From Microbacterium sp. (lineage in GTDB: Bacteria > Actinomycetota > Actinomycetes > Actinomycetales > Microbacteriaceae): a DNA stretch of 64,000 nucleotides. This document shows positions 1 to 64,000 of this stretch, piece by piece. Made by a program: the position numbers and the translations under genes. The stretch covers positions 1-64,000 of the forward strand of contig JARBUN010000014.1 in assembly GCA_029239635.1 (NCBI GenBank). Reading direction: 5' to 3'. Below the pieces are notes generated by a model that saw only the letters and a list, made by a program, of their open reading frames with translations, searched no databases and was not told the origin of the DNA. Position 1 is the stretch's first letter. The number at the start of each line of letters is the position of its first letter.

Positions 1-593
<593 letters not shown>

Positions 594-766
594 GGAGCAT
601 CTCCATCTGTCGGGTGCGGCGCCCGTGCGGACACCGGCCTGCGAACAGGCATACATCGCCCATGTTATCCGTGTTACCCGTTCGTGACCTGCGAGGCCGC
701 CAGAAGCTCTCCCGCCCGCAGCGAACATACGGCTCCCTCCTCGATCCCGCGGCCTAGGATCATGCC

Positions 767-1966
767 ATGGCCGGTTTCTGGGGCAGACGAAAGCGCGAAG
801 AACAGGATGCCGCGGACGCCGATCTGGCGCGACGGGCGGAGCTGGCGATCGTCGCGGCGGACGAGCGTGTGCGACTCACCTCCAACCACGACGAGATCCC
901 CGACACCTCGGAGGAGCTGCGGACGCGCAACGCGCGCATCATCCAGCTGTCGAAGTGGGCCGAGGACCTGCTCGAAGAGCGCACGCTGGTCCTGCAGCCC
1001 AAGATCGACGCGGTGCGCCGCGCTCCCGAGATCCTCACGCGGGTGCGGGCGGATCGCGAGCGTCTGGCCGAACGCGTTCCGCACGCGCGCGAGGTGGTCG
1101 AACGGCTCGCCCACCGCTACAACGACACGGCGCTGCAGCAGATCGGCGGAAACCCCGACGAGATCGATCAACTGCTGGACTTCGCCGTGCACACGGCAGG
1201 CGTCTCCGAGCGCCGGCGCGAGGCGGGCCAGCGCGAGCAGGCCTCCGTCGCCCTCGAGGCCGCGACCGAGGCCGTCCGCCGCGCCGAATCGCTCCTCGAC
1301 GCGGTCGACACCTTCGAGATCGAAGCCCTCCGCGCCGAATCCACCCTCGCGGCCGTCATCGACGACTCCCGCGGCGACCTGGCCGAGGCACGACGCGGAC
1401 CGATGACGCCGATCGTCACGCAGGCGATGGCGAACCTCGAGCGCGCCCTCGCCTCCCTTCCCCCGGCCGGCTCACGGACCGACCCGTTCAGTTCGCTCTC
1501 GGCACTGCGACAGGCCAACGCCGAACTCGACCTCGCCCGGGAGAGGGCGGCTCGCCCCGTCCCCTCGCAGGAACAGGTCGAACACGCGATCGACGACGCC
1601 GACCGCCAGCTCGCGGTCGCCCGCGGGCTCATCACGGGGCATCGCGGCTGGATCGGCGCCGACGCGCGCACCCGGTTCGTCGAGGCCGAACGTCTGCGCG
1701 CCGGCCTCCCCCTCGGCCCCGTGGCCGAGGACGACCGGGAGACGGTGCTGGCCACCGCCCGCCGCACGGGAGCTCTCGCCGCCGAAGCCCTGCAGATCGC
1801 TCAGCGCGACATCGAGCAGTCGCGCCCCTCCGACTGGGGCGACGGCGGCGGCGGCGGTTGGGGAGGCGGCTACGGTCGCGGTGGCGGCGGAGGCGGCAAC
1901 ATGGTCGGTGGCATGCTCGGCGGACTCGTGATCGGATCCCTCCTCGGCGACATCTTCGACGGCTGA
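767..1966 (+). CDS. Coiled-coil protein with Gly-rich C-terminus, resembling the C-terminal part of TPM-domain proteins
   Basis: 399-aa ORF, long helical/charged region, ends [34 protein letters not shown]. Confidence 0.75.
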
Positions 1967-1982
1967 GCCCGTCGGCACGCAG

Positions 1983-2020
1983 GAAGGGAGCCCCCGGCCA
2001 CGTGGCCGGGGGCTCCCTTC
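1983..2020. terminator. Perfect 38-bp palindrome, likely bidirectional terminator between convergent genes
   Basis: GAAGGGAGCCCCCGGCCAC/GTGGCCGGGGGCTCCCTTC, no mismatches, between + ORF ending 1966 and - ORF ending 2031. Confidence 0.85.
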
Positions 2021-2030
2021 TCGAGATGCG

Positions 2031-2669
2031 TCAGGACGCGACGGCCTGCGGCGGCGCCTGCGTCGACAGCGCGATCACGCCGTAATCCCAGCCCTTGCGG
2101 CGGTACACGACGCTCGGGTGATCGGTGCGCGCATCGATGAAGAGGAAGAAGTCGTGTCCGACGAGCTCCATGCGGTCGACGGCCTCTTCGGCGGTCATCC
2201 ACTCGGCACCGAACTCCTTCTCGCGGATGACGACCGGCGAGTAGTCCTCCTCGTCCGCCGACTCGTTCTGCACGGGGACTTCGCCCGTGGCGACGGCACG
2301 CAGGACATCGACGGATGCCGGCTGCACGTCGATCCCGGAAAGCTCGCCGGTACCCTTCTCGAACTTCGCCCCGCGGGGGTGGTTGCGAGCGTCGATGCGC
2401 TTGTCCTTGGCCCGGCGGATCTGCTCCGAGATCTTGTCGACCGCGAGGTCGAGGGCGGCGAACTTGTCGGCATCGGTCGCCTCCGCGCGCACGACCGGAC
2501 CCTTGCCGCCAAGAGTCAGCTCGACGGTGTCGTCCTCCATGCGCCCGTTGCGATACGAGCGGTGAGTGACCTTGACCTCGAGCGACTGCGCTCGAGGGGC
2601 CAGGTGCTCGATACGGCTCACCTTTTCTTCGACCACCGAGCGAAAACGGTCGGTGATACCGACTCCCAC
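2031..2669 (-). CDS. hpf: Ribosome hibernation promoting factor, long form
   Basis: GVGITDRFRSVVEEKVSRIEHLAPRAQSLEVKVTH... plus C-terminal dimerisation region (VVYRRKGWDYGVIAL); exact start uncertain. Confidence 0.9.
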   Translation of the reverse strand: MGVGITDRFRSVVEEKVSRIEHLAPRAQSLEVKVTHRSYRNGRMEDDTVELTLGGKGPVVRAEATDADKFAALDLAVDKISEQIRRAKDKRIDARNHPRGAKFEKGTGELSGIDVQPASVDVLRAVATGEVPVQNESADEEDYSPVVIREKEFGAEWMTAEEAVDRMELVGHDFFLFIDARTDHPSVVYRRKGWDYGVIALSTQAPPQAVAS

Positions 2670-2740
2670 GCCGACGATGCTGGTCGCTAGTGGGGCGACC
2701 CTCTCGTGTCACGCCCTCATCACCTTTTCGTCACCCGTCC

Positions 2741-3415
2741 TTATCTTTCGTATGATCCCGCTCCGCGGCCCCGGCGACGGGGCGTATGGGCCAGCGTCAC
2801 CGCGATCACCCGGCCCGCGCCCGCGGCGCGCAGCGCTCGGGCCGCGTCATCCAACGTGGCCCCGGTGGTGACGACATCGTCGACGAGCACGACGTCTCGG
2901 CCGCGAACCGGTCGCGAGAGGAACACGCCGCCGACATTGACCCGTCGGGCAGCGCGATCCAGCCCGCGCTGGTCGCGGGGCGTTCGCACGGACCGCAGCA
3001 ACGGCACCGGCGTCCACCCGCTCCGCCGCGCGAGGAGATCGACGGGGCGATAGCCGCGGCGCCGGTACGCGGCGCGCGAGGACGGCACGGTCGTCACCAC
3101 CGCACCGCCTTCCGTCACCTCGGCGAGGACCGACCCGAGCGCCGGCGCGAGAGCGCGGGCGAGGGACGTGCGCCCCTCCTCCTTCAGGGCACGGAGAACC
3201 CGCGCGGGCACCCCGGAGAACTCCATCGCGCTGGTCACCGCCAACCCCGCCTCGGTACGACGGCGGTGCGGGGCCGCGACCAGGGCCGCGCGGCATCCGG
3301 AACACAGCCCGACATCGAGAAGCCCGCACCCCGCGCAGGCGATCGGCATCCAGAACGTCAGGGCCTCGTGCAGGGCGGCGACGACCGTCTTCGTGAGCGA
3401 CGTGCGGGACGACAT
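2741..3415 (-). CDS. ComF family phosphoribosyltransferase
   Basis: CAGCGLLDVGLCSGCR Zn motif and PRPP-type motif VVLVDDVVTTGATLDDAARAL. Confidence 0.9.
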   Translation of the reverse strand: MSSRTSLTKTVVAALHEALTFWMPIACAGCGLLDVGLCSGCRAALVAAPHRRRTEAGLAVTSAMEFSGVPARVLRALKEEGRTSLARALAPALGSVLAEVTEGGAVVTTVPSSRAAYRRRGYRPVDLLARRSGWTPVPLLRSVRTPRDQRGLDRAARRVNVGGVFLSRPVRGRDVVLVDDVVTTGATLDDAARALRAAGAGRVIAVTLAHTPRRRGRGAGSYER

Positions 3416-3511
3416 GCGCCCATGCTCATCGATCGAGGGCGTGCGCGAGGCCGCCGTTCCTCGATCCGTGGAGACCTTGTCAGGTCTCCTCCGTGGGGAG
3501 GAACGGCAGGG

Positions 3512-5170
3512 TCAGGAGGTAGTCCCCTGCTGCGCCGCGAGCACGCGGATGTCGTCGGCCACGAGCGTCCACGAGCTGCCCCGTCGGCTGAACAAGCGCC
3601 CGGTGTCGTCGAGCACCCGCACGCTCGTGCTTCCGCCCGCGACGGTGCGCGCGCCGTCGGGGGCGGCTCCGGTCGTGCCGCGACCGCCGACGCCGAGCTC
3701 GCCCAGGTGGCTGACACCCGCGTCGACGGTGAGGATGCCGAGGGTCGCGTCGTCGAGCCAGGCCAGATCGAAGGCGCCCGACTCGGTGAACGACAGCACG
3801 TGGGGCGGGCCGAGGTTGATCTCGCTCGCGGCGCGTTGGACGCTGGCGAGCCACACCTCGCGAACGCCCGCCACGGTGACGATCGCCGCCACGCGCGTGC
3901 CGTCGCGGGAGATCTGGAACGCGGTGATCTCCGAGGCGTCCGGCCACGCGTTGCCGATCTCGGCGGGAACGCCTTCGGGGGTGAAGGCCCGCAGCTGCGA
4001 GGGCGACGACGACGGCACGCTCCAGATGAGTCCCGAAGAGTCGATCGAGGGAGCGATGAGGCCGGGCCGGTCGTCGAGGAGGAACGTGCGACCGTCCGCG
4101 AGGGCGCTCGCCACCGTGCCCTGCGCGGTGCGGACCGCGGCGAGGCTCCGGTCGGCCTCGAGCTCGACCGACTGCGGGCCGAGCGACTCGACGGCGTCGG
4201 AGAGGCCCGGGATCGTGGTGACCTGATCGCCCGAGAGGATGCCGAACGTTCCGTCCGCGGTCATGACGGCGGGCGGCGGGTCGACGCGCGTGACGCGCAC
4301 CGGGACCTCCTCGGCCGCGATGGGCGTGCCCTCGACCGTCATCTGCACCTGACTGATGCCGGCCGTCGACAGGCTGCGCGTCAGCTGCGTCTGCATCCGG
4401 TTCAGCGTGGTGCTGTCCAGGCTCAGCGCCGTCCGCGGCAGTTGCACCTGCGCGACGCCGCCGGACGACAGGGTCACCGAACGCCCGACGAGAGAGAGGT
4501 CCTCGGGGAAGGCGCTCTTCACCGCTCCTTCGAGCCAGGCGCTCGGTTGGCCGTCGACGAGTGCCGTCGCGACGCGACTGGCCACGAGAGGTCGAGGGAA
4601 CCAGCGCACATCCGGGACGATGAACGTCCACGTCGGATCGAAGTACGCGACGGATGCCGACTGGTAGACCGTGGGGAAGACCTCCTCGTACAGCACGACA
4701 CCGTCGGGCGCCGCGCTGATGCGCCACTGGTCGTCGACCTTCGTCAGCGAGTAGCCCAGCGACTCCGTCGTGCCCTCCACGCTCGGCGAGTAGGCCCCGT
4801 TCGCGTCGACGCCCGCGACCGTCGACAGCGACACGGTGACGGTGGCGCCGTCCGACGACGCGGCGGCGCGACGGTCGGCCAGGCGGTCGATGGTGACGCG
4901 TGCGCGGGGGTCCCACTGCGTGCCGGGCGCGAGGAACAGCTTCGCCGTCGCCCAGTCGTCGGCGGGACCGGAGCCCGCGCGGAGGAAGCCCTCGACGATC
5001 TCCGCCGGCGAGGCGTCGTCCTGCGGTCCGTCGGGGACGAACGCGAACGTCTGGGTGTCATCGGTCTGCGGACCCCGGCCGGGGTTGACGTATCCCGCGG
5101 TGGGCAGGCCCGTGCACGCCGACAGCACGAGCACCAGCGTCAGGCTCAGCAGGGAAAGGGCGCGCCTCAT
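3512..5170 (-). CDS. lpqB: Lipoprotein LpqB
   Basis: Lipobox LVLSACTG, GerMN-like region, directly downstream of mtrB. Confidence 0.88.
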   Translation of the reverse strand: MRRALSLLSLTLVLVLSACTGLPTAGYVNPGRGPQTDDTQTFAFVPDGPQDDASPAEIVEGFLRAGSGPADDWATAKLFLAPGTQWDPRARVTIDRLADRRAAASSDGATVTVSLSTVAGVDANGAYSPSVEGTTESLGYSLTKVDDQWRISAAPDGVVLYEEVFPTVYQSASVAYFDPTWTFIVPDVRWFPRPLVASRVATALVDGQPSAWLEGAVKSAFPEDLSLVGRSVTLSSGGVAQVQLPRTALSLDSTTLNRMQTQLTRSLSTAGISQVQMTVEGTPIAAEEVPVRVTRVDPPPAVMTADGTFGILSGDQVTTIPGLSDAVESLGPQSVELEADRSLAAVRTAQGTVASALADGRTFLLDDRPGLIAPSIDSSGLIWSVPSSSPSQLRAFTPEGVPAEIGNAWPDASEITAFQISRDGTRVAAIVTVAGVREVWLASVQRAASEINLGPPHVLSFTESGAFDLAWLDDATLGILTVDAGVSHLGELGVGGRGTTGAAPDGARTVAGGSTSVRVLDDTGRLFSRRGSSWTLVADDIRVLAAQQGTTS

Positions 5171-6855
5171 GTCGTCCCCCGTGTCGTGGTGCGACCGAGC
5201 GAGATCGGCTGGGTGAGACCGAGCGCCTCGAGAGTGCCGCCCTGTTCATCGTCGGGGACGAGGGGAAGAGGAGAGCTCCCGAGCGGCCGCCCGTCGCGCG
5301 GCAGAGTGAGCACGAAGTTGGAGCCGTGCCCGGGTTCGGACCACACCGCCAGGGTGCCGCCGTGCAGGCGGGCATCCCCGAGGGCGATCGACAGGCCGAG
5401 ACCCGTGCCGCCGATCGTCCGGACCCGCGAGGGGTCGGCGCGCCAGAACCGGTCGAACACGCGGTCGACGTCTTCGGCGCGCATGCCCAGACCGAAATCG
5501 CGCACGCCGAGGGCGACGGCATCCCGATCGCTGTCGACGGACACGACGATCGGGCGCCCCTCCCCGTGCTCGATGGCGTTGCCGAGGAGGTTGCGCACGA
5601 TCCGACGGATGCGGCGGGCGTCCATGTCGACCGGGGTGTATCCGCCCGGAGCGACCAGACGCACGTCGGTGCCGTGCTTCTCGGCGAGCTGCTCCATCGA
5701 GGCGATCACGTCTTCGGCGAGAGAGGCGAGGCTCGTCGGCTCGAGCTCGAGCTGCACGGATCCCGCGTCGTAGCGGCTGATCTCGAGAAGATCGGTGAGG
5801 AGGACCTCGAAGCGCTGGACCTGCGCGTGCAGCAGTTCCGCGGCGCGGCCCGTGACGGGGTCGAACTCCTCGCGCTGGTCGTTGATCATGTCGGCCGCGA
5901 GCTTGATCGTGGTCAGGGGCGTGCGGAGTTCGTGCGAGACGTCCGAGACGAACCGCTGCTGCACGAGAGAGAGGTCGGCGAGCTCTTTGATCTGCGACTC
6001 GATGCTGTCGGCCATCGCGTTGAACGACCGGTTCAGCGTGGCGAGCTCGTCCTCTCCGCGGACCGGCAGCCGCACGCCCAGATCGCCCGCCGCGAACTTC
6101 GCGCTGGTCTCGGCGGCATCCGCGATCGGCGTCGTGACGGAGCGCAGCACGACCCAGGCGATGGCCCCGATCAGGACGACGAGGATCAGGCCGACCACCC
6201 ACAGAAGGACCTGGACGAACGACAGCGTCTGCGCCGCGCTCGCGAGGTCGTACCCCATGTAGAGCTCGTAGTAGTCCACCCCATCCTGGGCGGGGAAGCG
6301 CAGCTGATGACCGACCAGGATGCCGGGGACCTCGCGATCGTTCTCGGCGGGCAGCGCGACGGACTGCCACCACTGCAGGTCGGGGCTCGACTGCACCTGG
6401 GTGCGCAGCTCGGGGGTGACGAGGCGGGATTCGAAGGTCGGGGAGATGAAGGGCTGCGGCGCGAGAGGCGAGGGCGGACCGATGCGGTAGAGCGCGATGA
6501 GATCGCTCGAGGACTGCTGGGACAACCGCGTCGCGATGCCGTTCATGAGCGTCTGCGCGGCGGCCGGGTCGGTGGAGTCGACCGCGGCGTCGAGCGTGGC
6601 CTGCGCCGACGCGGTCGCGCGCTGCGCTTCGAGGAGGACCTGGTCCTTGCGCGCGGTGAACAGCTCGTTCTGGATGACGAGGGCCATCGCGAGACACGTC
6701 ACGAGGATGGTCGTCGCGGTCAGCGCGACGGTGATGACGATGGTGCGGAAGCGCAGCGAACGGCGCCACAGGGTGATGAGACGGTCGCGGGTCGCGCGCC
6801 AATCGCGCGTGTTCCAGCCTCGCGGCGACGCCAGAGTGCGCACCGCGCCCGTCAT
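5167..6855 (-). CDS. mtrB: Sensor histidine kinase MtrB
   Basis: HAMP, H-box SHELRTPLTTIKL, N-box NLLGNAIEHG, G-box GGTGLGLSIA; between mtrA and lpqB. Confidence 0.92.
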   Translation of the reverse strand: MTGAVRTLASPRGWNTRDWRATRDRLITLWRRSLRFRTIVITVALTATTILVTCLAMALVIQNELFTARKDQVLLEAQRATASAQATLDAAVDSTDPAAAQTLMNGIATRLSQQSSSDLIALYRIGPPSPLAPQPFISPTFESRLVTPELRTQVQSSPDLQWWQSVALPAENDREVPGILVGHQLRFPAQDGVDYYELYMGYDLASAAQTLSFVQVLLWVVGLILVVLIGAIAWVVLRSVTTPIADAAETSAKFAAGDLGVRLPVRGEDELATLNRSFNAMADSIESQIKELADLSLVQQRFVSDVSHELRTPLTTIKLAADMINDQREEFDPVTGRAAELLHAQVQRFEVLLTDLLEISRYDAGSVQLELEPTSLASLAEDVIASMEQLAEKHGTDVRLVAPGGYTPVDMDARRIRRIVRNLLGNAIEHGEGRPIVVSVDSDRDAVALGVRDFGLGMRAEDVDRVFDRFWRADPSRVRTIGGTGLGLSIALGDARLHGGTLAVWSEPGHGSNFVLTLPRDGRPLGSSPLPLVPDDEQGGTLEALGLTQPISLGRTTTRGTT

Positions 6856-6862
6856 GACGGCC

Positions 6863-7543
6863 TCAAGCCACCGCGCCGGCCCGATAGCCCACACCGCGCA
6901 CGGTGGTGACGATGCGGGGATTGTCGGGATCGGCCTCGATCTTGGCCCGGAGCCGTTGGACGTGCACGTTCACCAGACGCGTGTCCGCCTTGTAGTGGTA
7001 GCCCCAGACCTGCTCGAGCAGCATCTCGCGAGAGAACACCTGCTGCGGCTTCTCGGCGAGGGCGACGAGGAGCTCGAACTCGAGGGGCGTGAGCGCGATG
7101 GGGCTGTCGCCCCGGCGCACCTCGTGCGCGGCCACGTCTACCACGAGGTCGCCGATGCGCAGCGTCTCGTCGACGGGTGCCTGCACGGGACGCAGGCGGG
7201 TACGGATACGGGCGACGAGCTCCTTCGGGTTGAAGGGCTTCATGATGTAGTCGTCGGCACCCGACTCGAGCCCCTTGACCACGTCGGCGGTGTCGGTGCG
7301 GGCCGTGAGCATGATGATGGGGACGCCCGACTCGGCGCGCACGCGGGTGCAGATCTCGATGCCGTCGACGCCGGGCAGCATGAGGTCGAGCAGGATCAGA
7401 TCGGGCCGCTCGGTGCGCCAGGCCTCGACGGCCTGTGCGCCGTCGGCGCAGAAGACCGTGTCGAATCCTTCCGTGCGCAGCACGATGCCGATCATCTCGG
7501 CCAGTGCGGTGTCGTCGTCGACAACCAGGATCCGTGAAGTCAT
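6863..7543 (-). CDS. mtrA: Response regulator MtrA
   Basis: MTSRILVVDDDTALAEMIGIVLRTEGF..., OmpR-type winged-helix DNA-binding domain; start trimmed from longer ORF. Confidence 0.92.
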   Translation of the reverse strand: MTSRILVVDDDTALAEMIGIVLRTEGFDTVFCADGAQAVEAWRTERPDLILLDLMLPGVDGIEICTRVRAESGVPIIMLTARTDTADVVKGLESGADDYIMKPFNPKELVARIRTRLRPVQAPVDETLRIGDLVVDVAAHEVRRGDSPIALTPLEFELLVALAEKPQQVFSREMLLEQVWGYHYKADTRLVNVHVQRLRAKIEADPDNPRIVTTVRGVGYRAGAVA

Positions 7544-7677
7544 CGGGTGTACGTCTTCCGTCTCGAAACCCGCTCGGGGACGGGCCATGGCACCCCGGGT
7601 GAGGGAGCAATCCCTCTGAGAGTAGTCGACATGCCCGCGAAGGGGCCGAGCGCTGCCCGGGTGTCCGCCGGACAGCC

Positions 7678-7716
7678 GTGTCACAGCTCTCCTTCCGTGT
7701 CGGAGGTCTGTGACAC
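7678..7716. promoter_or_regulatory. Inverted repeat GTGTCACAG-N21-CTGTGACAC between divergent mtrA and the downstream + operon
   Basis: Perfect 9-bp arms at 7678-7686 and 7708-7716 in the divergent intergenic region. Confidence 0.55.
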
Positions 7717-7752
7717 GATGAAGGCACTGCCGACCACCGAGGAGGCGTCATC

Positions 7753-9222
7753 GTGACCGCGTACCCCGCCTGGACCCCCGCGTCGCGCCCGGGCATCGTG
7801 CCGCTGCATCCGTACGGATTCGGGACGATCCTGACCAGGTCGTTCACGGCCCTGCGCCACAACCCGCGCGTCTTGCTGGGCTTCGCCCTCGTGGTGCAGA
7901 CCGTCGCCTATGTGATCCTCAGCGCCGCCGTCGCGGCGGCGGCCATCGCCAGCTTCTCCCGGCTCGACACCCTCCGGGAGGGCACCGACGACTTCAACGC
8001 CGTCCTGGCCGGATCGATCGCGCTCACCGCCATCGTCGCCCTCGTGCTGGGGGTGGCCGCGAGCGGACTGAGCGTCCTCGTGCAAGGGGTCGTCGTCGCC
8101 GAGGTGGCGCACGCGGTCGTCGCCGAGAAGCCGACGTTGAAAGTGATCTGGCGGCGGGTGCGACCCGTCTTCTGGCGCCTGATCGGATACGCCGCCCTGA
8201 CCTTCGCCGCGGTGCTCGTCGTGCTCGCGGTTCTGGCCGGCATCGTGGTCGCGATCTCCTTCGCACTGCTGCCGGTGGGCATCCTCGTGGGGATTCTGCT
8301 CGCCCTCGCCTGCATCCCGCTCTACCTGTGGCTCGCGACCAAGCTCTTCCTCGTCCCGTCCGTCATCATCCTCGAGGGCACGGGGATCCGAGCGGGCATC
8401 GCGCGCTCCTGGCGGCTCACCCGCGGACGGTTCTGGTCGACGCTCGGTGTTCTCGTGGTCATCTCCGTCGCGTTCAGCGTCGTCGCCCAGATCATCTCGT
8501 TCCCGCTCAGCATGGGGGCGAGCTTCTTGTCGACCCTCATCGCCCCCACCGGCAGCCCCGAACCGGGTGCGATCGCGGGCTTCATCGTGGTGCAGTTGAT
8601 CGGGCAGGCCGGCATCCTGCTCGTCCAGTGCATCGCCCTCGTGGTGCAGTCCACGTCGGCCGTCCTGGTCTACGTCGACGCCCGCATGCGCGTCGAGGGA
8701 CTCGACCAAGACCTCGCGTCGTACGTCGACGCGCGCGACTCCGGCGTCGACGACCTTCCCGATCCATATCTCGTGGGCATCGGTCGCACCGTCGCCCCCG
8801 TTCAGCAGTGGGGCGTGCCGGGAGCGCCGGCGGGATGGGGTCCGCCGAGCGCGCCGCCGTATGGCGCGGCGCCGACCGGCCAGCCCTACGGCGCGGCGCC
8901 GACCGGCCAGCCCTACGGCGCGGCACCGACTGCTCCCCCTTACGGCGCGGCGCCGACCGGCCAGCCCTACGGAACCCCGCCCGCCGGGCAGCCGTACGGC
9001 GCGGCACCGACCGCCGCGGCTCCGTACGGGGCTGCGCCGCCTCCGCCCCCGGCCCCGACGCTGCAGGCACCGATGGCACCGGCACCGATGCCGCCGGCCG
9101 ACGAGCACGCGGGCGGCTCGGTGCCGAGTGCAGACACGACCGACGGGGATGCGCCGCACCCGGCCGCCCCGCCCTCGACGACCACGTGGACGGCGCCCGG
9201 AGCCCGGGCCGACGACGCATGA
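7753..9222 (+). CDS. Multi-pass membrane protein, GDPD membrane-domain-like, Pro/Gly/Ala-rich repeat C-terminus
   Basis: Multiple TM segments, then repeated PYGAAPTGQ. Confidence 0.82.
   Translation: MTAYPAWTPASRPGIVPLHPYGFGTILTRSFTALRHNPRVLLGFALVVQTVAYVILSAAVAAAAIASFSRLDTLREGTDDFNAVLAGSIALTAIVALVLGVAASGLSVLVQGVVVAEVAHAVVAEKPTLKVIWRRVRPVFWRLIGYAALTFAAVLVVLAVLAGIVVAISFALLPVGILVGILLALACIPLYLWLATKLFLVPSVIILEGTGIRAGIARSWRLTRGRFWSTLGVLVVISVAFSVVAQIISFPLSMGASFLSTLIAPTGSPEPGAIAGFIVVQLIGQAGILLVQCIALVVQSTSAVLVYVDARMRVEGLDQDLASYVDARDSGVDDLPDPYLVGIGRTVAPVQQWGVPGAPAGWGPPSAPPYGAAPTGQPYGAAPTGQPYGAAPTAPPYGAAPTGQPYGTPPAGQPYGAAPTAAAPYGAAPPPPPAPTLQAPMAPAPMPPADEHAGGSVPSADTTDGDAPHPAAPPSTTTWTAPGARADDA
8859..9027 (+). 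repeat. In-frame imperfect tandem repeat, about 27 bp (PYGAAPTGQ)
   Basis: Repeated ccctacggcgcggcgccgaccggccag within the 7753-9222 CDS. Confidence 0.85.
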
Positions 9223-9890
9223 CCCCGCCGCTCGCGCTCGCCGCCTCGGCACTCACCGTCCTCCTCCCCGACGCCGACGAGGCGCGGGAGTGGGCCGAGC
9301 GCGAATTGTCCGACCCGGCCTACCAGGCCGCCGAGCCGACGCCCATCGACCGACTGGCGCGAGCCGTGGTCGACTTCTTCGGAGACCTGCTGAACAACTC
9401 TGCGAACGGCGATTGGGGTCCGCCGGCGCTGATCGTGCTCGCGCTCATCGTGGTGGCCGGGATCGTGATCGGCATCCTGATCTGGGGCCGCCCACGGGCG
9501 ATCGCCCGCGCGCAGCCCCCGGCGCGAGCGCTGTTCGACGACGACGACGGTCGCTCGGCCGAGGAGCTGCGCCGCGACGCCGCGGCGGCGGCCGCGCGCG
9601 GCGACTGGGACGCGGCGATCGTTCTCCGGTTCCGCGCCTTCGCGCGGGGCCTGACCGAACGCGGCCTCGTCGACCCGCCGCCGGGCGCCACCGTGCACAC
9701 CTTTGCGCGCGCGGCCGCAGCGGCGCTTCCCTCCCTGAGCGTCGGGCTCGACGAGGCGGCATCCATCTTCGACGACGTACGGTACCTCCGTCGACCGGGG
9801 ACCGAACAGCGTTACCGCGCGGTGGCCGACCTCGACGCCGACGCCGTCCGCACGCGCCCCGCGCCCGCTGCGCTGGCAGGGACCTCGTGA
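9219..9890 (+). CDS. DUF4129-like protein
   Basis: MTPPLALAASALTVLLPDADEAREWAERELSDPAYQAAEPTP..., single TM, overlaps previous gene by ATGA. Confidence 0.82.
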   Translation: MTPPLALAASALTVLLPDADEAREWAERELSDPAYQAAEPTPIDRLARAVVDFFGDLLNNSANGDWGPPALIVLALIVVAGIVIGILIWGRPRAIARAQPPARALFDDDDGRSAEELRRDAAAAAARGDWDAAIVLRFRAFARGLTERGLVDPPPGATVHTFARAAAAALPSLSVGLDEAASIFDDVRYLRRPGTEQRYRAVADLDADAVRTRPAPAALAGTS

Positions 9891-11065
9891 CGACGATCGC
9901 CGACGCACCCGCCGCCGCGCGCCCTCGGCGCCGCGCAGCCCTCGGGTGGATCGCTCTCGCCCTCGCTCTCCTTCTGATCGGGCTGGTGGGCACGACCCTC
10001 GTCTATGGCGGGTGGAAAGAGAAGGGTCTGCTCGACCCCGAGTCCCCCGCCCCCGACGGCGCGCGTGCGCTGGTCCGCATCCTGCAACAGCAGGGCGTGA
10101 CCGTGACCGTCGCGCGCGACCGCGGCGCGGCGGAGCGCGCCTTGGCCGAGGGGGACGCGACCCTCGTGATGCGCGACGCTCCGATGCTCTCGGACGCCAC
10201 CCTGCGCTCGCTCGCCGAGCGGGCGCGCGACGTCGTGCTCGTGGAACCGCGCTCGCGCTCCCTCGACGTGCTCCTGAACGGATCCGCCCTCGGCGGCTTC
10301 GCGAACGACCGCCCCACCGCCCCCGGCTGCGACCTCCCCGCGCCCGACGCGGCGGGGACCGCGCGCACCGGCGAGCTGATGGTGCCCGGTCAGGGTGTCA
10401 CGGGGTGCTATCCGGTGGACGGCGAATTCGGGCTCCTCTCCCGGGAGACGCGTGAGGGGCACACCGTCACCGCCCTCGACGGCCTGTCGACGATGACCAA
10501 CGCCGCCCTCCCCCTCGACGGCAACGCCGCCCTGGCGATCGGCACCCTCGCCCGGACCGGCACCGTCGTCTGGTACGTCCCGTCTCCGACCGACGCGGAA
10601 GCCGGCACGGCACCGCAGACACTGGGCGAACTCACTCCCGCGTGGGTGACCCCGGGGATCATCCTCCTCCTGCTCTCGGCGCTCGTGGCGGCGATCTGGC
10701 GAGGCCGCCGCTTCGGCCCGCTCGTCAACGAGCGCCTCCCGGTGATGGTGCGCGCGAACGAGACGACCGAGGGACGCGCGCGACTGTACGCCGCGTCCGG
10801 GGACGCGTCCCACGCCGTCGACGAACTGCGACGAGCCACGCGCGGCCGGCTCATTCGGGTCATGGGCCTGGCCGCCCATACGCCACCGGATCACGTGGCC
10901 GACGCCGCCGCCGAGCGACTCGGCGCGGACCGCGGCGCGATACGCGGCATCCTCATCACCGACACCCCCACGACCGATCGTGACCTGGTCGCCGCGAGCG
11001 ACCGCCTGCGCGACCTCGAGACGAGCGTGCGCGCCGCGCTCTCCACCGAAAGGACCACCCGATGA
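9887..11065 (+). CDS. DUF4350-like membrane protein
   Basis: GTG start overlapping previous stop; N- and C-terminal TM segments; position before MoxR. Confidence 0.82.
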   Translation: MTTIADAPAAARPRRRAALGWIALALALLLIGLVGTTLVYGGWKEKGLLDPESPAPDGARALVRILQQQGVTVTVARDRGAAERALAEGDATLVMRDAPMLSDATLRSLAERARDVVLVEPRSRSLDVLLNGSALGGFANDRPTAPGCDLPAPDAAGTARTGELMVPGQGVTGCYPVDGEFGLLSRETREGHTVTALDGLSTMTNAALPLDGNAALAIGTLARTGTVVWYVPSPTDAEAGTAPQTLGELTPAWVTPGIILLLLSALVAAIWRGRRFGPLVNERLPVMVRANETTEGRARLYAASGDASHAVDELRRATRGRLIRVMGLAAHTPPDHVADAAAERLGADRGAIRGILITDTPTTDRDLVAASDRLRDLETSVRAALSTERTTR

Positions 11066-12162
11066 CCGACAGTCCTCTCGACGCCCCTCAGCCCGGCGCT
11101 GCCCTGCCGCCGGCCGCACAGGCCTCCTCCGCTCCGGCGCAGGCCGCGCCGGAGCAGGCCGCGCCGGAGCAAGCCGTGCCGGAGCAGGCCGGCCGCTCCT
11201 CCGACGCGACGGACGCCGCGCTGCGCGAGGCCATGAACCGCGTTCGCGTGGAGGTCGGCAAGGCCGTGGTCGGTCAGGACGGCACGGTCACCGGCCTGCT
11301 CATCGCGCTGCTCTCGCGCGGACACGTGCTGCTCGAGGGCGTCCCGGGTGTGGCCAAGACGCTTCTCGTGCGCTCGTTCAGCCGAGCTCTCGGCCTCGAC
11401 ACCCACCGCGTGCAGTTCACCCCCGACCTGATGCCCGGCGACGTCACGGGTTCCCTCGTCTACGACGCCCGCACCGGGGAGTTCGAGTTCCGCGCCGGCC
11501 CGGTGTTCACCCACGTTCTGCTGGCCGATGAGATCAACCGCACGCCGCCGAAGACGCAGGCTGCTCTCCTCGAGGCGATGGAGGAGCGTCAGGTGTCCTC
11601 CGACGGCGTGAGCCGCGCGCTGCCCGACCCGTTCCTCGTCGCCGCGACGCAGAACCCCGTCGAGCACGAGGGAACGTACACGCTGCCCGAGGCGCAGCTC
11701 GACCGCTTCCTCATGAAGCTCGTGGTCGACCTGCCCGGGCGCGACGCCGAGGTCGACGTGCTCCGGCGCCACGCCGGCGGATTCGACCCGCGCCGCCTCG
11801 ACGCGGCGGGCCTCTCCCCCGTCGTGAGCGCCGACGAGATCCTCGCCGCACAGCGCGCCGCCGCGACCGTCGCCGTCGACGACGACCTCCTGGGCTACAT
11901 CGTCGACCTGGCCCGGGCGACCCGGCAGAGCCCGTCGGTGCTGTTGGGCGTGAGCCCGCGCGCGACGACCGGTCTGCTCGCCGCGGCGAAAGCCTGGGCG
12001 TGGCTCGGCGGGTACCCAGCGATCACCCCCGACCACGTGCAGACGATGCTCGTTCCGGTCTGGCGTCACCGCATCCGCCTGCGCCCCGAGGCCGAGATCG
12101 AGGGCGTGTCGGTCGACGCGATCCTCACCTCGGTGCTGCAGCAGACCCGCGTCCCCATCTGA
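11062..12162 (+). CDS. MoxR family AAA+ ATPase
   Basis: VLLEGVPGVAKTLLVRSFSRALG, LLADEINRTPPKTQAALLEAMEERQV; N-terminal APEQA repeats. Confidence 0.93.
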   Translation: MTDSPLDAPQPGAALPPAAQASSAPAQAAPEQAAPEQAVPEQAGRSSDATDAALREAMNRVRVEVGKAVVGQDGTVTGLLIALLSRGHVLLEGVPGVAKTLLVRSFSRALGLDTHRVQFTPDLMPGDVTGSLVYDARTGEFEFRAGPVFTHVLLADEINRTPPKTQAALLEAMEERQVSSDGVSRALPDPFLVAATQNPVEHEGTYTLPEAQLDRFLMKLVVDLPGRDAEVDVLRRHAGGFDPRRLDAAGLSPVVSADEILAAQRAAATVAVDDDLLGYIVDLARATRQSPSVLLGVSPRATTGLLAAAKAWAWLGGYPAITPDHVQTMLVPVWRHRIRLRPEAEIEGVSVDAILTSVLQQTRVPI

Positions 12163-13463
12163 TGTTCGTCACCGGCCGTCTCGCCCTGCTCGTCGCCCTC
12201 GGCGTCGTTCCGCTCGTGCTCCTCAACACGGCGGGCATCCCCGCGTGGCTCGTCGTGGGCGGGTGGGTGCTGCTGTGCGCCCTGGCGGCCCTCGTCGACG
12301 TCCTCGCCGCGGCCGACCCGCGCGCGGTCGAGATCACGCGCCGACTCCCGGAGCGGGTGCTGCGCGACGAGCCCGTCGCCGGCGAACTGCGGGTGCGAAA
12401 CCTCGGTCGTCGCCTCCTGCGCGCGCGGGTGCGCGACGCCTGGCAGCCCACGGCCGGGGCTCCCGACGAACGCGCGCGGTTCGTCGTCCCGCCCGGCGAA
12501 CGGCGGGGCGCTCCCCTCCCCCTGCTCCCCCGTCGGCGCGGCGAGATCCGCAGCGAGTTCGTGGCGGTGCGTGCGGCCGGCCCGCTGGGTCTGGCCGGCC
12601 GCCAAGCGGTGGTCGACGCCCCCGGTCGGATCCGCGTCCTTCCCCCGTTCACCTCGCGCCGGCACCTCCCCTCCCGCCTCGCGCGGCTGCGCGAGCTCGA
12701 CGGCAACACGAGCCTGATGGTCCGCGGACAGGGCACCGAGTTCGACAGCCTTCGCGAGTACGTGCGCGGCGACGACGTCCGCTCGATCGACTGGCGCGCG
12801 ACCGCGCGCGCCGGGACGACCATGCTGCGGACGTGGCGCCCCGAACGCGACCGGCATGTCGTCATCGTGATCGACACCGGCCGCACGGCCGCCGCGCGCG
12901 TGGGAGACGGCGCCCGCCTGGATGCCGCGATGGAGGCGACCCTCCTCCTCTCCGCCCTCGCCGCCCGAGCGGGCGACCACGTGCACCTCGTGATGTTCGA
13001 CCGCGTCCCGCGCGCCCGCGTGACGAAGGTCGACGGTTCTCAGCTCCTGCCCGCGCTGGTCGATGCGATGGCCCCCGTCGAGCCTCAGCTGATCGACACG
13101 GACTGGGATGCCGCCTTCGCCCAGGTCCGCCAGCTCGCGGTGCGCCCCGCTCTCGTCGTGCTGCTCACGGCGCACGATGACCCGGAAGCGGCGCGCGGCT
13201 TCCTCGCCGCGCTGCCCGCCGTGGCGGCGCGCTCCCGGTTGCTCGTCGCCACGGCCACGGACGGACCGGGCGAAGAGCCCGAGCGAACGGATGCCGCCTC
13301 GGTGTACGCCGCGGCGGCCATCGAGCGGGCGCGGCACGACGCCGACCGCGTCCGGGCCGCGGTGGTCCGCGCCGGCGGCGACGCCGTTGCCGCCTCCGCG
13401 GACGACCTGCCCCCGCTCGTGGCGGACCGGTACCTCGCGCTGAAGGCGGCGGGGCGGCTGTAG
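12162..13463 (+). CDS. DUF58 domain-containing protein
   Basis: EFDSLREYVRGDDVRSIDWRATARAG; follows moxR. Confidence 0.92.
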   Translation: MFVTGRLALLVALGVVPLVLLNTAGIPAWLVVGGWVLLCALAALVDVLAAADPRAVEITRRLPERVLRDEPVAGELRVRNLGRRLLRARVRDAWQPTAGAPDERARFVVPPGERRGAPLPLLPRRRGEIRSEFVAVRAAGPLGLAGRQAVVDAPGRIRVLPPFTSRRHLPSRLARLRELDGNTSLMVRGQGTEFDSLREYVRGDDVRSIDWRATARAGTTMLRTWRPERDRHVVIVIDTGRTAAARVGDGARLDAAMEATLLLSALAARAGDHVHLVMFDRVPRARVTKVDGSQLLPALVDAMAPVEPQLIDTDWDAAFAQVRQLAVRPALVVLLTAHDDPEAARGFLAALPAVAARSRLLVATATDGPGEEPERTDAASVYAAAAIERARHDADRVRAAVVRAGGDAVAASADDLPPLVADRYLALKAAGRL

Positions 13464-13588
13464 CACACCCAGGCCCCATGCAGCCCGGGACATACGTCGC
13501 GGCTTATCCTGGGGGGTACCCTTCGAGCCGTCAGCGCGTTCCCTCCGCGCTCGGCTGCGCCGTCTACGCACAGGATGCGGGAGAACTC

Positions 13589-14611
13589 TTGCCAGGAAAC
13601 GCCACGACCCGGTTCGACGATGTGGCCCTTGTCTCGGTGGCGAGCGTTCTGCCCGGCCGCGTGACCACGTCCGACGATATCGAGGACCGACTCGCTCCCG
13701 CCCTTCACCGGCTGAAGCTCAAGCCCGGTCTCCTCCGCCGGGTCGCGGGCGTCAACGAGCGCCGCAACTGGGCCGAGGGAGAGTCCTCCGACGAGGCGAC
13801 GATCGCCGCGGGCAAGCAGGCGCTGGCCGAGGCGGGTGTCGACCCCAGCGAGATCGGCCTCATCATCAACACCTCGGTGACGCGCAAGCACCTCGAGCCC
13901 TCGGTGGCGGTGCGCCTGCACCACGGACTGGGGCTGCCGAGCTCGGCGATCAACTTCGACGTCGCGAACGCCTGCCTCGGCTTCATCAACGGCATGAGCC
14001 TGGCCGCCGGGATGATCCAGTCGGGCCAGGTCAAGTACGCCCTGATCGTCAACGGCGAGGACGCCGACGAGATCCAGGTCAACACGATCAACCGCCTCGT
14101 GCGCGAAGACCTCGACCGCGACGCGTTCATGCAGGAGTTCGCCTCGCTCACGCTGGGTTCCGGCGCGGCCGCGGCGGTCCTCGGTCGCGCGAGCGACCAC
14201 CCCGAGGGCCATCGGATCGTCGGCGGCGTCACGCGCGCCGCCACGGAGTTCTACGATCTCTGCGTCGGCAGCGTCGACGGCATGTTCACGGATGCCAAGG
14301 CCCTCCTCAAGGGAGGCCTCGACCTCGTCGTCTCGGCGTGGAAGGAGGCGAAGGGCGAGTTCTCGTGGACCGGGATGGACCGCTACATCACGCACCAGGT
14401 CTCCTCCGTGCACACGTCCGCGATCGTCCGCGCCGCCAAACTCGACCGCGACCGCGTGCCCGTGACGTACCCGCACCTGGGCAATGTCGGCCCGGCATCC
14501 ATCCCGATCACCCTCGCGGACGAGCAGAAGACGTTGCGCCGGGGTGATCGCGTCCTCCTGATGGGAGTGGGCTCCGGGCTGAACACCGGCATGCTGGAGC
14601 TGGCCTGGTGA
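13589..14611 (+). CDS. oleA: OleA-like KAS III family enzyme, head-to-head acyl condensation
   Basis: FDVANACLGFINGM active-site Cys motif; followed by oleBC fusion and oleD; TTG start proposed. Confidence 0.88.
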   Translation: MPGNATTRFDDVALVSVASVLPGRVTTSDDIEDRLAPALHRLKLKPGLLRRVAGVNERRNWAEGESSDEATIAAGKQALAEAGVDPSEIGLIINTSVTRKHLEPSVAVRLHHGLGLPSSAINFDVANACLGFINGMSLAAGMIQSGQVKYALIVNGEDADEIQVNTINRLVREDLDRDAFMQEFASLTLGSGAAAAVLGRASDHPEGHRIVGGVTRAATEFYDLCVGSVDGMFTDAKALLKGGLDLVVSAWKEAKGEFSWTGMDRYITHQVSSVHTSAIVRAAKLDRDRVPVTYPHLGNVGPASIPITLADEQKTLRRGDRVLLMGVGSGLNTGMLELAW

Positions 14612-17151
14612 GGGTCACCGACCTGCACGCCACTCTCCCCCCGGCGGGCCTGCCGGGTCTCGATCCCTCCCTGTCGCGTCTCGTGGACGTCCCCGGCGCC
14701 GCGACCGACGCGGGCGCCACCCGCACATGGCACGTCCTCGACACCGGTGCCGCTCTCGCCGAGCGCGGTGTCGCGCCCGTCGGCACGATCATCGCCGTGC
14801 ACGGCAACCCGACGTGGTCGTACCTGTGGCGCGCACTCGTGAATGCGTCGCTGCAGCGCGCCGAAATCGGCGGCACCCCCTGGCGCGTCGTCGCGGTCGA
14901 CCAGCTCGAGATGGGCTTCTCGGAGCGCTCCTCGCTGCGACGCACCCTGGCTCAGCGCATCGCGGATCTCGACGCGCTCGTCGGCGAGCTCGGCATCCGG
15001 GGTCCGATCGTCACGATCGGCCACGACTGGGGCGGACCCGTCTCGCTCGGGTGGGCCGTGGAGAACCGCGATCGCCTCGCCGCCGTGATCGCCCTGAACA
15101 CCGCCGTCCACCACCCCGACGGTGCACCGCTGCCCTTCGCGCTGCGCGTCGCGACCGCGCGCGGCATGCTCGCGGCCGGGACGACCGGGACCACGGCCTT
15201 CCTCGACACCACGCTCTCCCTCGCCGACCTCGAGCCGGCCGTCCGCGCGGCGTTCCGCGCGCCCTACGCGACCGTGAGCCGCCGTCGAGGCATCGGCGGG
15301 TTCGTCGCCGATATCCCGGCCACCGCGGCCGACGAGAGCACGCCCGCTCTCCGTCGCCTGTCGGCGGGACTGCGCGAGCTCGACGTGCCCGCGTTGTTCC
15401 TCCGCGGCCCGAAGGACCCCGTGTTCGGCGAGGGGCACCTCGACGACCTCACCGAGCGCCTGCCGCACGCCGACGTCCACCGTTTCGAAGGCGCCGGGCA
15501 CCTGATCGCGGAGGAGCGGCCCTACGCGGACGTCGTGCTCGACTGGCTCGACGAGAAGGGCGTGGCGCGCGTTTCCGGAACCGCGGGTGCCGGGGCCCCG
15601 GCCTCCGCCGACGCCCCCGTGTCCGACACCGCCGACGCCGCACCGACCGGCCACCTCTGGGACGCCCTCGACGCCCGGCGCGAGGACGACGAAACCGCCG
15701 TGATCGACATGACCACCACCCGCGACGGCGCGCCGCTCCGCGTCAGCTGGCGCCGGCTGTCCGCCCGCGTCGACGAGATCGCCGCCGGCCTCGACGCCTT
15801 CGGCGTGCGCGCGGGCGACCGCGTCTCGCTGCTCGTGCAGCCCGGCCCCACCCTCACCGCCGCGCTGTACGCGTGCCTGCGCATCGGGGCGGTGGTCGTC
15901 GTGGCCGACCGGGGTCTCGGCATCCGGGGTCTGTCCCGTGCCGTGCGGGGCGCCGTTCCCGACGTCGTCATCGGCGAGGTCGCGGGTCTCCGTGGTCGTG
16001 CCCTTCCGCCGGCGCCGGCGCCCGACGCCGACGCCGCGGTGCTGTTCACCTCCGGCTCGACGGGGCCCGCGAAGGGCGTCGTCTACACGCACGCCCAGCT
16101 CACGGCCCTGCGCGACACCCTCGCGTCGCACTTCGGCGTGACGGCCGACACGGGCCTCGTCACCGGCTTCGCCCCGTTCGCTCTGCTCGGACCCGCGCTC
16201 GGCACGCGGTCGGCGACACCCGACATGGACGTCTCCGCTCCCCGCACCCTCACCGCCGCAGCGGTCGCGGCCGCCGTACGCGCCTCCGACGCCCGCATCG
16301 TGTTCCTCTCCCCCGCGGCCGTGGCCAACGTGGTCGCCACGGCCGGCGCTCTCGACGCCGACGATCGCGCGGCGCTGGCGCGCGTCGAGACGTTCCTCTC
16401 CACCGGTGCCCCGGTGTCCATCGACCTGCTGCGGCGGGCGCAAGCGCTCATGCCGAACGCGGTCGCCCATACCCCGTACGGCATGACGGAGTGCCTGCTG
16501 GTCGCCGACGTCACCCTCCCCGAGATCGAGCAGGCGGCGGGTGACCGCGGCGTCTGCGTCGGTCGACCGCTCGGCACGGGCCAGGTGCGCATCTCGGCGA
16601 TCGACGCCGAGGGACGCGCGACCGGCGAGCCGACCACCGAGGCCGGCGTGACCGGCGAGATCGTCATCTCGGCGCCCCATCTCAAGCGCGGCTACTTCCG
16701 CCTCTACCTCACCGACCGCGAGGCCCGGCGCGGCCTCCCCGCCCGCTGGCACCGCACCGGCGACGTCGGCCACCTCGACGCCGACGGACGCCTGTGGGTC
16801 GAGGGACGCCTCCCCCACGTCATCACCACCGCCGACGGCCCGGTGACCCCGGTCGGCATCGAACAGGATGCCGAGACCGTCGACGCCGTCTTCCGCGCCG
16901 CCGCCGTCGGGGTCGGTCCCGTCGGCCGACAGGTCGTCGTCGCGGTCGTCGAGGCCGGCGCGCGCCGCCCCGGCCTCGCCTCTCCCGAGCTCACGGACGC
17001 CGTCCGCGCCGCGACCGCGCAGCCGCTTGCCGCGGTCCTCGTCGCCCCGACGCTGCCGACCGACATCCGGCACAACTCCAAGATCGACCGCTCGCGCCTC
17101 GCCGCATGGGCCGACCGTCTGCTCGCGGGCGAGAAGCCGACGGTGCCATGA
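14608..17151 (+). CDS. OleBC fusion: alpha/beta hydrolase plus AMP-ligase (beta-lactone synthetase) domain
   Basis: N-terminal HGNPTWSYLWR / GHDWGG hydrolase motifs; C-terminal AVLFTSGSTGPAKGVVYTH adenylation motif. Confidence 0.9.
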   Translation: MRVTDLHATLPPAGLPGLDPSLSRLVDVPGAATDAGATRTWHVLDTGAALAERGVAPVGTIIAVHGNPTWSYLWRALVNASLQRAEIGGTPWRVVAVDQLEMGFSERSSLRRTLAQRIADLDALVGELGIRGPIVTIGHDWGGPVSLGWAVENRDRLAAVIALNTAVHHPDGAPLPFALRVATARGMLAAGTTGTTAFLDTTLSLADLEPAVRAAFRAPYATVSRRRGIGGFVADIPATAADESTPALRRLSAGLRELDVPALFLRGPKDPVFGEGHLDDLTERLPHADVHRFEGAGHLIAEERPYADVVLDWLDEKGVARVSGTAGAGAPASADAPVSDTADAAPTGHLWDALDARREDDETAVIDMTTTRDGAPLRVSWRRLSARVDEIAAGLDAFGVRAGDRVSLLVQPGPTLTAALYACLRIGAVVVVADRGLGIRGLSRAVRGAVPDVVIGEVAGLRGRALPPAPAPDADAAVLFTSGSTGPAKGVVYTHAQLTALRDTLASHFGVTADTGLVTGFAPFALLGPALGTRSATPDMDVSAPRTLTAAAVAAAVRASDARIVFLSPAAVANVVATAGALDADDRAALARVETFLSTGAPVSIDLLRRAQALMPNAVAHTPYGMTECLLVADVTLPEIEQAAGDRGVCVGRPLGTGQVRISAIDAEGRATGEPTTEAGVTGEIVISAPHLKRGYFRLYLTDREARRGLPARWHRTGDVGHLDADGRLWVEGRLPHVITTADGPVTPVGIEQDAETVDAVFRAAAVGVGPVGRQVVVAVVEAGARRPGLASPELTDAVRAATAQPLAAVLVAPTLPTDIRHNSKIDRSRLAAWADRLLAGEKPTVP

Positions 17152-18066
17152 GGGTCCTCGCGACCGGCGCATCCGGCTTCCTCGGCCGGGCCGTCGTCCG
17201 GGCCCTGCAGGACGCCGGGCACGACGTGCGCACCCTGCAGCGCCGCCCGTCGGGCGTCGACGGCGCCGAGGACCGCCTCGGTTCGGTGACGGATCCGGAT
17301 GCCGTGGCATCCGCCCTCGACGGGGTCGACGGTGTGGTGCACCTGGCTGCCAAGGTCTCGCTCGCGGGGGACCCGGCGCAGCGCCGCGACCGCCGCGGGA
17401 GTCTCGCGCGTCGTCCACGTGTCGTCGCCGTCGGTCGCGCACGCGGGTCACGCCCTCGCGGGAGTGGGCGCCGAGCCCGCCGACCCCGATGCCGCGCACG
17501 GCGAGTACGCCCGGACCAAGGCCGAGGCCGAGCTGCTCGCGCTCTCCCGCGCGGGCGAGGGTCTCGCCCTCGTCGCGATCCGACCGCACCTCGTGTGGGG
17601 CCCGGGTGACACGCAGCTCATCGCGCGCGTCGTCGACCGCGCCCGCCGGGGGCGGCTGCCGCTGCTGAACGGCGGGACGGCGCTCATCGATTCCACGTAC
17701 GTCGACAACGCGGCATCCGGGATCGTCGCCGCCCTCGACCGCGTCGACGACGTCAGCGGCCGGGCCTACGTGCTGACCAACGGCGAACCGCGCCCGGTCG
17801 GCGACCTGCTCGCCGGGATCTGCCGCGCCTCGGGGGTCGCACCACCGCGATTCAGCGTGCCCGCGGGGCTCGCGCGCGCGGCCGGCGGCCTGGTCGAGCG
17901 CGTGTGGGCCGTGCGACCGGGCGAGGACGAGCCGCCGATGACCCGGTTCCTCGCCGAGCAGCTGTCGACGGCGCACTGGTTCGACCAGACCGAGATCCGC
18001 CGTGACCTGCGCTGGACGCCGTCGGTGTCGATCGACGAGGGCCTGCGGCGCCTCGCGCGCGCCTGA
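17148..18066 (+). pseudogene. OleD-like NAD(P)-dependent reductase, apparently frameshifted by an internal deletion near 17375-17395
   Basis: Frame 1 MRVLATGASGFLGRAVVRALQ...VVHLAAKVSLAGDPAQ; continues in another frame as ATAAGVSRVVHVSSPSVAHAG...; the usual roughly 15-20 intervening residues are absent. Confidence 0.8.
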
Positions 18067-18116
18067 GTCGACGGCATCCGTCGCGCTCCCGCGCGCGTCC
18101 TTCTTCGCACGGACCA

Positions 18117-18430
18117 TGTCCCTGAAAGTGCTGCCCGCTTAGCGGCCACAACTGGGACACGGTATGGTCCACCCCCCTGTGCGGGAGGGATGCCCCAGAA
18201 GGGGCTGCTTGGCGCGCCCCCAAACAGCCGGAAGTGGGACACGGCGGGGCTCATCACCGCCCGCGTCGCCCTGTGCGGGAGGGATGTCCCAAAAGGGGCT
18301 GCTTGGCGCGGCCCCAAACAGCCGGAAGTGGGACACGGTAGGGCTCATCCCCTGTGCGCGCGCGATGTCCCCAATGAGGCTGGCCGACACGCCCCCGCAC
18401 AGCCAGAAGCGGGACACGGCCCCGGGGACA
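18117..18430. repeat. Array of about four degenerate hairpin elements with conserved TGYCCC...GGGACACGG ends
   Basis: Copies at 18117-18159, 18191-18241, 18285-18335 and 18366-18416; each has terminal TGYCCC/GGGACA and an internal inverted repeat. Confidence 0.85.
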
Positions 18431-18442
18431 GCCGCGGGACGA

Positions 18443-18478
18443 CGGAAGGCCCGCCCCCACCAGGGAACGGGCCTTCCG
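18443..18478. terminator. Hairpin downstream of katG
   Basis: CGGAAGGCCCG (18443-18453) pairs with CGGGCCTTCCG (18468-18478). Confidence 0.75.
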
Positions 18479-18534
18479 GATGCCGCGGGCTACCGAGCCG
18501 CAGCGCGTCGCGCCGGAGCGCGACGGGGCCGATC

Positions 18535-21245
<2,711 letters not shown>

Positions 21246-21260
21246 GTCGCCACTCTATCT

Positions 21261-21281
21261 ATTTTTGAGTGAATCAAAAAT
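21261..21281. promoter_or_regulatory. Probable Fur-family operator upstream of furA-katG
   Basis: Perfect inverted repeat ATTTTTGA-GTGAA-TCAAAAAT, 16 bp before the furA start, AT-rich in a GC-rich context. Confidence 0.8.
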
Positions 21282-21319
21282 GACACGCAGGGGAACGATC
21301 GAGGATCCCTCGGAATCTC

Positions 21320-22315
21320 TCAGCCGGCGGTCAGCGTCGGGGTCCCCGCCTCGTACTCGGTGAGGTCGCCGGTCTCCCCTGCCCGGGCAGCTCGCCGGCC
21401 GACCCACAGCATGTAGAAGAGGAACACCCCGAGGGCCACGGCACCGATCGCGATCTTCACCTGCCAGGGCCACTCCCGCGGCGTGACGAAGCCCTCGACG
21501 ATCCCCGACAGGGCGAGAGCGAAGACCAGTCCCACCGCGACCGTGGCGAGGGACCGCCCCTCGGCGGCCAGGGCCGCCGCGCGCGTGCGTCGGCCGGGAG
21601 CGACCCACGCCCAGAAGATCTGCAGCCCCGCGGCCCCGGCGACGAAGATCGCCGTGAGCTCGAGGAGACCGTGCGGAAGGATGAACTGGAAGAACACGTC
21701 CGTGCGGTCGAAGGCGATCATGATCGCGGCGGACTGCCCCACCCCGATGGCGTTCTGCATCATCGCCATCAGCGGCCAGATCCCCGTGACGCCGAACAGC
21801 ACGCACTGCGCGGCGATCCAGGCGTTGTTGGTCCACACCGACCCCGCGAAGATCGCGTTCGGGTTCTCGCGGTAGTAACTGACGAACTGCTCGTCCGCGT
21901 AGTTCTGCAGTTCGCTCCGGCCCCCGAGGGCGGCGACCGTCGCCGGGTCCCCCGAGATCCACAGCGCGACCATCGTGGCGACGACGATGAACCCGAGAGC
22001 GACCGCCAGCGTGGTCCACCGCACGCGGTAAAGTGCCGCCGGCAACTGGAGCAGGAAGAAGCGCGGCATCTGCTTCAGCACGTTCTCACGCACGCCCGTG
22101 AGCCGCAGGCGCGTTCGGGCCAGGAGGATCGAGACGTAGTCGCCCTGCGGCGTGCGTCCGGCGGAGGTCTTGATGTCCGCGAGATCGGCGGATGCCGCGC
22201 GGTACCGCGTCACGAGTTCGTCGACCTGGCTGCCGGTGAGCCGTCGCGTGCGGCCCAGTTCGTCGAGGCGCGCCCACTCCTCGCGGCGGGCGGCCGTGAG
22301 GGCGTCGAGGTCCAT
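21320..22315 (-). CDS. Stage II sporulation protein M-like membrane protein
   Basis: Multi-TM protein with FILPHGLLELTAIFVAGAAGLQI motif. Confidence 0.88.
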   Translation of the reverse strand: MDLDALTAARREEWARLDELGRTRRLTGSQVDELVTRYRAASADLADIKTSAGRTPQGDYVSILLARTRLRLTGVRENVLKQMPRFFLLQLPAALYRVRWTTLAVALGFIVVATMVALWISGDPATVAALGGRSELQNYADEQFVSYYRENPNAIFAGSVWTNNAWIAAQCVLFGVTGIWPLMAMMQNAIGVGQSAAIMIAFDRTDVFFQFILPHGLLELTAIFVAGAAGLQIFWAWVAPGRRTRAAALAAEGRSLATVAVGLVFALALSGIVEGFVTPREWPWQVKIAIGAVALGVFLFYMLWVGRRAARAGETGDLTEYEAGTPTLTAG

Positions 22316-22331
22316 GTGGTCAACTGTACGC

Positions 22332-23186
22332 ATGGCTTCGTCCCCGGCATCCTCCCGATCCGAGGTGCGCACGCCCGCCGCGCGCGGTGTCACGCTCATC
22401 GACACCGTCTCCGAGGAGATCCTGACCGGCGAAGCGGTCGCCCTCGACGTTCAGCCGCTCGGGTTCTTCCTGCGCGCTCTCGGCTGCCTGATCGACATGG
22501 TGGTGGGCCTCGTGCTGCTGATCGGCGGGGGCCTGCTGCTGGTGGCGATGGCGGCATCCGGAGCCCTCCCGGACGGGGCGATCCGGATCGGCATCATCAC
22601 CCTGATCGTGCTGGTCATGGTCGTCCTGCCCACCACGGTCGAGACCCTGTCCCGAGGACGCAGCCTCGGCCGCCTCGCCGTCGGGGGGCGGATCGTGCGC
22701 GTCGACGGCGGGGCTGCGGGCTTCCGCGCCGCGTTGATCCGCGCCCTGATCGGTGTGCTCGAACTCTGGCTGACCCTGGGGGGCATCGCCGCGGTCGTGG
22801 GCATGTTCACGCCGCGCGCTCAGCGTCTGGGCGACCTCGTCGCCGGCACCGCGAGCGAGCGGACCCGCACGCGCCCCCTGCCGCCGCCGGCTCCGGGGCT
22901 GCCGGCGGGGTGGGAGTCGTGGGCGCAGGTGGCCGACGTCTCGCGCCTGCCCGATCGGCTCGCCGCCCGACTGTCGCAGTTCGTGCGCGGCGCGGACCTG
23001 CTCGACCCGGCCGCACGGATGCGGATCGCCGGCTCCCTGGCCGACGCGGTCGCCCCGTTCGTGTCTCCGCGGCCCCCGGCGGATCCCGAGACGTTCGTGC
23101 GCGCGGTCGCCTTCGTGCGGCGGGATCGGGAGTACCGGGCCCTCGTGATCGAACGCGAGCGCGCGGCGGAGCTCACCGGCCGCTGA
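22332..23186 (+). CDS. RDD family membrane protein
   Basis: LGFFLRALGCLIDMVVG, GRSLGRLAVGGRIVRVDG; next to SpoIIM-like gene. Confidence 0.88.
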   Translation: MASSPASSRSEVRTPAARGVTLIDTVSEEILTGEAVALDVQPLGFFLRALGCLIDMVVGLVLLIGGGLLLVAMAASGALPDGAIRIGIITLIVLVMVVLPTTVETLSRGRSLGRLAVGGRIVRVDGGAAGFRAALIRALIGVLELWLTLGGIAAVVGMFTPRAQRLGDLVAGTASERTRTRPLPPPAPGLPAGWESWAQVADVSRLPDRLAARLSQFVRGADLLDPAARMRIAGSLADAVAPFVSPRPPADPETFVRAVAFVRRDREYRALVIERERAAELTGR

Positions 23187-23192
23187 GCGGGC

Positions 23193-23399
23193 TCAGGCGC
23201 GCAGCGTCTCGTGACGCACGACGACCCAGCCGCGCGGCACGGACAGGCGATCGGCGTGGATGGCGCAGAGGTCGTGCGCGTGCGGATCGTCGACACGGCC
23301 CAGGGGCCCCAGGGCCGCCATCTGGTCGCCGTAGTCGTAGGTGAGGGTGCTCATCGCCTCGCGGGCGCATCCCACCTTCGAGCAGAGTCTGTCGCGCAT
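23193..23399 (-). CDS. DUF3499-like protein
   Basis: MRDRLCSKVGCAREAMSTLTYDYGDQMAALGPLGRVDDPHAHDLCAIHADRL; conserved Cys/His pattern. Confidence 0.85.
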   Translation of the reverse strand: MRDRLCSKVGCAREAMSTLTYDYGDQMAALGPLGRVDDPHAHDLCAIHADRLSVPRGWVVVRHETLRA

Positions 23400-23607
23400 C
23401 GCGGGCTACGTTAGTCCGCTCTCCTCTCGCCGCCCGTGCGCCGCGCCGCGTTCCCCGCGCTCCGCCGCGCTCGCACGCCCGACGCTCACGCGCGCCCGCC
23501 GCGCACGCACGCCGCACCTCCCCCCTCTCGCGCCTCCCGGCCGCACCTCCCCGGCCGCACCTCCCCCGCCGCGCCGCCCCCGGCGAGCGCGACCGTAGGA
23601 TGGGCGC

Positions 23608-24028
23608 ATGGTGCGTCGACGAACCCGCGAAGCCCGGCCGGTCGCCCGCCCCTCCCGACACGGGCGCCACGGCCGCGAGAACCGCAGCCCGGTCGTGCGC
23701 CCGCCGCTGCCCCCGATCGACACCCGGGTGGAGCGTTTCGACATCGCGGTCGGTGCCGCGGCGGAGTTCCTCCGCTCGGCGTGGGCCGAACTGCGCGACG
23801 TCTCGTTCGAGATCGGGATCATGCCCCCGGCGGCGGCCGACGGCATCCCCCGCTGGACGGTGCTGCGCGAGGAGAAGCGCATCATCCTCTATCGCATCCC
23901 GATCGAACGACTCGGTCACCCGCACCACGACGACGACCTGCACCGCCGCATGATGATCGAGGGCGCCGTCTTCCGCGCGGCGGCCGAGTACCTCGACCGC
24001 GACCCCTGGCCCGGTCCCGCGCTCTTAG
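23608..24028 (+). CDS. Minimal zincin-like metallopeptidase family protein; 3' end ambiguous
   Basis: IDTRVERFDIAVGAAAEFLRSAWAELRDVSFEIGIMP...AVFRAAAEYLDRDPW; ORF runs on antisense to 25560; a 1-nt shift would stop at 24026-24028. Confidence 0.65.
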
Positions 24029-25422
24029 GGCAGCACCGTCACCGCGGACTCGGCGGTGTTCGCCGACCACAGCGGGTACCCGGCGACGGCACCGGTCGAT
24101 GTGTATGTGACCGCCGCCCGCACCGGCGCAGTGGGGTCGAGCGTGTACACCCCCGCCGCGACGGCGGTGGAGACGCTGCCCCCGTCCGGCACGGCGATGG
24201 TCAGCGGTGCGCCGCCGTCGGAGGGCGTGAGCGTGACCGTCGCGTCCCCCGCCCCCCGGTCGGCGGTGAGCACGAGGGCGGCACCGGCACCCGACGCCAC
24301 CGCGACGGCGCTCGACACCGCGATCTTCGGCGCGGGGCTGTACCAGGCGAAGTCCGCGCCCTGTCCGAAGCCGGTGGTCGACCAGACTCCGGCGACCACG
24401 GGCTGGTCCGCGGTGACGTCGACCGTGTACGCGCCGAGGCCGACACCGGACAGGTCGAGCGAAGTGGGCTTCCCCGCCTCGAGGGGAACCTGGCGCGGCT
24501 CCCCCGGCGCGGCGGTGCCCACCGGGGTGAGGGTCACCGTCGCCGTGGCGGCGGCACCGGGTGCGAGCAGACGCAGGACCGTTCCCGCATCGCTCCCGCC
24601 CGCCGTCAGGACCTGGACGCCCGGGATGACGACGTGGGTGTCGGCCTGCGCCGACGGAGCGACCTGGTCCACTCCCCCCGGCAGCAGCAGGCGGGTCAGA
24701 CTCGCCTGGAGCGACGCACGCACGGGGGCCCCGGTGGCCGTGACGCGCACGACGGGGCTCTCCTCGCCGAGCAGAAGCCCCGCCAGGGGCACCACGCGCT
24801 GCTCGCCCGCGGGCACGACGATGTTGCTCCCGCCCGGAGGCGTCGACATCCCCTGCGCCCCGTAGACCGACAGCTGGACCGTCGCGGGCACATCGCCGGG
24901 ATTGCCGAGGACGACGAGGTCGTTCGCCCCGGTGGTCGTCGCCCCGGCCACGAGCCACGACTCCGCCAGCGGGGGACGACACGCGGATGCCGCGAACCCG
25001 ATGAGGTCTTCCGAGGTCGCCGTCGCAGAGCCCGCGGCGGCGAGAGGCTGCGCCACCCCGTCGCGCGGCTGAGCCCGCAGGGCGGTGGCGTTGCCCGAGC
25101 CGTCGCCGGTCGATCCGGTCAGCGCGCTCTCCGTCGCCGCACTGGCGGCGGGCCCGCTCACGAGCTGCGGGGAGGCGGCCGCGCTGAGGGCTCCCGCCTG
25201 CTCGGCGCTGCGGCCGAGCGCGAGCAGCGGACCGTCGCAGGCCAGGACGGTGTCGGAGGCCGCGGGAGTCGCCTCGATGCGGACCGGGGTCGCGGTGAGA
25301 GTCGGCCAGGGCGCCGCGATGCCCGCCACCGTGCCCACGACGACGGCCGCGGCGACGACGGACCCGGCGGCCACACGGGCGCTGGTGGTCGCCCAACGGA
25401 CGAGTCGGCGGTCGCTGCTCAT
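24025..25422 (-). CDS. DUF5719-like exported/membrane-anchored protein
   Basis: N-terminal TM, beta-rich extracellular region; neighbour of the large GT2. Confidence 0.75.
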   Translation of the reverse strand: MSSDRRLVRWATTSARVAAGSVVAAAVVVGTVAGIAAPWPTLTATPVRIEATPAASDTVLACDGPLLALGRSAEQAGALSAAASPQLVSGPAASAATESALTGSTGDGSGNATALRAQPRDGVAQPLAAAGSATATSEDLIGFAASACRPPLAESWLVAGATTTGANDLVVLGNPGDVPATVQLSVYGAQGMSTPPGGSNIVVPAGEQRVVPLAGLLLGEESPVVRVTATGAPVRASLQASLTRLLLPGGVDQVAPSAQADTHVVIPGVQVLTAGGSDAGTVLRLLAPGAAATATVTLTPVGTAAPGEPRQVPLEAGKPTSLDLSGVGLGAYTVDVTADQPVVAGVWSTTGFGQGADFAWYSPAPKIAVSSAVAVASGAGAALVLTADRGAGDATVTLTPSDGGAPLTIAVPDGGSVSTAVAAGVYTLDPTAPVRAAVTYTSTGAVAGYPLWSANTAESAVTVLP

Positions 25423-28259
25423 CGGCTTCCTCCCGGGGTCGGACCCACGATGCGGGGCGTGCGCCGCGCGACGCGGCGCGAGGCGGTGGTGGGCACAGCG
25501 AGAAGGAGCGCGACGAGGAGGACCCCCAGCGACCCCAGCGTCACGAGGTTGCGCAGGTGAGCCTGGGTGTCGGTGAGCGGTGCCCGCGGCTGCACGTCCG
25601 CCGTCACACGCCACAGGTCGCCGCGGGAGGTGGTGCCGACGCCGTCGAGCGCATCGCGCTGGTCGAGCGACGTCGCCGCGGCCAGACGCGCCCCGCGGAT
25701 GACGTCGTTCTCGCCCGCCGGAGCGGACTGCAGCAGGACGAACCCGATCCCCCGCTCCGCCAGGCGCGCCACGACGTCGTCCGACGACGGCGTGGTGAGG
25801 TCGGCCGCGAGCGCGGCGAGGTCGCGATCGGCCGGCCGCGCCTCGGTCCGGGTGGCCTGGACCGTGCTCTGACCGCCCACGGTGGCGCTCCCGCCCCACA
25901 CGACGTCGACGCGCAGACCGTCGGCGCGCGGGTCCAGCACGATCGTGCCGATCGCGGTCGAACCGCGCCCCTCCGCCGCGACGAAGGCGGGCAGGGTCGA
26001 GGTGGGCCCGTTGGTGAGCACCGAACGGGGGTGGGACTGATCGAGGGATGCCGTGAGCGCCGGACCCACCGCGACGACGAGCGCCACGAGGGTCACGAGA
26101 GCGCCGATCGGCCGGAGCACGTGCACGCGTTCCACGATCCCGGCATCCAGGGCCACCATCGCGCTTCCCACGACGCCGAGCCAGGCGAGGCTCAGGCCCG
26201 CACCCGGCCACAGCGGCACCGGCGTGCCGTGGTCGAACGAGACGGACACTCCCACCGCGGCGAAAGCCGTCGCGAGGCCCACGGCGGCGATGATGAGGAG
26301 AGCCGACGCCGTGACCCACCGGGGGGTGAGGACCGCAAGCAGAGCGAGGACGGCGAGCGGGGCGACCAGCAGACCCACCCACCACACCGGGCCGTTCAGC
26401 ACCGAGGCCCAGCCGCCGGGGTCGGAGCTCGGGAATCCCGCAGCCAGGAGCGCACGCCCGAGCGGGTTGGCCGCGACCTCGTCGCCCGCGTACGGCACGC
26501 CGGGGTCGGCGAGCAGACCCCACGGGTTTCCGGTGCGCACCTGCGTCCACACCAGCGGCGCGAAGACGACGATCGACGGCACGACGAGCCACACCACGCG
26601 GGCCACGCCGCGTCCGGCGACGAGGGCGACCACGACGAGGGCCGCCGACCACAGCACGACGGCGGCGGGGGCGAGGGACGGCGCGCAGGCGAGCACCAGC
26701 ACGAGAAGGACGGATGCCGCTCCCGCCGGGGCCCAGGCGCGGTGCGCGACGCTCGCGGCGTAGAAGAGCCACGGCAGCAGCAGGTGCGCGAGAAGGGCGG
26801 CGGGGCGACCCTCGACGATCGCGGCGAGGAAGGTGGGCGCGAGCGCCCAGGCGACGGCAGCGGTGATGCGCAGCAGCGACGACTCGGTGACCCGGGTCGC
26901 GGCGAACCACCCGCCGAGGACGGCGAGCGGGAGGGCGAGCACCCACAGCACGACGAGGGCCCGCGAGGGGTCTCCCGGCGACAGGGTGCCGATGAACGCG
27001 ATGATCGCCGAGAACGGATCGGCCGGACCCATGGCATCCAGTCCCAGCGGACGTGCGCCCCACGCCGCGTCCTGCCACAGCTGGGCGACCGTCGCGCGCA
27101 GCGGGGCGAGAGCGCCGCCACCCAGGACGGGCCAGGCCAGCAGGGGGAAGAACAGGGCCGCCGACACGGCGAGGGCGCCGAGGACGGCCCACGCACCCCC
27201 GCCGACGAAGAAGCGCAGCTCCGAGCGGACGGGGGCGTCGACGACGGCGCCGTCCCCCTCCCACCGCAGCCGCATCTCGGCGCGCGAGACGCGCAGCGGC
27301 GCGATGCGGGACCATCCGACGGCGCGCACGGCGCGGATGCGACGTCGAGCCCGCGCGACCGCGGCGACGCGGGCCATCACGAGGATCGTCGCCCCCCATT
27401 CGGGAAGGACGCGGTACGGCACCTTGCCGACGAGGTGGACGATCGTCCGCCAGAGGGCCAGCGGCAGGAGTGACAGCCAGTGCAGCGGGACGGCCGCCGC
27501 CGGAGCGTAGGCGAGACGGCGGTGCAGCTGCGCCGTGCGCTCGGCGAAGGCGCGACGCCGCGCACGACGGCGGCCACGGGCCATCGCCGCGACGCCGTCA
27601 CCGGCGACCGCGACACGGGCGGTGGGGACGAGCGACACCCGGTCTCCGGCGAGACGCGCGCGCACCCCGAGATCCACGCCTTCGTCCGCGCCGCCGAGCG
27701 CGGGGTCGAGACCGCCGAGCGCGGTCCAGGATTCGCGACGGATCAGCAGACCGCGCACGTCCGCGCCGAGCACATCGGCGTCGCCGTCGTGCTGGCCCTG
27801 GTCGAACTCTCCGGCCGCCAGTTCGACCGTGCGGCCGTAGCGGTTGAGGCTGATGCCGAGGGAGACGATCTCCTCGGGCTCGTCCCAGCGGACGAGCTTG
27901 GGGGCCGCCACCGCGAGCGACGGGGAGAGCTCGAGCGCTCCGGCGAGGCGGACGAGAGCATCGGGATCGGGCGCCGTGTCCTGCGCGAGCAGCCAGACCG
28001 CGTCCCCCGTGAGGCGGGGGGTGGCCAGCGCTGTCGCGGCGGCGAACGGCGTCCCGGCCGACGCCGTGATGACGCCTTCGGCGCCCGAGGACGCCGCCAG
28101 TTGCGTGAGGGCCGGGTCGGCTCCGCACAGCACGATGGTGAGCGCGTCGACGGGTCGGCTCTGCGCGGCGATCGCCGCGAGCGTGCGCGTCAGATGGTGC
28201 GCGGCAGGAGTGCGTCCTTCGGGGCGGACGACGAGGATGGCGTGAACACGGGCGGGCAT
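25419..28259 (-). CDS. Large glycosyltransferase family 2 protein with C-terminal multi-TM region
   Basis: HAILVVRPEGRTPAAHHLTRTLAAIAAQSRP..., then many TM helices; 946 aa. Confidence 0.87.
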   Translation of the reverse strand: MPARVHAILVVRPEGRTPAAHHLTRTLAAIAAQSRPVDALTIVLCGADPALTQLAASSGAEGVITASAGTPFAAATALATPRLTGDAVWLLAQDTAPDPDALVRLAGALELSPSLAVAAPKLVRWDEPEEIVSLGISLNRYGRTVELAAGEFDQGQHDGDADVLGADVRGLLIRRESWTALGGLDPALGGADEGVDLGVRARLAGDRVSLVPTARVAVAGDGVAAMARGRRRARRRAFAERTAQLHRRLAYAPAAAVPLHWLSLLPLALWRTIVHLVGKVPYRVLPEWGATILVMARVAAVARARRRIRAVRAVGWSRIAPLRVSRAEMRLRWEGDGAVVDAPVRSELRFFVGGGAWAVLGALAVSAALFFPLLAWPVLGGGALAPLRATVAQLWQDAAWGARPLGLDAMGPADPFSAIIAFIGTLSPGDPSRALVVLWVLALPLAVLGGWFAATRVTESSLLRITAAVAWALAPTFLAAIVEGRPAALLAHLLLPWLFYAASVAHRAWAPAGAASVLLVLVLACAPSLAPAAVVLWSAALVVVALVAGRGVARVVWLVVPSIVVFAPLVWTQVRTGNPWGLLADPGVPYAGDEVAANPLGRALLAAGFPSSDPGGWASVLNGPVWWVGLLVAPLAVLALLAVLTPRWVTASALLIIAAVGLATAFAAVGVSVSFDHGTPVPLWPGAGLSLAWLGVVGSAMVALDAGIVERVHVLRPIGALVTLVALVVAVGPALTASLDQSHPRSVLTNGPTSTLPAFVAAEGRGSTAIGTIVLDPRADGLRVDVVWGGSATVGGQSTVQATRTEARPADRDLAALAADLTTPSSDDVVARLAERGIGFVLLQSAPAGENDVIRGARLAAATSLDQRDALDGVGTTSRGDLWRVTADVQPRAPLTDTQAHLRNLVTLGSLGVLLVALLLAVPTTASRRVARRTPRIVGPTPGGSR

Positions 28260-28354
28260 GGCGCAGTCAGCCTAAGCGCGCTCCCCCTCGTTCGCGGACG
28301 CCGCGCCGGGAGGAGGGCGATCGCTCGGATTCGACCTTCGCGTCGGCGAACGGG

Positions 28355-28675
28355 TCAGGCGCGACGCTTGAGCTTGCGGCGCTCGCGCTCGCTGAGACCG
28401 CCCCAGATGCCGAAGCGCTCGTCATTCTGCAGGGCGTATTCGAGGCACTCGGACTTGACGTCGCATGAGGTGCAGATCCGCTTCGCGTCGCGCGTGGATC
28501 CGCCCTTCTCGGGGAAGAACGCCTCGGGGTCGGTCTGCGCGCACAGCGCGTCGGTCTGCCACGCGAGCGTGTTCTCTTCGACAGCGTCGATGTCGCGACG
28601 GACACCGGGAACACCGAGGTCGACCGGGTCGACGAACCAGTTGTCCGGAACACCGGACCGGTACTGCGACGTCAT
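28355..28675 (-). CDS. WhiB family Fe-S transcriptional regulator (WhiB2/WhmD-like)
   Basis: ALCAQTDPEAFFPEKGGSTRDAKRICTSCDVKSECLEYALQNDERFGIWGGLSERER. Confidence 0.95.
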   Translation of the reverse strand: MTSQYRSGVPDNWFVDPVDLGVPGVRRDIDAVEENTLAWQTDALCAQTDPEAFFPEKGGSTRDAKRICTSCDVKSECLEYALQNDERFGIWGGLSERERRKLKRRA

Positions 28676-28819
28676 GTCGTCCTCCGCCTCACTCGAGTCC
28701 CCCACACGCGTTTTCGCGTACGAGTAATTACACCCGTGTCATTCGGATTGGTCAAGTCGCGGATCGTAAACCCTCAAGGCAGAGGTGAACCTTCACCCGG
28801 GCCTTCGGCGTGTCGCGCC

Positions 28820-29974
28820 TCACTCCCCCGGCATCGCGACGAACAGCTCGCCGCCGCTCACGACCAGGGGGCCCTCGTCGGCCGTGGCGAGCGCCGCCTG
28901 GCCGGGCGCGAGGCGCAGGCTCGTCCCCGACGCGCCCGTGACGGTCGCCTCCCCCGAGACGCCTACGGCGATCGAGACCCCGCGCAGGTCGACGCGCGCC
29001 GAGTCCGTCGAGGCCGGAACGTGAGCGAGGGCGAAGTCGGCGATGCCGGGCGCGAACAGCTCGACGCCGTCCCCCTCCGCTCGCGGTGCGAGCCGCGGTG
29101 CCGCCGCCGGACGGAAGTCGGCCAGACCGAGCAGTTCCGGCACGTCGATGTGCTTGGGGGTGAGACCGCCGCGCAGGACGTTGTCGCTGGCGGCCATGAT
29201 CTCCACGCCGAGACCGGCCACGTACGCGTGCAGCACCCCGGCGGGAACGAAGATCGCCTCTCCGCGGCGCAACTCGACGAGGTTCATGAGGAGGGCCACG
29301 ACGATGCCCGGGTCACCCGGGTACTCCTCGCGCAGGTGGCTCACGAGGGCCGCCTCCGCCGCGAAGTCGGAGGACGACACGGATGCCGCGGCCTCCACGA
29401 TCTCCTCGATGTCCGCCGTAGTCGCCTCGGCCAGCGCCCAGCCGATCGCGTCGCGCAGCGCCGCATCCGGCTCGGCGGCGGAGAGGCGTTCGCGCAGCGC
29501 GGCCACGCCCGCGGCGTCACCGAGAGCGCCGACGAGACGCCGCGTCTGATCCAGGTCGCGCAGACCCGCCAGGGCGGTGAAGGTCTCGCTCAGGGCGACG
29601 ATCACCTCGGGCTTGTGGTTGTCGTCCTTGTAATTGCGCGAGGCCGCATCGCGCGGAACGCCCGCGGCCTCCTCGTCCGCGAAGCCCCGGGCCGCCTGTT
29701 CCTTCGAGGGATGCACCTGGATCGACAGCGGGGAGCCGGCGGCCAGCAGCTTCAAGAGGTAGGGCAGGCGCTCCGGCGAACCGGCCGCCGCCGGAAGCCA
29801 CTCGTCGAGGGTGCGCTCCGACCCGTCGAGGACCCGTGCGGGGGAACCGGGGTGATCGCCGAACCACACCTCCGCCTCGGGGGCGCCCGTGGGGACGCGC
29901 CCCTCGAGCTCGGCGAGAAGGGTCGGGCTTCCCCAGGCGTAGTCGCGGGGCGTGTTCGAGAGGGCAACCAGCAC
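28820..29974 (-). CDS. manA: Mannose-6-phosphate isomerase, class I
   Basis: NTPRDYAWGSPTLLAEL, PLSIQVHPSKEQA, YKDDNHKPEVIVAL. Confidence 0.94.
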   Translation of the reverse strand: MLVALSNTPRDYAWGSPTLLAELEGRVPTGAPEAEVWFGDHPGSPARVLDGSERTLDEWLPAAAGSPERLPYLLKLLAAGSPLSIQVHPSKEQAARGFADEEAAGVPRDAASRNYKDDNHKPEVIVALSETFTALAGLRDLDQTRRLVGALGDAAGVAALRERLSAAEPDAALRDAIGWALAEATTADIEEIVEAAASVSSSDFAAEAALVSHLREEYPGDPGIVVALLMNLVELRRGEAIFVPAGVLHAYVAGLGVEIMAASDNVLRGGLTPKHIDVPELLGLADFRPAAAPRLAPRAEGDGVELFAPGIADFALAHVPASTDSARVDLRGVSIAVGVSGEATVTGASGTSLRLAPGQAALATADEGPLVVSGGELFVAMPGE

Positions 29975-30036
29975 GGGCGAAAGCCTAGCGTTCCGGCCCC
30001 TCGCCCTCCGGACCCGGACGGTAGCCTGATTCCACC

Positions 30037-31437
30037 ATGGCCATGTACACGAACCATCCGGTCGCGGCGCCGCCGTCGGCTCCGGTGCGCGAGACCACCG
30101 GCCATCTGCTCCTGCGCGCGTGGTGCGTGTTCGTGATCGCCCTCGCCCTGGGCGGTGTCGGCCTGGTCAACGCGGTCGGTCCGACGCTCAGCACCGTGAT
30201 CGTCCTCGCCACCGCGGTGGTCTCCGCGGTCGTCTGGATCGTCGTGCGTCCGCCGGTGGCGTGGCGTCGTCTGCCGTGGCTCGCCTTCGGCTACGTGGGA
30301 TGGGCGTTCCTCTCCCTCCTGTGGAGCGCCTGGCCCGCGGCATCCGTCCTCACCCTTCTCCTCCTGGGCGTCACGACGTTCCAGGGACTCTTCGTCGGAG
30401 CGGTCCTGACGTGGCGCGACGTCGTGCGCGCCGTGGCGTCGGCGGCGAAATGGATCGTCGGTCTCTCCCTGCTGTTCGAGCTCGCGGTGTCGGTGTTCGT
30501 CCGCGGGCCGCTCCTGCCGGGTTTCGTCGTCCCGACCTCGCGCATGGACCCCATCGTGTACTGGTCGCGGGACAACCTCTTCGACGGGGGCCGCATCCAG
30601 GGCGTCTTCGGCAACGCCAACCTGCTGGCATCCGTCATGCTCGTGGCGATCATCGTCTTCGCGATCCGATTCGCCGCCGGCGCTCCGCGACGCCTCTGGC
30701 TGCTCGGGTGGATCGTCGTCGCGGCGTTCCTCTTCGTCCGCGCGGGTTCGGCGACCGCGGTGATCTCCGCGGCGTTCGTCGCGCTCGTCCTGGGGACCGT
30801 CCTGGTGATGCGCACCGCGAGCCGCCCCGGCGAGCGCACGCGGTGGTACGTGCTGTACGCGATCGTCGGCCTCGGCGGCGCGGCGGCCCTCTGGTTCGGG
30901 CGCGACGCGATCTTCGGCCTGCTGGGGCGCGGGGCCGACCTCACCGGCCGCGAGGGGATCTGGGCGGACGTGCTCGCCCGGGCGGCGGAGCGCCCGTTCA
31001 CCGGCTGGGGCTTCTCGACGCCGTGGATCGCCTCGGAACCTCTCATCGACGGCTGGATCGTCGACCACGGCCAGACGGTCGTCCAGGCGCACAGCGTGTG
31101 GATCGACGTCTTCTTCCAGCTCGGCGGTGTGGGGGTCCTGCTCTTCACCCTCGTGTATCTCGCGTACCTGTGGCGGTCCTGGTTCTTCGCGGTCGACCGA
31201 CCGCGGTGGGATCTGCGCGCCGATCGCCCCTACTCGCCCCTCACCCTCCTGCCCACCCTCATCGGCGCGCTGCTCGTGGTCCAGGGGCTCACCGAGTCGG
31301 GTCCGCTGCTGCTGTGGGGCTGGATGTTCGTCGTCCTGTTCGGGGCGAAGATCAAGCAGGCCCCGTTGGTGGGGGTGGGACCCGCCGAACAGAGCATCGC
31401 GATCGAGCGCGGCGAACCGCAGAGCGCCGGATCGTGA
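30037..31437 (+). CDS. O-antigen ligase/polymerase-like membrane protein
   Basis: Multi-TM; GRIQGVFGNANLLASVML and GREGIWADVLARAAERPFTGWGF motifs. Confidence 0.87.
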   Translation: MAMYTNHPVAAPPSAPVRETTGHLLLRAWCVFVIALALGGVGLVNAVGPTLSTVIVLATAVVSAVVWIVVRPPVAWRRLPWLAFGYVGWAFLSLLWSAWPAASVLTLLLLGVTTFQGLFVGAVLTWRDVVRAVASAAKWIVGLSLLFELAVSVFVRGPLLPGFVVPTSRMDPIVYWSRDNLFDGGRIQGVFGNANLLASVMLVAIIVFAIRFAAGAPRRLWLLGWIVVAAFLFVRAGSATAVISAAFVALVLGTVLVMRTASRPGERTRWYVLYAIVGLGGAAALWFGRDAIFGLLGRGADLTGREGIWADVLARAAERPFTGWGFSTPWIASEPLIDGWIVDHGQTVVQAHSVWIDVFFQLGGVGVLLFTLVYLAYLWRSWFFAVDRPRWDLRADRPYSPLTLLPTLIGALLVVQGLTESGPLLLWGWMFVVLFGAKIKQAPLVGVGPAEQSIAIERGEPQSAGS

Positions 31438-32774
31438 GCCCGGCGCCGTTCGCGCCCGTCCCCGCCCTCTCCTCCCTGCTCGCCTCGGCGGGCTTCGCCC
31501 GGGCCTTCACCCTCCTGGTCTTCGCGACGGTGTTCGGCGCGACCGCCATCCGGGGCGTCGCCGGCGACGTGACCCTCGCCACCCTCGTCCTCGGGCTCTG
31601 CGCCCTCGGCGTGGGCGTCCTCGCCGCGCGGCGGCGCGAGATCGAGCTCGTGCGTCTCGCGCCCACCACCCTCGTGCTGTTCGTCGCCTGGGCGGGGGCG
31701 AGCATCCTCTGGAGCGCCGACCCCGCCGCGAGCCTCGGCGGCTGGACCGAGCTGCTGGCGGTGTCCTTCCTCGCCGTCGTGATCGGACACGTGCGTGACG
31801 CGCTGCAGACCGTGCGCGCACTGGGTGACGTGCTCCGGTGGCTGCTGGGCGCATCGCTCGCGCTCGAGATCCTCAGCGGCATCCTGCTCGACGTCCCGAT
31901 CCCCTTCCTCGGCATCCAGGGCGACATCGCCGCGCTCGGTCCGGTCCAGGGCCTGTTCGGTACCCGCAACGTCCTCGGTTTCGTCACGGTCATCGCCCTG
32001 ATCACGTTCCTCGTCGAGTACCGCACGCAGTCGGTGCGCGCGGGCGCGGCGATCGCCTCGGTCGTCCTCGCCGGCTCCCTCGCCGCCCTGAGCGGGTCGC
32101 CCACCGTGATCGCGGTCGCCCTCACCACCGGCGCCGCGGCCCTCGCGCTCACTCTCGTGCGCCGACTCCCCGCGCAGCGTCGCTCCGTCGCCCAGGTGAT
32201 CCTCGGCGTCGGCGTGATCGCGGCGGTCGCAACGGCCTACGCCGCGCGAGAGGCCCTCGTCGCGATGGTCGACGCGCGCGCCGACTTCTCTCTCCGCACC
32301 GACCTGTGGACGGAACTGCTGACGTACGTGGCCTACCGACCGGTCGAGGGGTTCGGCTGGTTCGGCACGTGGTCGCCGGAGTCTTTCCCCTTCGCCGCCC
32401 TCAATTTCACCCTCGGCGAGAAGCACGCCTCCGCGCTGGACGCCTACCTCGACGTCCTCCTGCAGGTCGGGTGGGCGGGGCTGGTCCTCTTCCTCACCGT
32501 CGGCGCCCTGGCCCTCGCGCGCGGGTGGCTCGTCGCGAGCGAGCGACGCTCGGTCGTGCACGCGTGGGCACCCCTGACCCTGGTCGCCCTCCTCACCTTC
32601 TCGCTGTTCGAGAGCTTCACCCTGTCCGGCGCCGGCCTGTTGCTGCTGGTCGTCTGCGCCGTGCGCGCCGGGCAGTCCCGGTCCTGGCGGGAGAGCCTTG
32701 GACTCCGGATGCCGCCGGCACCGCCGACCGACGCGGGTCCGGGCGTTCAGGGCCCGCCCACCGCTGCCGGGTAG
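31434..32774 (+). CDS. Second O-antigen ligase/polymerase-like membrane protein
   Basis: Multi-TM; GPVQGLFGTRNVLGFV and RTDLWTELLTYVAYRPVEGFGWFG; GTG start overlaps previous stop. Confidence 0.87.
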   Translation: MSPAPFAPVPALSSLLASAGFARAFTLLVFATVFGATAIRGVAGDVTLATLVLGLCALGVGVLAARRREIELVRLAPTTLVLFVAWAGASILWSADPAASLGGWTELLAVSFLAVVIGHVRDALQTVRALGDVLRWLLGASLALEILSGILLDVPIPFLGIQGDIAALGPVQGLFGTRNVLGFVTVIALITFLVEYRTQSVRAGAAIASVVLAGSLAALSGSPTVIAVALTTGAAALALTLVRRLPAQRRSVAQVILGVGVIAAVATAYAAREALVAMVDARADFSLRTDLWTELLTYVAYRPVEGFGWFGTWSPESFPFAALNFTLGEKHASALDAYLDVLLQVGWAGLVLFLTVGALALARGWLVASERRSVVHAWAPLTLVALLTFSLFESFTLSGAGLLLLVVCAVRAGQSRSWRESLGLRMPPAPPTDAGPGVQGPPTAAG

Positions 32775-32823
32775 ACTCCCCGCTGGCCGCCCGACGGCCT
32801 GCGCCTTCGACGAAAGACCCTTC

Positions 32824-34737
32824 GTGACGTACACCCTGCAGAACGCCGTGCTCCCGCTCGACCGCGACCCCGACCTTCTCCCGCTCTACGTCGACCCCGA
32901 GACGTGGTCGACGATCGACGAAGAGCCGGTCCGCGTGACCAACGTCGCGCAGCTGAGCAACATCCTGGACCGCCACCGCGCGCGCATCGTCGCCGGACGT
33001 CGCGTCTCGTTCGGCACCTACTTCAACGCCTTCCCCGCCTCGTACTGGCAGCACTGGACCGCTGTCCGCCGGGTGCGCCTGACGGTTCGCACCTCGGGCG
33101 ATGCGACGATCCTCGTCTACCGCTCGAACGGCGCGGGCACCAAGCAGCGCATCGAGACGCGCGAGGTGCGCGGAGAGTCCGCCGAGACCTCGGTCGACCT
33201 CGTCCTCGATCAGTACAGCGACGGCGGCTGGATCTGGTTCGACGTCGCCGCCGACCGCTCCGACGCGATGTTCGAAGGCGCCGCGTGGACGACCGAGGAA
33301 GAACCGGTCCGCCCGGGCAAGGCCAGCATCGGCATCACCACGTACAACAAGCCCGACTACTGCGTGAACACGCTCGAAGCGCTCGCTGATTCGCCCGACG
33401 TGCTCGACGTCGTGGACCGCGTCTTCCTCATCGACCAGGGGACCGATCTCGTCGCCGACCAGGCGACGTACCCCGAGGTGGCCGCGCGCCTGGGCGAGAC
33501 GCTCGAGGTCATCCGTCAGCCGAACCTCGGCGGATCGGGCGGATTCGCCCGCGCCATGACCGAGACCCTCCAGCGCCCCGAGAGCGACTTCGTCCAGCTC
33601 CTCGACGACGACGTCCGCATCGAGCCCGAGTCCATCCGCCGCTCGGTCGTCTTCGGCCGCTACGCCTCGGTGCCCACGATCGTGGGCGCGCACATGTTCG
33701 ACCTCCTCGACCGCCCGAAGCTCCACGCGTGGGCCGAGGTCGTCGACGACGCCCCCTTCATGTGGCGGGCGCTCTACCAGGAGCGCCTCCCCCACGACTT
33801 CAGCGTCGCCAACCTGCGTCAGACCCCGACCCTGCACATGCGGCTCGACGCCGACTACAACGGCTGGTGGATGTGCCTCATCCCCACCAGCATCCTGCGC
33901 GAGATCGGTCTGTCGCTCCCCGCGTTCATCAAGTGGGACGACGCGGAGTTCTGTCTTCGGGCTCGGGATGCCGGCTACCCGACGGTCTCCATGCCCGGTG
34001 TCGCACTGTGGCACGTCTCCTGGGTCGGCAAAGACGACTCGATCGACTGGCAGGCCTACTTCCACGCCCGCAACCGGATCGTGTCGGCGCTCCTGCACGC
34101 GCGCTCACCTCACGGCGGCACGCTCATCCGGCACAGCCGGCGCCTCGACCTGAAGCACCTCATGATGATGCAGTACTACCCGGTCGAGCTCCGTCACCGC
34201 GCCCTGCGCGACGTGCTCTCCGGCCCTGCGCACATGCGGAAGAACCTGGCGACCGCGATGCCCGAGGCGCGCGCCATCGCCAAGAAGCACCCCGAGACGG
34301 TCGTGCACAAGGACTCGGGAGTCCCCCTGCGCTCCCGCCGAGGACGCCAGGTGTTCCGTCGCCTGAAGCGGCACGAATTCGACAGCCCCACCGGCCTGCG
34401 TCTGCGCGTGTTCACCCTGCGCACCCTGGTGTCGCACTGGTTCCACACCCCGCGGCCCGAGAACGTCGCCCAGCCCGAGGTCGAGTTCGGCAAGGCCGAC
34501 GCCCACTGGTGGCGCGTTCCGTCCTTCGACAGCGCCCTCGTCAGCGCCGCCGACGGATCGGGACAGAACATCTACACGCGCGATCGCGCGCAGTACCGCC
34601 GCATGCTCCGCGAGAGTCTGCGCCTGCACCGCCGCCTGCAGCGCGAGTGGCCCCGCCTGTCCGACCAGTACCGCCGCGCTCTGCCCGACCTCGTCTCCGA
34701 GGCCCGGTGGCGCGCCACCTTCGAGGAGCAGTCGTGA
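32824..34737 (+). CDS. GlfT2-like galactofuranosyltransferase
   Basis: IRQPNLGGSGGFARAM, QLLDDDVRIEPESI, WWMCLIPTSI, WHVSWVGKDDSIDWQAYFHARNRIV. Confidence 0.88.
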   Translation: MTYTLQNAVLPLDRDPDLLPLYVDPETWSTIDEEPVRVTNVAQLSNILDRHRARIVAGRRVSFGTYFNAFPASYWQHWTAVRRVRLTVRTSGDATILVYRSNGAGTKQRIETREVRGESAETSVDLVLDQYSDGGWIWFDVAADRSDAMFEGAAWTTEEEPVRPGKASIGITTYNKPDYCVNTLEALADSPDVLDVVDRVFLIDQGTDLVADQATYPEVAARLGETLEVIRQPNLGGSGGFARAMTETLQRPESDFVQLLDDDVRIEPESIRRSVVFGRYASVPTIVGAHMFDLLDRPKLHAWAEVVDDAPFMWRALYQERLPHDFSVANLRQTPTLHMRLDADYNGWWMCLIPTSILREIGLSLPAFIKWDDAEFCLRARDAGYPTVSMPGVALWHVSWVGKDDSIDWQAYFHARNRIVSALLHARSPHGGTLIRHSRRLDLKHLMMMQYYPVELRHRALRDVLSGPAHMRKNLATAMPEARAIAKKHPETVVHKDSGVPLRSRRGRQVFRRLKRHEFDSPTGLRLRVFTLRTLVSHWFHTPRPENVAQPEVEFGKADAHWWRVPSFDSALVSAADGSGQNIYTRDRAQYRRMLRESLRLHRRLQREWPRLSDQYRRALPDLVSEARWRATFEEQS

Positions 34738-35699
34738 CCGCGTTCGATCCGGCCACCGCGACCATCGTCGTCGTCACCTACAACCGCACGCACCTGCTGA
34801 CGCGCCTGCTCGAGAGCATCGAGCGGATGGACCCGGCCCCCGGGCACCTCGTCGTCATCGACAACGCCTCGACCGACGACACCACCCAGGTGGTCGAGTC
34901 GTTCCGCGATCGTCTTCCCACGGAGCTGGTCTACCGCCGTCTCGAGACGAACACGGGTGGGTCGGGCGGATTCAGCGAGGGCATGCGCGTCGCCTACGAA
35001 CTCGGATCCGAGTGGATCTGGCTCATGGACGACGACGTCGAGGTGGTCTCCGACGGCCTCGCACGCATGGGGCATTGGACGCCGCGCTTCCGCAGCATCC
35101 AGGGCCGGCGCTACGACTACGACGGCAGCGAGTTCTACTGGCAGTACCGGGTCGCCGAGTCCCTGGCGATCCCGATTCCCTTCGCTCCCGCCGGCTTCGA
35201 CGAGTCCGGCTTCAAGCCGATGAACTCGGGCTGTTTCGAGGGCATGTTCATCCACCGCGACATCGTGGCGAAGATCGGTCTGCCCGACCCGCGCTTCTTC
35301 ATCTACTGGGACGACCAGCTCTACGGCTGGCTCGCCTCCCGGCAGACGCCGTCGGTCATCGTGAACGAGTTCGTCCTGCGCCGCACGCGAGAGATCAAGC
35401 AGTGGGACATGGGCATCCGCCACATGAACGCCTCGAGCGACGCGTACCGGTACTACATCATGCGCAACCGCGCGTACCTGCAGAAGTACTATCGCGAGCT
35501 CGGCGTCTACCGCGCGCTGCCCTTCTCGGCCGGCACGGCGCTGACCTTCGTCAAGGAGCTCATCCGCCTGGTCGTCGTCGAGCGCAAGCTCCGCGGCACG
35601 AGCCACCTCTTCCGCGGGCTGCGCGACGGTCGACGCATCCTGCGCGACACGTCGTGGGAGCCCATGCCGCCGCTGGAGCGCGCTCAGCCCGTCAGCTGA
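34734..35699 (+). CDS. GlfT1-like GT2 glycosyltransferase
   Basis: VTYNRTHLLTRLLESI, TNTGGSGGFSEGM, WIWLMDDDVEVV; overlaps upstream gene by 4 nt. Confidence 0.83.
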   Translation: MTAFDPATATIVVVTYNRTHLLTRLLESIERMDPAPGHLVVIDNASTDDTTQVVESFRDRLPTELVYRRLETNTGGSGGFSEGMRVAYELGSEWIWLMDDDVEVVSDGLARMGHWTPRFRSIQGRRYDYDGSEFYWQYRVAESLAIPIPFAPAGFDESGFKPMNSGCFEGMFIHRDIVAKIGLPDPRFFIYWDDQLYGWLASRQTPSVIVNEFVLRRTREIKQWDMGIRHMNASSDAYRYYIMRNRAYLQKYYRELGVYRALPFSAGTALTFVKELIRLVVVERKLRGTSHLFRGLRDGRRILRDTSWEPMPPLERAQPVS

Positions 35700-35723
35700 C
35701 GCGGGGTGCTCGGCGGCGCGGGT

Positions 35724-36464
35724 TCACCGCGTGGCGTAGTCCTCGTTGTAACGCTGGAGCACCTCCGCGATCGGGGCGTCCATCTTCAGCCGCCCGCCAT
35801 CGAGGTACAACCCGCGCGTGCAGAATCGGCGCAGGTCCTTCTCGTTGTGACTGACGAAGAAGAGCGTGCGCCCCTCGGCGAGCAGTTCGTCGATGCGGCG
35901 GTAGCACTTCTCCCGGAACGACCGGTCGCCGACGGCGAGCACTTCGTCGACGAGCAGGATCGGCTCATCGAGCTGCGACACCACCGAGAACGCCAAGCGC
36001 ACCTTCATGCCGTTCGACAGGTGCTTGTACGGGGTGTCGACGAAGTCGCCGATCTCGGCGAAGGCGATCATGTCGTCGAACCGGCGCGCGACCTCGGCGC
36101 GCGGCATCCCGTGCAGTCCCGCCGTCAGGCGGACGTTCTCGCGCACCGTCAGGTCGCCCACGAATCCGCCGGTGATCTCGATGAGCGGGGCGACCCCGCC
36201 CTCGACGGCGACGCGGCCCTCATCGGGAAGCAGCACCCCCGCGACGAGCTTGAGCAGCGTCGACTTGCCCTGGCCGTTGCGACCGACGACGCCAATCGAC
36301 TCCCCCGGCTGCACGCGGAACGACACGTCGCGCAGCGCCCAGAACTCGTCGGGGCGGGAGCGGCGGCTGCGGCCTCCGAAGAGGTCCTTCAGGCTGCGGG
36401 AGCCACGACGGTTGCGGCGGAACCGCACGCCGAGCCCGTGCACCTCGATCGCGGGGCCGGTCAT
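35724..36464 (-). CDS. ABC transporter ATP-binding protein, Wzt/TagH-like, short form
   Basis: VVGRNGQGKSTLLKLVAG, LSNGMKVRLAFSVVSQLDEPILLVDEVLAVGD. Confidence 0.92.
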   Translation of the reverse strand: MTGPAIEVHGLGVRFRRNRRGSRSLKDLFGGRSRRSRPDEFWALRDVSFRVQPGESIGVVGRNGQGKSTLLKLVAGVLLPDEGRVAVEGGVAPLIEITGGFVGDLTVRENVRLTAGLHGMPRAEVARRFDDMIAFAEIGDFVDTPYKHLSNGMKVRLAFSVVSQLDEPILLVDEVLAVGDRSFREKCYRRIDELLAEGRTLFFVSHNEKDLRRFCTRGLYLDGGRLKMDAPIAEVLQRYNEDYATR

Positions 36465-37258
36465 CACAGCTCCTTCAGCACGGGACGCTCGAGTCGCGGG
36501 AACACCAGCAGACCGAGTCCGAGGATGCCGAGACTCACCGCCGCGCCCACGACCACCGTCAGGGTGTCCCACTGGTCGGGGAAGAACCCGACGCGGTAGA
36601 GGGTGAAGATCCCCGCGAGCGGATTGAACGCCGCGAGGTCGGTGAAGACGCCGGGGAGATTGCCGACGCCGTAGATGATCGGCGAGGCGTAGAACAGGGC
36701 CCGCAGCACCAGCCGCGTGGTGCGCTCGAGATCGCCGAACATCACGCACAGCGGCGCGACGATGAGACCGAGCCCCACGAGCAGGATCGTCTGCAGGAGC
36801 ACGGCGAGGGGGAAGGCCAGCAGGGCCCAGGACACCTGCGCACCCCCGAAGACGGCGAACAGCACGAGCACGGGCATCGAGAAGAGGAACTCGATGCCTT
36901 TGCTCACCACGATGCGGTTCACCCAGATCCACCGCGGGATCGACGTCGAGCGGACGAGCCGGGCGTCCTTCTTGAACGCCTTGGTGAAGTCGGTGACCGA
37001 CGAGTTGAACCACACCCACGGCAGGAGCGCCGTGATGAGGAAGACGATGTACGGGTCCTCCCCCACCGACCGGTGGAAGACCTGGGTGAAGACGAACCAG
37101 TAGATGCCGCTCATCACGAGCGGGTCGAGCACCGACCACAGGTACCCCAGAGCGCTCGTGGAGTAGCGCACGCGCAGGTCGCGCGACGACAGCAACCACA
37201 GCGAGTGGAGGGAGCGCCGCACCGAACCGGGGGCGCCGACGGTGGCGGGGGTCACCAC
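36464..37258 (-). CDS. ABC transporter permease, Wzm/TagG-like
   Basis: Six-TM ABC-2 type permease, overlaps the ATPase gene. Confidence 0.9.
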   Translation of the reverse strand: MVTPATVGAPGSVRRSLHSLWLLSSRDLRVRYSTSALGYLWSVLDPLVMSGIYWFVFTQVFHRSVGEDPYIVFLITALLPWVWFNSSVTDFTKAFKKDARLVRSTSIPRWIWVNRIVVSKGIEFLFSMPVLVLFAVFGGAQVSWALLAFPLAVLLQTILLVGLGLIVAPLCVMFGDLERTTRLVLRALFYASPIIYGVGNLPGVFTDLAAFNPLAGIFTLYRVGFFPDQWDTLTVVVGAAVSLGILGLGLLVFPRLERPVLKEL

Positions 37259-37277
37259 AGAATCCTATGCGCGGGCG

Positions 37278-39317
37278 TCATCCCAGGCTGGGCGACAGCT
37301 GCTCGGCCAGCAGGGGCGCGAGGGTCGCGGCGTAGGTGCGCGACAGGTGGTTGTCGTCTCGGTACAGCGCGACGTTGCCGACGACGCCGACGCACACGTC
37401 GTCGGGGCAGATCCACGGCGTCAGGTCGACGAGCTGCACGCCCGCGCGGTCGAGGACCGCCGCGGGATTGTCGTCGGCCAGGGATCCCGCGCGGGGAACG
37501 GCGCACTCCAGAGGATCGGCCGCCTCGGCGACACAGCTGTACATGTCGAACCCGAACCGCGGGTTGTCCCGGATGCCGAGGACTTCGATGCCGGCGTCGC
37601 CCATGCGATCGAGGAAGCGATCGATGCCGGGGCGGAGCGCCTCGTCGGCCTCGCCGTGGTCCGACCGCGTCACGACGGTCACGACGGCATCCGGTCGCAT
37701 CCGTTCGACGTGGTCGACCGCGGCCTCTCGCCACGCGTCGCACGTCGGGTCCATTCCCGGTTCGTCGAGCCCCATCGAGCAGCCGCCCTTGACGAGCATG
37801 ACCACTCCCCACCCGTTCTGCTCCGCGACAGGCACCAGGGCAGCCGTGATCTGCTGCGAATGGGAGTCACCGACCACGACGACGGTTCGCTCCGCGCGCG
37901 CCGTGTGCGGGGTCTCCGCACAGGTTCCCTCCAGGATCTCCTCCGTCGGCCGACGCGCGCCGGCGCAGGGGCGGTCGAGCTGCATCCACTCGTCCTCGAG
38001 AGCAGCGGGCATCGGGAGCAGGACCGCGTCGGCGGGCGGCTCGGGCAACGTGGGATCGTGCAGCACCGCCGCACCCGGGTTGGAGATGGCCGCTCGCGCC
38101 GCGACGGCCCGCGCCTCGAGTTCGCTCGAGACCTGCCAGGCGGTCACGGGCAGCACGACCACGGCCGTGGCGACGACCAGGACCGCGATGGGGACGAGCC
38201 GGGAGGGGTCGCCCTTGCGCCAGGCGCGGACGGGGGTGTCGACCGCGGCGGTCAACGCCCGCGCGAGCGCGAGCGAGAGCACGATGACGAGCGTCCCGCC
38301 AACGATGCCCGCGCCGTCTCGCCCCGTCACGACGAGGAAGGTGATGAGGATCGGCCAGTGCACCAGATAGAGGGCGTACGCGTCGCGGCCGAGGAGCCGC
38401 AGCGGGCGTGATGCCAGGTACCGCGCCGGTCCTCCGCGGGCCGCGCCGCTCCCCGAGACGACGATCGCGGCCGCACACAGCACCGGCCACAGCGCGAGGA
38501 AACCGGGGAACCCGCCCTGCACGTCCACGACGAGGCCGAGGATGAGGAGCCCGAACAGCCCCGCCCACCCGAGCGATGCGCGGACGACGGGCCCCGGACG
38601 CACGTGCGGCAGAACGACGACGAGGAGCGATCCCGCGGCGAACTCCCACAGGCGCGCACCCGTGTCGAAGTAGGCGCTCTGCTGCTCCGCGGCCGTCCGG
38701 ATGATCGAGTACGACAGCGAGAGGCCGAACACCACGGTGAAGACGATGCCGACGACGCGGTCCGGCGACAGGCGGAAGCGGCGGACGATCGCCTGGCACA
38801 CGGCGAGAAGGACGACCCAGAGCACGAAGGCCTGCCCCTGTACCGACATCGACCAGAAGTGCTGGAGCGGGCTCGGGACCTCCGTCCGTGCGTAGTAGTC
38901 CACGGCATCCGCCGCCAACAGCACGTTCTGCACGTAGAGGAGAGACGCCCAGGTCTGCTCCCAGATCGCGCGCCACATGGCCTGCGGAAAGAACGTCCAG
39001 GCGAGGGCGAGGACGCCGACCAGCGTCACCGCGGCGGCGGGCAGGAGCCGGCGGAAGATGCCGATGAGGTGGGAGACCGGACGAACAGGGGTCGGTCCGT
39101 CCATCCGGCGCACGAATCCTCGGGTGAGGAAGAACGCCGACAGCATGAGGAAGACGTCGACCCCACCCGAGACCCGTCCGACCCAGACGTGATAGGTGAC
39201 GACCAGAAGGATCGCAACGGCGCGCAGTCCGTCGACGTCGGGGCGATACGCCCAGCGCCCCTCCTGTGCCCGGTCAGCGCTCGCCGACAGGACTGCAGAC
39301 CCGGAGGTCAGACGCAC
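37278..39317 (-). CDS. OafA/YrhL-type acyltransferase with C-terminal SGNH domain
   Basis: YRPDVDGLRAVAILLVVTYHVW; C-terminal VVVGDSHSQQI. Confidence 0.93.
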   Translation of the reverse strand: MRLTSGSAVLSASADRAQEGRWAYRPDVDGLRAVAILLVVTYHVWVGRVSGGVDVFLMLSAFFLTRGFVRRMDGPTPVRPVSHLIGIFRRLLPAAAVTLVGVLALAWTFFPQAMWRAIWEQTWASLLYVQNVLLAADAVDYYARTEVPSPLQHFWSMSVQGQAFVLWVVLLAVCQAIVRRFRLSPDRVVGIVFTVVFGLSLSYSIIRTAAEQQSAYFDTGARLWEFAAGSLLVVVLPHVRPGPVVRASLGWAGLFGLLILGLVVDVQGGFPGFLALWPVLCAAAIVVSGSGAARGGPARYLASRPLRLLGRDAYALYLVHWPILITFLVVTGRDGAGIVGGTLVIVLSLALARALTAAVDTPVRAWRKGDPSRLVPIAVLVVATAVVVLPVTAWQVSSELEARAVAARAAISNPGAAVLHDPTLPEPPADAVLLPMPAALEDEWMQLDRPCAGARRPTEEILEGTCAETPHTARAERTVVVVGDSHSQQITAALVPVAEQNGWGVVMLVKGGCSMGLDEPGMDPTCDAWREAAVDHVERMRPDAVVTVVTRSDHGEADEALRPGIDRFLDRMGDAGIEVLGIRDNPRFGFDMYSCVAEAADPLECAVPRAGSLADDNPAAVLDRAGVQLVDLTPWICPDDVCVGVVGNVALYRDDNHLSRTYAATLAPLLAEQLSPSLG

Positions 39318-39324
39318 GGACTCA

Positions 39325-40503
<1,179 letters not shown>

Positions 40504-40607
40504 CTACCCGCGGGCCCCTTCGCCATTGCACGGGGCGGCTCAGCGGGCGCGCAGAGACCGTCGGATACGATGACGTGTCGAAAACGGAACTGACGGAGAC
40601 GGATCGT

Positions 40608-42527
40608 ATGGGTGACTGGATCAGCGCCGTTCCGTCGTACCTTGTCGTCGTCCTGGTCCTGATCCTTCCCGGTGCCGCCGTGGTCGCGGCCGGATGGGGT
40701 GTCCGCAATCCGCAGCGCCTGCTGCTGGCGCCGGCGATCTCGGCGACCCTCGCGGCGGCCGCCTCCACGATCGCGCATTTCGTCGGGCTGCGGTGGAACC
40801 TGCTCCCCCTCGCGCTGTTCACCCTCGTGGTGGTCGGGATCGCCCTCCTGCTGCGCCGCGGGAACGGGGCCGACCCGGCACCGGCCGGACGCCGCACCCT
40901 CCTCACCGTGGTGCTCTCGCTCGGAGCGACCGCCGCGGTCACGACCGTGATGTTCGCCCGCGCCTTCGGCTCCCCCGACAACATCGCGCAGCGCTTCGAC
41001 AACATCGTCCATCTGAACGCCATCGCCCTCGCCGTGCAGACGGGCGACGCCTCGGGGTTCCAGATCGGCGCGACCAGCGACATCGGGTTCTATCCCAATG
41101 GGTGGCACGCCCTGACCACGTTGGCCGTCGAGCTCACCGGCGCCTCCGCCCCGGTGGCCGTCAACGGGGCGAATCTCGCCTTCGTGTCGGTGCTGTGGCC
41201 GGCGTCGATCATGGCCTTGGTCGGCGCGCTGTTCGCGCAGCGACGCACGGCCTACATCACAGCCGCCGCACTCTCCGCAGGCTTCGGCGCTTTCCCTGCC
41301 CTGTTCTTCAACTGGGGCGTGCTCTACCCCAACCTCATCGGCTACGCGATGGCGCCGGCCGCGCTGTCGACGGTCGTCACGGCGCTGGACGACCGCGGTC
41401 CGCGCGCACTGACGCGCGCTCTCCTGCTCGTCGCGCTGCTCGCGGGGGGCGTGTTCCTCGGCCACCCGAACGCTTTCCTCTCGCTCCTCGCCTTCTCGGC
41501 CGCCCTCGTCATCGGCATCCTGGTCATCCGCGCGTTCGACTCCCGCACCCGTTCGTCGGTGATCGGTGTCGGGGCGGCGGTCGCCGGGTTCGGCATCGTC
41601 ATGGCGATCGTGTGGTCCGTGTTCCGCACCGGTGCGGAGCACTCCCGGTGGGAGCCCTGGCAGAACCTCGCCCAGGCCGCCGGCGAAGGGCTCTTCGCGT
41701 CCCCCCGCGGCTTCACGCCGACGATCATCGTGGTCGCGCTCCTCGTCGCCGGTTTCATCGCCGTCGCCCGGCGCCCGCGATGGCTTCCCGTCCTGGCGGT
41801 GTTCGCCGTCGCGGTGGCGCTGTTCATGGTGGTCTCGGGCCTGCGCATCGACTCTCCCGTGCGCCAGCTTCTAACGAACCCCTGGTACAACGACTCGAAC
41901 CGTCTGGCCGCACTCCTTCCCCTCGCCGCCATTCCCGTCGCCACCCTCGGCGCACTGCTGATCGTCGACGTCGCACGGCGATGGGCGGCACGGCGATCGC
42001 TCCCGCGGTGGACGCGCCCGACGGCCGCCGTCCTCGCGATCGTCGCCGTGTTCTCGGTGGCGGTCGGCCCCAACGTCCGCATCGCGCTCGCCCAGGTTCA
42101 CGAGGCCTACGCCTACACCGACAACGCGCTCATCCTGTCCGCTGACGAGCACGCCCTGCTCGAGCGCCTCGACGACGAGACCCCCGCCGACGCGCTCATC
42201 ATCGGCAGCCCGCGGACGGGGACGTCGCTGGCCCTCGCCCTCGCCGACCGCGAGGTGACCCAGCGGCACGTCTTCGGTTCCCCGTCCCCCGAGCTCCTGT
42301 TCCTCAACACGCACCTGCGCGACATCGACACCGACCCCGCCGTCTGCTCCACGGTCGACGAGCTCGGGATCGACTACGTGCTGGACTTCGGCCGTCGCGA
42401 CGTGATCGATGACCCGAACGGAGCCACCGCGTACGACGGCATCCAGGATCTCGCTCCGTCCGCGCACCTCGTCCTCGTCGACTCCCAGGGCCCCGAGGCT
42501 CGTCTGTTCCGAATCGAGGGGTGCTGA
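40608..42527 (+). CDS. DUF6541-like multi-TM membrane protein (possible GT-C-type enzyme)
   Basis: 639 aa, many TM helices, within glycopolymer cluster. Confidence 0.75.
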   Translation: MGDWISAVPSYLVVVLVLILPGAAVVAAGWGVRNPQRLLLAPAISATLAAAASTIAHFVGLRWNLLPLALFTLVVVGIALLLRRGNGADPAPAGRRTLLTVVLSLGATAAVTTVMFARAFGSPDNIAQRFDNIVHLNAIALAVQTGDASGFQIGATSDIGFYPNGWHALTTLAVELTGASAPVAVNGANLAFVSVLWPASIMALVGALFAQRRTAYITAAALSAGFGAFPALFFNWGVLYPNLIGYAMAPAALSTVVTALDDRGPRALTRALLLVALLAGGVFLGHPNAFLSLLAFSAALVIGILVIRAFDSRTRSSVIGVGAAVAGFGIVMAIVWSVFRTGAEHSRWEPWQNLAQAAGEGLFASPRGFTPTIIVVALLVAGFIAVARRPRWLPVLAVFAVAVALFMVVSGLRIDSPVRQLLTNPWYNDSNRLAALLPLAAIPVATLGALLIVDVARRWAARRSLPRWTRPTAAVLAIVAVFSVAVGPNVRIALAQVHEAYAYTDNALILSADEHALLERLDDETPADALIIGSPRTGTSLALALADREVTQRHVFGSPSPELLFLNTHLRDIDTDPAVCSTVDELGIDYVLDFGRRDVIDDPNGATAYDGIQDLAPSAHLVLVDSQGPEARLFRIEGC

Positions 42528-42529
42528 CG

Positions 42530-43619
42530 ATGTCGCGCGAAACGACCGTCGCCGTCGCCTACGACTGCCTCTTCCCGTACTCGACCGGCGGGGGCGAGCG
42601 GCAGTATCGCGCCGTCGCCGACGAACTCGGGCGCGGGGGACTCGAGGTCGACTACCTCACTGCGGTGCAGTGGGACGGACCGACCCCGGCCGAGGAGCAT
42701 TTCCGCACCCGCGCCATCACGGGCCGCCTGAACCTGTACTCCCCCGGCGGCGTGCGCCGTATCCCCGCGGCCCTTCGCTACGCCGCCGCACTGTTCCGCA
42801 CGCTCGTTCGCCGCCGTCGTCGCTACACCGCGGTGATCGTCAGCGGTCTGCCGATCTTCAACGTCTTCGCGGCGCGACTGGCCCTGCTCCGCAGCGATCG
42901 CGATCACCCCCCTCGCCACCTGCCACTCGCAGTTGACGGCGACGCGTCTCCGCGGCGAGGGCCTGCGCCGAGCACCGCTCGTCAGCCCCGGGCTCATCGA
43001 CGACGCCGTCGACGTCGAGACCCCCGGCCCCGCGGCCGACCCGCCCTACGTCCTGTACGTCGGCCGCCACATCCCCGACAAGCAGGTCGAGGTCATCCCC
43101 GCCGCCGTCGCCGCGGCGCGCGAGAGCCTTCCCGATCTCCGTCTCGTGATCCTCGGCACGGGCCCGAGCTCCGACGCCGTGCGCGCCGAGGTCCGCCGGG
43201 TCGACGGGGAGGACTGGACCGAGTTCCCCGGATTCGTCTCGGATGCCGAGCTCGACACGCTGCTGCACGGGGCGCTCGCTCTCGTCCACCCGTCGCGCCG
43301 CGAGGGCTTCGGTCTCGTCGTCGTCGAGGCCAACGCCCACGGCACCCCGGTCGTCCTCGTCGCGCACGAGGGCAACGCCGCCACCGAGCTCATCGACGAC
43401 GGCGTCAACGGCGTCGTCGCCCCGACCACCCACCCCGACGATCTCGCCCGGGCCATCCGGGCCGTCGCGGACGGCGGTGACGACCTCCGCCGCAGCGCGC
43501 GCGCCTGGTACGACACCGCCGTTCGAACCCGCACCATCCGCCGCACCGTGGAGGGCATCGCGTCAGCACTGGCGCTGCCGACCCGCTCCTCGGTGAAGAC
43601 GAAAGAAGACACCCCGTGA
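42530..43619 (+). pseudogene. GT4 family glycosyltransferase, apparently disrupted by an internal deletion near 42890-42905
   Basis: N-terminal frame MSRETTVAVAYDCLFPYSTGGGERQYRAVADELGRGG...FNVFAARLALLRS; C-terminal part in another frame AIAITPLATCHSQLTATRLRGEG...YVLYVGRHIPDKQ...HPSRREGFGLVVVEANA. Confidence 0.82.
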
Positions 43620-44815
43620 CCACTCCCGCACCGACGGACGACGTCGAACTGACGATCCTCATGCCCTGCCTCAACGAGGCCGAGACGCTCGAGGTGTGCA
43701 TCCGCAAGGCGCAAGGCTTCCTCCAGCGCAGCGGCATCCGGGGAGAGGTGCTCATCTCCGACAACGGCAGCACCGACGGCTCCCAGGCGATCGCCGAGGG
43801 GCTCGGCGCGCGCGTCTCGCACGCCCCGCGTCGCGGCTACGGTGCCGCGCTCATCAACGGCATCGAGACCGCCCGCGGCCGGTTCGTCATCATGGCCGAC
43901 GCCGACGACAGCTACGACTTCGAGAACCTCGAGCCCTTCGTCGAGCGCCTCCGCGCGGGCGCCGACCTCGTCATGGGCAACCGCTTCCGCGGCGGAATCG
44001 CACCGGGGGCCATGCCGCCGCTGCACAAGTACCTCGGCAACCCGGTGCTCTCGTTCATCGGAGAGCTGTTCTTCCGTCCCGGCATCCGGGATTTCCACTG
44101 CGGTCTGCGCGGTTTCAACCGCGCGCGCATCCGCGACCTCGACCTGCAGACCACCGGCATGGAGTTCGCCTCCGAGATGGTCGTGCGCGCCTCTCTCGCG
44201 CGCTACCGCATCGAAGAGGTGCCGACCACGCTCAAGAAGGACGGGCGCTCGCGCCCGCCGCACCTGCGCAGCTGGCACGACGGCTGGCGGCACCTCCGCT
44301 TCCTGCTGCTGTTCGCTCCGCGCTGGTTGTTCGTCTACCCCGGCCTCGTCGCGTTCTTCCTGGGGGCGATCGCGGTCGGTGTGCTCTCGTTCGGCGGGGT
44401 CGAGATCGCCGGGGTGGGCTTCGACGTCACCACGATGGTCTACGCGAGCGCGCTGTGCGTGATCGGGTTCCAATCCCTGCTGTTCTTCTGGCTCACCAAG
44501 CTCTACGCCACGCAGGAGGGCTTCCTTCCGACGAGCGAGCGATATCGACGGATCGTCGCCAAATGGTCGGCCGAGCGCGGTCTGCTCATCGGGCTCGCCC
44601 TCTTCGTCCTGGGCATCGTCATCGGCATCGTCCAGGTGACGCTGTGGGGCAGCCTCGACTTCGGGCAGCAGAACGCCGCTCAGGCGGTGCGCATCGCGGT
44701 TCCGAGCGCCCTCACGATCATCCTCGGCTTCCAGACGGTCATGATGAGCTTCTTCTCCGGCGTCCTCACCACCCCGCGACGCGAGCAGCGGCCCGAAGCC
44801 GTCATCGAGAACTGA
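43616..44815 (+). CDS. GT2 glycosyltransferase, DPM1-like, with C-terminal TM segments
   Basis: LTILMPCLNEAETLEVCIRKA, DNGSTDGSQ, MADADDSYDF. Confidence 0.92.
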   Translation: MTTPAPTDDVELTILMPCLNEAETLEVCIRKAQGFLQRSGIRGEVLISDNGSTDGSQAIAEGLGARVSHAPRRGYGAALINGIETARGRFVIMADADDSYDFENLEPFVERLRAGADLVMGNRFRGGIAPGAMPPLHKYLGNPVLSFIGELFFRPGIRDFHCGLRGFNRARIRDLDLQTTGMEFASEMVVRASLARYRIEEVPTTLKKDGRSRPPHLRSWHDGWRHLRFLLLFAPRWLFVYPGLVAFFLGAIAVGVLSFGGVEIAGVGFDVTTMVYASALCVIGFQSLLFFWLTKLYATQEGFLPTSERYRRIVAKWSAERGLLIGLALFVLGIVIGIVQVTLWGSLDFGQQNAAQAVRIAVPSALTIILGFQTVMMSFFSGVLTTPRREQRPEAVIEN

Positions 44816-45939
44816 TGGTCGCGCGCCGCATCCTCGTCGACCTGCTGGGCTTCACCGGTTCGCGCGGCGGGACCGAGACCTACGTGCGGGAGCTCCTCCC
44901 GCGCCTGGAGGAGCGGTTGCCGCACGCCCGCTTCGCGGCCCTCACGGGGCGCGCGGGGCAGACGCGGGTCACGACCTTCTTCCCCGGCGCGGTCCAGATC
45001 GTGCCGTGGGTGGGCGCGGACCCGGCGACGTGGGCGCTCGGCGCCGTCGCCGCAACCGACGTCCTCGCCCGGCGGTACCGGGCGGACCTCGTGTGGGCAC
45101 CCGCCAACTTCGGACCGGTCTTCCGCGGGGTCCGGCGTGTGGTCACGGTGCACGACGCGATCTACGACGAGGTACCCGGCGGGCTCGCCGAGCGCGCGCA
45201 GCGCAGCGTCACCTCCCTCCTTATGCGGCGGTCAGCGCGCACCGCCGATCACGTGCTCACGGTGTCGCACGCCGCCGCGGAGAGCATCCGCACCCATCTC
45301 GGCGTCGCCGCCGACCGCATCTCCGTGGTCCACAACGGCAGCGCCGAGCCGCGTCCGCAAGACGATCCGGCCGCAACCCTCGTTGCGCTCGGCCTCCCGC
45401 GGGGCCGACCGATCGCGCTGAGCGTCGGCAACCGGATGCCGCACAAGAACTTCCGCGGCCTGCTCGAGGCCGTGGCATCCCTTCCCGCCGCTCGACGGCC
45501 CGTGACGGTCATCGCCGGCAGCCGCCTGCCCGACCCCCTCTCCGTCGAGGTCGAGCGGCTCGGCCTGGAGCGCGACGTGGTGCTTCCCGGCTGGGTGAGC
45601 GACGCCCAGCTCGAGGCCCTGTTCCAGGTCGCCGACCTGTACGTCTGCCCCTCCCTCGTCGAGGGGTTCGGCCTCCCGGTCGTCGACGCGCTGCGGAGAT
45701 CCGTCCCGGTCCTCGCCAACGACGTCCCCGTCCTTCGCGAGGTCGGCGGGGACGCCGCCCGTTACGCGGATGCCACGGATGCCGCCGCCTTCGGCGACGC
45801 GATCCGCGCCGCGCTCGCCGCCCCGCCGGACTCCGCGACCCGCGACGCCGCGCAGAAGTGGGCCTCGCGCTTCACCTGGGACGATGCGGCCGACGGCGTG
45901 GCGGAGGTCCTGGACCGTACGCTCGGGGAGCGTCGATGA
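44815..45939 (+). CDS. GT4 family glycosyltransferase
   Basis: GGTETYVRELLPRLEERL, SVGNRMPHKNFRGLLEAV, CPSLVEGFGLPVVDALR. Confidence 0.92.
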   Translation: MVARRILVDLLGFTGSRGGTETYVRELLPRLEERLPHARFAALTGRAGQTRVTTFFPGAVQIVPWVGADPATWALGAVAATDVLARRYRADLVWAPANFGPVFRGVRRVVTVHDAIYDEVPGGLAERAQRSVTSLLMRRSARTADHVLTVSHAAAESIRTHLGVAADRISVVHNGSAEPRPQDDPAATLVALGLPRGRPIALSVGNRMPHKNFRGLLEAVASLPAARRPVTVIAGSRLPDPLSVEVERLGLERDVVLPGWVSDAQLEALFQVADLYVCPSLVEGFGLPVVDALRRSVPVLANDVPVLREVGGDAARYADATDAAAFGDAIRAALAAPPDSATRDAAQKWASRFTWDDAADGVAEVLDRTLGERR

Positions 45940-47119
45940 CGGACACGGCGGGACCGGCACCGCTGCGCGGACGCCTCCTGGGCTTCATGGTGGTCCCGGC
46001 CATCGCCGCGATCTCGCCTCTCCTGGTGCGATCGGTTACGGGTGGACGGCGGTGGGCCCCGCGCTCATCTCGATCGCGCCCGACGACGATCGGCGCGCGC
46101 GGCTGTACCGGGATTCGATCGTGGTGCGACTCCTGCTCGCCGTGATCGTGCTGCCCGTCCTCGCCGTCGTGTGCTGGTTCGTGGCCTCGCCCGGATCCGA
46201 GCTGCTGACGGTCCTGATGGGCGTCCAGGGCGCCCTCATCGCCCTGACCTTCACCTGGTATTGCGCGGGCGTCGGAGATCCCCGCACGATCATCGTCTAC
46301 GACGCGGTCCCGCGCGTGGTGGCCACCGCCCTCGCCGCGGGGGCGATCCTGCTGACCGGCGTCGTCGAGCTGTACCCGGTCGCGGGCATCCTCGTGACCC
46401 TGGGAGGCACGACGCTCTTCAGTGCACGCCTGCTGCGTCGGCATCCCGGTCCCTGGCCCCCGGCGCGCGAGATCCCCGGGCTCTTGCGCGCGGGGCTCCC
46501 CGTCGCCGTCAACGACGCCGCTCTGAGCGCGTACTCCAGCGTCCCCGCTCCTCTCGTGAACGTGACGGCGCTCCCGTCCGCGGCAGCCGGCTACGCCTCG
46601 GCCGACAAGATGTTCAAGCTCGGCAGCGTGCTGCCCTTCACCCTCGCGAGCGCCTTCCAGAGCTGGGTGAGCGAGGGCGACACCCTCGACCGCCGCCGAC
46701 GCCTGCGCGTCGCTCTGGCGACGCACGGTGCCTTCGGCGTCCTCGGCGCCCTCGTCCTCACCGCACTCGGGCCCTGGGTGAGCCTGGTCATGTTCGGGGA
46801 GTCGGCCGCGGCCGGTATCGATCTGGTGGCCGCGATGGGCCTCGTGTTCCTCTTCCTCTCGGTGCGCACCTCGATGACGCGTCACGTGCTGTTCCCCGCG
46901 GGCAAGGCCCGCCTGGTCATGCGCGCTACGCTCGTGGCGACGGCGATCGGCGTCCCCGCGATGGTGGCCATGGCCATCGTGATCGGCCCCCTCGGTGCGG
47001 CTCTCGGCTACGCCGTCACCGAGGGTCTGGCCACCCTCCTGCTATGGCGGCCGTGCGCCGTCGCGATGCGCGACATCGCCTCCCCTCCGGCCCGAGAAGA
47101 ACAGGACCGCACCGTATGA
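45936..47119 (+). pseudogene. Wzx/MATE-like polysaccharide flippase, apparently disrupted by an internal deletion near 46021-46032
   Basis: Start frame MTDTAGPAPLRGRLLGFMVVPAIAAISPLLV; continuation in another frame AIGYGWTAVGPALISIAPDDDRRARLY... with multiple TM segments. Confidence 0.78.
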
Positions 47120-47997
47120 CCTCCTCCCCCCGCGACTCGGCCTCGCGCCTCGGCGCCGTCGTGCTCACCTGGCGCGATCGCGTGCAGACCGTCGAGTGCG
47201 TGACAGGTCTTCTCGCGTCTCCCGCCGTCGGCCGCGTCGTGGTCGTCGACAACGAAGCCGATGGAACGATCCGGGATGCCTTCGCGCCCGACGAGCGGAT
47301 CGAGTTCGTCGAGTTGACCGCCAACACCGGATTCGCGGTCGGGGTGAACGCGGGGATGAAGGTCCTCCTCGCCGACGACGACATCGATCTCCTCCTGATC
47401 ATGAACAACGACGCGACCCTCCCCTCGAGCGACATCGAGCTCTTGCGTGCCGCCCTGGACGCTGACGCGTCGCTCGGCGTCGTGGGACCGCGCATCGTCA
47501 CCCCCGACGGCCAGCGCTTCTCCGCCGGCGGGGTGGTCAATCGCCTGACGTGGGGCATCCGGCAGCCGCGACCGGCCGAGCAGCCCGACTTCCTGACCTG
47601 GGCCTGCGTCCTCGTGCGGCGCTCGACGCTCGAGACCGCGGGCCTGCTCGACGAGCGCTTCTTCATGTACTGGGAAGACGTGGAGTACGGATTCCGCCTC
47701 CGTGCCCGGGGGATCGGCTTCGCCGAGGTCGCGGATGCCGTCCTCACCCACGCGGTCTCCTCATCGCACGCGCGGGCCGGCTCGCGGATTCTCGCGTACT
47801 CCAGCCAGGCGTTCCGTCACTTCCTCGCCCTTCACGGCGGAGCGACGACCGCGACGGGTCTCGCCCGGCTCAGCGCCAAGGTCCTGCTCACCCTGGCCCG
47901 CGGAGACCGCCGCGGGGCGGCGTACGTGCGGGCCGGCTGGCGCCTCGGCTCCCCCGCTCCCGATCCGGCCTACCCGGCCGTGAACGCCCTGCCCTGA
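47116..47997 (+). CDS. GT2 glycosyltransferase (rhamnosyltransferase-like)
   Basis: ELTANTGFAVGVNAGM, LLIMNNDATLP, DERFFMYWEDVEYGFRLRARG. Confidence 0.92.
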   Translation: MTSSPRDSASRLGAVVLTWRDRVQTVECVTGLLASPAVGRVVVVDNEADGTIRDAFAPDERIEFVELTANTGFAVGVNAGMKVLLADDDIDLLLIMNNDATLPSSDIELLRAALDADASLGVVGPRIVTPDGQRFSAGGVVNRLTWGIRQPRPAEQPDFLTWACVLVRRSTLETAGLLDERFFMYWEDVEYGFRLRARGIGFAEVADAVLTHAVSSSHARAGSRILAYSSQAFRHFLALHGGATTATGLARLSAKVLLTLARGDRRGAAYVRAGWRLGSPAPDPAYPAVNALP

Positions 47998-48013
47998 TCC
48001 GAGAGGACGCCCC

Positions 48014-48895
48014 ATGACCATCGGCTTCGTCGTGACGACGCTGGGACGGCTCGAGCCGCTCCGCGCCCTGCTGACATCTCTCGAGCACCAGCTCCAGGAC
48101 GGCGACCATGTCGTTCTCGTCGCGCAGGGCGCCCAGGAGGACGTGGCGACCCTCGCCGCCGAGTTCTCGGCGCGCGGTGTGCCGGTCACCGCGACCACCT
48201 CGGCTCGGGGCGCCTCCCTGGGGCGCAACACGGGCGTCGCGGCCCTGCCCGCCGGGGACGCCGTCGTCACCTTCCCGAACGACAACACGACGTATCCCGC
48301 CGGCACCGTGGCCGCCTTGCACGCGGCCGTCGACGACCCCTCCTTCCTCGCGGGGGGCTTCACGTCGTGGGATGAGCGCGGCCCCAAGACGACGCTCCCC
48401 ACCCCGGGGACACCGCTGGACAAGTACAACGTGTGGGCGGTGATCGAGATGGGCATCCTCATCCGCCGCTCGCTGTTCGACGCCGTCGGGGGGTTCGACC
48501 AGAACATGGGTCCGGGCTCGGCGTCGCCGTGGCAGGTGGCCGAGGGCACCGACCTGCTGCTCCGCGCGATGGCGCACGAGCCTCGTCTCCTCCACGAGTT
48601 CCGGTGGCTCCCTGCCGACGTCCACGTCGACGGCATCTCGACCGGCTTCGGACTCAGCACCGCCGAGCGTCGGCGCAAGCTCCGCGCGTACGGTCGGGGA
48701 ACCGGGCGCGCGTTCGCCGTCCACGGGTACCCGCTCTGGTGGCGCCTCGCCTTCGCCGCCGCCGGGCTGCTGTACGGGGTGCGCAATCCGCGCCCGATCA
48801 CGATCGGCGACGGGTGGCCGATGTTCCTCGGTCGCCTCGAGGGCACCATCGGGCGCACGTTCGGCCAGGCGCGCATGGTGTCCGCCACCCGCTGA
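48014..48895 (+). CDS. GT2-like glycosyltransferase
   Basis: [48 protein letters not shown]. Confidence 0.85.
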
Positions 48896-48926
48896 GGGCC
48901 CGGGACCCCGCTGTTACGCTGAGGAC

Positions 48927-49868
48927 GTGTCATCCAGAGTTCTCATCACCGGCGGTGCCGGCTTCATCGGGTCCCACCTCTCCGAGCGGCTGCTCGCCGA
49001 GGGCAACGAGGTCATCTGCGTCGACAACTTCTTCACGGGATCCCGCCGCAACGTCGAGCACCTGTTCGACAACCCGCGGTTCGAGCTCATGCGGCACGAT
49101 GTCACCTTCCCCCTGTACGTGGAGGTCGACCAGATCTACAACCTCGCGTGCCCGGCCTCTCCGGTGCACTACCAGCACGACCCGGTGCAGACCACCAAGA
49201 CCAGCGTCATGGGCGCGATCAACATGCTGGGTCTCGCCAAGCGCCTTCGGGTGCCGATCCTGCAAGCCTCCACCTCCGAGGTCTACGGCGACCCGGCGGT
49301 CCATCCGCAGACCGAGGACTACTGGGGCAACGTCAATCCGATCGGCACGCGCTCCTGCTATGACGAGGGCAAGCGCGCCGCCGAGACGCTCTTCTTCGAC
49401 TACCGCCGCCAGCACGACCTGTCGATCAAGGTCATCCGCATCTTCAACACGTACGGCCCGCGGATGCACCCGAACGACGGACGCGTGGTCTCGAACTTCA
49501 TCGTCCAGGCCCTGCGCGGCGAGCCCATCACCATCTACGGCGACGGCTCGCAGACGCGCTCCTTCTGCTTCGTCGACGATCTGGTCGACGGAATGGTGCG
49601 CCTGATGAACACCGGCCACGACGTGACCGGCCCGATCAACGTCGGCAACCCGGGCGAGTTCACCATGCTCGAGCTCGCGAACGCCGTACTCGAGATCACC
49701 GGAAGCGGCTCGACGATCGAGCACCGTCCCCTCCCCCAGGACGACCCCAAGCAGCGCCAGCCCCACATCGACCTCGCGCGTCGCGAGCTCGGCTGGGAGC
49801 CGACGATCGCCCTGCGCCCCGGCCTCGAGCGCACGATCGACTACTTCCGGTCGGTGCTGGCGGACTGA
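48927..49868 (+). CDS. Extended SDR, UDP-glucuronate decarboxylase (UXS)-like
   Basis: [78 protein letters not shown]. Confidence 0.93.
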
Positions 49869-49875
49869 CGGCGTC

Positions 49876-49893
49876 GGGGGCACCTCAGCCCCC
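49876..49893. terminator. Possible weak hairpin terminator
   Basis: GGGGGC-ACCTCA-GCCCCC just after the SDR stop. Confidence 0.4.
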
Positions 49894-49934
49894 TGGCAAC
49901 ACGGCCCGGGGACGCCCGCTCCTAAACTCGACAC

Positions 49935-52211
49935 ATGCTCTCCGCTCTCCGGTCGCGCGTGCGCGCTGCGCGCGACTCGTCCTTCCTGCGCCCCGTCGTC
50001 GCCCGCGTCGATCGCATCTGGTGGGCGCGGGTCATCCGGCGGGCGGACATCGTCGATCTGGACTACGTCCGTGCGCAGACGGGACGGAAGCTCTCCGAAG
50101 CCGCAGCGGTGCGTCGGTACGTGCGAGGCGGCTTCCGAGACGGGTTCCGACTCTCGCCCCTCTTCGTCGACAGCGCCGTCGGTGACCACCTGCCCGAGGC
50201 GTGGCGCGTCCCCGCCCTGTACGCCTACCTGGTCGCCGATCCGCGCGGGCTCCAGGTGAGCCCGCTGTGGGACGCGCAGGTCTACGGCGAAAGGCATCCC
50301 GACGCGTGGGACGCCCCCGGGGGCCCCGTGGGTCATGCCTGGCGACGGAGGGAGGAGCATTCGCTGCCCTACGGTCCCGCTGCGGAGCCTGCCGGTCCCG
50401 GCTGGGCCGAGCTCTCCCCCGTCATCGCACGCGCCGCGCACCGCGCCCGCGTCGGGGGCGAAGTGGCGGCGACTCCCGGCCGGATCCCCCTCGAACGCGA
50501 GCTCATCCTCGCTCTCGGGCCGGACGAGTGGGACGTCGACGAATCGCTCGCTGAAGCCGTGCTCTTCGCTGAGCACGAGGCACACGGGGTCGCGGTCGCC
50601 GTGCTCGACGACCGCGCCGAGGACTGGGTCCTCGCCTCCCTCATGGCCGCGTCGAACCCCCGTGTGCGCGTCAGCCGTCGTCGCCACGACGACCCCGCCC
50701 GCGCTCTCAGCGAGCTCGTCTCGGGGTCCACGGCCGAGGTGGTGGTCCTGCGCGGCCCCAATGAGACGCTGACGGCCATCGATGCCGGCGCCCTGGCGGA
50801 CCGGGTCGAGGCCGAGCCGATCGGCACCGCCGTGGCCCCGGTGTGGCGCGACGGTGACGGCACGATCGCCGCCCTCGGCGCGGGCGCGGCGGGACGCCTG
50901 CTCGCCGGCCATCCCCTCGAAGACATCGCCGCACTCGGCACCGACCGCCTGCTCGAGGTTCCCGCACTCGCGGGGCTCACCGTCGCCGTGCGCCGTGCCG
51001 ACATCACGTCCGACCTCGAGGGAGCCGACGCCGCGAGTCGCCTCGGCGACCGCGCACTCATCGCCCTCGACCTCGAGACGCGCACCCGCTCCACCGCCCC
51101 GCGCGCCGACCTCGACGGCATCCGTTCCGCGGTGTCGGATCGCCATTCCCCCGGCACCGATGACGTGCTGCGCCGCGCCGGGTGGGAGCCCGTGGACGAG
51201 GGGCCGTGGCCACGCATCCGACGCCCGCGGCGCACCGTTGTGCGGGAGGACGGCACCGAGGTCCCCGTCCTGCGATGGGCCCTGCGCACCGCCACGCCCG
51301 TGGGACCGCGCGCCGAGGGCTGGGGCGATACGCACTTCGCCCGCGCCCTGGCGGCGGCTCTGCGTCGCCAGGGACAAGAGGTCGTCATCGACTCGTACGC
51401 CGCGCGCACCCGCCCCACGCGCCACCTGGACGACGTCACGGTCGCTCTGCGCGGACCCGAGCCGCTCGAGGCCTCCCCCTTCGGCGTTTCCCTCCTGTGG
51501 GTCATCAGCCACCCCGACGAGATCACGCGCGCGGATGTCGCGGGTTTCGACCGCGTCTTCGCCGCCTCCGCTCCTTGGGCCCGCGCGGCCGGGACGGAGC
51601 TCGGCGTCGACATCACCCCGCTGCTGCAGTGCACCGACGCCACGCGCTTCCGTCCCGTCGGTCGGGAGCGCGGCGACGATATCCTGTTCGTCGGTACGGC
51701 GCGCGGCATCCTGCGCCCCTCCGTGGTCGAGCCCATCCGCGCCGGCATCCCCGTCACCGTCATCGGGCCCGATTGGCGCGGCTGGATCCCCGCCTCCCGC
51801 ATCCGGGCGACGGGCGTGTCCAACGACGAGCTCCCCGCCCTCTACGAGAGCGCCGGCGTCGTGCTGAACGACCACTGGCCCGCGATGCAGAGGCACGGCT
51901 TCATCGGCAACCGCCTGTTCGACGTGGTCGCCGCGGGCGGACGCGCGATCAGCGACCGGGTGGAGGGAATCGACGCCGTGTTCGGCGGGGCCGTGGCGAC
52001 CTACGACACGGTCCCCGAGCTCATCGAGATGCTGTCCGGAGATCGGGATGCCGTGTTCCCCGACGCCGCGACCCTGACGGCGGTGTCCGAGCGCATCCGC
52101 GCCGAGCACTCGTTCGACGCCCGCGCACGGACCCTGCTGGATGCCGCGCTCCGCGCGGTGCCGACACGGTCACTCGGCGTCTCGGACAGCGCAGCGCGGC
52201 TGGCAGAATAG
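49935..52211 (+). CDS. Large glycosyltransferase family protein, C-terminal GT-B/CgeB-like region
   Basis: 758 aa; C-terminal FVGTARGILRPSVVEPI...VIGPDWRGWIPASRI...YESAGVVLNDHWPAMQRHGFIGNRLFDVVAAGG. Confidence 0.82.
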   Translation: MLSALRSRVRAARDSSFLRPVVARVDRIWWARVIRRADIVDLDYVRAQTGRKLSEAAAVRRYVRGGFRDGFRLSPLFVDSAVGDHLPEAWRVPALYAYLVADPRGLQVSPLWDAQVYGERHPDAWDAPGGPVGHAWRRREEHSLPYGPAAEPAGPGWAELSPVIARAAHRARVGGEVAATPGRIPLERELILALGPDEWDVDESLAEAVLFAEHEAHGVAVAVLDDRAEDWVLASLMAASNPRVRVSRRRHDDPARALSELVSGSTAEVVVLRGPNETLTAIDAGALADRVEAEPIGTAVAPVWRDGDGTIAALGAGAAGRLLAGHPLEDIAALGTDRLLEVPALAGLTVAVRRADITSDLEGADAASRLGDRALIALDLETRTRSTAPRADLDGIRSAVSDRHSPGTDDVLRRAGWEPVDEGPWPRIRRPRRTVVREDGTEVPVLRWALRTATPVGPRAEGWGDTHFARALAAALRRQGQEVVIDSYAARTRPTRHLDDVTVALRGPEPLEASPFGVSLLWVISHPDEITRADVAGFDRVFAASAPWARAAGTELGVDITPLLQCTDATRFRPVGRERGDDILFVGTARGILRPSVVEPIRAGIPVTVIGPDWRGWIPASRIRATGVSNDELPALYESAGVVLNDHWPAMQRHGFIGNRLFDVVAAGGRAISDRVEGIDAVFGGAVATYDTVPELIEMLSGDRDAVFPDAATLTAVSERIRAEHSFDARARTLLDAALRAVPTRSLGVSDSAARLAE

Positions 52212-52216
52212 AATCC

Positions 52217-52657
52217 ATGCCTTCGGAGTCCCCCTCGCCGCGCGGGTGGGGACTCACCCGCCTCTGGTCGTCGAGCCTCGTGCGCTACCTCGTGGTGGGC
52301 GGCCTCGCGTTCGCCTTCGACTTCGGTCTGCTGTGGCTCCTCCACGACGTCGCCGGGGTCCCGCTCGCCATCGCGACGCCGACAGCGTTCCTCGCGAGTT
52401 TCGTCGTGACCTACACACTCCAACGGCTCCTGACCTTCCGGGCTTCGGATGCCGTGGCCCCGAGCGTCGTGCGCTATGCGCTGCTTGTCGCGGCGAACAC
52501 GCTCCTCACCACGGGCATCGTGGCGCTGGCCGACGCCGTCGGCTGGTCGTGGGTCGTGGGCAAGGTCCTCGCAGTCACGGTGACGACCGTCGGCAATTAC
52601 TTCGCGTACCGTTACTGGGTCTTCGCCCGCCCGAAAGGTTCTCACTCGCATGTATAA
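52217..52657 (+). CDS. GtrA family protein
   Basis: RYLVVGGLAFAFDFGLLWLL...FVVTYTLQRLLTF...KVLAVTVTTVGNYFAYRYWVF. Confidence 0.92.
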   Translation: MPSESPSPRGWGLTRLWSSSLVRYLVVGGLAFAFDFGLLWLLHDVAGVPLAIATPTAFLASFVVTYTLQRLLTFRASDAVAPSVVRYALLVAANTLLTTGIVALADAVGWSWVVGKVLAVTVTTVGNYFAYRYWVFARPKGSHSHV

Positions 52658-53612
52658 AGGCGCCACCATCGCCGCGGTCGTTCCCGCGTACAAAGAGGAG
52701 AAGATGATCGCCCGGGTCATCGAGACGATGCCCGACTTCGTCGATCACATCGTCATCGTCGACGACTGCAGTCCCGACGACACCAGCGGAGCCGTCACGC
52801 GGGTGGGTGACCCCCGCGTGGCCCTCATCCGGCACGAGGTGAATCAGGGCGTCGGTGGTGCCATCATCACCGGTCACCGTGCCGCGCTCGACCTGGGCAG
52901 TGATGTGAACGTGATCATGGCCGGCGATGCGCAGATGGACCCTGACTATCTGCCGGCGCTGCTCGACCGGGTCGTCGAAGACGGGTACGGGTTCGCGAAG
53001 GCGAATCGCTTCTACTCCCCCGAATCCTTCACCGGCATGCCCGGCTACCGTGTCTTCGGCAACATCGCCCTGTCGTTCATCACCAAGCTGTCGTCGGGCT
53101 ACTGGAACCTGTTCGACCCGCAGAACGGCTACACCGCGATCCGCAGTGAGGCGCTCCGCCGCGTGCCGCTGGATCGTGTCGCGAAGCGCTACAGCTTCGA
53201 GAACGACCTCCTGATCCACCTCAACATCCTGCAGGTGTCGGCCGTCGACGTCCCGATCCCCGCCGTCTACGGCGACGAGGTGTCGAGCATTCGCTTGAGC
53301 AAGGTGGTCCCCGAGCTCGTGCACCGCCTGACCGTCGGCTTCTGGCACCGGATCTGGTACCGCTACGTGCTGTGGTCCTTCTCCCCCATCGCGCTGCTGC
53401 TCTTCCTGGGCCTGCTGTTCCTCGGTTTCGGCGCGATCGTGACGATCTGGCTGTTCTTCCAGATCCTCGGCTCGGCCATCGCGACCGCGGCGACCGTGAT
53501 GCTCGCGGCTCTCCCGCTGATGTTGGGAACGCAGCTGCTGATCAGCGCGCTGCAATTGGACATCCAGGCCACACCGTCGACACCGGAGCACACCCCGTTC
53601 ACGGCCCGGTGA
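52650..53612 (+). CDS. GT2 glycosyltransferase with C-terminal TM segments
   Basis: AAVVPAYKEEKMIARVIETMPDFVDHIVIVDDCSPDDT, MAGDAQMDPDYLPALL. Confidence 0.93.
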   Translation: MYKGATIAAVVPAYKEEKMIARVIETMPDFVDHIVIVDDCSPDDTSGAVTRVGDPRVALIRHEVNQGVGGAIITGHRAALDLGSDVNVIMAGDAQMDPDYLPALLDRVVEDGYGFAKANRFYSPESFTGMPGYRVFGNIALSFITKLSSGYWNLFDPQNGYTAIRSEALRRVPLDRVAKRYSFENDLLIHLNILQVSAVDVPIPAVYGDEVSSIRLSKVVPELVHRLTVGFWHRIWYRYVLWSFSPIALLLFLGLLFLGFGAIVTIWLFFQILGSAIATAATVMLAALPLMLGTQLLISALQLDIQATPSTPEHTPFTAR

Positions 53613-53621
53613 GAGCCCGAA

Positions 53622-53659
53622 GCGAAAGCGCCCGCCCCCGAGGGGGCGGGCGCTTTCGC
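53622..53659. terminator. Strong hairpin, likely bidirectional terminator between convergent transcripts
   Basis: GCGAAAGCGCCCGCCCCC-GA-GGGGGCGGGCGCTTTCGC. Confidence 0.88.
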
Positions 53660-53675
53660 GTGTGCTCTCCAGTCG

Positions 53676-54686
53676 TCAGACCGCGGCTCGCTGGCCCATC
53701 CGGATCAGTCGCCCGTCGTCGGAGGCCGACTCCAACGACGCCTCGACCACGCTCAGCACGTGCACGGCCTCGCGCATCGTGGACAGCAGGGTGGGGCGAC
53801 CGTTCACGGCGTCACGGAACGCCTCGAGCTCCGAGCGCAGGGGCTCGCGCTTCGGGAACGCGAACCGCGTCACGTCGCCCTCGGACACTCCCCGGAAGGT
53901 CGAGACGGACTCCCACTCCAGGGCCGCCGTGCCGTTGCGGTGCAGTGTGAGGTCGGCCGTGGCCGTGTCGGCGATGAAGGTTCCCCGCTCTCCCGTCACG
54001 ACCGTGACGCGCTCCTTCATGGGGCTCAGCCAGTTGATCAGGTGGTTCACCACGGCGCCGTCCTGCAGGCGCCCAGAGATGGCGATCATGTCCTCGAACG
54101 ACCGCCCGCTCTGGAACGCCGTCTGGGCCGAGACAGCGGCGTAGGACGACTGGGCGACCCATGCGGTCAGGTCGATGTCGTGGGTGGCGAGGTCTTTGGC
54201 CACACCCACATCGCCGATGCGCGCCGGGAACGTGCTCTGACGACGGGTGGCGATCTGGTAGACGTCGCCGATCTCCCCCTCCGCCAGGCGTGCCCGCAGC
54301 TGCTGCAGCGCGGGATTGAAGCGCTCGACGTGACCGACCGTGCCCACGAGACCGCGTGCGTCGAACAGGTCGGCGAGGATGCGACCCTCTTCCGAGCTGT
54401 CGGCGATCGGCTTCTCGACCATCACGTGCACGCCGGCCTCGGCCAGCGTCGTGGCCGCCGCCGCGTGGAAACGAGTGGGGACGGCGACGACGGCGATGTC
54501 GAGACCCACGGATGCCAGTGCCTCGACGTCCGGGAGAACGGGAAGACCCGCTGCGACCCCGTGCACATCGCCGGCAGGATCGGCGACGGCGACGAGGTCG
54601 ATCCCGTCGATCTCACGGAGGAGACGCGCGTGGTGGCGTCCCATCATTCCCAGGCCCAGCAGGCCGGCGCGCAGCGCCGCGGTCAT
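53676..54686 (-). CDS. Gfo/Idh/MocA family oxidoreductase (WbpB/WlbA-like by context)
   Basis: RAGLLGLGMMGRHHARLLREIDGIDLVAVADP, VMVEKPIADSSEEG. Confidence 0.92.
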   Translation of the reverse strand: MTAALRAGLLGLGMMGRHHARLLREIDGIDLVAVADPAGDVHGVAAGLPVLPDVEALASVGLDIAVVAVPTRFHAAAATTLAEAGVHVMVEKPIADSSEEGRILADLFDARGLVGTVGHVERFNPALQQLRARLAEGEIGDVYQIATRRQSTFPARIGDVGVAKDLATHDIDLTAWVAQSSYAAVSAQTAFQSGRSFEDMIAISGRLQDGAVVNHLINWLSPMKERVTVVTGERGTFIADTATADLTLHRNGTAALEWESVSTFRGVSEGDVTRFAFPKREPLRSELEAFRDAVNGRPTLLSTMREAVHVLSVVEASLESASDDGRLIRMGQRAAV

Positions 54687-55780
54687 GCGCCCGCTCCCGC
54701 CACCGCAGCGACAGCCGTCACGATGCGCTCGAGGTCGCCGTCGCTCAGCGAGGGGTGCACGGGGAGCGAGACCACCTGCTGCGCGGCGCGCTCGGTCTCC
54801 GGCAGATCGAGACCGGGGGCGAACGACGCCAGCGAGGGGAGCCGGTGATTGGGGATCGGATAGTAGACGCCGCTGCCCACATGGTGCTCCTCGCGGAGGG
54901 CCGTGACGAAGCCGTCGCGGTCGTCCGGGACGCGCACCGTGTACTGGTGGTAGACGTGGTGGACCCCCGCGGCGACGGCGGGGATCTGCACGCCCGTCAG
55001 GTGCGCGTCGAGGAACGCGGCGTTGTCGCGCCGCCTCTGCGTCCACGCGTCGACCTTCGTCAGCTGGACACGACCGATCGCCGCGTGCAGGTCGGTCATG
55101 CGCGCGTTGAACCCGACGACCTCGTTCTCGTACTGCCGCTCCATGCCCTGGTTGCGCAGGAGGCGCAGCATCCGGGCGACGTCGGATCCGCCGGCGGTGA
55201 CCATACCGCCCTCGCCGCTCGTCATGTTCTTCGTCGGGTAGAGCGAGAACATCGCGAACGAGCCGAACGTTCCCACCGGCCGGTCGTTCAGCCGCGCGCC
55301 GTGCGCCTGCGCGGCGTCCTCGAACAGCATCAGGCCGTGCCGTTCGGCGAGAGCCGTGAGGCCGACCATGTCGGCCGGGTGCCCGTAGAGGTGGACAGGC
55401 ATGATCGCGCGCGTGCGCGGGGTGATCGAGGCCTCGACACTCGCGACGTCGAGGGTGAAGCTCACGGGGTCGATGTCGGCGAACACGGGGGTCGCGCCGG
55501 TGAGGGCGACGGAGTTCCCGGTCGCGGCGAACGTGAACGACGGCACGATGACCTCGTCCCCGGGGCCGATGCCGCACGCCAGCAGACCGAGGTGGAGACC
55601 CGACGTACCCGAGTTGACCGCGACCGTCTCGCGTCCCTCGACGAAGTGCCCGGCGAACTCGCGCTCGAACGCCACGACCTCGGGACCCTGGGCGATCATG
55701 CCGCTGCGCAGCACGCGGTCGACGGCGGCACGCTCGTCCTCGCCGATGAGGGGCTTGGCGGCGGGAATGAGATCAGGCAT
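54683..55780 (-). CDS. DegT/DnrJ/EryC1/StrS aminotransferase (WbpE-like by context)
   Basis: MPDLIPAAKPLIGEDERAAVDRVLRSGMIAQGPEV, VPSFTFAATGNSV, SLYPTKNMTSGEGGMV. Confidence 0.94.
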   Translation of the reverse strand: MPDLIPAAKPLIGEDERAAVDRVLRSGMIAQGPEVVAFEREFAGHFVEGRETVAVNSGTSGLHLGLLACGIGPGDEVIVPSFTFAATGNSVALTGATPVFADIDPVSFTLDVASVEASITPRTRAIMPVHLYGHPADMVGLTALAERHGLMLFEDAAQAHGARLNDRPVGTFGSFAMFSLYPTKNMTSGEGGMVTAGGSDVARMLRLLRNQGMERQYENEVVGFNARMTDLHAAIGRVQLTKVDAWTQRRRDNAAFLDAHLTGVQIPAVAAGVHHVYHQYTVRVPDDRDGFVTALREEHHVGSGVYYPIPNHRLPSLASFAPGLDLPETERAAQQVVSLPVHPSLSDGDLERIVTAVAAVAGAGA

Positions 55781-56402
55781 GGGTTTGCTCCTTGAGAACA
55801 CCATCGGTTTCGATGAAACGCGCGCGTGTCCGAGGACAGACCCAGACCTCACCCTGCTTCTCGAGAGGGACGCCGGCGGGCCCGACCCACCCGATACGGC
55901 GAGCGGGGACTCCGGCGACGAGCGCGAAGTCGGGGACATCCTTCGTCACGACGGCACCGGCGGCGACCGTCGCCCAGCGTCCGACGACCACGGGTGCGAC
56001 GCACGTCGCACGCGCACCGATCGACGCACCCTCGCGCACGGTCACTCCCACCGGGGTCCAGTCGGCCGCCGACTTGGGGCTGCCGTCGGGATTGATCGCC
56101 CGCGGATACGTGTCGTTCGTGAACACCACCGCCGGCCCTACGAAGACGCCTCGCTCCAAGCGCGCCGGTTCGTAGACGAGAGCGTAGTTCTGGATCTTGC
56201 TTCCGTCGCCCACCACGACACCCGGGCCGACGTAGACGCCCCGACCGATCACGCAGTTCTCACCGATCGCCGCTCCTTCTCGGATCTGTGCAAGGTGCCA
56301 GACCGACGAGCCGGTCCCGATGGAGGCCCCCGTCACATCGGCGGAGGGGTCGATTCGAGGGGGCGCTTTCGCGAGAGAAGGAGGAGTGGCGGAGTGGTGC
56401 AC
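55773..56402 (-). CDS. Left-handed beta-helix acyltransferase (WbpD/WlbB-like)
   Basis: GSSVWHLAQIREGAAIGENCVIGRGVYVGPGVVVGDGSKIQNYALVYEPA, FTNDTYPRAINPDG. Confidence 0.92.
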   Translation of the reverse strand: MHHSATPPSLAKAPPRIDPSADVTGASIGTGSSVWHLAQIREGAAIGENCVIGRGVYVGPGVVVGDGSKIQNYALVYEPARLERGVFVGPAVVFTNDTYPRAINPDGSPKSAADWTPVGVTVREGASIGARATCVAPVVVGRWATVAAGAVVTKDVPDFALVAGVPARRIGWVGPAGVPLEKQGEVWVCPRTRARFIETDGVLKEQTHA

Positions 56403-56466
56403 GGCGGACCAGCTTATCGGGGTGGGACGAGAGCTCCCGGAGAAATCACCCGGAGCAGGCAGGGAT

Positions 56467-57675
56467 TCAGGATCGAGTCACGCCGGCGAACGAGACGCTG
56501 GCGGCCACGGTCCCCACGGTCACGTCTTCGCGCGTCTGAACGGTGAAGAGTGCCCCCTGGGCGAGGCCGTGGCTGCTCGGCTCGCTGACTCCGGCGGCAT
56601 TCGCGTTCACGTAATACTGCCCCGCGCCGAGGTTGACCTCGGCGATCCGCAGGTCGATTGACACCGGTCCCGTGATCGGGTCGAGACGATGCTCGAGCAT
56701 CTCCGTGTTGGATGCCAGCACCATGTGCCCGAGAGGCGTGTCGATGCTGAAGCCGAGCTCCCACCGTTCGATCGGCTTCATCGAGTCGACGTGCACGCGG
56801 ATCGTGAGCGGGTCGCCCTCCTGCACGGTCTTGGTGCGGGTGCCGTCGTCGGCGAGGAGTTCGACCCGCTTGACCTGGATGGGATGTACGGTCTGCTCGG
56901 GCGGAGCCTCACCGACGCGACGTCCCTCGAGCACGTCCCGCAGCGCGCCGATCGCCTCACGGGTCTCGCCGTCGAAGACCACCGCGCCGTCCTTGAGCAC
57001 GATGCCTCTGTCACACAGCTCGGCCACCTGCTGGGCCGAGTGGGTCACGAGGATGATCGTGCGCCCCTGCTCCCGGAACTCGTTGATACGGTCCATGCAC
57101 TTGCGCTGGAACGTCTCGTCGCCGACCGCGAGCACCTCGTCGACGAGGAGGATGTCGGGGTCGGTGTGGATCGCGACCGAGAACGCGAGGCGCACGTACA
57201 TCCCGGAGGAGTAGAACTTCACCGCGGTGTCGATGAAGTCGCCGATGCCGCTGAACTCGACGATGTTGTCGAACTCGCGATCGATCTCCTCGCGGGTCAT
57301 GCCGAGGATCGAGGCATTCAGGTAGACGTTCTCCCGACCGCTCAGGTCGGGATGGAAGCCCGCGCCGAGCTCGAGGAGAGCGGCCATCCGACCGCGCGTC
57401 TCGATGTACCCGTCCGACGGCGAGAGGATCCCACCGATCAGCTTGAGCAGCGTGCTCTTGCCGGATCCGTTGGCTCCGAGAAGTCCGACGGTGGTTCCGG
57501 CCTGGATGGTGAGGGAGACGTCGTCGACCGCGACGAAGTCCCGACGGTAGGACTTCCCCAGGCGCCCGAGGTGGACCACGCGGTCTTTCAGACTGTTGTC
57601 CTTCCGCACGCGGAAGTGCTTCGAGACCGAGGTCAGGCGCACGATGTCCGGCGCGACGGTTGCGGTGTCCGACAT
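56467..57675 (-). CDS. ABC transporter ATP-binding protein, Wzt-like with C-terminal substrate-binding domain
   Basis: LLGANGSGKSTLLKLIGGIL, YSSGMYVRLAFSVAIHTDPDILLVDEVLAVGDETFQRKC; about 150-aa C-terminal extension. Confidence 0.93.
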   Translation of the reverse strand: MSDTATVAPDIVRLTSVSKHFRVRKDNSLKDRVVHLGRLGKSYRRDFVAVDDVSLTIQAGTTVGLLGANGSGKSTLLKLIGGILSPSDGYIETRGRMAALLELGAGFHPDLSGRENVYLNASILGMTREEIDREFDNIVEFSGIGDFIDTAVKFYSSGMYVRLAFSVAIHTDPDILLVDEVLAVGDETFQRKCMDRINEFREQGRTIILVTHSAQQVAELCDRGIVLKDGAVVFDGETREAIGALRDVLEGRRVGEAPPEQTVHPIQVKRVELLADDGTRTKTVQEGDPLTIRVHVDSMKPIERWELGFSIDTPLGHMVLASNTEMLEHRLDPITGPVSIDLRIAEVNLGAGQYYVNANAAGVSEPSSHGLAQGALFTVQTREDVTVGTVAASVSFAGVTRS

Positions 57676-58601
57676 CACAGCTCCTGAGCGAAGTTGCCCT
57701 GCATCCGGGTGAACACCCGGTGCGAGATCACGAGCAGAACCAGACCGACCACGCCAGCGATCAGCATCCGCAGCCCCAGCTGGGCGGGATAGTCCTCGAG
57801 CGTCCCCGCCCCCCAGAAGGCGCGGTGGAATCCGAGGACGGCGATGGTCAGCGGGTTCGAGGCGTAGACGTCGAGGACCCATTCCGGCAGCTGGAACCGG
57901 ACGATGACGTCCTGCACCATGCGCCAGGAGTAGACGATGGGCGATCCCCACATCGCGAGCATCAGCACGACCTCGGTGAGGTACTGGATGTCGCGGAGGT
58001 AGACGTTCAACGCCGAGAGGAGCAGCCCGATGGCGAGTCCGTAAATGGTGATCAGGATGACCGACGGGAAGAACCAGAGCATTTCCGCCGGCTCGGGCAG
58101 GGCGCGGAACAGCAGAGCCGCGACCACCAGGACACCGAGCTGGACGAGGAACATGAATGCCGCGCCGCCGATGCTCGCGAGGGGGAAGATCTCCCGAGGC
58201 AGATAGATCTTCTTGACCAATCCGCCGTTCTGCAGGATCGACCCCGTCGCGCCGAACACCATGTCATTGAAGAACACGTAGAGAGTCAGCCCGGAGAAGA
58301 GATAGACCGCGAAGTTGTCGATGCCCTCGGCCGCGCGCAGGAATTGCCCCAGCACGATGAAATACATCAAGAACTGGATGAGCGGACGGATCACGGTCCA
58401 CAAGAATCCGAGGAAGCTGTCCCGATAGCGCGCCTGCAGGTCGCGGCGCACGAGGAGGTTCAAGAGGTCGCGGCGCTTGAGGATCTCGCCGACCTTGCCG
58501 AGCCGTCCGGTGGTTCGGCGACCCTTCGCATCGACGACCGCATACGGCGCTTCGGAGATCCGCGCGAATCGCGCCACGCTCTCCTGGCTCATCGCTGCCA
58601 T
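57675..58601 (-). CDS. ABC transporter permease, Wzm-like
   Basis: ABC-2 permease topology; RDLQARYRDSFLGFLWTVIRPLIQFLMYFIVLGQFLR. Confidence 0.92.
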   Translation of the reverse strand: MAAMSQESVARFARISEAPYAVVDAKGRRTTGRLGKVGEILKRRDLLNLLVRRDLQARYRDSFLGFLWTVIRPLIQFLMYFIVLGQFLRAAEGIDNFAVYLFSGLTLYVFFNDMVFGATGSILQNGGLVKKIYLPREIFPLASIGGAAFMFLVQLGVLVVAALLFRALPEPAEMLWFFPSVILITIYGLAIGLLLSALNVYLRDIQYLTEVVLMLAMWGSPIVYSWRMVQDVIVRFQLPEWVLDVYASNPLTIAVLGFHRAFWGAGTLEDYPAQLGLRMLIAGVVGLVLLVISHRVFTRMQGNFAQEL

Positions 58602-58614
58602 TCTCGCTGTCCCG

Positions 58615-60543
58615 TCATGAGTTCTTTCGTCGTTTCTTCAGCCCGCGCACGGCCCGGTCGATCCACCGGCCCGGGCTCTTCGTGGGGTCCATCACCCGCC
58701 TCATCCGATGCACGGCGCCCATGTGGTTCAGGCGCATGTACATCCTGAGGAAATCTTTCCCAGAGCCGGTGCCCACGAATCCGAGCGCCCGAAGACGGTC
58801 GATCTTCTCGAAGGCGTATCCCGGGGTCGTTCCGGCCATTTCATCGAGCTTGTAATCGAGCGCCGTGTGACTGACCGCCGCATAATCGGGTGCGACGATC
58901 GTCCGGCTGTGGTAGCCCGATTCGCCTGCCGCGTACGACGGCATGCGTTCCAGGATATGCGCCAGCCCCCCGTCCTGGTATGCCTCCACGCCGCCGAAGT
59001 CGGAGTATTCCCAGGGATGCTCGACAAGGAGACGAAGGGCTTCGGGCCGGGCGAAGAACATCGAACCGTAGGGTGCCAACGGCGACACGTCGTCGAGGGG
59101 CACCCGAATGCCCAGCTTCTCCGCCAGCCGTTCGAAACCCGGCTTGTTCGACCACCAGGCACGACCCAGGGTGGGGTAGCCGATGTGGATCATCGGCGGG
59201 AACGCGAGTCCCAGCCCGGGTTCGCGCTGGAAAAGAGCAAGCACGCGCGAGGTGTGGTCCTCGTCGTGCAGGAGGTTGAAGAACTGCTGCTCTCGGAAGT
59301 GCGTTCCGACGTTGTGGCCGTCCTGGGGTGTCTTCTTGCTGTGGAGTTTGACCACGAGGTCGTAGTCACCCGACAGGAGGACATCGCGGCATCCGACGAG
59401 GAAGGCGCTCTGATCGCGGCCGTCGTTCGACGCGACGACGCGCACGTCCACCGCCCCCCGCTTTTCCGGGAGGGCGGCCAGGCGCGACTCGATCCGCCGC
59501 GCACGCTCTGCGTCGGGGGTCGTGACGACGAGGTCGTACGGGCCGGGCAGGGTGTCGGCCCGCTCGATCATCTCCTCCGTCATCTCGTCGTAGAAGATGT
59601 GCGCGATGACAACCACGCGCAGCGGCGCGGCGGCATCGTATGGCGCATGGTCGGGCCCGATGACGTCCATGAGTCCGGCGTCGGCGTTCAGCACCTTCGG
59701 CGCGACGTTGCGAGCGAGATTCGACAGGGCAATCTCGACGGGGTACCCGCCCTCGGCCGCCGCGTCCAGCGCCCACTTGCCGATCACCGCGTGACGGTCG
59801 AGGAACGGCGGCCAGTGGAAGAAAGGACGACGCTTGACGATCGGGCACCCGTCCTCGATGAGAGCGCGGGGGGCGAACAGCGAGGCGTTCACCACCCCGT
59901 AGTCGTCGGAGGCAAAGGCCGCCTCCCCCGAGAACCCGCTGTCGGTGAAGGTGTCGCGGAAGACGAGTTCGTGCTGCACCACGGCGTCGATGTAGGTGGA
60001 GATGTCCGGCAGCTCCGCCCAGTAGCGCCGCCACCGCTCGGTCTGGAACATCTCGCGGCGCACGGCAAGCCAGAACGACTGGAAGTGGTACGGCAGGGTC
60101 CCCGAGCCGGTGATGGGGTTGTGGTCCTCGGCCGCGTGATCGGTCATCGCCCAGAAATGCACCGGGCGGGCGTCCATCCGGGCGAAGAGAGGGCCGAAGG
60201 GTCGCACGGGACCGAACCACGTGTCGTTGGTCAGCACGATTTCGTCGAACTCCGCGATCCGCTCGCCGAGACGGTTCAGGGCGTCGCGCTGCGCACCGAT
60301 GTCGAAGCCGGAGTTGTCGCGCTCGATGATCTCGTCGACGGCATCGACCAGGCGCGTCCGCCCGCTGTCGGAGAGTTCCCCGTTGACCACGGCGACGAGG
60401 CGATCGGCGTGCGCGCGGAGCGCCGCCAAGGCATACAGGACGTAGTCCTCGACCTCTCCGCGGCGGTCGTAGATCGTGTACACGATCAGTCGACGACCGG
60501 CATCCGGGAAGGGAAGGGCCGGCGCGATCTCGGTTCCGCTCAC
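58615..60543 (-). CDS. RgpF-like (rhamnan synthesis F family) protein
   Basis: YTIYDRRGEVEDYVLYALAALR, FDEIVLTNDTWFGPVRPFGPLFARMD, FHWPPFLDRHAVIGKWALD. Confidence 0.88.
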   Translation of the reverse strand: MSGTEIAPALPFPDAGRRLIVYTIYDRRGEVEDYVLYALAALRAHADRLVAVVNGELSDSGRTRLVDAVDEIIERDNSGFDIGAQRDALNRLGERIAEFDEIVLTNDTWFGPVRPFGPLFARMDARPVHFWAMTDHAAEDHNPITGSGTLPYHFQSFWLAVRREMFQTERWRRYWAELPDISTYIDAVVQHELVFRDTFTDSGFSGEAAFASDDYGVVNASLFAPRALIEDGCPIVKRRPFFHWPPFLDRHAVIGKWALDAAAEGGYPVEIALSNLARNVAPKVLNADAGLMDVIGPDHAPYDAAAPLRVVVIAHIFYDEMTEEMIERADTLPGPYDLVVTTPDAERARRIESRLAALPEKRGAVDVRVVASNDGRDQSAFLVGCRDVLLSGDYDLVVKLHSKKTPQDGHNVGTHFREQQFFNLLHDEDHTSRVLALFQREPGLGLAFPPMIHIGYPTLGRAWWSNKPGFERLAEKLGIRVPLDDVSPLAPYGSMFFARPEALRLLVEHPWEYSDFGGVEAYQDGGLAHILERMPSYAAGESGYHSRTIVAPDYAAVSHTALDYKLDEMAGTTPGYAFEKIDRLRALGFVGTGSGKDFLRMYMRLNHMGAVHRMRRVMDPTKSPGRWIDRAVRGLKKRRKNS

Positions 60544-62474
60544 CGGCGGACTCCCTTCACCAGAGCGCGACCGGCAGCGGCACCCGCGCGGACCCGGCGC
60601 AGCACCGCGCGCGCGCCCTGCCCGAGAGGGTGCATCACGGGGTCGAGTCGCTGAACGACCTTGTTGTGGTTGGTCTTCATGTACATGCGGAAGAAGGCCA
60701 CCGCGCCCGCGGTGCCCATCCAGCCCGCCCGGTGCAGGAACTGGATCTGCTCGATGGGATACCCCGGCAGGTTCACCGCGAGCTGGTCGATCTTGTACTC
60801 GATCGCGAGGTGGGTGAGACTCGCGTGCTCGGCGTCCAGGACCGTCCGCACATGCAGACCCTGCTCCCCCACCGCCACGGAGACGAGGCGTTCGAGAAGC
60901 CGCTGCAGATCGGGCACCAGTTCGCGCGATCGATCACGGAAGTCGTCGTAAGTCCACTTCGCCAACAGGTACGACCGTAGTCCTGCGGGCCGTCCGACCC
61001 ACATGCCACCCAGCGGGGACAGGGGGGTGATCCCGTCGAGCGGAACCCGGATGCCGAGATCGTCGGCCACTTCTTGGCCCATCCCCCGATACCACGACCA
61101 GCCCTCGCCGGTCGTGGCGTAACCGGTCTCGATGACCGGGGGGAAGACAGCGCCGAGCCCCGGCTCGCGGACGAACAGAGCGAGGAGGTTGGCGATGTAG
61201 GACGGGCTCCCCACCAGGTTGTCGCGCATGTACCGGCGGAAGTACTCCGACACGGTGCGTCCCCGACGGGTGGGGAGGCGGTCGTGGAGCTTGACGAAGA
61301 CGTCGTAACGGTCGCTCAGCAGTTCGGCCCGGCATCCGATCAGGAAGGCACTCATGTCGCGGCCGTTCGCCGACGGGACGACACGGACCTCGGCGGTGGA
61401 GACGTTCTGACCGTGAGCCGACAGGAGCTCGTCGAGGGCGGGGGCGAGCCCCGCGTCCGACGTGGTGACGATCACGTCGACCGGTGCCGGGAACCACGTC
61501 AGCCGCTCGACGAGCGGGGTGACCGACGCGATCCCCGTCGCGTGGATCACCACGAGCACGCGCAGACCGGACGGGTCTTCGGATGCCTTCACCACCGTGC
61601 GGGGAAGGATGTCGAGCAACGCCAGGTTGGTGTTGATCACCTTCGGCGGCACCGTCCGCGCCAGGTTCTCGAGGATCAGCGCCGTCGGGTACCCGCTGGC
61701 CGCGACCTTGTCGAGGACCGCGCGACCGATCACCGCGTGTCGGTCGAGGAACGGCGGCCAGTGGAAGAACGGACGACGCTTGACCAGCGGGCACCCGTCG
61801 TCGATGAGGAGTGTGGGGTTGAACAACGCCGGGTGGTCGGTCGGATAGTCGTCGGAGGCGAAGGCGACCGCCGAGGTGAACCCCGCCTCGGTGAAGGTCT
61901 CGGTGAAGATGGTCTCGTGCTTGAGTACCGCGTCGAAGTACGACGGCATCTCGGGGAGCTCCCGCCAGTAACGCTCCCAGCGCTCCGACGTGAACATGCG
62001 CCGACGGACGGCGATCCAGAACGACTGGAGATGGTACGGCAGCACGCCGTCGCCGGTGAAGGGGTTCGGCTCCTCGCGCGCGTGGTCGGTCATCCCCCAG
62101 AAGTCGGCGTCGAGGGCGTCCATGCGGTCGAAGACCGGCCCGTACGGGCGCACCGGTCCGAACCACGTGTCGTTCGTGAGCACGATCTCGTCGAAGTCCG
62201 CCAGCCGCGACCCCAGGTGGTCGAGCGCGTCCTTGTGCGCCCAGATGTCGAAGCCGACGTTCTTGCGCAGCAGGATCTCGTCGGTCACCGGCTCAAGGCG
62301 TCGCCTCGCGCCGTCCGAGAGAGTGCCGTTGATCACCGCGAGGATGTGGGTGGCGCGATCGCGCATTCCTTCGAGGGCGTGGACCACGTAGTCGTCGACA
62401 CCACCACGCCGGTCGTACACGACGTAGACGACGAGTCGTCGCCCATCGGGGGGGAAAACCAACGCATGCTCCAC
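60540..62474 (-). CDS. RgpF-like protein, tandem paralogue
   Basis: YVVYDRRGGVDDYVVHALEGMR, FDEIVLTNDTWFGPVRPYGPVFDRMD, FHWPPFLDRHAVIG. Confidence 0.88.
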   Translation of the reverse strand: MEHALVFPPDGRRLVVYVVYDRRGGVDDYVVHALEGMRDRATHILAVINGTLSDGARRRLEPVTDEILLRKNVGFDIWAHKDALDHLGSRLADFDEIVLTNDTWFGPVRPYGPVFDRMDALDADFWGMTDHAREEPNPFTGDGVLPYHLQSFWIAVRRRMFTSERWERYWRELPEMPSYFDAVLKHETIFTETFTEAGFTSAVAFASDDYPTDHPALFNPTLLIDDGCPLVKRRPFFHWPPFLDRHAVIGRAVLDKVAASGYPTALILENLARTVPPKVINTNLALLDILPRTVVKASEDPSGLRVLVVIHATGIASVTPLVERLTWFPAPVDVIVTTSDAGLAPALDELLSAHGQNVSTAEVRVVPSANGRDMSAFLIGCRAELLSDRYDVFVKLHDRLPTRRGRTVSEYFRRYMRDNLVGSPSYIANLLALFVREPGLGAVFPPVIETGYATTGEGWSWYRGMGQEVADDLGIRVPLDGITPLSPLGGMWVGRPAGLRSYLLAKWTYDDFRDRSRELVPDLQRLLERLVSVAVGEQGLHVRTVLDAEHASLTHLAIEYKIDQLAVNLPGYPIEQIQFLHRAGWMGTAGAVAFFRMYMKTNHNKVVQRLDPVMHPLGQGARAVLRRVRAGAAAGRALVKGVRR

Positions 62475-62550
62475 TTCAGCCCCCTCGATTCATCCCGCGG
62501 TTCTCTCGGATGCGGCAGGGGCCTTGACCGCACGCAGACCAACGGCGAGC

Positions 62551-64000
<1,450 letters not shown>

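Follow-up and report, generated by a model that had tools for sequence, protein, structure and literature searches.

A dispersed Microbacterium palindrome arrayed between an oleD-like gene and katG, and its probable AbiEi-like/nuclease partner

The 64-kb Microbacterium window (that is, the whole stretch of 64,000 nucleotides that was analysed) carries four palindromic elements between an oleD-like gene and katG. In our judgement, these elements are probably a tandem cluster of a dispersed palindrome that is bound, cut and spread by a protein in which an AbiEi-like part is fused to a nuclease. The reading is built on a palindrome family, on the position of its members beside the gene for this protein, on the co-occurrence and co-variation of the two, on a 21-bp lattice of half-sites, on an intergenic bias and on the absence of a Y1 transposase.

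The array in the window

The array occupies a 468-bp gap in which the 3' ends of the oleD-like gene and katG face each other (Table 1). We recovered all four copies that the preliminary description had named, together with their TGYCCC and GGGACA terminal hexamers and the single mismatch in copy 2. Each of the four copies is followed directly by CGG, and the ≈ 315-bp array holds 8 of the window's 26 TGTCCC/GGGACA hexamers. A position matrix was built from ten copies located elsewhere in the genome and scored over 63,950 window positions. Copies 3, 2 and 4 obtained the three highest scores (z = 8.2, 7.6 and 7.0, respectively; next best 4.6), and with the inner 39 bp alone they ranked first, second and fourth. 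These ranks and z-scores place the array far beyond chance.

Table 1. Features of the oleD–katG region (window coordinates)
Feature	Position	Strand	Remarks
Left neighbour, oleD-like NAD(P)-dependent epimerase/reductase gene	17148..18066	+	stops short of the array
Degenerate outlying half-site CGTCCTTCTTCGCACGGACCA	18096..18116	+	direct orientation; exactly one 21-bp lattice step upstream of copy 1
Element copy 1, TGTCCC...GGGACA	18117..18159	.	43 bp, 8 bp under the 51-bp standard
Linker, 31 bp (CGGTATGGTCC...GGAGGGA)	18160..18190	.	belongs to the tandem unit
Element copy 2, TGCCCC...GGGACA	18191..18241	.	exactly 51 bp, one terminal mismatch; matrix rank 2
Linker, 43 bp	18242..18284	.	between copies 2 and 3
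Element copy 3, TGTCCC...GGGACA	18285..18335	.	exactly 51 bp; matrix rank 1
Linker, 30 bp	18336..18365	.	between copies 3 and 4
Element copy 4, TGTCCC...GGGACA	18366..18416	.	exactly 51 bp; matrix rank 3
Extra GGGACA hexamer	18425..18430	-	14 bp beyond copy 4, out of phase with the 21-bp lattice; probably due to chance or to decay of a half-site
Separate inverted repeat (CGGAAGGCCCGCCCCC...GGGAACGGGCCTTCCG)	18443..18478	.	conserved in other species next to the 3' end of katG, whose terminator it likely is; not a member of the element family
Right neighbour, katG	18535..20958	-	converges on the array

The copy starts are 74, 94 and 81 bp apart and thus off the 21-bp lattice described below; the array may be decaying. 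A CRISPR, which the preliminary description had also rejected, is ruled out by the palindromic nature of the copies, their uneven spacings and the related linkers, as opposed to the unique spacers of constant size of such a locus. The outlying half-site upstream of copy 1 had been missed in that description. The frame of the oleD-like gene is shifted near 17.38 kb: its start (MRVLATGASGFLG) and its end lie in different frames and some sequence is apparently missing, so that the gene is either a pseudogene or the product of an assembly error.

The palindrome family and its half-site lattice

The pattern TGTCCC-N39-GGGACA describes a 51-bp palindrome that is dispersed between genes in Microbacterium, often in tandem. 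The assembly to which the window belongs (3.57 Mb in 207 contigs, 85% complete) contained 12 exact matches and none to the reversed pattern; a pattern with a variable gap of 16–46 was not enriched in this genome (18 matches vs 17 for the reversed control). Matches occurred in 25 of the 59 Microbacterium genomes sampled, with reversed controls of 0–1 per genome. Copy number was erratic between species, from 0 to a maximum of 86, and these counts are lower bounds, since exact ends and exact length were required and several genomes use 50 bp. The prospect, left standing in the preliminary description, of an array without relatives elsewhere is decisively dismissed by these copies. Contigs matched in the scan were almost all from Microbacterium, and in a class-wide sample of 396 genomes clear enrichment was limited to Microbacterium and one genome of another family. 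The ends (TGTCCCACTT) are common to the species, and each species has an inner half-site of its own. The lattice is at its most regular in M. nanhaiense, where perfect 63-bp tandem arrays (51 + 12) reach up to 5 elements (e.g., L053:2871-3173 and L054:3877-4179).

The elements avoid coding sequence: 9% of the element clusters lay inside predicted ORFs, compared with 72% of random points. Gaps holding clusters were convergent in 36, tandem in 39 and divergent in 3 cases, against 77, 151 and 66 among all gaps; divergent gaps are thus avoided and placement is biased to gene 3' ends, as judged from heuristic gene calls near the elements. The oleD–katG gap itself holds three elements in the relative G006, two in G020 and G044 and one to two in G016 and G024, each with the inner half-site of its own species. 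The position of the elements is thus kept as their sequence turns over along with the nuclease of the genome, a case of concerted evolution. Neither a clean empty site nor a target duplication was found; the gap holds different palindromes in relatives. Other, unrelated palindromes or tandem repeats occupy it in G007, G009, G053 and G058 (L327, L325, L326 and L321, respectively), and the gap looks like a hotspot of several palindrome families.

Half-sites (≈ 17–23 bp) are arranged on a lattice. Among 634 half-site pairs of the same orientation, 417 were 21, 42, 63, 84, 105 or 126 bp apart, compared with ≈ 29 expected from a uniform distribution; inverted pairs had outer lengths of 51, 72, 93 and 114 bp. 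The 21-bp step corresponds to two helical turns, and the outlying half-sites are unpaired and in direct orientation. No arm–arm compensation was detected within genomes, as complementarity was at the level obtained after shuffling the arms among copies. Each arm is therefore matched to a common half-site, without compensating the other. Folding of single copies gave mixed z-scores, from +0.15 to −4.1 (the latter for the minus strand of copy 3), and the window had no Rfam match. The stem covariation put forward in the preliminary description thus survives as pairing but not as compensation within genomes, and the selection it proposed for a hairpin, of RNA or of DNA, is not supported, given the equal pairing of shuffled arms, the direct half-sites at 21-bp pitch and the Rfam result. 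Judged by their layout, the palindrome arms read as putative double-stranded half-sites for a protein rather than as an RNA stem. The protein-binding array, one of the options listed at the outset, comes close to what was observed.

A predicted AbiEi-like/nuclease fusion gene paired with the palindrome

An all-against-all comparison of ≈ 850 ORFs around about 100 element loci singled out a gene for a ≈ 303-residue protein, usually with elements on either side. The genome of the window has an ortholog (C175:26810-27721, 484 bits) that sits between two palindrome copies; a 51-bp element is found at C175:27804-27854, 83 bp from the gene. In ten loci, the gene holds a conserved position between pfkA and a peptidase gene (neighbours identified by reading), and no AbiEii (DUF1814) toxin gene adjoins it.

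The C-terminus of the protein gave weak Pfam matches to MTES_1575/DUF559, mostly at or below the cut-off. Its AlphaFold model resembles the catalytic domain of I-Bth0305I (3r3p; probability 0.97, TMt 0.77), with a non-significant Foldseek E-value of 0.46. All aligned proteins have the candidate nuclease residues E198, D231 and E242. The N-terminal part was modelled as residues 1–195 from 11 sequences (a full-length AlphaFold model from 8 sequences did not resolve it); the model (pLDDT 84.5) matched AbiEi (6y8q; E = 6e-4, probability 1.00) over its length and also Rv2827c (1zel). A profile search of PDB sequences returned no match for the protein, and PADLOC matched no system beyond AbiEi and one ZorE model, both weakly. 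Going by the predicted folds, the partner appears to join, in one polypeptide, a DUF559/Vsr-type PD-(D/E)XK nuclease to an AbiEi-like winged-helix part for DNA binding. The RAYT transposase first suggested as partner gave way to this fusion: PF01797 (Y1/RAYT) was absent from the genome of the window and from seven element-bearing relatives, and the positive-control genomes were matched. On plasmids, only distant homologs of the nuclease were found, with 33–36% identity, on Arthrobacter megaplasmids.

The pairing of gene and palindrome was examined at 65 loci of the nuclease family, including distant paralogs. The mean for matched palindromes in the flanks was 44.2, compared with 37.3 for 150 control genes, taken from Microbacterium only, and 51 of the 65 loci exceeded the 95th percentile of the controls (p = 2e-26); the same was true of 19 among the 30 loci taken from other genera and other families. 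The score tolerates an offset and was too insensitive without this tolerance. The more alike the proteins, the more alike the elements (Mantel p = 0.0005), and the ortholog is present in element-rich genomes (Fisher p = 2e-4, or 1e-5 when close orthologs are considered). Dispersed copies were closest to the nuclease-flanking copies of their own genome in 77 of 99 cases (≈ 7.6 by chance); M. nanhaiense contributes about half of the copies and has seven flanking references, so that its part in this count is somewhat inflated. Similarity of copies within a genome could come partly from tandem duplication. Three genomes (G011, G012 and G049) have 2–6 exact copies and no close ortholog. Nine genomes with a homolog of at least 290 bits have no exact 51-bp copies; the gene-adjacent copies are 50 bp in G035, G053 and G044, and most other genomes of the nine have diverged ends.

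Paralogs of the nuclease carry matched palindromes of their own, with ends that differ completely between paralog families. One paralog in the genome of the window (G000:C108:41808-42698) is flanked by TGTCCA...TGGACA palindromes (TGTCCANNRCAC...GTGYNNTGGACA). This second family was predicted from the flanks of the paralog alone and was then found dispersed, with 11–58 copies, in 10 of 10 genomes with a full-length paralog (co-occurrence p = 1e-9). Fifteen dispersed copies are present in the genome of the window, with none in the 64-kb window, and there were no control matches in any genome. In G053, the same palindrome flanks a partial homolog. A third palindrome (CCAGTGCGGGCG...), predicted in G032, was present 11 times in that genome and absent from four others; 9 of the 11 lie within about 115 kb of the nuclease gene (G032:C1:1500947-1708385; gene at 1615332), which suggests local spreading. 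Clustering around the nuclease gene was rejected as a general rule, as the copies of the first family in G008 and G054 are dispersed. Every family of palindromes would seem to be tied to a single nuclease, namely the one whose gene it flanks.

Proposed mechanism and alternatives

The sites of AbiEi consist of two 23-bp inverted repeats 3 bp apart, that is, a 49-bp site, and those of Rv2827c are tandem pairs (PMC7319586). The 51-bp palindrome would therefore fit a pair of such monomers. From homology and site layout, we infer that the fusion protein binds the palindrome, each half being a double-stranded site of ≈ 17–23 bp for one monomer. Monomers would bind cooperatively; two would face each other in the 51-bp core and further ones would line up with them on one face of the helix, spaced by 21 bp. 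The gene-adjacent copy probably autoregulates the nuclease gene, as AbiEi sites do. The nuclease would nick or cut at palindrome sites, and repair from another copy would spread and homogenise the palindromes, much as RAYT is thought to act on REPs but with different chemistry. On a wider scale, the chances seem to us evenly balanced that we are dealing with a new selfish class widespread in Actinomycetes, in which a single-copy AbiEi-like/Vsr-type nuclease gene is accompanied by a private palindrome of ≈ 50 bp that is copied intergenically and kept uniform by cutting and repair. Several nuclease–palindrome pairs of different specificity could then coexist in one genome.

Of the known systems, REP/RAYT (TnpA-REP, 'REPtrons') consists of dispersed intergenic palindromes, clustered or tandem, that flank a single-copy partner gene (PMC2817692, PMC3733652, PMC8266576). 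The Microbacterium elements share these traits as well as family-specific sequences, and to this extent the REP/BIME-like nature proposed in the preliminary description holds: they are dispersed, intergenic, 3'-end-biased and often tandem. The enzyme differs, however, being an AbiEi-like/PD-(D/E)XK nuclease instead of an HUH (Y1) transposase. REPs are 20–40 bp long with a GTAG/CGTC tag, whereas the elements are 50–51 bp with symmetric TGTCCC...GGGACA ends and no tag; and a REP is a single-stranded hairpin, whereas the elements form a double-helix lattice without arm compensation. CGTC-tagged REPs, which have no known dedicated enzyme (PMC3733652), are likewise dispersed short palindromes without a RAYT partner, but they differ in phylum, size and ends. 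The AbiE type IV toxin–antitoxin system shares the N-terminal fold (6y8q, 1zel) and has an operator layout that is nearly that of the 51-bp element. In contrast to AbiE, the Microbacterium protein is fused to a nuclease and lacks an AbiEii toxin neighbour, and its sites are genome-wide (up to 86 copies) instead of serving one promoter. The C-terminal model resembles the Vsr-fold EDxHD homing endonuclease I-Bth0305I, at the non-significant E-value given above, and the Pfam matches to DUF559/MTES_1575 nuclease domains are weak. Unlike a homing endonuclease of this fold, the Microbacterium protein has an AbiEi-like N-terminal part, and its gene is neither part of an intron or intein nor inserted in its target, but is bordered by its own palindrome.

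Some of these features would also suit domesticated regulatory or architectural sites. The protein would then autoregulate and would organise or insulate the chromosome, its nuclease domain being a dimerisation remnant or acting elsewhere, and the palindromes would have spread passively by duplication or gene conversion. The 21-bp lattice is compatible with a cooperative filament, AbiEi-type antitoxins autoregulate from inverted repeats (PMC7319586) and the elements are located between convergent or tandem genes. This explanation is nevertheless unlikely in view of the invariant E198, D231 and E242, the erratic copy number and the private palindromes of the paralogs, which look like a self-propagating pair and not like a shared host function. 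We consider a role in defence or self-marking to be improbable. Here, the nuclease would attack foreign DNA while chromosomal palindromes titrate or restrain it, as might be expected from the AbiEi relationship, the nuclease domain and the occurrence of MTES_1575-type domains in conflict systems (PMC3710099). Yet copy number varies from a few to more than 80, the gene sits at a conserved housekeeping position outside defence islands and the PADLOC matches were limited to those given above.

Very little credence can be given to RNA-level elements, namely hairpins under selection as structured RNAs, terminators or stabilisers of mRNA 3' ends. The elements are palindromic, lie at gene 3' ends and in some cases fold well, as does copy 3 on the minus strand, but the missing compensatory pairing within genomes largely refutes such a role. 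In addition, half-sites stand unpaired at exact 21-bp steps, some copies have folding z-scores near zero and a T-run is lacking; the structured RNA among the options listed at the outset fails on compensation and on Rfam. An ordinary MITE or IS remnant, moved by a DDE transposase with TGTCCC ends, would account for the inverted ends and the dispersed copies. It is highly improbable because no transposase recurred among the element neighbours, a result that also speaks against the MITE derivative envisaged earlier, because the ends differ completely between paralog families and because the inner sequence is private to each genome. Elements of exactly 51 bp, with half-sites inside them and further boxes lying outside, do not match a terminal-inverted-repeat layout either.

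REP-like palindromes are among the commonest repeats of bacteria. The only dedicated enzymes for them that we found described in the literature were HUH transposases, and an incomplete literature search yielded no report that pairs DUF559/MTES_1575 genes with cognate palindromes. We rate the element–enzyme pairing as categorically new, with a general logic that resembles REP systems. If the fusion-protein reading is true, there would be another enzyme class, unrelated to the first, that forms dozens of natural protein–palindrome pairs, so that this life style would have arisen more than once, and DUF559/MTES_1575–AbiEi fusion proteins, now mostly 'hypothetical', would gain a function. Since protein and half-site change together, the pairs would amount to a large natural collection from which the code of DNA recognition by AbiEi-type winged helices could be read.

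A natural knock-out was noted in Microbacterium sp. BR1. An IS that encodes a transposase of the IS256 type (mutator-like) splits its nuclease gene (L174:633-2996), and 11 exact elements persist in the loci examined. G213, from another family of the order, carries nine TGTCCC-N39-GGGACA copies with an inner sequence like GCTATCCGGGG. The palindrome that flanks its best nuclease homolog (C4:136998) is different (GAGAAGTGGGGCACCTGA), and the nine copies therefore probably belong to another paralog.
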